A stretch of DNA of 64,000 nucleotides, from assembly GCA_903813345.2 (NCBI GenBank), contig CAIIXF020000011.1, positions 2,628,571 through 2,692,570 of the forward strand, given 5' to 3'. The stretch comes from Owenia fusiformis (taxonomy: Eukaryota; Annelida; Polychaeta; Sabellida; Oweniidae). Position 1 is the stretch's first letter. Every line of letters begins with the position of its first letter. The notes beneath the pieces were generated by a model. The model had not been told where the DNA came from. It did no database searches and saw only the letters and a list, made by a program, of their open reading frames with translations. Made by a program: the position numbers and the translations under genes. Below, piece after piece: positions 1 through 64,000 of this stretch.

Positions 1-655
1 TGAATTTTCAAAGACGCAAATCAGAAAAACAATGCCATAATTGTGATCTACTCTGAAATACCTTCAATTTGAGTATGATATAGCCATACTTTTAAGAGAT
101 CAGAAAATAATTGCGAAATCACGCATTAGGCGGTCATTTTGATTTTTTTTAGGCCCGAATCAGAAAAACGCTACAATATTTGCAATCTACTCTAAATTGC
201 CTTTCATTTGAGTATAATAAAGCTATACATCTCAAAATTAACGCAAATTCCTGTTTTCTCAACCCCCCCCCATTTACGGCCCCTGGGGGTCAGGGTGAAA
301 AACTCGGGATATATATGTGAAATAGACAGATGTTAATATACTGCCAAAATTTCAAATAATAATATTTATTATTTTGGTTTAAAATGAAAAACATAATATT
401 TTTGTGAAAAATTCCAGGCATTTTCAAACTGGCGGCCATCATTCAACAATATACATCTTTCCATTAAATATGAAGAAAATCTGTTGACTAGTATTCGAGT
501 TATCTTCCGGACAGACGGACGAATTCAAGTTCCAACATGAATACCAGGATAAGTTCTCTTGGCCTCCAGTGTGACTGACGGACAGACGGACGGACGGAGG
601 GCTTCACTATATCCCTACAGAACTTCGTTGGGATAATAAAGATACAATAAGTATA
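1..655. repeat. Dispersed repeat, copy A, with internal tandem units
   Basis: Two diverged units of about 120 bp occur in tandem. Each contains a 'caatttgagtataata' stretch and a 'gtgatctactct' stretch. They are followed by a poly-C run and a GACGGACGGACGG-type tail that ends near 'ttcactatatccctac'. The same layout recurs at 2800-3440, so this is one interspersed family seen twice. No coding potential is visible and the family cannot be named from sequence alone. Confidence 0.6.
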
Positions 656-998
656 GTAACATATACGTATTTACATTGCTTTATTTCTTTTGGTGTAGGG
701 TATACTGATATAGGCCTACAACATACAACTTAATTGCAATACAATAGGAAATATGTCACAACTACTTGACTCTATGAATATAGAATTTAAAGCATTAATA
801 CAGTGTGAAATTTAAAACATGATATCATATTGTGTTGCATAAATCATTAATTCAGGATCGGCAAGCAAATTTAGTTCTGTCATTTATTCAATTCAATTTA
901 TTTCATAATTCTTATTTAATAATATTTTATTAATATTACTTGTATAATCTTATTTTAGCTAATATCATATCCATGTCAAATACCTAATAACCCAACAT
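656..998. other. AT-rich stretch with no recognised feature
   Basis: I see no coding region, RNA gene or repeat structure here. The stretch separates repeat copy A from the inverted-terminal element that begins at 999. Confidence 0.5.
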
Positions 999-2380
999 AA
1001 AGGACCAGGGAAAGTATAGCAAGTGATTTTAGAAGGTCACTATATCTTTCACCATGAGTACTTTCTCAAAACCTGTAAAGTGGAACACCTCTTTAAATGG
1101 AACACCTCCACAAGTGGAATTGTTGGAACTTCACTTGAAAGAAAGCACATTGTTTTAAATAAAAATTAGTACCGTGGGTACTGGGCTCACATGGTGTTGC
1201 TCAAAAGTGAATGATGGCAAAATGACAGAAAATAAAAAAAATGGATATGATGTTTTTGCTGATTTTTTGTAACAAAATTATTTCATACAACTACTCTTTA
1301 CAAAGACATGGCTTTTACAATGCAGGACACCTGAAATTATTCGTAAAGCTAGGAAATGGGCCAAAAGTGAATTTCACAAGACAAAAATGGTGGCCGTTTT
1401 GAAAATAGGCGAGCTTTTGAAGCAGGAGTCACAGTTTTTTTTTCTTTATTAATGCTGAACAAAAATATTCTAAAACAGGAATCCTATCTACAGAGGATTT
1501 AAAAAGAGCCAAGTGTTGACAGACATTGGTTTTTAAACTTGCCACTATCTTGGACTGACTGAGAGACAGATGGACAAATAAATGTTAACTAAAATGGCTG
1601 AAAAAAAAATTGGATATGATTTTTTGCCGATTTTTTGTTACAAAATTATTTCATACAACTACTCTTTACATTGACATGGATTTTACAATGCAGGACACCT
1701 GAAATTATTTGGAAAGCTAGGAAATGGGTCAAAAGTGAATTTTTCGAGACAAAAATGGGGGCTATTTTGAAAATAGGCGAGCTTTTTAACCAGGAGTCAT
1801 AGGGGAGTTTTCTGTATTTATGTTGAACATAAATAACTTAAAACGGGAATCTTATCGACAGAGGTTTTCAGGCAAATGGTCCAAAAGTGGATTTCGCGAG
1901 ACAGATGGACAAATCCATGTTAACTAAAATGGCTGAAAATAAAAAAACGAATACAATTTTTTGCTGATTTTTTATAACAAAATTATTTCATATAACTACT
2001 CTTCACATTGACATGGATTTTAACAATGCAGGACACCTGACATTATTTGTATAGCTAGGAAATGGGTCAAAAATGAATTTCACGAGACAAAAATGGCAGC
2101 CATCTTGAAAATAGGTGAGCCTTAGAACCAGGAGTCGGAGGGGAGTTTTCTGTATTGATGTTGAACAAAAATAACTCAAAACGAGAATCATATCGACATA
2201 GGTTTTAAAACGTGCCACTATTTTTGACGGACCGACGGATGGACGCACGCACGGACAGACAAGTGAGTGATTGCAAAAGCTCACCATGTGAGCTAAAAAC
2301 CACTGCCCTTTGGCAAGAAAGTACTAATGGATTAAGATATAACTGTCCAAAATCACTTGCCATACTGTACCTGGTCCTTT
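999..2380. mobile_element. Non-autonomous inverted-terminal element with three internal tandem units
   Basis: The left end begins AAAGGACCAGG with 'aagtatagcaagtgatttt' inside it. It is mirrored at 2309-2380 by 'aaaatcacttgcca...ctggtccttt', giving terminal inverted repeats of about 70 bp. Just inside, a second inverted motif (ctcacatggtg / caccatgtgag) occurs near 1190 and 2283. The core is three tandem copies of a 335-375 bp unit starting near 1218, 1592 and 1926; each contains 'gcaggacacctga' and 'aaaataggcgagct'. No transposase is visible, so it is a MITE-like passenger. The superfamily is not identifiable because I see no clear target duplication. Confidence 0.75.
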
Positions 2381-2800
2381 GAAACAGACCCAAACATAAT
2401 TTTTTATCATACAAAAATCGAGTAAAAAGGACCTGTTTATAGAGTGACAATACACCATGGTAGTGTACAAGGTCAAATAATTTTTTTTTGAATTTCATGA
2501 GGCGTTTTAGCGAAAAAATGTTCCTTTAACCCACCTAGGAGAAAAGTCGAGCTTGTTAAAGTTACTGACATGCCCAATTTTTCAGTAGTTTTGACTTGAA
2601 ACGATAAATCCTTGTGTTCTTATAAAATGAATTTCTTCATTAATAATGGCTCAATATACTTAAAAGTAAGCTCAAAATACTGGGAATTGAATAATCTCTC
2701 CAATAAAACCTTATACACATATGATTGTTTATTTCAGAGATCATAAAGACAACACATTACATGTATTTGAGATCTTATGTTATATAATGTGCCCATACTT
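2381..2800. other. No recognised feature
   Basis: AT-rich sequence between the inverted-terminal element and repeat copy B. Nothing coding or structured is apparent. Confidence 0.45.
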
Positions 2801-3440
2801 TAGGCAGCCAGTTTGAGGGAAGAATCAGAAAACAATATAATAATTGTGATCTACTCTAAAATTCTTTCAATTTGAGTATAATAATATTCTTACTTTGAAG
2901 AGATGGGTGAAATATTGTGAAATTCCCTATTAGGTGGCCATTTTGAATTTTCTGAGGATCAAATCAGAAAAACAATACCATTATTGTGATCTACTCTGCA
3001 ATGCCTTCAATTTGAGTGTAATATAGCCATATAGCCTTATTTTTGGAAGTGGTCGGGAAATTGTGAAATCCCAATTTAGACAGCCTTTGAATTTTCTTAA
3101 ATCTAAATCGGAAAAACAATACTTAACTTGAAATCTGTTTGAATTAATCTTTCATTTTAGCATTATAGAGCTATACATGAACTGAAAAAGATCTCAAAAC
3201 AAACGAAAATTCCAGTATTCCCGACCCCATACACATACCTAGGGGCCAGGCTGAAAAACTTTAAAGTGGTAGCCATCTCGAAAAATTTTTTTTTTGTTTA
3301 AAACAATTACCAATACACATCTTTTCACCAAATATGAAAAAAATTCATCCACTAGTATTTGAGTTGTTCAATGGATGGACTGGGGGCTCACTATATCCCT
3401 ACCAAACCTTGTTTGTTGGAATTAAGTTAACTGTCCCAAC
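2800..3440. repeat. Dispersed repeat, copy B (related to 1-655)
   Basis: About three diverged units matching copy A occur in direct orientation. They share 'gtgatctactct', 'caatttgagtataat' and a 'ggccattttgaatttt' block. The copy also keeps the terminal 'ctatatccctac' motif near 3400. Together the two copies bracket the 999-2380 element. Confidence 0.6.
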
Positions 3441-3989
3441 ACTACTGTCATATGGTTGGTTTAGACTGTTGAAGCTGACACAGGAGGGGAGTAGGAAGAC
3501 TGTTGTATTCATCGTCAATGTTCAGAAATTTCTAGACAGCAACAGAAGTCCAGCTGATCCCACAGAATGCTGTTTGACCCTCTTGCTCCGAAGTCAAAGT
3601 ATGCTGTCATCAAAACATCCTTTCAATAGGTCATTCAGTTGTTGCTTTTACAAAATCTGAAAAATGAGTAGTCAAGTATCAGAAGTCTGCAATTTTACAG
3701 TTTGAATCTTTCTGCTTAGATCTATCAAGTGGAAATGATTCAGGAAAAGGCCATCACAACAAAACAAACATGCACAGCACCTTCGATATGATTAACAGTT
3801 TTGGTGTGATTACCTTTTTCAATTGTATTTTGAAAGATTTGGTCCTGTCACCTTATCAGTGTTCTCAATGGCATTTCCATTGAGCCAAAGCATTCATTCT
3901 GGAGGTTGTTGACCATAATGCACCAAGATGAGATATTGCGTAGAAAATAAATTAGTCAGCATTTAGATCTGGGGTATCATTTCCATTAC
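3441..3989. other. No recognised feature
   Basis: Unique-looking sequence just upstream of the truncated LINE. Open frames here are short and show no recognisable domain. Confidence 0.4.
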
Positions 3990-5050
3990 CCCAAAATACC
4001 ATTTATGCGGATGACACTAATATATTATGTAGTGATTCCAATCTTGATAATTTGACCACAACCGTAAATTCTGAACTGTGTGACATCAATGATTGGTTGT
4101 TGGCCAATAAACTCACTTTAAATGTTAAGAAAACAAAATACATGGTCTTTGGAAATAAAAGAAATATATCTGTGAACAATGAAATAAAAATTGCAAATTC
4201 TAACCTTGAAAAAGTAGATGAGATAGGATTCCTGGGAGTAATTATTGATTCAAAATTATCTTGGGCTCCCCATATCAATGCTCTTCATAGAAAAGTTTCA
4301 AATGTTATAGGAATGTTATATCGAACAAATTATGCTCATACTTTAAATTCAAAGATGATAATATATAACTCTCTGATTTTTTCTCATCTTAATTACTGTA
4401 ATATTTTATGGGGAAATGCTTGTAAGAATCTATTAAATAAACTACTGATATGCAAAAGAAATTTGTTAGATTAATAACAAATTCAGATAGATTAGCTCAC
4501 ACATTCCCAATTTTTCAAGATCTTAAAATACTTAATATTTATCATATTCACACAATCCAAACTGTTTCATTCATGAAAAAAGTTATAAGCAAATCTGTAC
4601 AGTTCCCTTCAAAATTATACGATCACTATTTCAAAACTAGAGAAAACATACATCAACGGATAACTCGATTTGGTCATAACTTAGATATTCCTAAACATAG
4701 AACCAGAATTGGTGAAAATTCTATTAAGGTCCATGGTTCATATATATGGAATTCCCTCAATGAAGATATTAGAAATAAACCATTAAATTCACTCATATCT
4801 CGTTTGAAAATTGACCTCCTGAGTACAGAGTAACCAAAACATTTATTTCATTTCTTTATTGTCTCATATTATTGTATTTGTATATTGTATTTATATTATA
4901 TTATTGTTTTGACCTATGTACCACTTTAAATGTTCACAGTTTATCATGTTTATTGTAAATTGGGGTGTCATAGCCTGTATAATGTTGTAATTTTTGTAAT
5001 GAAAACTGAAATAAATTATTTTGAAATTGAAAATTGAATTGAAATTGATT
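3990..5050 (+). mobile_element. 5'-truncated LINE, reverse-transcriptase C-terminal half and 3' tail
   Basis: The plus strand opens with the RT catalytic motif YADDTN (about 4000). It continues with typical LINE RT C-terminal sequence: 'LNVKKTKYMVFGNK', 'FLGVIIDSKLSW', 'SLIFSHLNYCNILWG', then 'QKKFVRLITNS' and a closing 'WNSLNEDIR' block ending at 4833. The reading moves from frame 4052-4474 to frame 4450-4833, so one frameshift lies near 4445. The 3' end is a TTGAAA-type simple repeat around 4995-5048. The layout is of the Jockey/CR1/L2 group; the exact clade is not assigned. Endonuclease and ORF1 are absent, which is the usual 5' truncation. It is dead as a mobile element. Confidence 0.9.
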
Positions 5051-5720
5051 TAGGTTGTAAAATAGAATGTGCTAATGAAGGTTAAAACAGAAATTATTTA
5101 CCTGATATTATGAAGGCCTTCATAAAAAGTTATTGTGAAATCCATTGTCTTCTAACAGCCACAGTACCAATTCATTCCTGAAACTGAAAATTATTATCCA
5201 AATATTAAATAATACATAATTTTAAAGTTCGAAATGGAATCCGAAAATTCTATTATAAAATATATGATCATTTTAAGCAAGGAAAAAAGAGAGAACATTT
5301 ATGTTACAGCAGCAGAGAAGATTCAATCTATGTATTAGCTAGAATAAGAAGTTATGAGACAAGAATGATGATTAATAGTCTATTTCTACACAATTTTAAA
5401 TCAGAGTCAAAAATGTTTATCTTTTTAACCCAAATGGTAATGGGTTAGGTACAACACAATGAATTTGACTTCGTGTTTTATCTCAGTGAAATTTACCTGC
5501 GCCTTATACCATATACTACATGTACATCTGGAGCTTGCATATGACCCTAAACTTCCAAAATGCATGGTGAATATAATATAGACTAGAATTTTCTTATTTT
5601 CGTCCTATGAATGATATCTCTAACATTTACAAATAAAAATATCAAGAAGCTAGACCAAATCTTTCTGAAACAATGAAAATATCAGTTTGCTCAAATTTCA
5701 CTCTCATGTTCATAGGCCCA
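5051..5720. other. No recognised feature
   Basis: AT-rich sequence with no supported gene, between the LINE tail and the foldback element. Confidence 0.45.
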
Positions 5721-5725
5721 GGTTA

Positions 5726-6967
5726 CACGGGGTACCATCGAATAATTTTGGCAACGTACCGGAGAACGACATTTTACTAAGAAATTTCAATAATTTAGCA
5801 CAATATATTTTTTAACTAGAGTTCTACTTTGATTTTGACAAAAGTAAGTATTCCATGCAATGGCTATTTCATTCATGAGTTTGTAGGAATTCTGTTGGAA
5901 CCCAGTTCTGATCAAGTACGAAGTTATTGAAATCGGCGCAGTCGGACTTTACTCCGAAAGATGGTTTTTCGATTATAACTTTTTACAACATTTAAGTATA
6001 GACTTTTGAAAAAAGTACAGAATAGTCCTTATACTATTGAATAATTCTGTTATTTCTGATTCACACGACTCTGATTTGTTTAATTAAAAAAAAGGTTTTA
6101 AAAATATTACTTAGGAACGTAACCGGAGCTGGGAACGTAACCGGAGCAGATCAGTTGAATTATTTAATCAAAAAAATAAAATATATGATTTAAAGCATAT
6201 ATATTAATAAGTATTACATACCCAGCGAAGCATTTGTATTGAAGTCAATGGAGGTGAAGGTCGGCTATATATTCCTGTATAGCCGCCAAACCTTTTACCA
6301 TGACAATCTTATGACGTCATCGGGACGTCATGTTTCATTTCTTCCTAATTTCACTCGCACACAGACACGTGGCGTCATTGATATAACGTAGCCATGATAT
6401 AAAAGTATGTAATACAACAGTTATGTCCGTATCATTGAATATATGCCTTCGGTCTGTCGTAATATAACCCTCGCAAGCTCGGGCTATATTGGTGACAGAC
6501 CTCAGGCATATATTCAATGATAGGGACATAACTGCTAAATACGCATTCGAACAATCCCGTATGTTTTTAAATTAGTATATGTGCTTTAAAAAGTAAAACT
6601 TTTTTTTTAATTAAACAAATCAGAGTCGTGTGAATTAGAAATAACAGAATTATTCAAAAGTATAAGGACTATTCTGTACTTTTTTCAAAAATCTATACTT
6701 AAATGTTGAGAAAAGTTTGATCGAAAAACCATCTTTTGGAGTAAAGTCCGTCTGCGCCGATTTCAATAACTTCGTACTTGATCAGAACTGGGTTCCAACA
6801 GAAATCCTACAAACTCATGAATGAAATAGTTATTGCATGGAATACTTACTTTTGTCAAAATCAAAATAGAACTCTAGTTAAAAAATATATTGTGCTAAAT
6901 TATTGCCATTTCTTAGTAAAATGTCGTTTTCCGGTACGTTGCCAAAATTATTCGATGGTACCCCGTG
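5726..6967. mobile_element. Foldback DNA element with about 370-bp inverted arms
   Basis: The left arm (5726 to about 6095) begins CACGGGGTACCATCGAAT. It is mirrored almost base for base by the right arm (about 6598-6967), which ends ATTCGATGGTACCCCGTG. Identity by eye is over 90 percent. The flanks carry GGTTA at 5721-5725 and again at 6968-6972, a perfect 5-bp target duplication. The central 500 bp carries two copies of AACGTAACCGGAGC and a separate nested palindrome (6418-6535). No transposase is encoded. Arms this similar suggest a fairly recent insertion or arm-to-arm conversion. Confidence 0.9.
6418..6535. repeat. Nested palindrome inside the foldback element
   Basis: Arms of about 42 bp (starting CAGTTATGTCC and ending GGACATAACTG) face each other around a short core, CCCTCGCAAGCTCGGG. 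The core resembles the centres of other palindromes in this window (10428, 47061, 47561). It is probably a second, smaller palindromic repeat inserted in the larger one. Confidence 0.75.
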
Positions 6968-6972
6968 GGTTA

Positions 6973-7934
6973 AAGTATTTAGTAAGTCTTATATTATATG
7001 CAAAAGTTTGAAAATGTTTAAGTAAGTTTATTCATTACTTCAGAGAATATTTATCCCATTGTGACTTTCGACTAGTATCCCCTAGTCTTTTATATAATAT
7101 ATAGACCAGAGAGATGAACTTACATAGAACCACTTTGAAGAAGATTTTGGACAGATTTGGGAATACATGTACAATTTGATACCAGTTAGGAGAACTCGTA
7201 CCTAGACTGCGAGTTTTTTAAATATTTCGACTGAAGTGGGGCACCTGTGAATATTATATTGGACTTACTTATACTATACTTTGACCTGGGCCTATGCTCA
7301 TGCTGTACCTTATCAGGCCCGTAGCAAGGCCCCTCTTTCAAAATTATGCAGTTTTCACCAGTTCGAGCACCTTTTGCATGAAATTTTAGCCAAAACTGTC
7401 AAAAAGCTCCCCCTAGGCAAAAGCTCCCCATTGGTAAAACCCCTCCCATTTGTAAAAAGTGTCTACTGGCCTGCATATACCGAACAATCAACTGTCAAGC
7501 TTACTTTTTATAACATGGGAAATCCTCACTTCAGCAAGTCCAGCTGTGGCATTTATTTATGGTGAGCGCTGCATGCGATGATAAGGTAACAGAATTACAT
7601 GTATGTCTGACACAATTGGTGATGTTTGCTCTTGATGTTCCAACATGTTGTCATCCCATGGACTTTAGTCTAAAGGTCCGTTGACTTGTCATCCTTTCCT
7701 CTCAACTCAGCATAATTCTAAAAACACCTTCCGTCCGATTTGGAACTCTAAATTTTTAAATCTTTCACTTTCAGCCTCCTAGTATTCACATTGAAATGAA
7801 CAAGACACTTCTATATGTCTGTGATATGTAACTTAAGTTTCTACATATTTACTGATGTAGTATATACATCAAATATACGAGGTTTATTGAATCTAGGTCT
7901 AATCTAAAATATATTTTCTTTTTTCTTTCGAGAA
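6973..7934. other. No recognised feature
   Basis: No supported gene or repeat. Short open frames here show no domain or coding character. Confidence 0.4.
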
Positions 7935-7954
7935 CCGGTGTGAAAGTTTATACG

Positions 7955-8175
7955 GTCTCCTATTTTGAAAGTCCGATAGACTCTAACTCCTGGGTTTACA
8001 AGTCCTGGACTTTAAAATCTAGAATATATATTCCCACGGACTTCTAAACCTTAGTAATGAACGTCTTGGTTATGGGATTTATTGTCTCTTGTGGACTTGT
8101 AAACCTAGATTCAATTATCCATAAGATTTCAACCGGACTATCACACCTAAGATTTATAGTCTGGATATGCTACAG
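7955..8175. repeat. Left subterminal motif array of the Ginger element
   Basis: Several 'agtcc', 'ggact' and 'aagtcctggact' motifs are packed into 220 bp next to the left terminus, together with 'cctgggtttacaagtcc'. The matching right zone holds 'taaacccagg' and 'aagtcc' in inverted sense. Such clusters commonly bind transposase; here that is inference. Confidence 0.5.
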
Positions 8176-8389
8176 TTATCTTTAGGCCTGCGTCGCAAAA
8201 ACAAATAAACAAACCAACAAACAAATTACTAGTATGTCGCATTACACTTTTATTTGCGAATTGTTACGTCAGTTTCGTTTTTCGACGTCAGACGTACAGT
8301 ACAATTATATACTAATAATTATTACATCATTATTCGAGAGTTATTGGTGAAACTGTTTTAAGTTACAGCCATTTACGTTTTTTTTTTAA

Positions 8390-11300
8390 ATTTGTCCTTT
8401 TTTATTTTTAATCTTGTAGATCCCTGCCCTCTCCACCCCTGCAATTTCGAAGGGGCCAGTCCACGGCTTCTCAGTCTTGCCCCCCTTTCTGTCTTGTCTT
8501 CTTAAGTTGCGCATCAATACTAATGAACCTACTGCCAAATCCTGTAAAGTTATTACATTTATTTACTTCTTCTCCACGATTACCATTACATACCATTACA
8601 TATTTTATCAATTAATGTATTATTATTTCAAGCACTTATTAGGAGGTTTTCAATTATGTCCGTTATCAGTAGTTGCAAATCATATCGTGGAAGTCGATAA
8701 AATGTAAACATTGTTTTGGACCTCCTGTATGTGCACAAAAGTGAAATAGCTTTCAGTACCTTTTGTGGATTTCTTCTTTTGTCGTAATTTTTCTTCTGGC
8801 GATCTTGTGCTGTTTTGATGTTTGACAACACTTTAACCCCGATTGCATTCATTTTCTCCAGTTTTTGGTTTGTTGAAAGAACGACATCATGGTCAGAATC
8901 TTCCTCAGAATCATCAAGATCTTCATCACTATCGTGCTGCACTTCACTGGGCAGTGTTGCTTCTCTGTATGAAGGCGTCAAAAAGATTCGATATTAAATT
9001 TACAATTAATAACAGTAAGTTATTGAAGTGATAAGAATCTGTTACTGAAGCCGAACTCCGTTCAAAAAGATGAAGCTATAACAATATTATAGTTATGCAT
9101 ATTAACCAAGGTGAAGATATGTATTCCATTAAGACACAAACTCATTAAATATCAGCTCTGCATTGTGAATTGAAACCGGTTGAATCTAAATAACAGTTTG
9201 TATCCATTTCATTGTCAGTGCATGAGTATGGTATAAATTTTTATTTTGCATCTTATTTTGTATCTTATTAGTTATCATTGTTTTCCGTTCATTTAAAAGC
9301 TGCTGTATGTTAAGTGTAAAAAAGTACTTTCGCAACTTACTTTCCGTACATGAGGAAAAATGGTGTATATTTTGTGGAAGCGTGCTTGCTGGTATTGTAA
9401 GCAAAAACCAAACTGGGCAAAACCTCATCCCATTCTAATTCAGTTTCCTGGCCAGATTCCACGAAATCATCTGTTTCTGCTAAGGTTTTTACTTGCTTAA
9501 GTATCATAGTTTCCAGTGTCTGATTGAACCGTTCTTGAAAAAAAGAAAAAAACATGAACATATATCGCCAGTGTGAAGTCTATAAAAGCATATGAGCCTG
9601 TATAAAACGTGGACTAGTCAATACAGATGAACGAAAGGTTCTAAATAATGCCTTCACAAAACCACTTGATTAAACATTTTCTTTTGACAAACTGACGGTT
9701 TCCTTCAATCAAAAGTTTGGAGTTAAAAAGTTACTTGATCGCATTTTATAGCTACCATGGTTCCAATGTTTACTGTATAATAATTTTGAATAATTTACAA
9801 GTGTGAACGCTTATATAAGTATCCCATTAATGTTGACCAATACACATACATGGCGATATCAAATAGAATTTACCTGTCAATCCATTACACTGGGGATGAT
9901 ATGCGGTTGTCCTTCTGTGGTCAACATCCAGAAGAAGGCATATCGAATCCAACAACTGGTTATTGAATTCGCGTCCTTGATCTGATATTAGCTTTTCTGC
10001 AAATCCAAGTCTGAAAGAGATTAAATACAGAATATCACATCATTTTGAGTGATATCATTTTTATCACCGAGTTGATATCTACGGGGCGATGAAATAATAT
10101 CATGAGAAATGATTTGATATTGGGTTTATCCCATGATTACAATCATGAATTAAAAAAAAATCAAAAATCAATAAAATTCGTTTATCACACGGATATGCGT
10201 GTAATAAACGATATCAATTCTTTTATTACACGGATATGCGTGTGATAAATGATATCACACGCTTATGAGTTTGATAAACCATTTTCTGGGAAATATCCCA
10301 CGGATTTAAATAATATCAGAAATAGCAATAGCTGTTATTGTACAGATAACATATTAATCATGGGATAAATAAGGGTTATGTCCTGGGAGGTTTTGATATA
10401 GGGTATATCCTGAGGGATATATTTATATCTCCCCGAGGGACCGAAGGGACCAAGGGGAGATATGGATATTTCCCGAGGGATAACCCTTATATCCAAAACC
10501 GACCGTACAAAACTGGTGTATCTCATACTTGAGTAGGGTTTTTGAAGTGTTTTCATTTTCAGTAGAGAAAATTCTCAACATCGATTTGGTTTTCGAATCT
10601 TACGTTTATCACTCATTTTCGTGTCTATTATCCATTTTTTTTATTTTTACAGAATCTCACTCGACTTTTCAGATTAATTGGCCTGAAGAAGTCCCACGAA
10701 AAAAGAACAATTATATTGAAAAAATTCCCGGGAGCGGAATGGATATGTACGTTAATTATATCTCCCCGAATTTGGCCTGGAGCGGGACATATACAATACA
10801 TCCTACCCGCTCCTCAGATACGATATATATTCCCATGTGATATCTACCCCATACCCACTCAAGTATGAGATACAAGGAATTATCTCATGGTTGCAAGGAT
10901 ATAGATTTTATGGTTTTAATGTGCTAATATATTTTATTGGTGATATTTTATTGTTCTGAAAATTAATGTTAATAAATCTAGTTAAAATTGAACCGATAGT
11001 TCAATTTTCGCTGTGTAATAAGTTCTAATGGGATAATCGAACAATCTTCTGGTTTTTCAAAAAGATCAATTACAAGCATATTGCCTCATGGATGTCACCA
11101 TCATAACCTTCTCTGTGCTCAATCGTGATACCACACACGAATATATAAAGGATATTTTTTCAAGATCTCAAGCAATAATCAATAACGCTTTCCATACATT
11201 TATTAATTATTCTTTAATCAACAAACCTTGTATCATACCAATAATACACTTGATATAAGACAGATTAGAATATGTTTGCATACCTTAGAAACATTGAGCA

Positions 11301-13659
11301 AAGAACTTTCGCTACCGACACCGCTGTTTTGTCACCTATGGGTGCTGCCTCGGCCCATTTAGAATAATAGCAGGTAGTAGTACAAATATACGCATTGTTT
11401 CTCTGGGTTTTTTGTAATGGGCCAATAAGGTCAATGCCAATCTAAATGAAGTAACATATTGTAAAGAATTTGTTTGATTTCATGTTTTTTTAATCTATTT
11501 CAAACCAAACATTTTAATTTAGGGAAGAAGTTTACATTGTCTGAGTAGACTATTCTTAAGTATGTAGACAAGTACCATTAATCAAAACGAAAATGCAAGG
11601 AGAAAAACACAAAAGCATCTTAATCTATGCTGTTTGTCAAAAACAAAGCATTACTTGTACGGCTTAATCTTAAAACCCAACAAAAGAGCTGGCTTAAGTA
11701 GATACTTACACAGCTCCATGGTACTGCCTTTTTCACGGCTATCGGATGCAGCTCAGGGCTAACCATTTTACCCTTTTTGTTGACCCTCTGGCAACGTTCA
11801 CATTTCTTAAGATACTCAAAGACATATTTGGTCATATTGGGCCACCAATACCTTTTGCGTAGTTTATCCATGGTCTTGTCCCGACCGAAGTGTCCCCCTG
11901 AAAATACAGGTAGCATCATTTATGTTAATTCTGTTTAAAATTGCATTTAATAAAATTGAAGTCCACAAAGCTTAATGCATGCGATTCAAGGTGATAGTTT
12001 CGATGTCATTAACAGGAATATATTTACCAATAAGGAGTAATAAAATCGCTTAATTTTTTTTATAAAATATGCATCCTGACATAGCATGTAAATATTATCA
12101 TAGATTGTGAAAATGATAATCTTTCATTAAATATGTGTAATTAGAGGTGAATATTCAGAAATATATTCATGTTATTCTACCTTAATTACAATATGTATAC
12201 ATTAAATTACAATGTTTTCGAATTAATGTACATTTCAAATATCCCCTTTTATATTGCATTATTAGTTAATTGCAATATTAGTTTATGGCATTATTTATTG
12301 CTAACCTATGCTTGAAGAATGGCACTCAACCATTGCTGCCTCTCTATGTTCTTCACTCTCAAGAACTTTGGTCCAATGTAACTCATCAGATTTAGTACAA
12401 ACTTTGTGCATGAGCACCCCCCTTTCAATCTGAAAATAGCATAATGGAATACAAAAATATTAGCTACTGAATCTGAACGGTGTTTGGGTCTGAAACTACC
12501 ATAATGTGAATGGCCCTGGAGTTTGAGACAACCGAAATGCGGATGGTGCAGCTATAGACCCAAACTCCATTAATGTGTGGATGTGCCATAATGTGTATGG
12601 TGCTATCGCAGTTATAATTACCCTTTGATAACTTTTCAATCTCTAATATACGTTATTTAAAGTACGATGTAATAATTCTTTTCTCTCCAATAAAACGGAG
12701 GAACAACATAACATAACATAACATAACATAACATAACAACATACGTGAACAAAATACGAAAAGTATGTGATTTAAGGTTGTTCTGTATGATAGAAATTTT
12801 TATGCAGACCTCCATAGAGTCACATGTTATTTTTTAAACATCGACCACGCCTTCCCAACATTGTCTACATCTTTGAGTTTTGTACAAAGAGTGCACTAAT
12901 GTATTTAGAAAAGACTGTAGAGAAGATTTTTTGATAAAATGTATAAAAAATGAGAAAATTCAGTTAGAAAATTCAGAAAATTTTCAGAAAATGTTCTCAT
13001 TGAATTTTCTAGTTTTTATACATTTTATCAAAAAAATCTTCTCGACAGTCTTTTCTAGGTACATTAGTGCACTCTGTGCAAAACTGAAAGATGTGGACAA
13101 TGTTGGGAAGGCGTGATCGATATTTGAAAAATAACATGTGGATCTATGGAGGAGTGCATCAAAATTTCTATTATACAGAGTTACCTTAATAAAAATGTAT
13201 CCACATTTACAATGATGAATTGGTTATATGTGAAATTTCGGACGATTTAACCTGGGTCAAAAAGTCCAGGACATAAAAAATGATATTGACAAGGTCCACG
13301 TGGTTGTTTTTGGACGTTGTAATCTGAGGGGAAAGTCCAGGACTACTAAAAATGGATATAAACAAGGATAGATTGTCCATGTGTATGTTTTCGGACGTCG
13401 TAACCCGAGGGAAAAGTCTCGAGGACTACATTTGTGAACATATTTCAGGAGGAAGTGTCCTCATTGTGGCGTCGGACGTTATTATCTGGGTACGATTGAC
13501 TTTATAATGTGAATAAATTAACATTACCTTGAAATTTGTTGTCGAAGCTCTTCTTATAGCCCTCTTTCCATTCACTGTTGTACCTGGTGGATACGATTTT
13601 TGCCTGACATATTGATAAATAACATTTATGTCCAGTTGTGTTTTCATCTTGGCATCCAC
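8390..13659 (-). CDS. Intron-bearing integrase-like transposase (Ginger/GIN family), at least 8 exons
   Basis: Minus-strand exons, in order: up to 13659-13528, 12429-12306, 11897-11710, 11441-11284, 10010-9874, 9533-9341, 8964-8760 and 8541 to about 8390. Every junction has GT-AG borders and the phases agree from exon to exon. Exon 1 gives the N-terminal 'YPPGTTVNGKRAIRRAS' region. Exons 2-3 give the HHCC zinc-binding part ('GGHFGRDKT...CERC'). Exon 4 carries the first catalytic Asp ('IGIDLIGP') and exon 5 the second ('ISDQGREFNN'). The Glu lies across the exon 5/6 junction, 35 residues later, in 'GLT-ERFNQTLE'. Exons 7-8 give an acidic linker and the SH3-like tail ('VGSLVLMRNLRRQDRKGGK'). 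The usual DDE set is thus present. Exon 1 may begin at Met 13647, or an upstream exon may exist. The predicted length is roughly 420 residues. It appears nearly whole, with about one break. A domesticated GIN-like host gene is the alternative, but the TIR/CCGG ends favour a transposon. Confidence 0.82.
10370..10505. repeat. Palindrome with GAGGGACCGAAGGGACC core in a Ginger intron
   Basis: Arms containing 'gggataaataagggttat' and 'gagggataacccttatatcc' face a core, 'ccgagggaccgaagggacc' (about 10430-10452). It lies in the intron between exons at 11284 and 10010. Style and core resemble the palindromes at 41.7, 42.0, 47.06 and 47.57 kb. Confidence 0.65.
10514..10875. repeat. Short-TIR element adjoining the palindrome
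   Basis: GTATCTCATACTTGAGTAGGG near 10518 is mirrored by CCCACTCAAGTATGAGATAC near 10853. The interior includes 'tatctccccgaatttggcctgg'-like sequence. No coding region. It is probably a small non-autonomous inverted-repeat insertion in the intron. Confidence 0.6.
12705..12738. repeat. ACATA pentanucleotide microsatellite
   Basis: About seven head-to-tail copies of a 5-bp unit (acata) sit in the first intron of the Ginger gene, just before the foldback MITE. Confidence 0.9.
12772..13199. mobile_element. Foldback MITE flanked by TTAA, nested in Ginger intron 1
   Basis: Arms of about 190 bp run inward from TTAAGGTTG at 12772 and outward to TACCTTAA at 13199, with only a short spacer. Shared blocks include 'cacgccttcccaacattgt', 'gtgcactaatgta' and 'gattttttgataaaatg'. 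TTAA at both ends suggests a TTAA-targeting superfamily such as piggyBac or Kolobok, although the ends alone do not prove it. A partial relative occurs at 44345-44435, so the family is dispersed. Confidence 0.85.
13240..13500. repeat. Tandem AGTCCAGGAC-type units in Ginger intron 1
   Basis: Three diverged units of about 90-110 bp each contain 'aaagtcNaggac' and a 'ggacgtNgtaa' block. They resemble the subterminal arrays near both ends of the element and may be extended subterminal repeats. Confidence 0.55.
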
Positions 13660-13964
13660 TTTTCAAAGGAATAACATATACCACGTGCAACAATTTATAC
13701 CCAGGTTGGCCACGCTTAACTAAACATGTGAGTTTTTTAAATATGACATTTTCTTTAAAAAAGGGGTGTTGGGATACTTAAAAAAGTGTTTAACTGTATT
13801 GAGATTAAAAAAAAAATTGACTCACATAAGGAACGAACCACTATTCTCTCGGCCACTGGACCAAGTCGTAACTGATTTTGCCAAGAAAGGTGAGACGAAC
13901 AGACTCAACTTTTATTTATATTTATGCATAACTCTTTTAATATATGTAAAATGACGGTCTCTTT

Positions 13965-14195
13965 GACCTAGATATAAAAGTCCGGGACAATAAAATTGGG
14001 ATTAAATGTCCGGGACATTTTATTCTTTCACTGGTGTGGAAGGAATAGAAGTCCATTGGTGATTATAGTCCATGGTCTTATTAATATATAACAGTAGGAA
14101 TGACAGTCCTATTGAGACCATAAACACTGGGATTGACAATCCATAGGATGAATAAACCCAGGAAGCACGGTCCGTAGGACCGTGCTTCCTTGGGA
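13965..14195. repeat. Right subterminal array of the Ginger element with a perfect hairpin
   Basis: Multiple 'aagtcc', 'gtccgggaca' and 'tagtccat' motifs cluster here. Position 14160-14190 holds a near-perfect hairpin, AGGAAGCACGGTCC facing GGACCGTGCTTCCT. This mirrors the left array at 7955-8175. Confidence 0.55.
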
Positions 14196-14216
14196 CTACT
14201 ATTACTTTTACACCGG

Positions 14217-15690
14217 AACAAACAAAATTCCACAAAATTGCACTCACGTTAGTTGCCCTTCCACTTCCGGGTACGTACAGGGTAAGTCAATGAACCTGTC
14301 ATTGATTATTTATATTCTAACGGCTCTCATGACAATTAAAACCATTTTTCTTAAATTAAATGGTTTTAGATTAAGAAAATTATTCAAATTAATACTGTTT
14401 AAATTGCAAAATAGACAAGTACTTTGACAGGGCTTTGTTTGTTTTGTATAAAACGGCACAATATTGGTTTCTCACTCTGTATAGTTTAAGAGGTCAATAT
14501 GTCATGGTCAATTGTTCTAAAAATACAGCATCAAACATCACAAAAGTAAATACTTTTCCAAATAAGAATATAATCTTCAGCTGTGAATACATTTAAGTCT
14601 ACATTCTTCAGTTTTATAATGAGAAACATATGTTGAAAGTGATGGCACCAAGTTTTACTTTAAAATGACAAATCCGACGTCAAAACGGAATCAATATTTT
14701 TCACAAATTTTAAACATCATTTTCGAATAAAGTTTTATTATTTGTATTAACGTTTTATTTTAGAAAAAAATCGCTACAATATTTTAAAAAATATTGAAGA
14801 TACCACACGTGAAATTTGAGATTGATCTATAAAAAATTGACAAATTGTTACAGTTTTAAGCCAAAGAGTTACGCGACCAAAAATGGCGTAAAAATGAAAG
14901 CAAAACACGTCGTAGGGAATGCAGTCAATTTGCTTTCCTGATTTAAATGATAATATCTTGGTATATCCTCATTACATTTATTTCTAAAAATTGCATAATT
15001 TGAAACCCAAGAATAAATACAACAAATTGTGAAAATTTAAGACTCATTGAGAACGCACTTGTAAAACAAAAGCAAATCATATTCCTTGTTCACGTTATCC
15101 CAGAACGTCTATGATGACGCCATAAGCTCAAAAATGGCCATTTTTAAAAAGTGACTCACCTAACTTTGAGATTTACGGAAACTACATTGAAATGATCATA
15201 AATTCCCAATTCTTTCACATAAATTAAACCACATAAGGGAGTCAATATACAGAAAGTTTGAGGAAAAAACATCCAAAACTGTATGATCGTTACAGTTTTT
15301 GCTAAAATGTTGAAAAAATAAGATTTTTTTGTCCAAAAGAAGTTGATCGGCCGGCGCGATTTTTTTACCTCCAATTCTTTTCAATGTGTGATTTAATTTA
15401 ATTCATTCTATAGATCTAGATATAATCTACCATCCCACCAAATATCACAAAGATATGCAAGAATATGAATGCGCATGAGCCGTTCAACTTTTCATGTATA
15501 CACTGAATTTTTTCTTGAGAATGCCGTCATAGAATATAGTCCCGCGGAAGACCACTAACTTTTTTTTAATAATCACCGCTTTTGTGCCGTCGGCCTCCTA
15601 GCTGCTTTAATATGAGCCCTTAGTTTTTACTGTACCCAGTAACATGATAGAAGCCTTTATCTATGAGAAAATATTGGGATACCAGATCCC
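14217..15690. other. No recognised feature
   Basis: AT-rich sequence between the Ginger element and the region upstream of the fibrinogen-domain gene. I found no supported exon, RNA gene or inverted repeat. Confidence 0.4.
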
Positions 15691-15699
15691 AATGTATAA

Positions 15700-15835
15700 C
15701 ATTTTGGCGTAAAACTCAAGTGATTGGAGGTAGAGCGGAAAAGTTATGATAGTTTGAATTCGATGCCAATAAAAATGAAATTCATAAACTATTGATTATA
15801 TAGTTACCTTGTTTTTAATACTCTAGAAAATGACC
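15700..15835. repeat. Dispersed repeat shared with 25365-25475
   Basis: 'ttttggcgtaaaa', a short spacer, then 'aaattcataa' occur in the same order here and at 25365-25475, in the same orientation. The second copy lies in an intron of the fibrinogen-domain gene. Too short to classify. Confidence 0.5.
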
Positions 15836-16827
15836 CCTCCCCGCTTGCAACTTAGTGTTATATAAAAGTTGCAGACATTAGTGTTAAATATATAATTCTA
15901 ACTGCTCATTTATCATTACCATCACAGTGATTCCATTGAATTTGGAAAGGAATTGGATTTGGTTTAGAAGATAAAAATCATACGGAATGATGCACTTTGA
16001 TGCACAATGATGCACCCTGGGGTTGCAACCATGCCATTGTGTCGTGATTTCGGCGATAGCACATTTTCCAATTCGATGGTGAAGAGATATTCATTTGGCA
16101 AGTTTATTATCTAAATTATACGTTGTGGTTGAATTCATCCCGGGGATTCACCAAACTGGAAAGAAACTGAATCTAGTTACATTTGCATTGCGGTCGATAG
16201 GAAACGGCAACTAATAGGCTCGACTTTCCGTAAGTATTGATAGCATTGTATTTATCAGTAGATGAGTTTGTTAGTTTTTTATCATTAAATATTTTTGTTA
16301 TGGGAAGCAAAATAAATATAGTTAGATAAAACCATGCCAATGGGCTTTGAAGAATGAAATATTAAGTAAAACTAAGGAGACTAATTGGTCAAATGGTTGT
16401 CATTTATCTTGCGGATTTTATTGTACGTATAAGACGTAGTGACATAAAACTTCATACAGTGACCTTTTGGGAAAAATCAACCCATTACACAAAACACATA
16501 GAAGTTGTTTAGATGCAATTAGGATGAATCTGATTAAGAGCATTGCATTTAAAATACACCTTATTCGCAAATAATTATTATTCCATGTAATTTGATTGGC
16601 TGATTCAGTTCTTCACGGTGGCGGTTTAGTTTACATAAATATAGAATAAAACATACGATTTTATGAAAAAAAATGGTAACATTCGCCTACAGAATTGGGG
16701 TTATAGCAAGTTCGGACAGCAATTCTGAACTTTTCCGTGTCGTAAATTCAATTGTTAAATTCCGGTTTTGTCGTATATTTTCCGTATTGTCATATCATCA
16801 TTTTTTACGGCAGAACTTAACGAAACA
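15836..16827. other. No recognised feature
   Basis: No supported gene. It holds a short 'gatgcac' triplication near 15985-16015 and otherwise looks like unique intergenic sequence. Confidence 0.4.
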
Positions 16828-17465
16828 CTTCAGAATCGGACTCGAACGTAAACATAAGCAATCAAACTGCCCAAGCAACACGCACCAAAATCGGACATTC
16901 TAGGTTCAATGTCATCCAATCAAATCCAAAAAACGTGACCAGATTCTTAATCAATCTGATAAATATAAGCTTGATTTAATTAACATGGTCTACAATTAAT
17001 TAAATCTGGTTTATATCATTCTTAAATGAATATTTATCAATGAAACCGGAGCATAGGCAGCGATTTTTGGAAGTTAAAATATATTTTGAATTTTGTAATT
17101 GAATAACGGGATAATGATAGGCGTATTAAATGGAAAAGTTCCAAAAGTGAGCTCGGCGATTTGGCTTCAAAACTATGTCAAACTAGAAAACGGCAACTCC
17201 ATGGAGTGGCAAATCCCAACGAACACTATAAATTATATTAATCTGTATTTGACATGATGTTATATTTACCATCTACCATCTGTAACATTTACCATCATCA
17301 CACTTCAGAATCGGACTCGAACGTAAACATAAGCAATCAAACTGTCCAAGCAACACACATCAAAATCTGACATTCTAGGTTTAATGTCATCCAAGAAAAT
17401 CCAAAAACGTGGCTAGATTCTTGAGCATCAATCTGATAAATACATATAAGCATGATTTAATTGTG
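16828..17465. repeat. Direct duplication of about 150 bp (16828-16985 and 17302-17465)
   Basis: Both copies begin 'cacttcagaatcggactcg' and run through 'cattctaggttNaatgtcatcc' to 'taagcNtgatttaatt', differing at scattered bases. They lie 470 bp apart about 1.1-1.7 kb upstream of the first coding exon of the fibrinogen-domain gene. Nothing coding is visible. A local segmental duplication or two copies of a short mobile unit would both fit. Confidence 0.8.
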
Positions 17466-18499
17466 GTTTTCAAATACGTTTGTCTATTGATTAACATGCC
17501 AAAAGCAGCATGTTGTGTTCCAATGGTAGGAAATTGAAAAATGTACGCATGTGCAAGATATTAGGGAGTAATTTAAAAAAATGACAGAGATATGTGGAAA
17601 ACGCAGGGTTTGCATTTTTTGACCACCATATAATGAGATCAAAACTTGCTATTGAAATTTTGGAGTTGGGAATGCCGTTTCCAGGACTGATGTTAGCTTG
17701 GATAGATAAGCTCATCAATTTGGAATCGTAGATCGTATTTCCAATTTAGATTCTGTGTTTGTTTGAAATCTGGAAATCGATACATCCCAAAGTTAAGTCA
17801 AAAGAACAAATTGTATAAATTTAAACCTTCATACACAGACTACATACAAATAAAATTCATGAAAGCTAACTGCCTTAGAATGTCTAACATCTGGCTGAAA
17901 AGGCTTAAAAATCTGAAATTCCTGGAGTCTTAGATTGAACTTGTTCAATTTCACAAGTCTTTTAGTATACAGTTAGCCAAGAGTATATTTATAGTGTTAG
18001 CATTTTGCCGCCAAATGGTATATTGACCCAGTTTTGAGATGTCAGTGTCCCAAAAAAAGCTTTCCGAATTCAACTTGTGAGGAATTAAAATTTAAGTTTT
18101 AAAATTACAAGCAAATTGTCTAATAGCCCTACCAACCTATTCCTTACAATATCAAATACAATATCTCCAAACACAACATGTAAACAATTAGTGAATTTAT
18201 TAATGATTCAAAGTGCAAAAGTGGGTGAAAATGTTTAAATTCTCCCAAATAATAAGAATGGAAACCATTCTTATAGAAAAATAATATATTATTGTAAAAA
18301 TATTTAGTTTTCCTGGAATAAAGTCTGCACTTTTGTGATTTTTAGAAAATAGACATGACAAGGAAAGATATGAGCCAAAAATATTCTAATATCGGGAAAT
18401 TTTTTTGTTTAACCTGCTCGCTATCTCTGATTCTCTTTTTAACACGCTTTATAACACGATTATAAGCATACTTACTCTAACTTATATTGCTTTTACAGA
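17466..18499. other. Upstream region of the fibrinogen-domain gene
   Basis: A pyrimidine stretch with AG at 18497-18498 precedes the 5'-untranslated sequence before the Met at 18536, so a non-coding first exon probably lies somewhere in this region. I cannot place the transcription start and see no compelling TATA box. Confidence 0.35.
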
Positions 18500-18535
18500 T
18501 TTGTGATAAATCATAGAAGAAAGTGTGATCGAAAG

Positions 18536-21500
18536 ATGGCGCTCTTAAATCCAGTTGTAATAATGTTTGTGGTTCACGCTCTGACCACAGCCTCAGGTAA
18601 TGCTGTAACCTGAAATAGATCGTGCTTTGAATTGCAAATTAAAGTATTATACTTTGAAATGAAAACGAATGGAGATCAAGAAATTAAGTTGCTATAATGT
18701 TGATTACTTAACAATTCTCATGTATATGTTTTATTTTCTTTCAATTTAGTTCAATTTTTTAATTTATATTAATTCTAGTTCTCATACATATAAAATTGAT
18801 GTTAACGGAGATACACTCCCCTCCATAAGTTTGGCAATCTTAGCTCCCCCATTGGACTACGTGTTAAAGCCTCTTTACCTTTGAATTTTTATTTACTTAA
18901 CCTGCGATGAAAATACTTATACTATTGATGGAAACCCAATTTGACTTTATTTCCAATACCTTCAAATGTCTGAATTTGTTCCTATTTTGCAATAAATCGA
19001 AAATTGATGATAAACTTGATGATTTTTTTGAAAATCGACATTCCCATGTTAACCAATTGGATGGTAGGTTTGCCGCAAGTCATATAACAGAATATCCATC
19101 CATCCGAGTCCTTGCAAAAAGTACTAGTTAGTCAGGCAATTGAAAAAGCTCACTCTATTTAACAAAGATTGATATGTTTCTTCAGGTTCAACAAAGTCAT
19201 AGGGCTTTCAAGTCAAAATCGTTTTTCAAAAACCTCTCCCATTGAAAAAACACAGGAGGCGAAAAATTATTTTCAGAAATGACTTTGAAGCGCTGTAACT
19301 TTAATATTCATCAAATAAACTAAACACTTAGTGTACAAAAAAAATTAGACAATTAAATTTTCTATATTATTTTTTTTGCCGAATCTGTTACTGAAAAGAT
19401 TTCCTGATTTCTGATTTGCCCCGAACCCTCCATTTCCCATTAGATTACATGGGAATGACGATTTTCAAAAATTCATCAAAATCATCAATTTTCGACCTAA
19501 TGTAATCGAGGGGAAAATTTAGAAAATTTGGAGGTATTGGAAATAAAGTTAAGTTACTTTTCCATCAATACTATAAGTTATTTCATCGCCAGTTTAGTAA
19601 ATAAAAATTCAAACGTTAAGAGTCTTTAACATGTATTTCAATAGTTTATATAAGGTTCCCAAACTTATGGAGGGGAGTGTATGAAAAGACACTCCGTTCG
19701 GAGAATAATGAAACTGTAGTTACAGCATGATTGGAGTTTGGTATTGAATCATTTTCAAATATACATGGAAAGCTATATATACACCCCTATTTTTGATTTT
19801 CCATAGGCAAATTGATGACTCCACCAACAACGACAGGAGCAAGTCAATCACCTGTATCAGGTACAATTCGACCGGTTACAATTATATGGTATATGAACAA
19901 GAGACTAGTTTATGTAGTACTTGATACTAACTTTACCTCAGAGTCTGTTAATCGTATTCACCTGCAGGAAGTCGATTGAAATAAATGATTACATTTAAAG
20001 CACTATTTGAAATCAAAATTATTTAGAAAAATATTTATAAAAATTCGACGTTCGATTCTTCAGAAAAAGTTGAATACTATGAATCAATGGGGAAAAAACA
20101 TTATTCCACTTTTGTTGTTGTATATAGGCTTAATGACTCATATTGCCAAAAAATGTCTTGATAGATCGACATGAGTGTGTTTGCCTGGTGTAGCCTAAAA
20201 TATCCAGTCGGTTGTCTCGCTGTCAGAAATAAACATGACTGATGAATTTGAAGGGAATCCCAAATGTCCACACTTTCAAATATATGGCATATATCATATA
20301 AGACTTCTTAAATAATTCCATCAACCCTTATTTGACTCTGAAGATTGGCTGTTAATAACCTGTAAGAAGTTGACGTTATCCATTGTTTAAATTCTGATTA
20401 ACGATAAATTATTAAAGATTAATTAATGATTAAAGATTCATTTCTGAATCTCTCAATGAAATGAAAAATTGCTGTTTACTGTGTTGTCATTTAGATTTTT
20501 CTAGCTGACAAAAAAATCCATTATATGACATACTTTTTTCAAATAAGTTTTCCCCCCCCATCAGTTTGCATTGGCATATTGTATTATCTTCAAATTTAGC
20601 TCCAATAGACAAAATCGGAAAAAGCTAGCACTATTTCTGCCATATGTGTTGTCTTAAGAATAAAATTACGCGCACAATCTTACATCATCACAGTTGTAAA
20701 AGTTATTACACCAAGTTGTAGATAATTGAATGAAGTTTATTTTGGGAAAGTTTTAACAGTCTAGCTTTACTAATTTGATATTTATTTTTTATAATGTAAT
20801 CATTATGCTAGCACTTATTCTACCATACGTGTTGTCTTAAGAATAAAATTACTCAACTTAAAGTCATAACACCAAGTTGTAGATAATTAAATGAAGTATA
20901 CGTGTGAAATATTTGAACATCCTAGCTCTACTAATAAAAAAATTACGTGGGACGGGTGTGTCCTTTGGACCCCCCCCCCCCTCCTTAGGTGATCGTGTTA
21001 CGATTTCTACCTTAGGGGTTCTAGGGTTCAGATACAGTATATCATATAAATAATTCATCTTTAAACGTGGGTATTGTCTCTTGGCCTATCCTGTATATTT
21101 TGTATATATAAAATTAGTTTATCTACTATAATTGTCAAACATTGAATAATAGGGTCGGCACTTGTTTTGCAGATTCCCCTTGCAATACTGGTATTTCCAT
21201 TCCCTGGAACGGTGGTTATCAGTGCATTTGTCCACCAAACAAACAAGGCAAAAACTGCAGTGAAGGTGAGGCTTTTAAATGAGAAGCAAATCCAAATATT
21301 TCATCGAATGGAAACCTATAAACATTCTGTTGAGAACAATTTCGCTAATTGTCACATTTATTTTCAGATGTTCCTAATGCTGGTAATTGTACATGGCCTG
21401 GGAATGGTAAGTTAAAACATAATCAATCATGTTATATACAAGGTGGACAATATAAAATGGGGCATAGATCATACATGTGTAACATACCAAAAGAAATGGA

Positions 21501-24500
21501 ATTTAATTAGAATTGAGAAGATATACCATTTTGTGACTTATCTTCAATATTGGAGAAATTGTGAAAGATGGTTTTTGCATCTTTAGCGAATAATCCGATC
21601 AGAAGGTGAGTCCGGGGGTGGGTCTATTGAGCCATATTTGGACAGACTGAAGGAGAAATGAATTTGTTTTGTAAGCAAACACATGTTTATTGAGCATGCA
21701 TGGTTCAAAAACTGAATGAAAACAATATATTATATCCAATTATGAAAGACTCATGAGAATGTAACAATTTTTAACTAAACAGTAAAATTTGGTAGAAATA
21801 GGCTATTGTTCGCAAAATCGATGAAAATTGAAAATGTGTTTTTTGGCCCCCATGTCACATAAATGGTTATATCTTCAGCCAAGATTGTTGAAAATTGTTC
21901 TATTATATATCATTTTGTTACAAATTAAATTAACTTTAAAATGATATATCATTGTTGGTGTACATGTTAAAAAATGAATTTTTATCAGGAATATCGGCTA
22001 GGGGGGGGGGGGGGGGTGGCCCACCCTGTATATGTCATAATAGCTCTCAATCTCAGAAAAGGCATACCTTTACATTATGCGTGTCTTTTTGAAACTTTTA
22101 CTACCAATCAAGAGTTATTTGAACCTCAATTTGATTAAAAAATGCTTAATCAACTTATCGTGATGACGTAGTTCAATTAATTTTTGCATAGAAACCCTGA
22201 TTTTCAGTGGTTTTGGAACAGTTCATACAATATGCCTTTATGGACTAATAATCATTGGGTAGCAATGTTGTTTAATTTTCAATTTATTTATATTCTCTTT
22301 ATGTTGATATAAATACAGATGTATGCCTTTGTTAACTTAATAACATTAGCGGCATCGTAAAAATTAAAAATATAACACAGTCAGGAATTTACACAATACA
22401 AAAACCACGTAGTATATTCAGTCTGAATGCATGCTGCCCCCCCCCCCCCTCCCACCCAGAGGGTCCCCAAAGGATTTTAGAATGTTTCACTAGCTGTTCA
22501 ATACTGAGATTAGTGCTGAGACATAGTGAGCCACGATTTCAATAGTTTTGCCATTTATCACATCACTAAGGTTTGTATCCCCATACAAAAATGTATCTGA
22601 TTTCTTAGAGAGTGTTAAATTTCTGAAATCGGGCAAACATAATTCAAGTTCGTCGAGTCCTGCAAGAAGCAATTCCCTTTCATTTGTGAGCAGTGGATAT
22701 TTTTATTAGAAAATCAGAAGCAGTTTGTTGAGCTGCACCACATGGACATTTGGGATCATTAGTTGTGGTAAAATTGTGGGTATGTAAATGCTTATTGAGC
22801 AAGAGACCAGCTCTAAGTCTGTTGAACGTAATTTCTGTTTGTCTTGGACTAGTGTGTTCCATTTTGGATGTAGATAAGGATGCCTGGCTCATTTGCTTCC
22901 TGACTGATCTTTTGAATCTTGAGATTGGCTGCCCAACTCGGATAGTTGGTGGAAGCCCATTCCAAGCTGAGATGGCACTCGAAATTGTAGATTTTTTTAG
23001 TTGAGACACTAGTATGTAATGTATTGATAATCTGGCTGATCTCTCAGACTTCTAGTGTGAACAGTTTTATAAGTTCTCACAACATCACAGATGAATGGAG
23101 GTAAAGCATTAAAGCGCTTTAAAAATTTGTAAGTGCTCATCTCTTCTCGATGCCACATTTTTCCAATTTAGAGAAGAAAGTACCTTATCAGTATTTGACC
23201 CATGAATAGCACCTGAAGCTAGGCAGGCTGCTCTATAGTGCAGACTTTCAAGAGCTTGGAGCTTAAGAGCTGATGCTTTATGGTAAATTATGTCTAATGT
23301 GGGCATCTAGGTGTTTATCTAAAACTATTCCTAAGTGTTTCCTAAGGGTATCTGTTATTGGTATTTGGTCATTTCTTAAGGTTAATGATGATTGAGCTTC
23401 TAATTAGATTCTTTGACCATGAACGGTTAGATTAGCACTTTTTGTGGCTTTAAATTGCATCCGCAAAGTGGTTGTCCAATGCTTAAGATTGTTCAGATCT
23501 TTTTGAAGGGGTTGATTTAAGTCCAATAGCATTTCAAAGCTTCTGTCAGGGGCATCATAAAGTGATGTATCATCGGCAGAAATGAAAGCTTTGGAGTTTA
23601 AGTTGTCAGGTAAATCGTTAATATATATTGAAAATAGTAGGGGACCCAAAACTTAACCTTGAGGAACACCAACGTTTATGATGAATTGGGGTTTATTGGG
23701 ATCGTTGACCGGATTGTTGTTGCATGCAATGTTCTTCAGTTTCAAACAGGTTTTAGTACATTCTGACCAATCGTATTTTCAGGCTTATTCATTTCATGAT
23801 TATGTAATACTGACCTACTTATCTGTTTAGCATATCTTTAAGACATAAGCCATGGCTCATTTGAAAGGTCGCTTTGTGATCTTTAAGATAAAAATAAGAA
23901 TATTGAAAAAATCGAAACCCTTTTCCCGTGCCTTGGCTAATTTACTAGTGTGTTTTCTTCTTATCAGTTTTAGATCAGTGTGTTCTTGCCGTTTGTAGTG
24001 ATGTCGTATCGCAGGCTATGTTTGTGCTAGAAAGTCCAAACATTTACAATTTATTGTTCAACACGCAATCAATCCTTTAACCTCTAAGTTCCAACTTAAA
24101 TAAGATCAAATTGTCAATTGAATTAGTCAATTCGAGTAGGGACAGCATCAATTCCATTTATAATATTTTATAATATATTTCATTTGTTTGTAGAGAACGC
24201 ATGTTCCTCAGCTCCATGTCATGGAGAGGCAGCCGTGTGTATAAACACATTCGGCGGGAATTTTAAATGCTTATGCCCAGCCGGGACACATGGCGGTCGT
24301 TGTAGTCGAGGTAAGAAAAAGTTTGACCCTCGCCTAATGATAGTGTAGTCAATCATGTATACGATACTAGTTTAAATATTTCATTATATATTTATATACT
24401 GTACTCTTGGTATTACATCCAGTGGCGTAGGAGCAATGTACGCTAAGACGCAATGCGTAGTTTTGAAAAGTGGGAATAACACATTTTTTAGTCTGTATTT

Positions 24501-27500
24501 AGTCGAAGGAGTGGTATCGATATGGTGAACTTTTTGGACACGCATTTCTCTTAAACCCGTTATCAAAACATTCTGAAAATTTAACACATCGTCAACTTAA
24601 TGGTCATCTTTTGGATGGTAACATTAAAATTTGAAATACATATAAAAACTTTTTTCTACATCGTTTTATAAAACACATCAGACACTCCTTTTGTTATTGG
24701 TATCATATGTTCGGAATGAAATGATACATTTATCCGAACATCATTGGAACAAAACGGCATAAACACAACGTGTTTAGGTCTCTCAATAATGTAATTGTAC
24801 AAAGGAGAGTTTGGTTGATTTAAAAAAAAGTATCTTGTTAATGAAACTAAAGGTTTATCTTAATCCTTAACTATTTGGGGGGATTTTGTTTTAAGTTTCT
24901 GCATACTATCTGCTAAACCAACCCTAATTTCCTTTGTATAACTATAATAATGAGAGGTCTAAGAAAATGTTGTACATGCTATTTTGTTCAAACAAGGTTC
25001 GGAGAGACAGTTTATTTCATTCTCAGGAATTGGCAGAAAGGAACAAAAAACAATTGCACTAAAATACAAAAAATGTTAGCAAAAATAGTTATATAAAATA
25101 TATACAAATAATTTTTGAATTGAATTGTTGCCAATCATTAGATAAAGGACGGTGTTTTTACAGAATGTTTTCGATAATTGGTATAAGAGAAAAACGTTGA
25201 ATTCAGTTCACCATATCGATGCCTATCCTTTTCTCATTGTGAATAGATTGTTTGTGATCTCGAGCACAGTAAATAAATGTTTTTGAATAACATTTGTGAT
25301 ATTCTCGATTTGTTGCAAGGGGTTTGTACCTCTATTATTTTTCTAGCTTGGGCCACGGATAAATGACACTTTTTGGCGTAAAAATCAAGGTGATTAGCTG
25401 TAGAGGGGCAAAGCTAGTCGGAAGTTTATGCCATTAAAAATTAAATTCATAACATATTGATACCTTTGCAATTTTTTGTGCATTGTTCCGTAATTAAATG
25501 CTTATGCAAACTGCGGTATCAAAATTATAATGATAAACCTCTCGAAATTTTAGATAAAATCTTTTCTTTACTAAATCACTTGGTGTTGGAAGGACTTCTT
25601 GAAATATTAATGTTACAGACAAAACAATTTCAACTTAAATATTTTGATTATTTAATTACGCGTTCCAATGATTTCAATGAATTTTTGCGATACTTCAGTT
25701 TTAGAAAAGCGTTTACCTTGATTTGCATTTAATTTGAAAAATAACAAAGTATTATTTAAGGAAATACAGCATTTTTGGCACCAACAATTATTTTGGAAGA
25801 AAATTGACATTTCTTCACAAATTGTATTGTCGTATTGTTCGGTACACGATGGAATCAGACAATGCATTTCAATTCAGTTCAAAAAGACTAAAAGCATAAT
25901 AAAAAAACTCTGATTGTTGTCTGGATATTAGTCGTATATATAGCGTTCCAGAAAGTATTTTCATTTTCATTAGAAAAGTGAGAATGAGTTGTGTCGTAAT
26001 TTAAAAGATCGGCTTTCCATGGTGATTTTATATGATGAAAACCATTCGAACATTTTAAACACATTGGAAAGGTTTTACAATAAAAATGACGTTTCAGGAG
26101 CATGTAATAGGCGTTTTGATAAGGACGATCTGACATAATTTCATCATTTTTTGGCGCAGTGTTGTCGTAAATATTGCATAATGTAGAAATGTTTATTAAA
26201 TAGGGGCAACCAAAACGTTTTGTATACTAGAGATGACCCCACGCTTTCTTATTGGTTCTTAAAAATCACTATGATATTTATACTTTATTACTAGGGGAGT
26301 ATTGCTTTTTCTGCTCAAGTAAAAGATGGAGGAACGTAACATGTACTGTGTTCGACAAAAAGCCATTCTTGGCATCCATGTCTATGGAAGACGTAACACT
26401 TAAGACTCAGGTATCAAGGTACGATCATGTTTTTATTATAGGATCAGTTAATAGTGAGGTTAAGCTAAACGCGTCTAAGAGAACTTGTACGTAAACAAGT
26501 GATGCTATATAACCCCAAGACGTTGTCTCCCTTCTCATTTGGAGAGAGGGGGAAAGCGGGAGAGATGACAATATATGGAAAAATACTTTGTTCGCTATTC
26601 ATTTTAGAACACGATGCACGATGATTGACAAATGGGACTTCGATTACAGCACAGGGACCCTGTGGGTAGCTAAAGGTTGTAGAGGCGAGTTTTGTGTGCA
26701 CTTTCAAGAATCTGAATCAACAACACCGGGAACTCCAGCTACACCAGGTACATCAGCTACACCAGGTACATCAGCTACACCAGCGACATCAGCTACACCA
26801 GGTACATCGGCTTCACCAGAAACGTCAGGTACATCAGCTACACCAGCTACAACAGCTACACCAGCTACAACAGCTACACCGGTTACATCAGCTACACCAG
26901 ATACATCAGCTACACCAGTAACATCGGCTTCACCTACAGGTACATAATAGATAATGCATCAAATAAGTTCTCCATATCCATCTAGATTGCTTTTTTGACC
27001 TTTTGGCATTTCAAAAACCAATATTATGATTTTCAGATTTCAAATGCAAGTGAAACAAAGATAATTGTAGAAAAATTTCAGTACCTGGAAATCGCTCCAT
27101 AAGACTCCCTCACATATGAAGTAATCCACTAAAAGCAGTCTTGCGAATTTGATAAATTGTCAATTCTGGCAATTTGGCACATAAACATGCGACCTGAAGC
27201 GCATTTTTGCGCATGCTTCCGAGGCCTTTAGAGCCTTTCCGAATGAACATCCCAACGATGTGCAACGTACATACTAATAGGAACGAATTTCACTCAAGTC
27301 ATTTTTGCAAGACTGCGTTTAGTTGATGCGTCCATATGGGAGGGGGGCTTACGACCTGGTAGTATGGTTAGTTATTGTATATATCAATGGTCATGGGATA
27401 CTATATCAAGTTTTAAAAAAATTGCAGATCGACGTCGTTTTATGAAATCTGATGATATCTCGATTTAAAGTCAAGTATGGAATAGTATCGATAATTGTTC

Positions 27501-28668
27501 AAGAGTATGATACATATACTAATTGGTAGAAATGTTTGTGTGTACACATTTTCATAAATGGTTGACATGTTTGCAAAAGCCAAAACCACTTACATATTAT
27601 CGCACGTGTTATGTCCTATATTCTTGTGCTGATCAGTGAGTGGGCAGGAAACCCGCTTATCTTAAAATGTAGCAGACTAGTGCCAGGATCTGTTTAGGAT
27701 TTGGATATGCTGGCTATATAATATGGCAGCCATTTTGAATTCTTTCATAAATCGACCATTTTGAATATTTTCATAAATCCTGTCATCAAAATTCCGTTCA
27801 ACTTGAAATTTTACAGATGCAAGAGCAGACTAGTTTCAAGATCTGATTAGGTTTTTGGCAGGCTGGCTAAATTATGTGGTTGGCATCTAATACATGATCC
27901 AAAATGCGAAACATATCACTGAGTGTCTTGTTATCCATCTAATGTTAAAAGAATACCATATCCATACCCTGTTCTTGAGAGAATTAATCATTAAAGCATC
28001 ACTTATGTTTAGGTACTACAGAACGACAAGGGAATACAGCCTGTATTACTGGCATTAATGGCAAGGTAGAGATTGAAACAACAGAAGACACAGTTGAAGC
28101 CCAATGTATCAATGGCTCGTTGGTGATCGCCAACAGGTTTGATGGTTCGGTCGATTTCAATAGAAATTGGACTGATTACAAAAGTGGATTTGGTCATGTA
28201 GACGGAGAATACTTCTTAGGCCTCAATAATATCAGATCCATTGTAACTAAGGGGAATTACACACTTCGTATTGAGCTAACTACTTGGCCAGATCAAGGTA
28301 GTGTTACCAAATATGCGGAGTATGATCATTTCAGCATAGGACCAGAGGATGATAACTTTAGACTTAGTATTGGAACTTATTCAGGAACCGCAGGTCATGG
28401 CTTGAGATACGATAATGGTGGTCAGTTTTCTACGAGAGATAAAGATAATGATGTTAATGGTTTCATATCGTGTGCCAAAGGGAGGTCGGGGGCATGGTGG
28501 TTCTCAGACTGCTCAATAACTAATATATTCGGACCTTATATGCCATCATCCAGATGCGTTGAGAGATTTAAATGCATAGTTTGGCAGAACTGGCCAACAT
28601 CGATTGGTGAGCCAGATAATTCGTACTACTCATTTAAAGAAATTAGGATGATGATGAGATTAGTTTAA
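18536..28668 (+). CDS. Secreted EGF / Cys-rich / mucin-like / fibrinogen-C-domain protein (FReD lectin type)
   Basis: Eight coding exons join in phase: 18536-18596, 19807-19860, 21173-21265, 21368-21406, 24194-24310, 26295-26490, 26608-26939 and 28013-28668. They total 1548 nt, or 515 residues. All junctions are GT-AG and nearly all are phase 1, typical of shuffled extracellular modules. Residues 1-20 form a signal peptide, and 21-38 a Thr-rich linker. Residues 39-69 are an EGF-like module with only four Cys, and 83-121 a full six-Cys EGF. Residues 122-220 are a Cys-rich module ending 'LWVAKGCRGEFCV', resembling DUF3011-like domains. Residues 225-297 are Ser/Thr/Pro repeats, likely O-glycosylated. 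Residues 298-515 are a fibrinogen C-terminal domain with the 'FDGSVDFNRNW' start, the calcium loop DKDND (440-444) and the Cys pair 451/464. FReDs of this kind are secreted sugar- or acetyl-group-binding lectins, often in immunity; the ligand here is unknown. More exons could exist. Confidence 0.88.
18814..19679. mobile_element. Tc1/mariner-like MITE with long inverted arms in intron 1
   Basis: The termini are CACTCCCCTCCATAAGTTTGG and its complement, flanked by TA on both sides (18812-18813 and 19680-19681). TA duplication and this TIR style are typical of Tc1/mariner. The arms extend inward about 270 bp with good similarity ('gaatttttatttact', 'cgaaaattgatgat'), so it is nearly a complete palindrome of 866 bp. 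No transposase. It lies in the first coding-region intron of the fibrinogen-domain gene. Confidence 0.85.
22450..23765 (-). mobile_element. Decayed antisense LINE fragment in an intron
   Basis: On the minus strand RT motifs appear in order: 'INVGVPQG' (about 23680), 'LGPLLFSIYINDLP', 'SADDTSLYD' (in place of YADD), then 'LQALESLHYRAACLASGAIHG', 'WNGLPPTIR' and the 'CPCGAAQQT' Cys motif. The C-terminal part ('DTFLYGDTNLS') matches the LINE at 52-58 kb in layout, so the two are related. At least one stop and several frame changes separate the pieces at 23649, 23306, 23009 and 22672. The endonuclease half is missing. It is an old insertion in the 21406-24194 intron. Confidence 0.88.
24495..25235. 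repeat. Large degenerate palindrome in an intron
   Basis: Outer arms share 'atcgatatggtgaact' (about 24515) and its complement (about 25210), with 'aaaacattctgNaaa' further in. Inner arms share 'aggtctctcaataat...caaagga' (about 24778) and the mirror near 24950. It looks like an old foldback element of about 740 bp, with no coding content. Confidence 0.65.
25365..25475. repeat. Second copy of the 15700-15835 dispersed repeat
   Basis: It shares 'ttttggcgtaaaa' and 'aaattcataa' blocks in order with 15700-15835. Located in the intron before the exon at 26295. Confidence 0.5.
26724..26939 (+). repeat. In-frame coding minisatellite (6-codon ATPGTS-type unit)
   Basis: The exon holds about twelve copies of an 18-bp unit and 12-bp or 15-bp variants, built from 'gctacaccaggtacatca'. 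They encode Ala-Thr-Pro-(Gly/Ala/Val/Asp)-Thr-Ser. The repeats keep frame, so copy number can vary without breaking the protein. This gives a mucin-like stalk between the Cys-rich module and the fibrinogen domain. Confidence 0.92.
27665..27890. repeat. Tandem duplication in the last intron
   Basis: 'gcagactagtNNcaNgatctg' followed by a 'ggctggctaNat' block occurs near 27669 and again near 27823, about 155 bp apart. Shorter repeats of 'ccattttgaatNNtttcataaat' lie between them. Function unknown. Confidence 0.6.
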
Positions 28669-28816
28669 TATTAATCAAAGATTAAACAACCCAAAGCTTG
28701 CATAATATGGGACCTTTCTCGGGAAGAGACCTGACTATTGTATTTTTTATCATGGCAAAAACAGTTGTTCACACATTTTTCTATATTATATTTTGAAAAC
28801 CTTGAATGTGATATAT

Positions 28817-28822
28817 TGAATA
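28817..28822 (+). terminator. Polyadenylation signal of the fibrinogen-domain gene
   Basis: AATAAA lies about 150 bp after the stop codon at 28668, within 'ttgaataaaagtaaaac'. It is the first canonical signal downstream and fits a short 3' untranslated region. Confidence 0.6.
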
Positions 28823-29162
28823 AAAGTAAAACTTTCCAAACCAATTATACATTGTGTAACACATTTTGCGATGTTCGGTTGTAGTTGTAACGTCACGAAT
28901 CTATAGCACAAATCAGTTAACCTCTAAACGCGTTCAAAGTATAAAAGTATTTAGGTAATAATAATAATTAATTACCTGCGGCCCTCTTACAGATGTATTA
29001 TATTGGCTTCGGGATAATTCCAATATCCTGAACCTCATTTAGGTTCTTTATCTATATAAATTCAATTCTGCATTTTGCCTATTTGATGTTCAATTTTCAC
29101 TTTTTGGACATTTACAAATACTGTATAATTTGTATTTTACCCAATTGGTTAGTTTGCCGAAT

Positions 29163-29466
29163 GGCCAAAGGATGATTCTCGGTTTGGAGAACGAAGTTCA
29201 TCACTCTAATTGAGCGTTATCCCTGCTTCTGACCAATTTGATTTTTTTTACATAATATAGATTTGAATGTCTTCTTTTGAATAGTCTTAAATTAATTTGG
29301 GTAATATTTCTAGATTTTCCATCAAAAAATTACTAGTGAACCACCCAACGTCGCTTTTATGATTCGTACCACTTTTTTAACTTGATGTATTGCATATTTC
29401 CGTGGGTCAATTTGAGAAAAAAGACAAACAAAGCGTACAGGGATATGTCATGAGCATATCATGAAA
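29163..29466 (+). repeat. 300-bp dispersed repeat, left inverted copy
   Basis: The sequence starting 'aaaggatgattctcggttt' and running through 'gaaccacccaacgtcgctt' to 'atgtcatgagcatatca' is mirrored at 38193-38493 with over 85 percent identity by eye. The two copies are inverted and 9 kb apart. No coding content. Confidence 0.85.
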
Positions 29467-31077
29467 AAATCCTTTCAATATGTTTTTAAGAAACATTCGA
29501 AAATAATTCATTCTTAAATCGTGTCCCATTTTCGAGATATTCTCTGACATTTTATACACATTCATCCAATAGAGGGCCTCTCACAAGAGCGACTTCAGAT
29601 TTTTGGCATTTTACAAGTCATATATAAAATTGATTAATCATCTATTAATTAGATGTCACCACTTGCTATGAACTATGCTAGTGGTGAATATAAGCTAGTC
29701 AATTGCTGTGAGCTGGAGAGGGTGTATTTATACCACTTCTATCCTACCACGTGATTACGTGGTCGATGGGGATTTTCTGCTAATAATACACTGAAAACTG
29801 CCTGATGAATCTATACAATATATAGTAGAACACTTGGAATAAACATGTATGTAAAATCTAGTATGAGCTTACATTCAGAAATATGGAAATAAACAAACGT
29901 CCTTCCTTTACAGCTTCACTGTAGCCTGTACTCCTTTAAAGGGATACATCAATGAGTTAAAAATAAAAAATCGGTGTGGAGAATGGACGGGGAATCGAAA
30001 CACAATTCAGTGCGTAGGAGGTGAGGAACTTGCCACAAGATTACGCCTCTTTCTACCTCTCTCTTCCTGATTTAAACCTTAAAATTCGCCCAAGCATCGA
30101 TCAACGTGGTTATTATAGCTATAAATAACACGTTCATTGTTCAACCAATCTCCAATAAGCCGTTGATGAGAGATAGTCTAGAGAGATTAAACAACACTTA
30201 GAAACACCTTAGAAAAATGGCGCCCGTATATGATTTTTTGTGTTCTTTTCTGTTTATCAATACAATTTATATTTTGACACGATTGCGATAAAACGTATAC
30301 CTAGAAATGTATGGCTAATTACCATAAGCGACTGGTAAATGTAAAAGTTGTTTGGTTTATCATATAAGAATCTGTAATAAAACCTCGATTGCCAAAATGA
30401 AACCATCGATTATGTTCAGTATGTTGCTATATATAATAAAAGTTTCCAGTCTTTTTTCAGTTACCATTAAACAGAGTCATTAGTCATTTTGGATTTGCTA
30501 GATTGATGATGGCATGGGTTGTTCTTTTTCAATTTCAGCAATAAGTTAATCCTTTTTATGGACATATTGCTACCTACAACCTTTGACATCATTTATCTAG
30601 TCAATAATCAGGTTCTTTGATGTACCAAATGATGGCAGGATTTATTGGAGAATAAACAACTTTTCATGTCCCCCATGCAGTATCGCTGAGCGTGAATTGA
30701 TCACTCAAACTACGGATTTTATTTGCCCAAATAGCCTTGGATAACTGTGGTAACTAAAGTAACTGGAAAATGTAATAACGTTTTCGAACCTTTAGTGACA
30801 TGAACAAAGGATTTTTAGCTTTTTCGATATAAGCTTAATTCACAATTTTCAGAAATTCACATCAGTTGATTATGCTTTGCACGCCGCTTAAAAGCGCCAT
30901 CAAAGCGCCGTTGGTGTGAACTTAGCTTAACAAGTTACTTGGGGGAAGGGGAACAAGGGAGGGGAGTTTGGTAGACATTTCCACCAGAATAAGAAAGTAT
31001 TCATCGATGTCATATCAAATATTTATGTCATATTGAACATTTATCTCCGCGCTAAAATACCGACGATTGCAAAGGTA
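29467..31077. other. No recognised feature
   Basis: About 1.6 kb with no gene that I can support. Open frames are short and carry no domain. Confidence 0.4.
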
Positions 31078-31217
31078 GTTTAATCCGGTAGCCGACAGGC
31101 GTTTCTTGCATTCGTGAATACAAGCTAGTCCATTTCACTGTTGAATTGCGTCAGTAAAACCTAAAAAATAAGAAATCACAATATCATCATGCAATAATAT
31201 ATGGAAAAATATGTTCC

Positions 31218-31424
31218 TATTGTACATGAATGACATTTGTATATCTTGGATTGCTTCTAGTTTGGCTTATAAAGTGTGTGGCCTCTTATATATGGATACT
31301 TCTCTGCCATGTTATTTTCAATAAGATTAACATGGCTGAAATTCTTCAAATTACAAGAGGTCACAGTCTTATTGCACAAAAAACGAGAAAATCTGAAATA
31401 TACAAATGTCATTCATGTACAATC
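31218..31424. repeat. Perfect inverted pair inside the left part of the element
   Basis: TTGTACATGAATGACATTTG near 31219 is mirrored by CAAATGTCATTCATGTACAA near 31404, about 24 bp perfect with a 155-bp loop. It starts just inside the terminal arm and may be a subterminal structure or a tiny nested insertion. Confidence 0.7.
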
Positions 31425-32714
31425 ACTCAGGCCACGTATTCCTTTCATTATAACGAATTTTATGTTACATAACTATATGTTTTTATTCCGCTATTTAATA
31501 TACGCTCTACCATGAGTATTTGGTATCAAATTAAACGTCTCTTAATCCTGCAAATTATCATTTAGTTTTTATCTCAGGGTTATAAAAGCTGAACGCATTA
31601 TCAATCATCGAACATTCCAAACTATCATTTTTTGCCTTGTAACCGATCACCCTTATGTTGATTGGCAGTAACTTTTTTATATTCTGGAACGTATTTTGTT
31701 ATGATAATTGACAATTTCATAATAAAGACTGCATCGTGTCGATTGTACGTTAGCTGGAATTGATTTATTTGCTACTTTACTATTGGAAAATCGACATTAA
31801 GTATGTGTAGCCCTCGAAGGCACCATCATCGACACCATGCTTGAAATCAACGGTGTGGAGAAGCCTCTGCACTATTCATGATAATCCCCCATCACTTCTT
31901 TGAAATATGAATTGCCTTATTAACGGATGTAAAACATTTTCAAAATACATTTGAATATAACATATTTAGCTTGTTACGTATTTTTCGACGTAAAGTACTA
32001 TTTTTCAAAATCATCATCGACTCTACAAGTACGTTGTCTTTGCACTCTGCTTTCAATCAAAATCAGGTTTCAATGTTAAGTAATGGTGTTGACGGTTTGT
32101 CTCAATGTATTTTGATAATATAAAATTGATGTTATTCTTTGACCACGTAAAGATTGAGATATTTACGACCATCAACGACTCCACCACATACGACTCCAAA
32201 ATACATTCCACATATTAAGTAGGTCACATGTATAGTCGAATGCTATATATTTGTTGAATTAACCTACATTCATTAAATGACTATTTTGTTGTATGTGTAG
32301 CATTTTACAGTGATACCGAGCTAAGGATTTAGAGCATATTGTTCATTGTGATTACAACGTATAGTGATAAGTAAAATTGAATCTATTAAGCAGATCATGT
32401 TATTTACTTATGATGCATATTCTGTTTGTTTTGAAATGCTATGGTAATGTGACACAAGAATTGGGATGATTGAGCAGTTCATAGTTTTATAAAATCACTG
32501 ACAAATATAGATGCACATTCCCCGATATTTCTTAATTTATAAACGTTTCGTTCAGTGTACCACTAGACGAAATGTATTTCTTGCCATTATTGTAAAACAA
32601 TAAATATTTCATTGGGATAATCAGTTTTGTGACATTTTATTAATGTGCATAACTTCCCACACTCTCATTAACATATCTGTCTTACTTATCAGACCTTTCT
32701 GATGATATAAGAAT

Positions 32715-33652
32715 ATGGCACACACCAACGCCAAGAAGTGTCGTCGTTCCCTAAGACTACAGTAGGCTTACAGGGAGAGAAAGAAAAAGAAAAATACCAA
32801 AGGCTACTTAGAGCAAGAACGATTGCGACAGCGAGCATCGTATACACCGAGGAATAACCTGTCTGCTGAAGTTCTTCAACGGATCAGAGAAAAGAACGAC
32901 AAGGCATCCCGGGAATACAGGGCACGCATACGCCAAGTGTATAGAAAAACAATCAAAACACGCCAGACTGAAGGGAACGCTCAGAGTCTCAAAGTGAAAC
33001 TGCCAGGACACAAATGAAAATCCAAGAAATCCAAGAACGCATTATTAAAACATTGAAGATAGGGCGACTGGACTTAAACCAGTACCAGGTACCTCTTCGA
33101 ATCAATGGTGTGAGAGGGTTTTCCGATAATATTGTTGAAACGCGAGAATTATCGTGCTATTGTGACGCATGCAGAACAGATACGTCATCCTCACCCTGTG
33201 GTTGGCAAAGGAACAACCTTATAACCGTTAGGAAGACTCAGCAGGCAGCTAAGGTGGTCACCGAGCAACCATCTTTAAAACCAAAACGGACCACACGACG
33301 AGCACACCCGACACCCAGTACGTCAAGTAAAGCATCGACGCCCTCCGACGTTTCCACTCTTTCAACCACATTGAAGCGTCGGCCTTTAGTAACCCCATCA
33401 ACAAGTTCAAAGTCTTCAGACACAATGGTTTCCGCGAAGAAAAGGAAAGGCCCGATAAAAAGAACAGACACTGTAAATATTTGCAAGGCATGCGGTGTTA
33501 ACTATTATTCGTATTTACAATCGCAGTTCGAATGGATCAAGTGCTCTAAATGCCCCGACTGGTTTCATGATTCCGGGAAATGTTCTCGTGCAAAGGGGAT
33601 ACTCATTGGAGAAATATTTACATGCTTTAATTGCAATAAAAGACGACCTTAA
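32715..33652 (+). pseudogene. Broken gene: Arg/Lys-rich N-terminus, Cys motif, C-terminal PHD finger
   Basis: From the Met at 32715 the frame runs 'MAHTNAKKCRRSLRLQ', meets a TAG at codon 17, then continues as a strongly basic segment ('AYRERKKKKN...SREYRARIRQVYRK') to a stop at 33017. A second frame, 33014-33652 (212 residues), overlaps that stop. It carries 'LSCYCDACRTD...CGWQRNNL', a Ser/Thr/Pro-rich linker, and a C4HC3 PHD finger ('CKAC...KCSKCPDWFH...KCS...FTCFNC'). The basic segment followed by a Cys-rich C-terminus resembles long uncharacterised invertebrate proteins. The missing middle suggests an internal deletion. No DDE or RNase H motif is seen. Whether the gene moves the element or was captured by it is unknown. 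Confidence 0.7.
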
Positions 33653-34410
33653 ATGTGTAAATTATGTACGTTATTGTTTAAAAACCTAAGCGACCATCAG
33701 CGACACTGTTAAATAACACTTAATATCACAAGGAGGAGTGATTGACCTATTCGGAACAATGTTGTATTTTGATGTAAGAAGACATGTGTGTCTAATTTGT
33801 ACATTCATTTTGTCGATCGAGGAATTGACTTGGCATATTATTTAGCTTAGAAAACAAAATCTTGAAATTAATTATCTTTAGGGAAACTCAAAACAATGTA
33901 TTTCAACGATTATCTTAATAAAATTCTCTTGTTAAGATAAACAACAACTATTGCAATTTATTTTTGTTCATGTGATTAAATATTTCAAACTTAATACATT
34001 AGTTTATCTTTAAACTCAAAATTAATTTTGAAACATGAATCAATGTAAGCCTATGTATGCACCATCATCGACACCAGCAATTTAAGAGTATATTTACGTT
34101 TTGATGCACAATCAAGTAATTGTTTAAAGGGTAATACAAATATTTTGAGAAACGCTTCTTAAACCCCATGGCTAATGGTATATGCATTTATATCTCAATC
34201 TAAAATTTCATTTTTTCAACTTTTACATTGATCAAATGTGAAAGAGATTCGTGGCTTGACTGCAATATGAATCTACTTTTCCATATATTATTGCACAATG
34301 GTCTCCCGATTTCTTATTTTTGGGGTTCTACTGACGCAATAAAACAGTGAAATGGACTCTAACCTTATATTCGCGAATGCAACTAACGCATCTCGGTTAC
34401 CTGATTAACC

Positions 34411-34745
34411 CAGTATTATATGACTAACTCATTTAAATGTGAATGGAATAGTGGCAGGTACTATTCGTATTTACATGGGTCTCCAGTGAAATAGAAGGTT
34501 AATCCGGTAGCCGAAAGGCGTTATTTGCATTCGCAAATATAAGCTAAGACTATGATTTGGGAATGAAAGATTTCATCTACCGGATTAACATACTTTTCTA
34601 TGGGCAACTCATTTAAATATTAAAAGTACCTGCCAATATTCCATTCATATTTTAATGAATTGCCCATAAAATAGTAGGTTAATCCGGCAGCCGACAGGCG
34701 TTAGTGGCATTCGCGAATACAAGATCATTTATTTTATAATTTGGG
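34411..34745. repeat. Cluster of stray terminal repeats of the 31078-34410 element
   Basis: GGTTAATCCGG(T/C)AGCCG recurs at about 34498 (plus), 34580 (inverted, 'taccggattaac') and 34678 (plus), each with 'gcattcgcgaatacaag' or a variant next to it. Between them, 'aactcatttaaat' and 'aaaagtacctgcca' appear in alternating orientation. This looks like fused solo termini or small internally deleted copies lying beside the main element. Confidence 0.7.
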
Positions 34746-34846
34746 AAATATATATTTTCACAATATTGAAATAGATGGTGGTTCAAAGTGGAATACATAT
34801 CATACAAAAGTGTCACAGATATGACTAGCTGGCATATACTTTTAGT

Positions 34847-35233
34847 ATATTAGTCCATTTGTCACCCCTATACATCCAAAAGTGAACCTAGAATTTGTTA
34901 AAAGTACGATGTTTTATGGTCGATTTATGATAATAAGGGTTTTCTAAAGTGATTTAACTGGGTTGCCGAAAAAGTTTGTTTGGGGAAAAAATTATATAGG
35001 CTGATTAGGGAGGGGTGCAATCGCTTAACATGGCGTTGACTATTGACTTAGCGTTGGGATACCACCATATACCTGGTATGTTACTATGGTAATAGATACC
35101 AAAATTTTCCCCAAAGTTATTTTTTGGCAACCCAGCTAAATCACTCCAATAATCCCTAATGATAGTATTTACACAGAAAAACATCATACTTTTAAATATT
35201 CATACGTTCAGAAAATGACAAATGGACTATATG
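34847..35233. mobile_element. Foldback MITE
   Basis: The left end, ATATTAGTCCATTTGTCA, is mirrored by TGACAAATGGACTATAT at the right. Arms of about 150 bp share 'gtgatttaNctgggttgcc' and 'tttggggaaaa', around a centre near 35035. No coding content. Confidence 0.8.
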
Positions 35234-38192
35234 GTCTTTCTTTGCATGACTTCGCAGAACATATCAAAACCCTGGGATCCACAGGGTAACAGTAACAGTA
35301 AGTACATTTCTAAGTTCATGCTTCAAAGTTGTCAAAGTTGTAAAAGGGTAATCCTTTTATGAGTACGAAAGCGTACTTTTTGTTGAATAGCCTTTCCCAG
35401 CTGCTAATCTTGTGAGTGCATCGTGCATTCAACGAATTGTATTCACTTATTAACCAATCAGTGCCAGGAACAAAATGCACGCTGACTTGTTTTATGAAGC
35501 ATGCTACATACAAATGTTACGCTTTTGCTCATTTACTTTGCGAACTATTTATATAATATACATTATATATGTTATATACTATTTATATAACATACATTAC
35601 CAATTGACTGCAAGATTTGAGTGAACAAGTACCTCGTATTTTTCATTTTTCGATATTTTGTGATTTGTTGGCTGATGAGTAACTTGATATTTTATGTCTA
35701 AATGTATCAAAGTGGTTCATAGTAATAGTTTTATTGTACACCATAAACTGTTAACGTTTTAGAAATAGAACACAATATATGATTTGATAATAGGACAATA
35801 CATGTAATAATATGTCTAAACTCGGTGGTTTGTTTGTAAGTTTGTTTTTCTAACACCTCAATAACTTACATTCAATGCGTATCTAATCCTCATAATTTAC
35901 AAATAAATCAGTTATTAAATGCCCGATTTTCGACAGGTAAAGGTAATATATCAACCCTCGGTCCCCACTGTTCCTCTTGTAGATATATTATACATGTATA
36001 ACCTTCTCAGATATATCCTGTATATTAAATACATTAAATAACATATATATGTTAGTCTCAGCCTAGATAGTATCCATTAATTTTATTGGATAATGCGTAA
36101 AATTCGAATGAACTTGAAATGAAATCCAACATCCAAAATATGTTAATTTGATCATTCACCGTGTAACTCAAAGCATATGCATGGCCTATTTGCCTTAAAA
36201 TACGATTGTGATTATGATTTCTGTTCTCCACAAGTAAAATCTAGAAACATAACAGAGTTAAGTTACACGAAATTCAGCTAACTTGAACACGAAGTCTTTC
36301 AATTAACTTAAAGTGTCTGTTCGATGCTCATGGGGTCAAAATACAGTTTATACACGTTCTAAATACCACTAACATGTCGAACCAGTAACCGTTCTTGTAA
36401 ACATTTTTATAAATGTGAAATTTAATGTTCAAAATCGGGAACACAATTTCAAATCTCTATCATGACATCACGAACAGGACGGGTTTAGAATATGTTGTTG
36501 GAGTTCATAATCTCCGAACGTGCTTATAAAGTGTTAGTGTAATTGATTGCAACTGCATTCATTGAAGTGAGGAATTGATTCAGAGATGACTACTTTGGAG
36601 TCACGTTTTTTCCTCCGATAAACCCAAAAAAATAATACCTAAATTAGAGCCTCCGACCCAGCGGTACGTTTTCACATAGCTAGTCATGCAGAATTACTTT
36701 CTGGCCAGTCAGAACACAATATAGAAAATAAACACGCTCAGTTGATAGTATTACCTAACATAAGGCGTCTAAAATTTTGTAACCAAAAGGCATTGAACCA
36801 TGAGGTGATTTCGGTAAGTGTTACTCCTTTCTGGCCAATCAGAACACGGTATAACATGAACACTTTTGAATTTACATTCGAGTTGCATAACGCATTGCCG
36901 ATAAAAATCCATAACCGGTTCTGTTCGTGACGTCATGTTTTTTCCGGGAAATCTTATTTTGCCACTAATGAACAAATAGAATGAGTTAAGAGTCTGTTGG
37001 AATACTATTTTTACTTACCAATATCTGTTTAATCTACTGCAGTGAGAAAAAATAAACAGAAATTACCGAATTAAGCACTTTAATCGTTGATTCATTTCTA
37101 TAGGTTTATTAGAATTATTACAACGATCGTTCATCAAACGAGTCCTATATTCAATATATATTCGTTGGACCTATTCTTTAAGTGTAACTATATTCTTTAA
37201 AAGTATCTGCTTAGTGCTACGTTAACATATATTCATTATTTTTATCCACAAAAGAGTATCAAACGTTAATGCACAACTAGCCGAGACATGGCCCCCCTCG
37301 TCCAGAGTGAAACACAAGGTCCTCATTCTTTAATAATTATATTTCAATTATTTAGTTAAATGCTTAAATGTTGGAAAATGAGTCGCTGTGACGTAATATC
37401 TGGCACAGCAATTTCAGAGTCACTGCAATGAATAGAAACATCACAAGGATCTTAAGACTAAATAAATAAGCTATTTAGGGATAAATATAACATTCGGTGA
37501 AATCCGTGATATCGTTATATCATTCGTCGATCGTCAAAGCTGCGCCCATTCGCTACCCTCATCTGTGAAACTATCGATATAGAATTGAGTCTCTATTTTC
37601 TATTTCAAAACATTGGGATTTACGCGCACAAGAGATGCTATGTAGTAGGCTATTACAAAAATCAAAAAATCGCCACCAAAATTCCTCGGAGCAGGCAGAT
37701 ATAAGACCAGACTGGGCATACACAAAATGTATTGTATGTGCTCCTTAGGTTGCACTCGGGTGCTATCAAAATCGAACACACACAAGTATAAGATACACAG
37801 CATCATGATAAACCATGACATCTCATTTCTTCTCAGCCCTGAGATGTTTCAGGTGAAACAGAAAGATGCTATGAGTATCAGAATGGATACACAGAGATAA
37901 TTAAGGGATGAGTGACAAAGGGATGTTAAAAACAGGCGGCTATTGCAATTGATATTTTAATGTAACTTCCGAATGTAAGAATCTTTTCATCGATAAAAAG
38001 AACATCTTAGATATGTTCTATGTGAGTGTATTTGAAAATGTAGTACATAGCTAGTTCCATCTATAAAGATGTCTGATGACAAAAAGCTCAATTTTCCTTG
38101 ATGTCACGGTCAATGGAACTTTAACACGTGAACTAATGTTTTTTATTTTTTTGTTTTAAAGTCACTTATAGCAAACCTAATCTAACAATTAT
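35234..38192. other. No recognised gene
   Basis: About 3 kb of AT-rich sequence. I note only a repeated 'tttctggccaNtcagaacac' at about 36700 and 36828. Open frames are short and without domains. Confidence 0.4.
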
Positions 38193-38493
38193 CTCACGAT
38201 ATGCTTATGACATATTCATGTATACGTCGTTTGTATTTTTTTTTTAATCGACCCACGAAAATATGCAATACATCAAGTTAAAAAAGTGGTACGAATCATG
38301 GAAGCGACGTTGGGTGGTTCACTAGTAATTTTTTATGGAAAATCTAGAAATATTACCCAAATTAATTTATGTCTATTCAAAAGAAGACATTCAAATCTAT
38401 ATTATGTAAAAAAATCAAATTTGTCCGAAGCAGGGATAGCGCTCAATTAGAGTGATGAACTTCGTTCTCCAAACCGAGAATCATCCTTTTATA
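38193..38493 (-). repeat. 300-bp dispersed repeat, right inverted copy
   Basis: The inverted match of 29163-29466, ending 'ccgagaatcatccttt'. It lies about 360 bp before the LTR element. Confidence 0.85.
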
Positions 38494-38855
38494 ATTCACT
38501 ACGATCACTGATTTATCCAATAAAATGATCGCGATGGAACAGAAAACTAAGGTTGGTGCAGTGTTTTATTCTACTGTGTATCAATGAAAGGATGAACGAT
38601 TTTTGTAGGCATTGCATTCGGTGATGCATTTAGTAATGCGTATTTTGAACGTATTCTTTGCAAATGGATGCCCGGGGATAACATGAAATAAGCAAAAAAC
38701 TGTTGAGTTTGAAATTAAAAACAACAAAAATTTAGTTATTTGTTTATTTTTTGTCGTTATGGCATGGTCTACATTGCCTAACGACCACGGTGTATATAGA
38801 TGTAACCTACATACGTTCGTAAAAAGCCAATTGAGCATCGGAAACCACCTAATAT

Positions 38856-39216
38856 TATTGTATGGTTCAAATTTTAAGAGTGTTACTTTCGTTACCATTC
38901 CTTATATGGAAAAGAGGCGGTCTTGACATTCTTTTGAATCTGGTTAAGATAGCATCTTTTCAGTACAGAATCACTTTTCGGACATTTTTGGTTTAAGCAA
39001 CATTAACATCTTATTTAGATATAAACTTCAAAACTACGTAACTTTCTATCAAAATTCTAAATTATATAAAAACCATCAACCTAGTTGAGAACCAGGATTC
39101 AATCAACATAATTATTGTCGTAGAGTAGGATTAATCCTGAACATTAAATAAACATGGAACACTACTTATTATTTTATGTTAAATCTTTTATACGGAACAA
39201 AAGCTAAAATATAACA
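38856..39216 (+). repeat. 5' LTR
   Basis: 361 bp, the same length as the copy at 51321-51681 and near-identical to it. It starts TATTGTATGG and ends AAAATATAACA, directly followed by the primer-binding site. Confidence 0.88.
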
Positions 39217-39280
39217 TGGTGGAGCTGCCGGGTACCGATCCCGGTACCTCTCACATGTATATGCTTTATAACAAGAGCAA
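39217..39280 (+). other. Primer-binding site with unusually long tRNA(Ala)-like complementarity
   Basis: TGGTGGAGCTGCCGGG directly follows the LTR. The match to the complement of a tRNA-Ala-like 3' end seems to continue beyond the usual 18 nt. The next bases (TACCGATCCCGG) complete a perfect 5-bp T-stem, and 'tacctctcacatg...atgctt' resembles the anticodon-arm side. The tRNA identity is from memory of animal tRNA-Ala sequences. Confidence 0.6.
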
Positions 39281-40336
39281 CATTTCATTGTAAATAAAGC
39301 CCATTAATGCTATATCAGACTTGTACTTCAATGATTTTATGAGTTGTTTTTTGATTTTTCATGATGAATGAGAAGCATTATGGAAATCATATCATTTGCA
39401 TATAGAATTATTTTATAGCTATTATAATCATATATTAATGAAACTATAATCATGTATCTCTATGGATAATCTACATTTGATTTGCGTTGCATTTGAAATT
39501 ATATTTGAGAGCAAATTGCTGTGAGAAATTAAGCCTCAGGCATATGATAAATTCTTGAAACAGTATCACTTGTTGGATATCGTTTTCAACTGATTAAAGA
39601 ACCAGTGAGAAAAAAATGTTTTTCTTCACAATCAAAATTCATCTCTGCTAATTATATTTTAAAAGAATTTGTCAAAACTAAAGATTTCATTTATTTATTT
39701 TATCAATTAATATGAGAGTCATGATTATATTGATGTAATCGGAACCATGAGTTTGTATTACATGTTTTCTGAGACCGGTACATAAAGTTTTCTTTGTTTC
39801 ATATGATTAATAGGTCATACGAGACACTGAGAGTCATGGTGATTGCATTATTTATAGTGTACATGAACCGTTTTGACCAGAAATTCTTTAAAGTTTTGAA
39901 TTTCTAAATATTTGTAACATAAAACAGGCCTGCTTTGTTTAAAAATCATTTGTAACAACCTTTTTGTTTTAAAATGTTGACAAGTGACGCTAATAAATTT
40001 TCAATGTTTGTTACTGTAAGTAACAAAATGCAATTAGTTTTTGAATTTGATACTTTGAGAACTGCAGCTATTTTGAAAGTTTGCTGGAGTATTTATTTGA
40101 AATTGTTTAGGATTCTGATTATAATGATAATTCTCGCATAGATAACTAGATCAGTGGTTGACAGGATAATTATAATTTTATTTTAATTTTGTCCTAGAAT
40201 CAAATCATTTTTTCTAATGACTCAGAAATCTATTGTCTTAGATCTTTGAACAGTTAATTTAAATGCGTAACTATGGAAGTTAAACATTTCACAAGTTAAC
40301 TGGAATGTATGGATCACTGTGTACGCACATACTAGT
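39281..40336. other. Non-coding left interior of the LTR element
   Basis: No open frame with a domain is visible. AT-rich sequence between the primer-binding site and the nested inverted arm. Confidence 0.5.
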
Positions 40337-41279
40337 AGACGAGTAGGAATTCAGATATAAATGGGAGTTTAATATTTTTTTGACCCCCACCGAAAATTTG
40401 GTATCATTGGAAAGCCCCAATACCATACTTTTGGAATTCAAGGAAAAATAAAATTTTCACTCGGGCCGTTGCTATGGAAACGGGCGTTATAAATAACAAC
40501 CATTTTTAACAAGCATTATTAATGAAAAACATGTATTTGCATGTATCTTTTTTATTAATCATCAGATAATTATGATATGGGTATCAAATGAAAGCTTATG
40601 ATGCCACCTTTACAATGAGGTATGAAGTATGTAAACTAGCTCGTTAACATAGCAATTGTGACGTCATAACTGACAATTTTCAAAAGATTTTAATGTAAAA
40701 ATTGGTTATGTACCTATATAAAGGTCCCATTATTTAAAATCATGATGTATTTTTCCCACTTTTCATATCAATTTGAAAGAGTATGATAGCAGCTTTAAAA
40801 TGATGTATGCAATGTGCCATTTCGGTCCAATAGATTTTTTATGAGACCAAATGGTGTAACATGCACAAACAAAAATTGTTTTGAAACTAATCCTTTTTGA
40901 AAGAAATATCAACAAAAAAGAAGGTTCGAGGTATGTTTTATCGGGAGGTATCATTTTCATTTTTCGTCAGATGATTACATTTTTGGTATCAGATAAAAGG
41001 TAATGCTTTTACCTATTTGATAAAGTATAATTCATACAAAATAGCCCACACGCGTTTTAATTATGGCGTCAAGAGTAACATATACCACAGAAATCACCTG
41101 ATGGATGTAAAAACAATAAACAATTTTGGAAATATTGAGAATATATGCATAACATGTATATATTAACTGTTATAACGTGAAAAATGATGACTAGAAATAA
41201 CACTTCAAGTCCTTTTATAAATCAATTGGTAACTGTTATCACTTCTCCTTTCCCTTTGAGAGTACATACTCAACAATGA

Positions 41280-41600
41280 ATTGGATTTGGATTACGATTT
41301 TTCCCGGGGACAATACAATTTTTTCATGTGATAAGATTCAATACGATTTTTATTCCTTCATATTTCCCTTGGAAAATAGTAGTAAATTGGAATAAAATCC
41401 CGAAACGAAAAAAACAAAAAAGATCTATTAATACGGGATTTTATTCCAAATTTAACTACTGATTTTCCAGGGAAATATGAAGGAATAAAAATCGCATTGA
41501 ATCGTATTACATGAAAAAATCATATTGTCCCCGGGAAAAATCGTATTGGAGCGTATAGCATGAAAAAACTTATTTTCCCCGAGAAAATCGTATTGGAACT
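41280..41600. repeat. AT-rich palindrome, first of the series
   Basis: 'attcaatacgatttttattcc' and 'cccttggaaaatagtagtaaat' on the left are mirrored on the right ('atttaactactgattttccaggg', 'ggaataaaaatcgcattga'). The centre lies near 41415, with an outer pair of 'cccggg' motifs. Confidence 0.75.
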
Positions 41601-41669
41601 TATTAACCTATTTTTGGTTTCCCGGTTATTTTTAAGCTAACATGTTTATCATGGATATCAGTTATTTCT

Positions 41670-42300
41670 GGTCAGGATTGAATATGTGTTTTATTCCTCG
41701 GAAAATATGATATTGCGCTCCCTTGGTCAATATCATATTGTCCCTCGGAATAAAACCCATATTCAATCCCTCCCAGTAAATAACATATATTTGGCTGACA
41801 GGATTCAATACGGGATCTGAAAGGGGATTTTGGCTGATCTGATACAGGATTTTTTGAATATCAATTCTATTCCCTGTTTATTTCCCAGGGAAAACATGTT
41901 ATAATGGAATAAATAGAGGTTATTCAATGGAAGGGATGGAATATGAATTCTATTCCGAGGGAAAATATGATATTGACCAAGGAAAATATAATATTGACCG
42001 AGGGCGATAGCCTGAGTGTCAATATGATATTTTCCAAGGCCCTTATCATATTTTCTCAAGGAAAAAATTCATATTCCATCACAACCATCAATAACCTATT
42101 TATTCTATAATAACTTTCTAAAATTAAACTGAAGAGAAATTACCGGGAATAGTTCTGATACGAAATCTGAGACGCAATTTTTGCTTATACAGGATTTTTG
42201 GTGATACGGGATCTGATACAGGATTTTTTGAATATCAATTCTATTCCCCGTTATTTTCCGGGGGAAAACATGTTATTATGGAATAATGCAAATAATACCA
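41670..42300. repeat. Compound palindromes with CCCTTGGTC / GACCGAGGG cores and a direct duplication
   Basis: One palindrome (41680-41790) has its centre at 'gcgctcccttggtc'. A second (41935-42080) centres on 'gaccgagggcgatagcctg'. Around them 'gatacaggattttttgaat' plus 'caattctattcc' occurs at about 41838 and 42208 as a direct repeat. No coding content. Confidence 0.7.
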
Positions 42301-42589
42301 TACTTTTTTAATGGATCTCTTGGTATTTTGTAAGGATATATCATATTTTTATCCACTCATAGATATAGATATTTGATATCAGATTAGTGAATTAAGAATC
42401 ATCTCTTATAGATTAGGATATCCTCTGTGTATCCGATGGTTTATTTCCCGTTCGCAAGACACATCAAGGGTCACAGCAGCCCCAACATGTCAGCAGCCCC
42501 CATAAAATGCTAAATACCTGTATTTATTGATGGTTTAACCCTGACTGATTCTTTAATTGAAGTGAACTTCTCCAAAGGCCTTGAAACTC

Positions 42590-43545
42590 CAAATACCTAA
42601 TACCTAGATATTAACCTTTGACAGTGAGATGACCTTGACCCACAACATTGACTTTGACCTTAGGTCACCTAAGTATGAGTCGCCAGGGGTAACATTATCC
42701 TTAAGTGTCTTAAAACATCAAATACTTAGATATCGATCTTTGGCCTTAAGATAGTTCACCGTATCATGGGTCGCCAAGGGTCACAGCAGCCCCCAGGGTC
42801 TTAACTCAAAATAAATATCAGCCATTGACCCTAGAATGACCTTGACCTCAGGTCACCCAATCAATGATAACCAAGAGCCACAGCTGCCAAGGTCCTTATA
42901 ATATCAAATACTTAGATATTGACCTTTGACCTTGAGAAGACATTGACCCATTTACATTTACCTTGACCTCAGGTCACCTAATCATGGGTCGCCAAGGGTC
43001 ACAACAGCCCCCAGGGTCTTTAAACTCCAAATATCTAGATATTGACGGAATGGCCTTGACCGCAGGACACCTAATATTGGGTCGCCAATGGTCATAGCAC
43101 TTTAAAGGTAATTAGAACAAATGCCAGATACTTAGATATTCACTTTTGACCTTGAGATGACCTTGATTCATAAACACTGACGTTGACCTCAGATCACCTA
43201 ATCAATGAATACCTAGATATTAACCTTTGGCCTATGAATGACATTGACCCCAGGTGACCTTACCCTTGGTCACCAAGGGTCACAGCACGTCCCAAGGAAT
43301 GACATTGACCTCAGGTTACCAAATAATGGATCAACAAGAGCATTATAGTCCCCGGATGCATTAAAACGCCAAATACCAAGATATTGACCTTTGACCTTGG
43401 GATGACCTTGACCAATAAAGTTGACCTTGACCTCAGGTTACTTAATTATTTCAAGGGTCACAGCACAGACCAGGGGTCTTAAAAGGCAAATTCCTAGATA
43501 TTGACCTTTGACCCTTAGATGATCCTGACCTTGCATGACCATAGA
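42590..43545. repeat. Degenerate satellite rich in TGACCTTGACC and TGACCTTTGACC
   Basis: About seven units of roughly 130-150 bp each carry 'tagatattgacctttgacc', 'gatgaccttgacc', 'gacctNaggtcacctaat' and 'cgccaagggtcacagcagcc'. The repeat is head to tail and diverged by about 20-30 percent. It is packed with AGGTCA half-sites on the minus strand. Confidence 0.85.
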
Positions 43546-46500
43546 CCCAATTAGTATGATGACAAAGTAAGATGGCCCAAGATCAAACTGTCTTGGTGGA
43601 GATGTCTGGACAGCTAGACAGACCACTGTGCTATATAGTAAGAAGATAATGTTGACAATGTCTCAGTTGTAAGAAGACCAATTTCATTCTTGTTAGTCAG
43701 TTTGGATTACGATGAGAAAACGCACGTTACATTGCATTAAGTTCATTAATATGAAACGCAATAAGAAAAACACACTTACATTGTCGGTGTTCACGACGTA
43801 ACGCAATGTTTGATTTCTCAGTTGTTAAATGTCAACTGGTAAAAAACTACATTCACTATGACAAAAAAGGTTTCTAATGGTGTACTGGAATGATTATTCA
43901 CTTTTAATCCCGATAAGAGAATGCACGTAACGTTACATCATGTTCATAATTCAGTAGGCTATGACAATAACAAATCATTTTTGTTTCGATATTGTACGTT
44001 AGATTTCAGTAAAAAAATTAGAATAGATTCCCGTAGAAACGATGGGTTTGTTAATGGTAGGCCAGGAACCTAAGGCAGGACAATTAAATCGTGAGGAGAC
44101 AGTCATGCCCAATTTGTTTGCTTGCCTTTCATTGAAAGGAACACAATCGGTAGAAAACGTTGTCTACAATTGAAATTCAAAATCGAATTATTAATATTTT
44201 AAGGCTACAAATATGGTCGGTTTTTACATGATATGGTTGGTGTTTTACACATTTTTCTCTTCAAACCCTGTTTTGAGGCTACCAGTCGAAAACACTGACT
44301 GGTCAGCGGTCGGTGGGGTCGGTCGCTTTTCGTAAACCCCGCTTTTCACTGAATTTTCTTGTTTTTGTACATTTTATCAAAACTGAAAAATAACATGTGA
44401 CCCTATAGAGGGTTGCAGCAAAATTCCAAACATGCACCCTGACCTTAAAATATACTCAAATATAGCATAAATGTCCACCATGCGTATAAAAGGCTGTGGT
44501 ATGTTCTTGTATGTCATTGTCTTTGTATGAGTGCACATAAATTATAACAGAGCTCCTTCGAGGAGGGGTTTCTGGGTCAGTCTCTTGGGATTTATTACGT
44601 AAATTACGACCGTACACCCAAGATGTATTGATCCCCTTCACTGTTGGTTAAAATACAATACAATAACCAAGAGGTACGTACAGATCAACAGTTTGAAATT
44701 ACTTCTTAAATTATAGTTGTCCCAAATGTTTTGTAATAGAATTACTAAAAGAGGCTCTATGCCATAGGGTAGCACAATCAAGACCCCTCTGGATTTTTTG
44801 CATATTGAGTTTCACCACATATATACCCATCTACTTACCAAAGAAGAAGTCTCAAAATCCCCCTCTCTCAGTGTTAATTTTGCGATTGTGCTGGCCGATC
44901 TAATTATTTTCGAAGAAATAAATTCAATCTAAAGTTTGAATATTCCGGGAAAGTCCTCTTGTTATCTGATTGGTCGTTGAATTTGTTTATCATAAACCTG
45001 ATTGGCTCCCTGGTTCAAGACGCTTGTGGGCGCTGTGTGTGACTCAATGGGGATTCCCCTCGTAGCCGATTGTGTTTAATTCTGGAGTTTGGTTGTTCTT
45101 TTGATTATTTCCGATAATTCGACAATAATATACCCAAAAGTTATTCTCAAGATATATCCATGGTATCTCGTATGTGAGATATTATATGAGCAATAACAAT
45201 AGGACATCATTGATTGTCTGGGGGAGAAACCTGTGACATAATGCATCTTTAAGGGTATAACAAAATATAGACAAATCTTTGTTTCTTTTAAAGGTGCAAC
45301 AATTAGTGCAGAGTGGCCATTCAACGATCATGAACCAGTGTCAAAATATGTTCAAGTTTGGATATTTCATCAAGACTAACATATATTTTTAATTTCTCCC
45401 AAAAAAACCCTGGATGAACATTATTTCAGCTGATATTCCTCTTGAAACGTGATGGATCTTAAAAATCTATAAGTGGGACTCCTTTTATAGATTAGAAGCT
45501 TTGAACTGAATTTACACTTCTTAATGCTGACAATGAAGATGTTAAGCCAAATGTTGCCCTGATAGCTCAGAAAAAGTAAAAATGTTGAATTTTTTCTCTA
45601 CAGACCTTGTTGCCCCTTTAATTAACGGTAGATTTTTGTATTTTGATCATTACATCGAATATGATGATGTTAAAATGCAATCAAGTATTTAAATGCAGTA
45701 ATTATAATCAATGTAATAAACTCTCTGTATCAGCATATATTTGTGCAATATTTAAAAAATGTAGTAATCGGGTCATTCATGAAAGCATTTTCTGACTTAA
45801 CTTCTTATTTCTTGACTTTGATAATCAATTTTAGGAATTAGTAGGCCCCCATCCCGCCCCCACCATATGGTTTTTGCAAGAAATTATTCCTATATCCAGA
45901 AGAGCAGTTACATGAAAAATCAGACAAAACTAATGCTTTAAACTTCAAAAATAAGACTAGGAACTTTAGAGTTAAAGGCCATATTTGATGGAATGTCACT
46001 CTCGTTTGAATAAACCATAGGATGAATATGAATGATTATTATGCACCTCATTAAAATACTCAAATCTGATTGGTTCTTAGTTGCTTGTAATTTGGCAATA
46101 CTCTGCTCTTTTCTGAAAACTGCCGGATATTTTTTTAATATCTGACCCTTACGAGAAAAAGGGTCGGATATTTTTTTCAATGTTTTTGCAACATTCCCAC
46201 TTCAGAGTTTTATTTCTTAATAACTGGTGTACTACTTAAAGCTTACATCTGAAACTGGCGGAAAATAGGAGAAAAAAATGCACTTAATCAATCACAATTA
46301 CCCTTATCATTCAAAAGTTACATATAATTCTGCAAGAACGTCTCGAATAAATAAAAATTAAATTCCCGGGGCAAATATTTTTGTCCAGTGTAGCGAATAA
46401 ACTGGCCGGAAGTCGTCTGAGTTTTGAAAGAAAAAATAAATAAATGTCAAAATAATGTCAACTAAACGACAGTTTAAGCCTGTACTCCAGTAAGTACTCC
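43546..46500. other. No recognised gene; a MITE fragment at 44345-44435
   Basis: 'gtacattttatcaaaa' and 'aaataacatgtgaNNctatagag' at 44345-44435 match part of the foldback MITE at 12772-13199. A small hairpin with 'atatctgaccctt' facing 'aagggtcggatat' lies near 46135. The rest is AT-rich and unassigned. Confidence 0.45.
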
Positions 46501-46523
46501 ACTTAACTTTGATTGGGAGGTGC

Positions 46524-46680
46524 ATAATAAAACAAATACTGGATGATCAGGAGCTGGATATGGCCAGAATACCTATCCTCGAAAAAATATTGGGTTCGGC
46601 TGCCGCCTCGCCCAATATTTTTTCTCGAATAGGTATTCTGCCATATCCAGCTCCTGATCATCCAGTATTTGTTTATTATC
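46524..46680. repeat. Near-perfect palindrome, 70-bp arms with a 14-nt loop
   Basis: The arms include 'caaatactggatgatcagg' and 'agctggatatggccagaat' and their mirrors. The centre is 'ttcggctgccgcctcg' flanked by 'aatattggg' and 'cccaatatt'. The arms differ at only a few positions, so it is probably young. Confidence 0.9.
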
Positions 46681-46751
46681 CTACACTTTGTGTAGTAAAT
46701 GTATAATAACATTAAAAGATAAATTTGATATTTATTGGCAAAATGAATATC

Positions 46752-46848
46752 CGGAGGATATCGTAACAATATACTCCGGGCGGAGGATATCGTGACGATA
46801 TACTCCGGTAAACCCGATATGCGGAGGATATTGTGACGATATACTCCG
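46752..46848. repeat. Three direct copies of a 27-bp palindromic unit
   Basis: Units at 46752-46778, 46781-46807 and 46822-46848 each start CGGAGGATAT and end ATATACTCCG, with a 7-nt centre such as CGTGACG. Each can form a 10-bp hairpin. Two or three differences separate the copies. Confidence 0.92.
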
Positions 46849-46984
46849 CTTGTTGATTTCCCGCCAAATTGACTCTATTTGGCATGGAATTCATTTTGCA
46901 ATATTATATATTTAGTACACTCCTTTTAGTGTAGGATAATAAGAACATCCTATGATTTTTTTCAGAATACCATTTTAATCTACT

Positions 46985-47135
46985 CGGTGATTATAGGAAT
47001 ATCCTATGGTTTTGAAAAAATATAATTTATATCCATGAGTGGATATTGATATCTTTACGAGTGAGCGCAGCGAATGAGTGAAGATATTGATATCCATGAG
47101 TGGATATAATTGATATTTTTGAAAAACCATAGGAT
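46985..47135. repeat. Palindrome with core AGTGAGCGCAGCGAATGAGT
   Basis: 'cctatggttttgaaaaa' on the left faces 'tttttgaaaaaccatagg' on the right. Inside, 'atatccatgagtggatat' appears on both arms. The core at 47061-47080 is shared, in inverted form, with the palindrome at 47480-47645. Confidence 0.85.
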
Positions 47136-47159
47136 TGTGCGTTTATCCCATGGGAAATC

Positions 47160-47365
47160 TTAACCCAGCGAAAAAAATGTTAAAAAAACTTTTTTTAAAA
47201 AGATTTCGAAAAAAGTTTTTGAAAAAAAAATTTGAAGGAAAACATTTTTGAAAAAAGATTTTGAAGGTTTCAAAAATTTTGAAGGAAAATTTTGAAGGAA
47301 AAAATTTTGGAAAATATTGAAAAAAAATTTTTAGAAAAAAATTTGACAAAGAATTATTGAAAAAA
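47160..47365. repeat. Low-complexity TTTTGAAGGAAAA-type tract
   Basis: A run of 'ttttgaaaaaa', 'tttgaaggaaaa' and similar units over 200 bp. Simple-sequence in nature and not coding. Confidence 0.8.
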
Positions 47366-47368
47366 TCT

Positions 47369-47456
47369 AAACCATCGAATATCACTTTTGAAACCATCGA
47401 ATATCACTTTTTGAGAAGTGATATTCGATGGTTTAAGAAGTGATATTCGATGGTTT
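47369..47456. repeat. Double palindrome of a 19-bp unit
   Basis: AAACCATCGAATATCACTT occurs twice in direct order, then twice in inverse order (AAGTGATATTCGATGGTTT). The pairs face each other across 'tttgag'. The units are essentially identical. Confidence 0.92.
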
Positions 47457-47479
47457 GGGGATTTTTTGCTAAAATATGA

Positions 47480-47645
47480 TATCTTGATCCACATATCAAA
47501 TATATCTTCACCTGATATTCGATATATATCCTTGTAACCATTGGATAAATTGATATATGCACTCGTTCGCTTCGCTCTCTCTTGCAGATATCAATATCAC
47601 CTCGTAGATAAAAATGATATTCCTCAAAATCATAGGATATCATAT
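47480..47645. repeat. Palindrome with core ACTCGTTCGCTTCGCTCTCT
   Basis: Arms rich in 'gatatc' and 'tgatattc' face the core at 47561-47580. The core is the reverse complement of the one at 47061-47080 with three differences, so the two palindromes belong to one family in opposite orientation. Confidence 0.75.
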
Positions 47646-48544
47646 AAATATGATATCAATATATGAATGATTATCATAAATCAATTACATTGAGTGGATA
47701 AAAATATGATATATCATTCCAAAATACCAAGGGATTAATTACAAAGTACCATTATTATGGTATTCTTTTGTATCATACCGTATAGTCAAAGCAGTATCAG
47801 GTATGCAACAGCAAATGATAAATCACATATTTGGGACCCCGACTGATATTGGGATGATAAGCAGGATGATATGGGGATGATATGGGGTTGATATCCATAT
47901 CATCCCATTAGTGCAAATTTATTATTGAGAAGAGTATTCTAAAAGGTAAAGGAACAGTAACAGTGACTCCCAAAATGACTTCCAGTGTTATTTTTAGTTC
48001 TGTTCCAATGTTATTTCTCATTGTTTGTTTTTTGGAAGATATTGCTTTTGACCATAGTAAAGTGTCGTTATTCATCTATCAGGATGATATAATTATTCAC
48101 CTGTCGGGGTTATATGAGTAATACCTCTTGGGTGATATGGATATCATCCTTGTGATATTCCGTCTGAAATCCCCACTACATGCGTAAATAACTACTGACC
48201 CCCACACCCTTCATCAATTTGTTTTTTACTAAGATGTGTCTTATTGCTATTGAAAAAATGGTGTGATATTGTTTCTTGCAAAATTGGAAAAACACACTTT
48301 TAACTCCATGTTAGGTAAATTTGAATTTGATTATAAAAGAGCTAAATACACGAATAATGACTGAAAGGCTCTTATTCAATCACAGTTCACAATGTATTAA
48401 AGTTATGTACTAGATGTTTTTGATATATATTTTAAAAAGGAATGCATGACAAGCAAACTGATGGTACTTTAATCATTAAGATCCGATAGAAAATAACAAG
48501 TCTATACCTTTTAACATAAATGAGATAAATTTGACTTCTCTGAC
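47646..48544. other. No recognised gene; short GATATGGGGATGATATGG repeats
   Basis: Near 47860-47905 and 48080-48150 short 'gatgatatgggg' units occur. Otherwise AT-rich sequence with no supported feature. Confidence 0.4.
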
Positions 48545-49313
48545 ATTTTTGTGTCAATTATGTCAATAATGACGTCACAATTGAAACGTTAATGAGCTAT
48601 TTTGCATAAATTATACTTCATCAAAAAGGAAAAAGCATTACCTTTCATTTGATACCAAACATTATATTATCTGACGAAAATGAAAGCGATAATCCAAGAT
48701 AAAACATACCTTGAGCCTTCTTTTCGACATTTCTTTCAAAGGGGATCAGTTTCAAAACAATTTTTTGATTGTGCATGTTACCCTTTTGGAGCTCAATAAA
48801 GAAATTTATTAGACCGAAATGGCATATTTTATACATTATTTTGAAGCTGGTATCGTACTCTTTCAAATGAATATGAAAAACGGAAAAAATACATCGTAAT
48901 TTTAAATAATGGGACCTTTATACAGGTACACAGCTAAGTTTTATGTTAAAATCTTTTAAATTTTGTCAGTTATGACGTCACAATGGTTATGTTAATGAGC
49001 TAATTTGCATAATTCATACCTCATTGTAAAGATGCCATCATGAACTTTCATTTGATACCCATATTATAAATATCTGATAGAAAATAAAAAAGATATCTGG
49101 GAATACATATTTTATCGTATTAACACTCATTAAAAGCGGGAGTTATTTATAGCGTCCGTTTCCATGGCAACGGCCCGAGTCAAAATTCTGTTAAACCTCA
49201 AATTGGCAATGCATGATATCAGAGCTTTCTGATGGTACCAAAATTTCGCTGGGGGTCATTAAAATATTAAACTCCCTTATTTGAAGGCTTTGGAGGATTT
49301 TCCTACTCGTCTA

Positions 49314-51320
49314 TAGTTATAGTGATACATTATTTTCATTCATTGAAATTTGACTTTAGAGTGTTGTATTCATTTTGTTTGTTTAGTTTCCGATATGACT
49401 TGTTGCTATATGGCATAGCCAACCTCTGGATAGCAGTATTTTGACAGCTGACACTGGTGGGAATTACCCAAATGCGAGTAGGTATTTACCAGTTTCACCA
49501 CCAGGTGGCTGATTCGGGTCAATTAACATGGCAGGTATATAAGAAAGTTCCCTTAAACTTGAATATTATCAATTTAAGTGGCTCAATTTTCATATAACCC
49601 TTATGTGTCTGATACTTATACTAATGAAAATATGTCCAGTAAAGCAAAATAGTATCTGTCCACTAAAAGAAAATATATTTCATTTTTTGTGATTTTATAG
49701 CATGGGGTCTATGGCGAATCTCCCCGAGCTAGAAGTCACATTTTCAAAGAAAATAATTTTTTCAAAGTTGATAAACACTTTTTAAAACCACATTTCTAGA
49801 TGTAACTTTACATGTAGATTTCAAATATGATATTACTTTGACTGAATTTTGAATTTTTAATGACGTAAATCAAGATTATTTCTACTCGCATCTGGGTTAT
49901 TAGCCAGCCCTTTAACTGTTAAGATACCATCTCAATTAATTTTGAGTGAGGCAAGACATTGACCAGACTGACTAATTTTATGTTTACACACAACATCTGA
50001 TAAGACTCAGTCATTAGAATAACAGATCATTTAAACATCACGACTTTTTGGAATTTTGCTGTAGTTTTCTACCATTGTATGATTTTTAAGACTAATTATT
50101 TTGTTTATGGATAACATGTTATTTGTTATCTGACCAGTCAATTAAATTTATAAACATGTGTTTATTGTAAACATTGCTTGTACATCAGCTGAGTGTCATA
50201 TCTGGATACCATTGGTAGCTCCTCCCAGAAATAACAGTCACCTGTAGTGAACATGCAATTAATTTTGATTTACAAATGAACTTATTTTCATTGATTCTCA
50301 ATTCGTATCTCAGTGCAGATATTATATAGCATTATTATTTTTAGTACAATGTATGTTGTGTAATCATTTTACATGTAATTAATGTGTTTTAACAATTTTA
50401 AGACTGAGACAGGATAGCTAATAATGTTATTTTGTGCACTATTGATAAGTGGAGAGTCCCTAGGGAGACTTCTTTAATGCTATTTTGTCCACTATTGATA
50501 AATGGAGACTATTTTGATAGTATTTTTATGCCATGACTATTGTGATCATGATGCTATTATTTGATACGCGTATATGAGGTTCATTTATGAATAATACCAA
50601 TTTCAGCCCAGGCCAGGTTGTGTAATAATTGTTAGATGTCATATTTGTAAACCATCATTTTATGATATGTTTATATCAGTGTTTTTATATCGCCGTTTGT
50701 TCGGAATACTCTCATGGTATCATGGTATTGTTGAGCATTTTCCGTGATGTAATATATAGCACTAGATGTAGCTATCAATTGTAAATGTACTTAAAGTATT
50801 TAAAGTACATATGATTTTAAAATGTATTAATATAAAATACATGATATTTTTAAATGCATTATTTGTAAAAACACGGAATATTACAGCAAATTTTGGAGAA
50901 CGGAAGTTTGACGTAGTTTTATTTTGGGGAGAGTAACTTGTGTTGCAAAGGTAACATGAGCCAAGGGTCTCATTATAATCCTATTTCCAACTTTGTGTAA
51001 CGAACATGATCATATGTTTAGTTGTATTTTGTATTAGAGACTTCTATTATCGTATAAACTATAAAAGTGTTCCATCTATCTTTGCTCTGTATTTCTATTT
51101 TTCTAGGTGAGCATACTTTAACTTTAATTTGAAGAAAACATATTGTATGGTTGTGATTTAGTAAAAATGATTATTTTTCATTTTTAAAATTATTGTATTA
51201 AAACACAATGTAAATTAAGATTTATTTAAACTACATTTTTGTACTTTTTACATTACTAATGTACTCCGTGTTAAATTCATTTTATCTGATGTGGAAATCA
51301 GATTTTACTAGAAGGGGGCA
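49314..51320. other. Non-coding right interior of the LTR element
   Basis: No coding region is visible. An inverted pair, 'acccaaatgcgagtagg' near 49473 and 'ctactcgcatctgggtt' near 49883, brackets about 430 bp and may be a small MITE. The segment ends in the polypurine tract at 51309-51320. Confidence 0.5.
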
Positions 51321-51681
51321 TATTGTATGCTTCAAATTTTAAGAGTGTTACTTTCGTTAACATTCCTTATATGGAAAAGAGGCGGTCTTAACATTCTTTT
51401 GAATCTGGTTAAGATAGCATCTTTTCAGTACAGAATCACTTTTCGGACATTTTTGGTTTAAGCAACATTAACATCTTATTTAGATATAAACTTCAAAACT
51501 ACGTAACTTTCTATCAAAATTCTAAATTATATAAAAACCATCAACCTAGTTGAGAACCAGGATTCAATCAACATAATTATTGTCGTAGAGTAGGATTAAT
51601 CCTGAACATTAAATAAACATGGAACACTACTTATTGTTTTATGTTAAATCATTTATACGGAACAAAAGCTAAAATATAACA
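51321..51681 (+). repeat. 3' LTR
   Basis: 361 bp, near-identical to 38856-39216, preceded by the purine run AGAAGGGGGCA and followed by ATATG, which supplies the right target duplication. Confidence 0.88.
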
Positions 51682-52421
51682 ATATGTTCTACTTAAGCCG
51701 TAATATTGTATTTTTAATCAGCGGTTACGCAAAAATTGATCGATGGTTACGCGAACCTCGTTCAAATATGTATCCCGGATTCATTGTTATTAATTTTGTC
51801 ATATTCATCAGTACTTGATGCTAATTCTTCTTTTTCCTCTTCATTGCTACCTTTTTGACTTAAATTGGTTTCATAAATAAAGCAAGACAACATTTTTACT
51901 TGCCCTATATAAGCAATTCAATATTCCATTTCTTACCACCCATTATAACAATTACATGGAAAGAGGCTATCAGAACTAGCAACCTTAACTTGAAAGATGT
52001 ACATGCAAGTAACCGTCCGCTAAATATCTAATGTACATCTAATACAAATACGTTACCGTCCATAGAAATCATACGTAGTCGTCTAACGGCATTGCATTTG
52101 AAACCTTATTATTTACAATATGACAACGTTCCTGTTCTGGATTTGTCATTTTATGGCTTGTTTATACACAATTTACTTTTTTTTTTATAATAAATACTCT
52201 TTATTTCTTAAAATCATAGATACATTTTCATTGTTATTCACGGCGTAATCGCCCTGAAAGGGCATTTCTACTGCCGCTTTAAGTGAATTTAAAATACAAT
52301 ATAATATAACATTTAGTCAAAGTCATTATTAGAGTAAGAAAAATATATAATTTAGATACTATCTGTTTTTCTACCTGTCTGTACCCCCGTTGGTGCCCTG
52401 AATTTGAATTGCTGTTATCGA

Positions 52422-55400
52422 TTATTTAATGAAATTCAAAACTGCCTTAAAGATTTTGGAATTGTTTTCATTTGTCAGATCTTTGTCGCCAAAAAGTAGG
52501 AAATTTGTCTTATTTTTTAATGTTTTGTATTTAGTAACATCTAAGTTTAGTTCATGTTTAACCACCGCTAGCGCATTTGTTTCTCTCAGAGGGCAGGACA
52601 AGAGTTTATGCTGTGCTGTCTCTCGAGCTCCACAGTCACAATATGGATCGTTAATGAAAGAGAAATTATGGTCAAAAAGATCGGATTTGAAATATCGATT
52701 TACTCTTATCTTATTTAGTACAATTTCTTCTTTTCTATCAAGATTCTGTATGTAGGAGGTTGAAATTGTAGGTTCGGTGTTTTTGGTGAGGTGATCGTTT
52801 AGTTGTTTTTTAAAAAGTGAGAAGCTGTTCGTTTCCTTGTGGTCTCTAGGAAGACGGTTCCACAAGGTTATCATTGAGCAAACTGTTCCCGTTTCCATTT
52901 TTTTACTAATTGAGGCTGGTAATTTGTAGTCGTTGGTTGTTCTAAGAACTCGCGTCTGAGGTGATTTATATCGTTCGAAAATCCGTTTAACGTAAGATGG
53001 TGCCGAATTGTTATGAATCTTGAACATAACGCGCAATTTATGTTCATCCCGTCTATTTTGAAGATTATCCCAATTTAATATTTCAAGGGTTTTTTCTGTG
53101 CTTGCTCCTTGCATAACACCAGAACAAATAACAGCTGCCCTATAATGTAGCTTGTCTAACTGGGCTAGGCTGGTAGCTGGAGCAGCGTCATAAATGATAT
53201 CACAATAGTCCAGATGTGACAGGATAAAGGAAGAGTAAATTTTTTCCAGGTGTTTGGAATTTAATCTATGCTTAAGTGCCATAAGTGGATTTAATAATTT
53301 TTGAACTTTACCTTCTAGATATTCAATATGGGTTTTGAAGGTTAACTTTTCATCAAGAATTAGACCGAGGTGCTTATGATGTTTAATTTGATCTATTGGA
53401 GTGTCGTTGAAAACAAACTTAGGATATGTTCTCTCAATTGGTCTATTTGTTTTAAAGATCAACTCGTGACTTTTTTGTGGTGCGAAAGTTAGTCCCCATT
53501 TCTGGGACCACATTTGGATATGAATTAAATCTTCTTGAAGAACTTGGCTATCTGTTTGGTGATTTATTGGGTCAACCGGACAAAAAAGTGACGTGTCATC
53601 CGCATAGATAAAACATTTAGAGTTTAGGTCGTCCGTTACGTCATTTAGATATAACAAAAAGAAAATCGGTCCCCATATTGAGCCTTGGGGGACTCCAGAG
53701 TTGATTTGACCGACTTTACTTGACCTAGAAAATTCATCATTGATCTTAAATTAAATTGTTCTGTTTGTGAGGTAACATTGAAAAAGGTCAATTAGTGATT
53801 TTGGGATACCGTAGGATTTGATTTTCTGAAGAAGGAGTGCATGAGGGACTTTGTCGAAGGCTGATTGAATGTCCAAAAATATTGCTCGAACATCGAGACC
53901 ATTTTCAAAATTTTGAAGAATGTAGTTTGTTATAGCAGTTAGTTGGAGTTGAGTGTTGTGTTCTTTAAGAAATCCAGATTGCATTTCATAAATTAGGTTA
54001 TTTGATGTCAAGTGGGTCATCAGTTTACAATTTACTATTTTTTCAAAAAGTTTAGACATTGTACAAAGTAAAGTTACAGGCCGATAATTTTTTATTAGAG
54101 ATTTGTCATCTTTTTTATGGATAGGACAAACAACTCCTTCTTTCCATTTTGAAGGAAAAGTCTTGGAAATGAGAATCGAATTAAAAAGTTTTGATAATGG
54201 AATGGCGAGGGAGTCACTTGCTAATTTTAACATTTCATTTGTGATTTGGTCATGTTCGGCTGATTTTCCACGTTTTAATTCCATAATACTTTCCACAATC
54301 ATTTGTGGAGAAATTTCAAATTCTTGCATATATAATTGGGTTCTGCTTGGAAAGGGCCTTTCCATCACAGTTATTTCATTGGAATATTTGGAAACAAAAT
54401 GTTCGAGAAACAGGTTAGCCTTACCTAGGTTGCTGTGTACTGGGGTATTTTTTTCGAGGTCAAACATTGCGGGGAAGGAATTGCAAAAACGTTTACCAAG
54501 GAGTTGTTTGATAAGCGACCAGTAAGATTTGGATGTAATTTCGGAACTGAGAACGCTTTCCGTAACATTATTATCGTAGTCAAGTTTTTTCTGTTTCACT
54601 AAATCGTTTACAACTAGCATTTGGGTTTTGTAAAGTTGATAATCAATTTCGTTTTTTGAAATTTTAAATTGTGCATAGAGTCTTTTTCGAACATTAATTT
54701 CATGTTTAATTGTGTCATCAAACCAAGGTCTATCCGATTCTCTTTTCCTCCTAGTTTTATTTGGTATGTGTTTCTGAAAAATGCTGAAAAGAATCTCAGT
54801 AAACTCGTTGACTTTTTGATCTATGTTAGCATTTCCTTCCGAAATATTTTGAAGGTGGGAGTTACAAATAGCTTCATTCAAAACAGTGCGATTTACTTTG
54901 TCATAATACCACTTAGTTCGCTTAGTTGACTGTTCCCTGGTTAGACCAGTAGTTAATCTCGTTAGAACACAACAATGATCTGAGTTACCGATAGGTGTGA
55001 GTACTTTAGTCACTTCGACTAGTCCCGGGGAATTACATATTGAAAGATCAATGCATGACATTGAAGTCGGTCTTATTCTGGTAGGCTCGGTAACAAGCTG
55101 ACTAAGTCCAAAATTAGTTATGAGGTTATAAAGTTGAGTACCCGCTGTATTATTAGCTGAATTGTGCTCGTTCCAGCTAAAGTGTTTGCTATTGTAATCG
55201 CCGTTTAAAAGTACAGCTGTAGGTTGTTTTCTTTGCACCGTTTCGATGTCCCTCGATAAAGAGGTGAAAAATTGGTTATTTTCATCAACACTCATATTAG
55301 GCGATTTATATGTCAGCGCGTAGAAAATAGTTTGATGATTCACACATAGTTCAAACCATATCGTTGCACAGTTGTGTTTTTTAGTGCCAAGATCCGGGCA

Positions 55401-56062
55401 TTTTTTAAAGAAAATATTGTTTTTATGTAGACCATCAATCCCCTCCCCTCACTTATGTATATTGGCGGGTGATAGTCAAAAATATCGTAATCCTTTTTGA
55501 TAGTTTCATTTGCAATTTGTCCAACCTCACATATACCAGCTACATGGACTTCGTTTAGGCGCATCTCATCTATTAAACATTCGAATCTTGTTGATTCGTC
55601 TGCCGTAATACTATTTATGTTTGACAGTAGGAATGTGATATTTTCGTGTCCAACCGGACCTGGGTTCGGTTGGATATCTCCGTGCATTAACATGAGATAT
55701 TTCAAATTTGGTACATATATCCACATCCCAAAACCAGGGCAAGCTAGTGTGAAAAATATGAAGCATAATAAGGCCCATGGAAATGTGATACAAAAACGCG
55801 GGTTAAAATGTTTGATATGTTTCAACAGAAACCTTGTGAAACATAAGAGTGGCAAGACGATCATCGAGAAATTGAATATAACAACCGCAAGAAGTAAAAT
55901 TATAATACTCGTAAACCCCTTATAAAACGTAGCAGCAAAAACAGCAATAACAATTAGAAAAACGAAGTAAATGTGAGCTGTAAAGTAACATGGTGACCGA
56001 TTTCTCACTACACGGTTCTTGTTCTTAGGAAGCCGAAAATTATTAAATAGCCCCACCCTCAT
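52422..56062 (-). CDS. LINE ORF2: membrane-spanning leader with 2A-like motif, APE endonuclease, reverse transcriptase
   Basis: Residues 28-110 of the first frame (56062-55340) are strongly hydrophobic, with about three membrane spans. At residues 128-136 comes GDIQPNPGP (nt 55681-55655), a 2A-like ribosome-skipping motif with Gln where viral 2A has Glu. Endonuclease motifs follow: 'LLSNINS', 'GICEVG', then in the next frame (55343-53751) 'NGDYNSKHFSWN' and 'GNSDHCCVL'. RT motifs are 'NYRPVTLLCTMSKLFEKI', 'IFLDIQSAFDKV', 'INSGVPQGSIWGP' and 'FIYADDTSLF', and the tail has 'CDCGARETAQHKLLSCP'. A one-base shift lies near 55360, and a TAA at 53751-53753 interrupts an otherwise continuous frame, likely from CAA. 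The whole would be about 1210 residues. If skipping works, the hydrophobic leader would be released from the catalytic part. Confidence 0.9.
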
Positions 56063-56953
56063 ACGATAGGTTGCTACATCAATGCCCTTTAACCGATACC
56101 TGTCGCAGCGGTGGCATAAACATTAGAATACAACGCGTTAAGATCTGAAAAAAGTACTGAAAGACAGACATTTGCATCATTTGGTACTTAAAACTAGAAA
56201 AATAATAAAAAACCAGGCTAATTCTGGTTTAGTGTGTATCGTACTCATCAAATGCGATAGACGATTTCGCTGCTTATTGCAACGGTTTTTTTAAAAAATA
56301 AAAATTGGATACATTAGGTCTGTAAAAACACATATACAAGGCCAGTTTACCTGATCAAAATAAAACATGAAAAAGTTAACAGTGATAATCAGCAAGAGTA
56401 AAGAAACTAGATCAGAATATTATTTAACACAAGGCCTCTAGTAATGGTGTAACATATCGCCATCCCAAAGATATTTTCAAACAGTCCCTCTGTATTTTAT
56501 GTAGGGAAAGAGAGACCTTGCTAAAGCTAGGTTCTGAAATGTAAACCAAATCCAAAGATGTAAAAATAGTAAGTATTTTTTACATGGTTTAAAACAACAA
56601 TAAAGAAGTACAAGAGAGAAAAATTATGATCAACTTACGAGACTTCTGACAATGGTACATTGAGAAATGTACATTTTGAAGCCACATTAGTGAATTATCC
56701 AACAATCTAATTTAGCCAACATCACACGGTATTTACAAACATGATGTTCTACATACATGTACATATATAACTACATTCAATACATTTCAATTATTTCAGT
56801 TGAAATCACACTCACATAATGTTTACGCTTGACAAGAGATTTTTACTTGAGATAAGTAAGCACTTTGAAGCTAATCCTGATTTGCTGAAAGTATATTATG
56901 ACAAAGACATTCAAGTATTAGTAACAGTCCAAAAGGTAAAGCAGTGGGTTTTT
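56063..56953. other. Long spacer between the LINE ORFs
   Basis: About 890 bp lie between the ORF1 stop and the ORF2 start, much longer than usual for this group. No in-frame coding was found on the LINE's own strand. The opposite strand holds a 48-codon frame at 56819-56965 (listed separately). Confidence 0.6.
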
Positions 56954-56965
56954 TCAACCCGCTAA
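56819..56965 (+). other. Small open frame with homeodomain-like spacing, antisense to the LINE
   Basis: A 48-residue frame begins MFTLDKRFLLEISKHFEANP and ends QKVKQWVFSTR. The hydrophobic first helix ending 'HFEANP' and the third-helix-like 'VQKVKQW' are 27 residues apart (F to W); a homeodomain has 28. Asn51 is not conserved (Ser in this alignment), and no basic tail follows. It may be a degenerate fragment or chance. No promoter or splice sites support expression. Confidence 0.3.
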
Positions 56966-58155
56966 CTTTTTAAGACAGTCCCTTATTGTCCCCTTAATGT
57001 TCGCATGGCTAGTTTTGCCGAAGTTAGGCTGACCAAGAGTCCTTGGGACAATGACAGAAATGTCGGTCATTTTGCTATTCTCAAGAATATCGGACAGAAC
57101 TTTACCAGCTCCAAATTCGCCGTTGTCGGAATATCCAAAGCCTTCAGGAACACGATAGGCATAGGGCGCAGACGTTGATTTGATAACATCATCAAATTTA
57201 TGGCACTTCGAAAAAGCTGCTTGGGCCTCTTTTATCCCCGGGACTTTAACAGCAATTGCGGTAAACCCACTGTTGTTTCCCTCCACGGATTCGCCTATTA
57301 CATAGCTATCAAGTTTGGGTGCAATGTCAATGGTTTTAGAAGACAATGGGAGGGGGTTCTTTGTGAAGAGTGGATCAACGGGTCTTTTATCAAGCATCAG
57401 CTTGTCTTTGTTAAAGTAGGCGTTTTTCCCAGCGGCCTTAGATCTTTGAATTTGGGCATTTGCGCTTGTTTACGCTGAGACATAGACTTTGGGAGTTGAT
57501 CAGTAATGTATATGCCTGTGCCCTTGAGGTTCTTGGCAAATTTAAGACAGACATCTCGCCCGGATCTCATGGTAAATTTCACAACCATCGGTTTAGTTTG
57601 AGCACCCATTCTGGGGAAACGATGACTAACATCGATCTTTACAGGGGCATGCGGGTTTTCGCGAGAGAATATTTGGTCGTTGGGTACACGTAGCTTATTT
57701 CGTATGAAATCGTAGACCAAAGTGTCACAGTCCTCTGTACCCTGCCCCTGCTCTGGGAGATTGTTTATGATTAGATTGTCTCTCATATACCTATATGTGA
57801 TTTCCTCTACAGCATTTGCGAGATCTTTGATTTGGTCAGATTGAGAAGCGATCCTACCCTCGAGTATGTCGACGCGATCACTTAGATACTCATTTTGAGT
57901 TTTCAGATCGGATACATCTGCCGCCAGCTCCAGAGTACCTTTGATAGACGATTTAACATCTTTCATATCGTTCATAAGGACACTGACGGACACAGTGTTG
58001 TTGTTTAGGCTAGCTTGGATGGAATCAAGTCGATCGAAAAGTTGAGCAATGTCATATTTATGCTGTTTAGGGGTTTGAGAGTCAGCTGAAGGACTAGTTA
58101 AAACATTATCAAAAGTTATTTTCCCAGATTCTGGAAGATCGAGAACACCTTCCAT
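56954..58155 (-). CDS. LINE ORF1: coiled coil, RRM-like region and IMPACT/YigZ-like domain (one frameshift)
   Basis: The first frame (58155-57397, 252 residues) has a heptad-rich region at about 30-125 ('QNEYLSDRVDILEGRIASQSDQIKDL'). An RRM-like/C-terminal segment follows ('RDNLIINNLPE', 'SHRFPRMGAQTKPMVVKFT', 'LKGTGIYITDQLPKSMSQRK'), as in many LINE ORF1 proteins that bind RNA and trimerise. The second frame (57397-56954, 147 residues) begins at a TGATG overlap. Read upstream, its frame continues 'AAGKNAYFNKDKLMLDKRP', an expected ORF1 continuation. A single-base shift near 57430 is therefore more likely than stop-start coupling. The second part contains 'APYAYRVPEGFGYSDNGEFGAGKVLSDIL...ISVIVPRTLG', which aligns with the IMPACT/YigZ (UPF0029) fold: AYR, D-DGE-GAG and the VVV-R-GG-LG strand. 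A hairpin (GGGTT/AACCC) follows the stop. Confidence 0.8.
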
Positions 58156-58300
58156 TGTCTGATTTTTGACGGGAAATGTCTATGACGATAAACTCACCAT
58201 AAGACGATCCGGGTTCACAGAATATGCAATCCAAGTTGTTCAGCTTATATTCGTGTATACAAAGATCGTCCAAATTGGTCTTTTGTCGCAGTATATCCAT

Positions 58301-59780
58301 AGAAATGCTTGTAAAAATGCAATTTTACGCAGCTCGAGAAAAAACTAAACCGCCATTGATTTGATCACGTGATTTGTTTACAATTGACTTACTGTTAATA
58401 GTTTGGGTGGCTCTGAGGCACATATACTGAGAAATCACGAGAATGGACTAAAAAATATGAACTTGGACATCTCAGTCGGTAAGTTTACAGCTTATATTCC
58501 GCTTCTAGTAAACCACCTGGCAGATTTGACCCAGTCTTTATTATCATCCAAATATTCGTCACCGAATGGAACTAGTTGAAAAGGAAATCTTATCTGTGAA
58601 TCTTGCTTGCATTCGGGAAAGAGGACATGCTGTCTTTCCCATCCGCCATTTTTTGTTATTGTTACCGCAAATTTTTGCAAATCGCCTTGACGTAACCGTC
58701 ATGCTATAACACCGTGTAATTTGTCTACTTTTAATTTTCCTAATGACAATAAATTTCTCATTGGATAACATTTAGACGATACTACTTCCGACATTAAAGT
58801 TTCCGAACCTGGCAAAAATTAGGCGATACGCCGCGAATTGAATAATTTATTATGCGGAGAGAATGACTACTTTATTTACAAATAATATTTGTCATGCAAG
58901 ATGGCGGAAGTTCACTTTTCAGAGCTCCGATAAATCTGAATGATTTTTTCGATTTACCCTGAACCCTATCATCGTATGGACTCTTCGAAACAACTCATTG
59001 ATAGAGTAGGTAATAGCCTATACTCCGACTGTCATTTTCGAACTGCGTATGCTTCGTTTCAGTTCAAAACACATGGATAGATATTATTTTCTTCAAGCCA
59101 CGTCATTGCAAATCGAACATTTTTTGTGTTTGGATATTACATTGACTGTGGAGATTTTGATTTATCATCTTGATTATAAATACACGAACACACGTAAGTT
59201 TCCTTAACTGATACAGTATCTGAGTGATCGAGGGGTTATACTAGTCCATGGTATGACTCATAGATATTACGAATCCGTGGCATAATATATGCTCAGCGAC
59301 ATTTGAACCGATATTTCTTGCTTGTGGATTTAGGTTCGTTTGAAAGACTTGGATAGACTGCATAAGTGGGGCGAGATTTAACGCTGATAACAAAGAATAA
59401 ATTTGAAAAATGTTCGTTTTTCTGGCTAAATTATTTCCTGTATACTCTGACTTTTCTCCTGCTACATTTGTTGCGACTTTTTACGTATTTTCTATTGTTT
59501 TTGTAGCCGCGACTTTTCTTCGATTAAAAAACGATTTCCCACCATTTTTTCCAGATATCCCGATTTTCTCCCGAATTTCAGAAAATGATCCCCGATTTGC
59601 ACTCAGATTTTTCCAAACAACCTCGATTTCAAGAAAATATCCCGATTTTTCTCCCAATTTTTGAATTGTCGATTTAGTTTTTACTTGTTACTTGATGTAT
59701 TTCTCACATTTCATTGTGTTTTGAACAACTAGGTTTAAGAAGCAAAATGTCGCCAACTGTCATATGTCACAGTCGAATCA
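58301..59780. other. No recognised gene
   Basis: Beyond the LINE 5' region I see only low-complexity 'cccgattt' and 'ttttcc' runs near 59520-59660. Short open frames lack domains. Confidence 0.4.
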
Positions 59781-59783
59781 CCT

Positions 59784-59912
59784 CATTATACCGACGCGTA
59801 TTATACTGAAACCCATTATACCGACTCGCATTATACCGAAACCCATTATACCGACGCGCATTGTGCCGAAAAGGCATCGATGCGCGTTGTACCGAAATCC
59901 GTGCCAGTGGGA
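59784..59912 (+). repeat. Minisatellite, CATTATACCGACGCG / CATTATACCGAAACC units
   Basis: About seven units of 15-16 bp alternate between two forms (CATTATACCGACGCG and CATTATACCGAAACC). They decay towards the right ('cattgtgccgaaaagg', 'gttgtaccgaaatcc'). The same array in inverse orientation is at 63561-63657. Confidence 0.88.
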
Positions 59913-61794
59913 CGGCACATTGCCTTAACCCATCAGTTTTACGACGTGCACTTAACTGCGTGGGACTATATCTTTACAGCGGTAATTTCAAGTTTTTGTC
60001 AGTGTAGACATTAAAAGTTGCAGTCCTCATACTCGCGCGTTTTTCAATATTTTCATTTGAAACTCGCAAGAACGATGCTTTGAATCTAGCTCTATACTCT
60101 TGATTGTGTACATATATGACAGTACACTATATAGGCAAAGAATAATAAAAAGTGGAGCCTGAAAAGTCAAATATGGTGCCATATTGAAAAACCAAGAGAA
60201 ATTCTGCTGTTATGTATCAGCATATAAAATAGATAGTTTATATATTACTTTAATATACACCTTGGTTCAAATTATACATGATTTTTTCATTGAACAGACA
60301 AGTCTTGAAAATTAAAAATTCATTTTTATTCACTTCCACAATATTTTGACTTTAAACTTTTTCATATGAGACTGGATTTTAATCTGTTGTTATTATATTC
60401 ATATTTAATTAAAGGTTTATCGCGCAAAAACATATTTTCAGATAATGCTTAATTTAAAATCTTTGAACATCTTAACATCTCAGTTGCGGCCAGAAATTTT
60501 TTAACTGATGCTAGGCGTTTCGGATTGAGGGGTCGTCTCAACAAACTTAGTTCCAGTTAACCATCAATTTCTTTATTTCATAAAGGATAAAGTCATAATT
60601 CTGTTATTTATGTTTAATTATGGTAAACCCTGCACTTCATAAAATATATTTAACCGTGGTAAATTCTGTATTCAATGAAGTAAACATTTATTTATACTGC
60701 ATTGTTTCATTGGTAAAAATAAATAATTGTACTATTAAATATAAAGTTTCACATTATTTATTGAACTTGATAATTATTGTATTTTCGATCTTGTGCTGAT
60801 GGGGCCAAAAATTGTTGTCATGGAGAGAGAGCAAGATATGTTGTCATGGAGATAGTAAGAAACGCATTCATTTGTTTTACTTTAAATCTTTCCAAATCCA
60901 AGTGTGATTTTTATCCATATGTGCCTCAATGATCCCATTAATTCTGAAGTTATTTCATTTTCTAACCATTTCACAAACATTTCTTTTCATATAATACCTC
61001 TAAATTGGCATCATTTCCATGTTTAAATTGCTTATATAGTTTTTGGCTACTGATATTATCTCTATCATCAGTTTTCATTCAACAAACGAAATCTCAATTA
61101 TTTTGACCAATATTTCAGTTTCATTTTGAAACATTGAATACATGTTTTAATTGGCAGTTTAAAATGGTGCTCATTAACTAAGTCCAATATTCAGCGCCCA
61201 TTTAATATCTATTTAGGGGCAAATCAATACTAGACTTAGCAGGGCATCTGATTCTCAATTTGATTTTGATTTGAATTGATTCACAATTGGGACCCATAGT
61301 GACTTTGCTCCACCGTTCTTGGTTGAGTTTAAGTCATGGCTCTAATTGGTACAACCCACGAATGCTGTTTTTCCTCCAGGGCCTTGCCATAACTAACGAA
61401 AACAATGATGTGGACATTTCTGGATTATTTCCGTTGTTTCCATTTCTTGCTACCTAATTTCTCAAAGTATCCATGCCAATTTCTTGACTCTGTTGAAAGT
61501 CCATGGTCCAATCAACTGTACCTTCTTATCATTTATGACGACTGGACAAAATGATAGAGCGTGGGAACCGACTGTGCCAAATGCTACGGATATTGCAGCT
61601 ATGTGTGTTGTGTTTTCAAGTGTTATTTTATATATGTCCGACAAATCGAATTATGGTTTTGATAATATCTAAATGTATCTAATAGTATCTAGATGTTTCG
61701 TTCATTCATTTGAATATAAAATAAAATCATAACTGCCTGGAAAGTAATATGAATAAAGTATGTAAATAAATTAATCAAAACGTCAAATTAAGAA
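59913..61794. other. No recognised feature
   Basis: About 1.9 kb of AT-rich sequence. It has a short repeat of 'gttgtcatggaga' near 60815 and 60840, and nothing else that I can support. Confidence 0.4.
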
Positions 61795-62155
61795 GCAAAA
61801 GTCTTTTCTGGGTCACTGCGAATGGCATGATTTCCTCGAGTCTCTTCAGTTGCAAGACAACCACAATGGGACCGATTCGCGTCGTTCCACTACTGCCCTT
61901 GGTGGGGGCCCGCTACCATACTATATGACTACCGGAGTTTACTAAAGCACGTTAGTGGAGGAACCAACCACAATCTGTCTCCGGCAAGAGCGGCCAGAGA
62001 ACCAACCCATGCCAAGGGCCGGTAAACGGTTGGACCTTCGGACCAGGTGTCCGTAATGATCAACAACTCCGTACATGAGGCTCGATAGTGGGACCTCCGT
62101 ATCCCACGACGTTCAACCGCAAAGTAGTCTCAGTCTACGTCACTAGGCTACCCTG
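61795..62155 (-). mobile_element. Probable tRNA-derived SINE
   Basis: The segment is clearly more GC-rich than its surroundings. On the minus strand it begins GCAGGGTAGCCTAGTGACG, which contains a near-perfect RNA polymerase III A box (TAGCCTAGTGA against TRGCNNAGYGG). A B-box-like GGTTGAAC lies about 35 bp further. The body of about 280 bp ends in 'agacttttgcttct'. No poly(A) or clear duplication was found, so the class is inferred from the tRNA-like head. Confidence 0.5.
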
Positions 62156-62303
62156 CTAATGCCCGGGTCACACATGCTCCGATCCATCGGCCGGCGCCCG
62201 GCCGATTGAGTGTTATGTTCAATATTGTATTCAATTTTGAACAAAATACTCAATCGGCCGGGCTCCGTAGTGAAAATCGGAGCAAATGTGACCAAGGCAT
62301 TAG
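62156..62303. mobile_element. 148-bp palindromic MITE
   Basis: CTAATGCCCGGGTCACAC at the left is mirrored by GTGACCAAGGCATTAG at the right. Both arms carry 'gctccgat' and 'cccggccgattgagt'. It directly abuts the SINE. Confidence 0.85.
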
Positions 62304-63280
62304 GTGTCAAAACTGCTAAAAAATAATGTAGTTGTTAGAATTATTTGCCTGGATAAACATGATATTACATTTCTTAATTGATTAATCCGATTTAATTGGA
62401 ATCGAAGTTCGACCAACGATCAAAGCAAAGCAATCAACAACTCTTGCAAATGTGAACGGGAGTCGTAAAGACAGAAAGTACAAGAATCGTGATCAATGTA
62501 AAGTATAATATTGAAGACACATCTTTGAATATCAGGTAGGAGAAACTTTCCAAAATGAAGAAGGAGAATTTAGAACATTTGATTTGTTGCCAATATAAGA
62601 TATCGCGGGCAATAAAAGGAATAAAAGGTATCGCGGGCAACTAAAGCCGATGAGTGAAAACAATTATAATTGACGCATCTAGATCGTTCAATATAACGGT
62701 AAGTGAATAGGTTTGTGTAGATACGTCGAGGAAAATAAGCTATTTCGATGCTTGAAATAATCTGATTACGCTTACTAATAATTACGCGTGGCTATTAATT
62801 AACACAAGTGTTGTGTAGAACAAAATCAAGAAAACTGAACGACCTATTAAGGAACTGTATTTCAGTTTCAAAGTGTTCAAGATATTTCCGCATGTTCAAA
62901 AACACAACATTTATATTTTAGGCTATCCATATTTTGTCAGATATCTCTAATTCATATTACAGGGAAAACATAATCATGTTTCCGAAAAGAATTTACACTC
63001 GCTACTCAAAATGAGGCACGGACACAAGTATAGAGAATAGCCTAGTGAAGGCATCTATCTAATAGTGGCTTTTCCATATAGCTTTGAAATCTCGTTAAGG
63101 TCTCATTTCAATGAATTTTAGGAGATCTGTGGTTTTAACCACTAAAGACTGACATTTTCTTCTATTTAAATGCAGTGTGTAATTTTCTATCAAAACAACT
63201 TAGTTTTTGCACTGTTATTTACCTTTATTCCAATTCTAGAGATTTTCAAGTTTTCTAAAAGTGGTCGGGCTAAATCCCCA
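62304..63280. other. No recognised feature
   Basis: AT-rich sequence without supported genes. A short tandem, 'ggaataaaaggtatcgcgggcaa', lies near 62605-62640. Confidence 0.4.
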
Positions 63281-63281
63281 T

Positions 63282-63541
63282 TGACAAAGTAACATACATT
63301 GGTAATATAACAGGCTTTTGTCAATGTAACAAAAGCGAGGGGCTTAGTATATGAATTACAGCTTCATTTACAAAACAAAATTCCAAATCGAAGAAACTTA
63401 TTAAAATTAGGCTATATTTTCTAACTTTGGGCCAAATTATAATCAGCAACTTGACTTATTAGTAGGTTTAAATCGAGAAAGCAAAAAATCGTAACCAGGA
63501 AGTTCATCTATTTTGTTACATTGACGTTTCGTCAAAGTAAC
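63282..63541. repeat. Four copies of G(A/T)CAA(A/T)GTAAC, one inverted
   Basis: GACAAAGTAAC (63283), GTCAATGTAAC (63319), the inverse GTTACATTGAC (63515) and GTCAAAGTAAC (63532) lie within 260 bp. The last two form a hairpin, GTTACATTGACG/CGTCAAAGTAAC. Meaning unknown. Confidence 0.55.
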
Positions 63542-63560
63542 TAGTTGTGGAACAGTGATT

Positions 63561-63657
63561 ATGGCATTCGGTATAACGTCTTTCGGTACAATGCGCGTCG
63601 GTATAATGGGTTTTGGTATAATGTGCGTCGGCATAATGGGTTTCGGTATAATGCGCA
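63561..63657 (-). repeat. Inverse copy of the CATTATACCG minisatellite
   Basis: GGTATAATGCGCGTCGGTATAATGGG-type units run in the opposite sense to the array at 59784-59912, about six copies. The two arrays face each other across 3.65 kb. Confidence 0.88.
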
Positions 63658-64000
63658 GACCCCGTCACAGTCACCGATCGCTGAACACCAACTGCTGAAC
63701 ACGGTCCGCAAAAATTTGGAGGCTGTAACAATGGCTCACAACCTTTTGGTGGTGACATAGGAAAAAAAAACGAAATCGCAAACACGTTCACGTTAAGTTT
63801 AGATTAGAGAGTTGTTCGGATTACAGTTTTTCCTGTATATACCCTATGGTTTGTTCAAGCCTTTTCAATCCAAGTTTCATGTAGGTATAGTAACCGTTTG
63901 AGTCTAGTTTGCAAAGGATTTTTGGGGGTAGATAAGTCTTTTTCTAGCCATTATTTGGGAGTGGGACTTGATTGCATTCATATAAGCAATGCAGCAAGAC
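63658..64000. other. No recognised feature at the window end
   Basis: No supported gene or repeat up to the window edge. Confidence 0.4.

Follow-up and report, generated by a model that had tools for sequence, protein, structure and literature searches.

A putative Ginger1 DNA transposon with an eight-exon integrase-like gene in the genome of Owenia fusiformis

The genome of the polychaete Owenia fusiformis contains a 6.3-kb unit that is almost certainly a Ginger1 cut-and-paste DNA transposon, the eight-exon gene of which would encode an integrase-like transposase. The unit was studied within a stretch of 64,000 nucleotides, hereafter the window (positions 2,628,571 to 2,692,570 of contig CAIIXF020000011.1, here C11, in assembly GCA_903813345.2), and coordinates without a contig name refer to this window. 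Its ends, a 4-bp CCGG duplication, an open spliced frame, copies elsewhere in the genome and a derivative present at two sites can all be read directly from the DNA, and the original prediction of a Ginger-type transposon is supported, specifically as Ginger1, by the CCGG target, the TGTNR ends, the protein domains and the GPF motif. The element is a new family of this known group, having more introns than any family in the table of 2010 and lacking the usual protease domain. Note that the Ginger1 assignment rests on the published description of the group (Bao, Kapitonov and Jurka, 2010; PMC2836005), the tree given below being built from sequences of this genome. No title among the papers listed in our literature search describes this family, and an earlier record may exist.

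Termini and transposase gene

Along the forward strand, CCGG is followed by TGTGAAAGT from position 7939, and the element closes with ACTTTTACA up to position 14212, where CCGG occurs again (Table 1). These borders agree with the original prediction, which had placed CCGG at both outer edges of the termini, and they are not a product of chance: the termini recur in other copies of the family, and an empty site (see below) proves the duplication. The end sequences, TGTGA and TGTAA, have the TGTNR form. Within the window, CCGGTGTRAAAGT is found without mismatch only at the two element ends, and with at most two mismatches it gives three matches against 1.57 expected. The inverted repeat is good over 9 bp (8/9) and degenerate beyond; the two ends agree at 33 of 60 positions, which was equalled by one of 20,000 shuffles, and positions 50-60 match throughout (11/11). 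A gapped alignment of the ends over 248 bp scored 57, as compared with a mean of 38 and a best score of 58 among 200 controls. Long direct repeats were not found at the element ends. Short AGTCC/GGACT repeats number 15 across the two terminal stretches plus an internal cluster, where 1.65 would be expected, and none of 2,000 simulated sequences held as many, the stretches having been chosen after the repeats were seen; these repeats are candidate binding sites of the transposase.

Table 1. Features of the element and its surroundings in the window, and multi-exon loci elsewhere in the assembly
Feature	Position	Strand	Remark
Putative Ginger1 element, 6,274 bp	7939..14212	-	transposase gene on minus strand
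Target-site copy, left, CCGG	7935..7938	.	single CCGG in empty site
Target-site copy, right, CCGG	14213..14216	.	CCGG flanking family copies
Left end, imperfect inverted repeat, TGTGAAAGT...	7939..7998	+	matches other end at 33/60
Right end, imperfect inverted repeat, TGTAAAAGT... read inward	14153..14212	-	
AGTCC/GGACT repeats, left subterminal	7970..8139	.	6 hits
AGTCC/GGACT repeats, second cluster	13263..13427	.	4 hits
AGTCC/GGACT repeats, right subterminal	13979..14197	.	5 hits
Exon 1	13528..13647	-	start codon, YP-containing motif
Exon 2	12306..12429	-	zinc finger start
Exon 3	11710..11897	-	bulk of H2C2 zinc finger
Exon 4	11284..11441	-	first catalytic D, D148 (IGIDLIGP)
Exon 5	9874..10010	-	second catalytic D, D207 (SDQGREF)
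Exon 6	9341..9533	-	catalytic E243 (ERFNQTL)
Exon 7	8760..8964	-	
Exon 8	8386..8541	-	GPF motif (PWTGPFEI), C-terminus; stop private to window copy
Inverted-repeat element inside intron 4, 21-bp arms	10517..10874	.	related sequence beside copy L030
Long imperfect hairpin in intron 1	12772..13189	.	also in copies L031-L035
Host dispersed repeat hit by insertion, left part	7829..7938	.	110 bp examined
Same host dispersed repeat, right part	14217..14326	.	110 bp examined
Multi-exon locus, family 2	C7:38956213-38968587		
Multi-exon locus, family 2	C11:4344548-4349361		
Multi-exon locus	C1:42299905-42301690		
Multi-exon locus	C11:9238288-9242761		
Multi-exon locus	C253:23607-24610		
Multi-exon locus	C7:5761818-5763599		
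Multi-exon locus	C4:24629316-24631597		
Multi-exon locus	C9:138905-139803		
Multi-exon locus	C7:12422269-12423323		

The eight minus-strand exons, predicted earlier from consistent phases and GT-AG borders, do join in frame via seven introns, all GT-AG, to give a protein of 426 amino acids. The intron phases are 0, 1, 0, 2, 1, 2 and 0, and the lengths in gene order 1098, 408, 268, 1273, 340, 376 and 218 bp. Pfam matches of the spliced protein to Integrase_H2C2 (PF17921, E=3.4e-21) and rve (PF00665, E=1.8e-8), both over the curated cut-offs, bear out the predicted HHCC zinc finger and D-D-35-E core, 35 residues separating the second and third members of the triad D148, D207 and E243. Upstream of the zinc finger, exon 1 has YP and a following F that may represent the YPYY motif, but the last position reads M/H. 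A GPY/F motif, recognised by eye rather than with a profile, reads WTGPFEI in exon 8 and WVGPYTI in a second family described below; for the SH3-like tail that had also been predicted, there is no Pfam match in the spliced protein, and the GPF motif alone is seen there. The nearest PDB sequences are the integrases of foamy virus (3.2e-20) and Ty3 (5.2e-16). Pfam finds no OTU or Ulp1 domain in the spliced protein and no further domain over cut-off in the 32 open frames of at least 60 amino acids that overlap the element, where DUF5592 (0.063) and Chromosome_seg (0.0069) remain below it. Likewise, none of the 58 matches listed in a genome search for OTU falls at any Ginger-like locus named here.

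Target-site duplication and history of the family copies

In the 498-Mb assembly of 525 contigs, there are 16 matching places for the left 302 bp of the element and 20 for the right 353 bp, the window itself included. The expectation that other copies share these termini and CCGG flanks was met with six two-ended copies (L029-L034) and one further right end, L035, which retains part of the left end as well. All seven two-ended copies, that of the window among them, have CCGG on both sides and start and stop at the identical base, and their outer flanks differ. Since the flanking CCGG might have belonged to the element, flanks joined through a single CCGG were searched genome-wide for the window and for L033, of eight such sequences made. 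With the 220-bp joined flank of the window, 17 of 21 matches are near-complete, 12 at 97-100% and five at 87-91%; the other four comprise one that crosses the junction (1-182), both halves of the flank as they lie in the window, and a fragment of 47 bp. One empty site that was retrieved differs by 1 mismatch in 220 bp and has a single CCGG at the junction, as the original prediction had anticipated. For L033, the junction is crossed in all 40 scored matches (of 776 candidates), with 97-99% identity. The joined flanks thus keep one CCGG, which excludes that the motif belonged to the element, and an uninterrupted site with one CCGG identifies it as a true 4-bp target-site duplication: the element inserted into dispersed repeats, and CCGG was doubled.

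The other copies of the family are shortened. The stretch covering exons 5-7 (1,281 bp) is complete in the window only and otherwise has two partial matches, one in L030 (380 bp, 99%) and one in a relative on C7 (81%), while exon 3 is kept at 97% in L034 and in part in L032. In window coordinates, the internal deletions lie at 9139/13175 in L030, 8770/12194 in L031 and L035, 8448/11797 in L032, 8509/8688 and 8732/11891 in L033, and 8582/11136 and 13363/14177 in L034; L029 is more complex. Because L031 and L035 have a common deletion junction and different right flanks, this derivative moved after it had been shortened. At the deletion junctions, adjoining BLAST pieces share 1-8 bp, which is compatible with microhomology.

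The seven copies L029-L035 are at K2P distances of 0.012-0.017 from the window. Private changes were counted in shared ungapped end columns, 465 on the left (without L035) and 724 on the right (without L034). Over these 1,189 columns there are 14 in the window, 3 in L029, 4 in L031, 9 in L033 and 13 each in L030 and L032; L034 has 26 on the left and L035 5 on the right, each counted in one part. Judged by these counts, the youngest copy is not that of the window; the two deletion derivatives L029 and L031 look younger. The earlier suggestion that the window copy had moved recently therefore stands in a relative sense only, with 14 private changes against 3 and 4. That it was close to intact holds except at the C-terminus, as the stop in exon 8 is private to the window copy. 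Past this stop, all six copies that retain the region (L029-L033 and L035) read 15 more codons ending VNGCNLKQFHQ, followed by a stop in five copies and by none in L033; L034 is without the end of exon 8. The second family has a similar tail, VNGCKLKKVHR. The C-terminal tail absent from the window protein lies after the GPF motif. At a divergence of about 1%, the fact that the frame is otherwise open says little about selection.

Diverged multi-exon relatives and Gypsy-type integrases

Single-exon searches revealed nine further loci that match at least two exons in gene order, as short open frames (Table 1). Weak exon 1 matches (E=0.86 at C7:5761818 and E=0.32 at C4:24629316) were counted by position only, and the weakest of the nine loci score below long Gypsy-type frames (e.g., at C7:5763113 and C11:9239799). 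The two loci of family 2 are 99.8% alike over 3,958 bp, have TGTCA at the single end seen and end on the right in GTTGACA, which is followed by CCGG in one copy and by CCGT in the other. An apparent left end of this family at position 125 of the copy L074 is probably not an element end, since in this copy exon 6 follows exon 5 only after about 9.8 kb, compared with 2.2 kb in its sister.

Exons 5 and 6 are both matched at five of the nine loci, in separate frames 0.2-9.8 kb apart, and these five loci are thus interrupted at that place. Splice letters were read in the region of introns 5-7 at two of the nine loci: introns 5 (acceptor), 6 and 7 of L074, and introns 5 (both sides) and 6 (donor) of the C1 locus, have the positions and phases found in the window. 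As the window and L074 are only 45% identical over exons 6-8, these common introns are older than the divergence of the two. In viral contigs no relative was found (27 pattern matches, 0 confirmed).

Among distant relatives, L037 (the same locus as L016) has CCGG on both sides and L022 has it on the right. The former, 864 bp long, sits directly on the CCGG of a family-2-like terminus (GTTGACA, CCGG, TGTGAAG), a layout which implies that one Ginger had used the CCGG bordering another. The right ends of older relatives are flanked by TCGG (L018), CCAG (L020), CCGC (L028) and CAGG (L039), and L024, with CCGG on the left, has GTAC at a right end that matches poorly; these variants in old copies reflect either other targets or decay. 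No end was recognised in L021, L023 and L025.

The original prediction had named Gypsy pol proteins with reverse transcriptase as the closest matches that would speak against it. These were not found to be closest, and the exon searches favour the other multi-exon loci. After the element's own copies, exon 5 gives 53-62% identity at five multi-exon loci, four of which are the top four matches; the top six matches of exon 6 are multi-exon loci, and those of exon 3 fall at multi-exon loci on C7, C11, C7 and C253. A genome search with the whole protein, on the other hand, returned 98 scored matches (of 925 candidates), all in long continuous frames and without the window, since a spliced gene can be matched only piecewise. 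Thirty such integrases are 26-34% identical to the window protein in the C-terminal part and 28-35% in the best whole-protein alignment. Reverse transcriptase is present in 28 of these 30 frames (L042 and L050 being without it within the stretch examined), and Pfam finds none in the element's open frames of at least 60 amino acids. In a tree built from 168 C-terminal columns with one relative, computed under long-branch warnings, the window and L074 pair at 100/100, apart from the 30 integrases of the genome.

Ginger1 identity and the introns of GIN genes

Ginger1 elements are described as 2.6-7 kb long, with 5′ TGTNR ends, terminal inverted repeats of about 40-270 bp, an H2C2 zinc finger with YPYY upstream, a DDE core and GPY/F (PMC2836005), and they duplicate 4 bp (PMC10045372) at CCGG or CCGT/ACGG (PMC2836005). 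The Owenia element shares the CCGG target (with CCGT also in family 2), the TGTNR ends, H2C2, DDE and GPY/F, has GT-AG introns and falls within the length range. It differs in its seven introns, compared with 0-4 in the published table; in the lack of OTU and Ulp1, one of which is present in 15 of 16 published families, Ginger1-1_BF being the exception (PMC2836005); and in having short imperfect inverted repeats accompanied by subterminal AGTCC repeats. Ginger in bivalves and Gin genes have also been mentioned (PMC10294476, PMC5753468).

Could the gene instead be a domesticated GIN-like host gene, that is, an immobile spliced integrase gene with coincidental ends? Its multi-exon structure, exons 5-7 complete in a single copy and the lack of OTU/Ulp1 would agree with this, and host genes derived from Ginger1 have six to eight introns, three of them in common with Ginger1-5_HM (PMC2836005). 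The reading is nevertheless highly improbable, and for the window copy it is refuted by the existence of an empty site, unless the insertion were fixed across related species and the protein under selection: the ends are common to six other two-ended copies with target-site duplications, all three catalytic residues are present, and a private stop in the sole copy with exons 5-7 is unlike a conserved host gene. GIN1 and GIN2 are multi-exon and integrase-like, and the eight coding exons of GIN2 (PMC3424704) equal the number found here, but they are vertebrate host genes derived from Ginger1/GIN transposons, GIN2 lying at a conserved position, with conservation of its triad reported as unclear. 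Malacostracan Imagin, derived from Ginger1, has an H2C2 finger, an integrase core and several exons, and is described as a host gene without the DDE triad and inverted repeats (PMC12863088).

It is also very unlikely that the locus is a decayed integrase fragment of a Ty3/Gypsy retrotransposon. Ty3/Gypsy integrases have the zinc finger, the catalytic core and a similar C-terminal region, and the clear similarity to 30 of them, which top the whole-protein search, counts in favour of such an origin; yet they are long continuous frames with reverse transcriptase in most cases, whereas the element has seven introns and no reverse transcriptase or other non-transposase Pfam domain over cut-off in its 32 open frames, and forms a 6.3-kb unit bounded by TGT..ACA and accompanied by non-autonomous derivatives. 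The tree split points the same way, within the limits of its columns, single relative and long branches. A Ginger2/Tdd element would likewise have TGTNR ends, duplications of 4 bp and a transposase with H2C2 and DDE. Ginger2, however, is described as using AT-rich RTATAY targets and as lacking GPY/F (PMC2836005), as opposed to CCGG in seven of seven copies and the GPF motif here, which leaves this alternative extremely unlikely.

As a Ginger1 DNA transposon, the element would move by means of a transposase binding to the TGT..ACA termini as well as to the subterminal AGTCC repeats. This enzyme would join the 3′ CA ends to a CCGG target at positions staggered by 4 bp, after which host repair would double CCGG. 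Following excision, incomplete gap repair would leave internally deleted copies, and these would be mobilised in trans. The deletion derivatives fit cut-and-paste gap repair; in the first account of Ginger, the mechanism of excision is said to be unknown (Bao, Kapitonov and Jurka, 2010; PMC2836005).

Here seven introns are retained in a transposon that moves as DNA. Whether the introns of GIN genes came from a transposon or were gained after domestication, and whether their conserved positions reflect one origin or two, was left open in earlier work (PMC3424704). That mobile Ginger1 elements carry an intron-rich gene favours inherited over newly gained introns in GIN genes. It is conceivable, if slightly more doubtful than probable, that mobile Ginger1 elements have long had this stable layout of eight exons without a protease, retaining it through transposition across strongly diverged families, and that most introns of GIN1, GIN2 and other domesticated genes were already present when inherited from it; if so, introns common to GIN1 and GIN2 could not be taken as evidence of a single domestication. 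With this element, its duplications and empty sites, and nine Ginger1-like multi-exon loci, two of them checked letter by letter, the origin of GIN introns becomes directly testable.

Relatives and neighbours of the Ginger1 copies

Copy L034, a genomic relative of the window's Ginger1 element, differs unevenly from it, since its left end is only 88.8% identical to the window sequence over 658 bp, whereas its interior reaches 97.8% over 2,234 bp. Judged from sequence, exchange of the left end with another relative would fit this pattern. At the more distant relative L037, a CCGG bordering the terminus of another Ginger-like family is the exact position of an 864-bp Ginger relative. Sequence related to the inverted-repeat element of intron 4 adjoins copy L030, and the repeat hosting the L033 insertion has short matches in the window (73-82% alike).

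Features located in the window and in the genome assembly searched (G000)
Feature	Location	Strand	Remark
L034, left end	G000:C5:22161227-22161510		
L037	G000:C11:14097000-14105000	reverse	site around 2,922-3,984
Matches to L033 host repeat	window 41661-41790, 41910-41982		
Inverted-repeat element	window 10517-10874		21-bp arms; within intron 4 of Ginger1 transposase gene
Endonuclease and reverse transcriptase	window 52425-55448	minus	divided between two adjacent frames
Fibrinogen C-terminal domain frame	window 27988-28665	plus	Pfam E=2.9e-45
L043	G000 C1:24315019		integrase precedes reverse transcriptase
L051	G000 C3:25608061		integrase precedes reverse transcriptase
L053	G000 C4:1383054		integrase precedes reverse transcriptase
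OTU-domain matches (examples)	G000 C500:34085; C6:36031621; C1:21111937; C158:72929		

Other coding features of the window

Besides the open frame with a fibrinogen domain, the window carries endonuclease and reverse transcriptase frames whose arrangement resembles that of a damaged non-LTR retrotransposon.

Gypsy-type integrases and OTU-domain frames in the genome

Three of the Gypsy-type frames compared with the window transposase (L043, L051 and L053) have a domain order opposite to the usual Gypsy order, and in L043 a SCAN domain lies ahead of the integrase. A Gypsy group with integrase before reverse transcriptase exists (Gmr1-like). Among the OTU-domain matches listed for G000, 33 of 58 fall in open frames of 2,500-3,400 aa. 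Small contigs carry many of these, and some of the frames contain two OTU matches each; they probably represent a large repeated gene or element.
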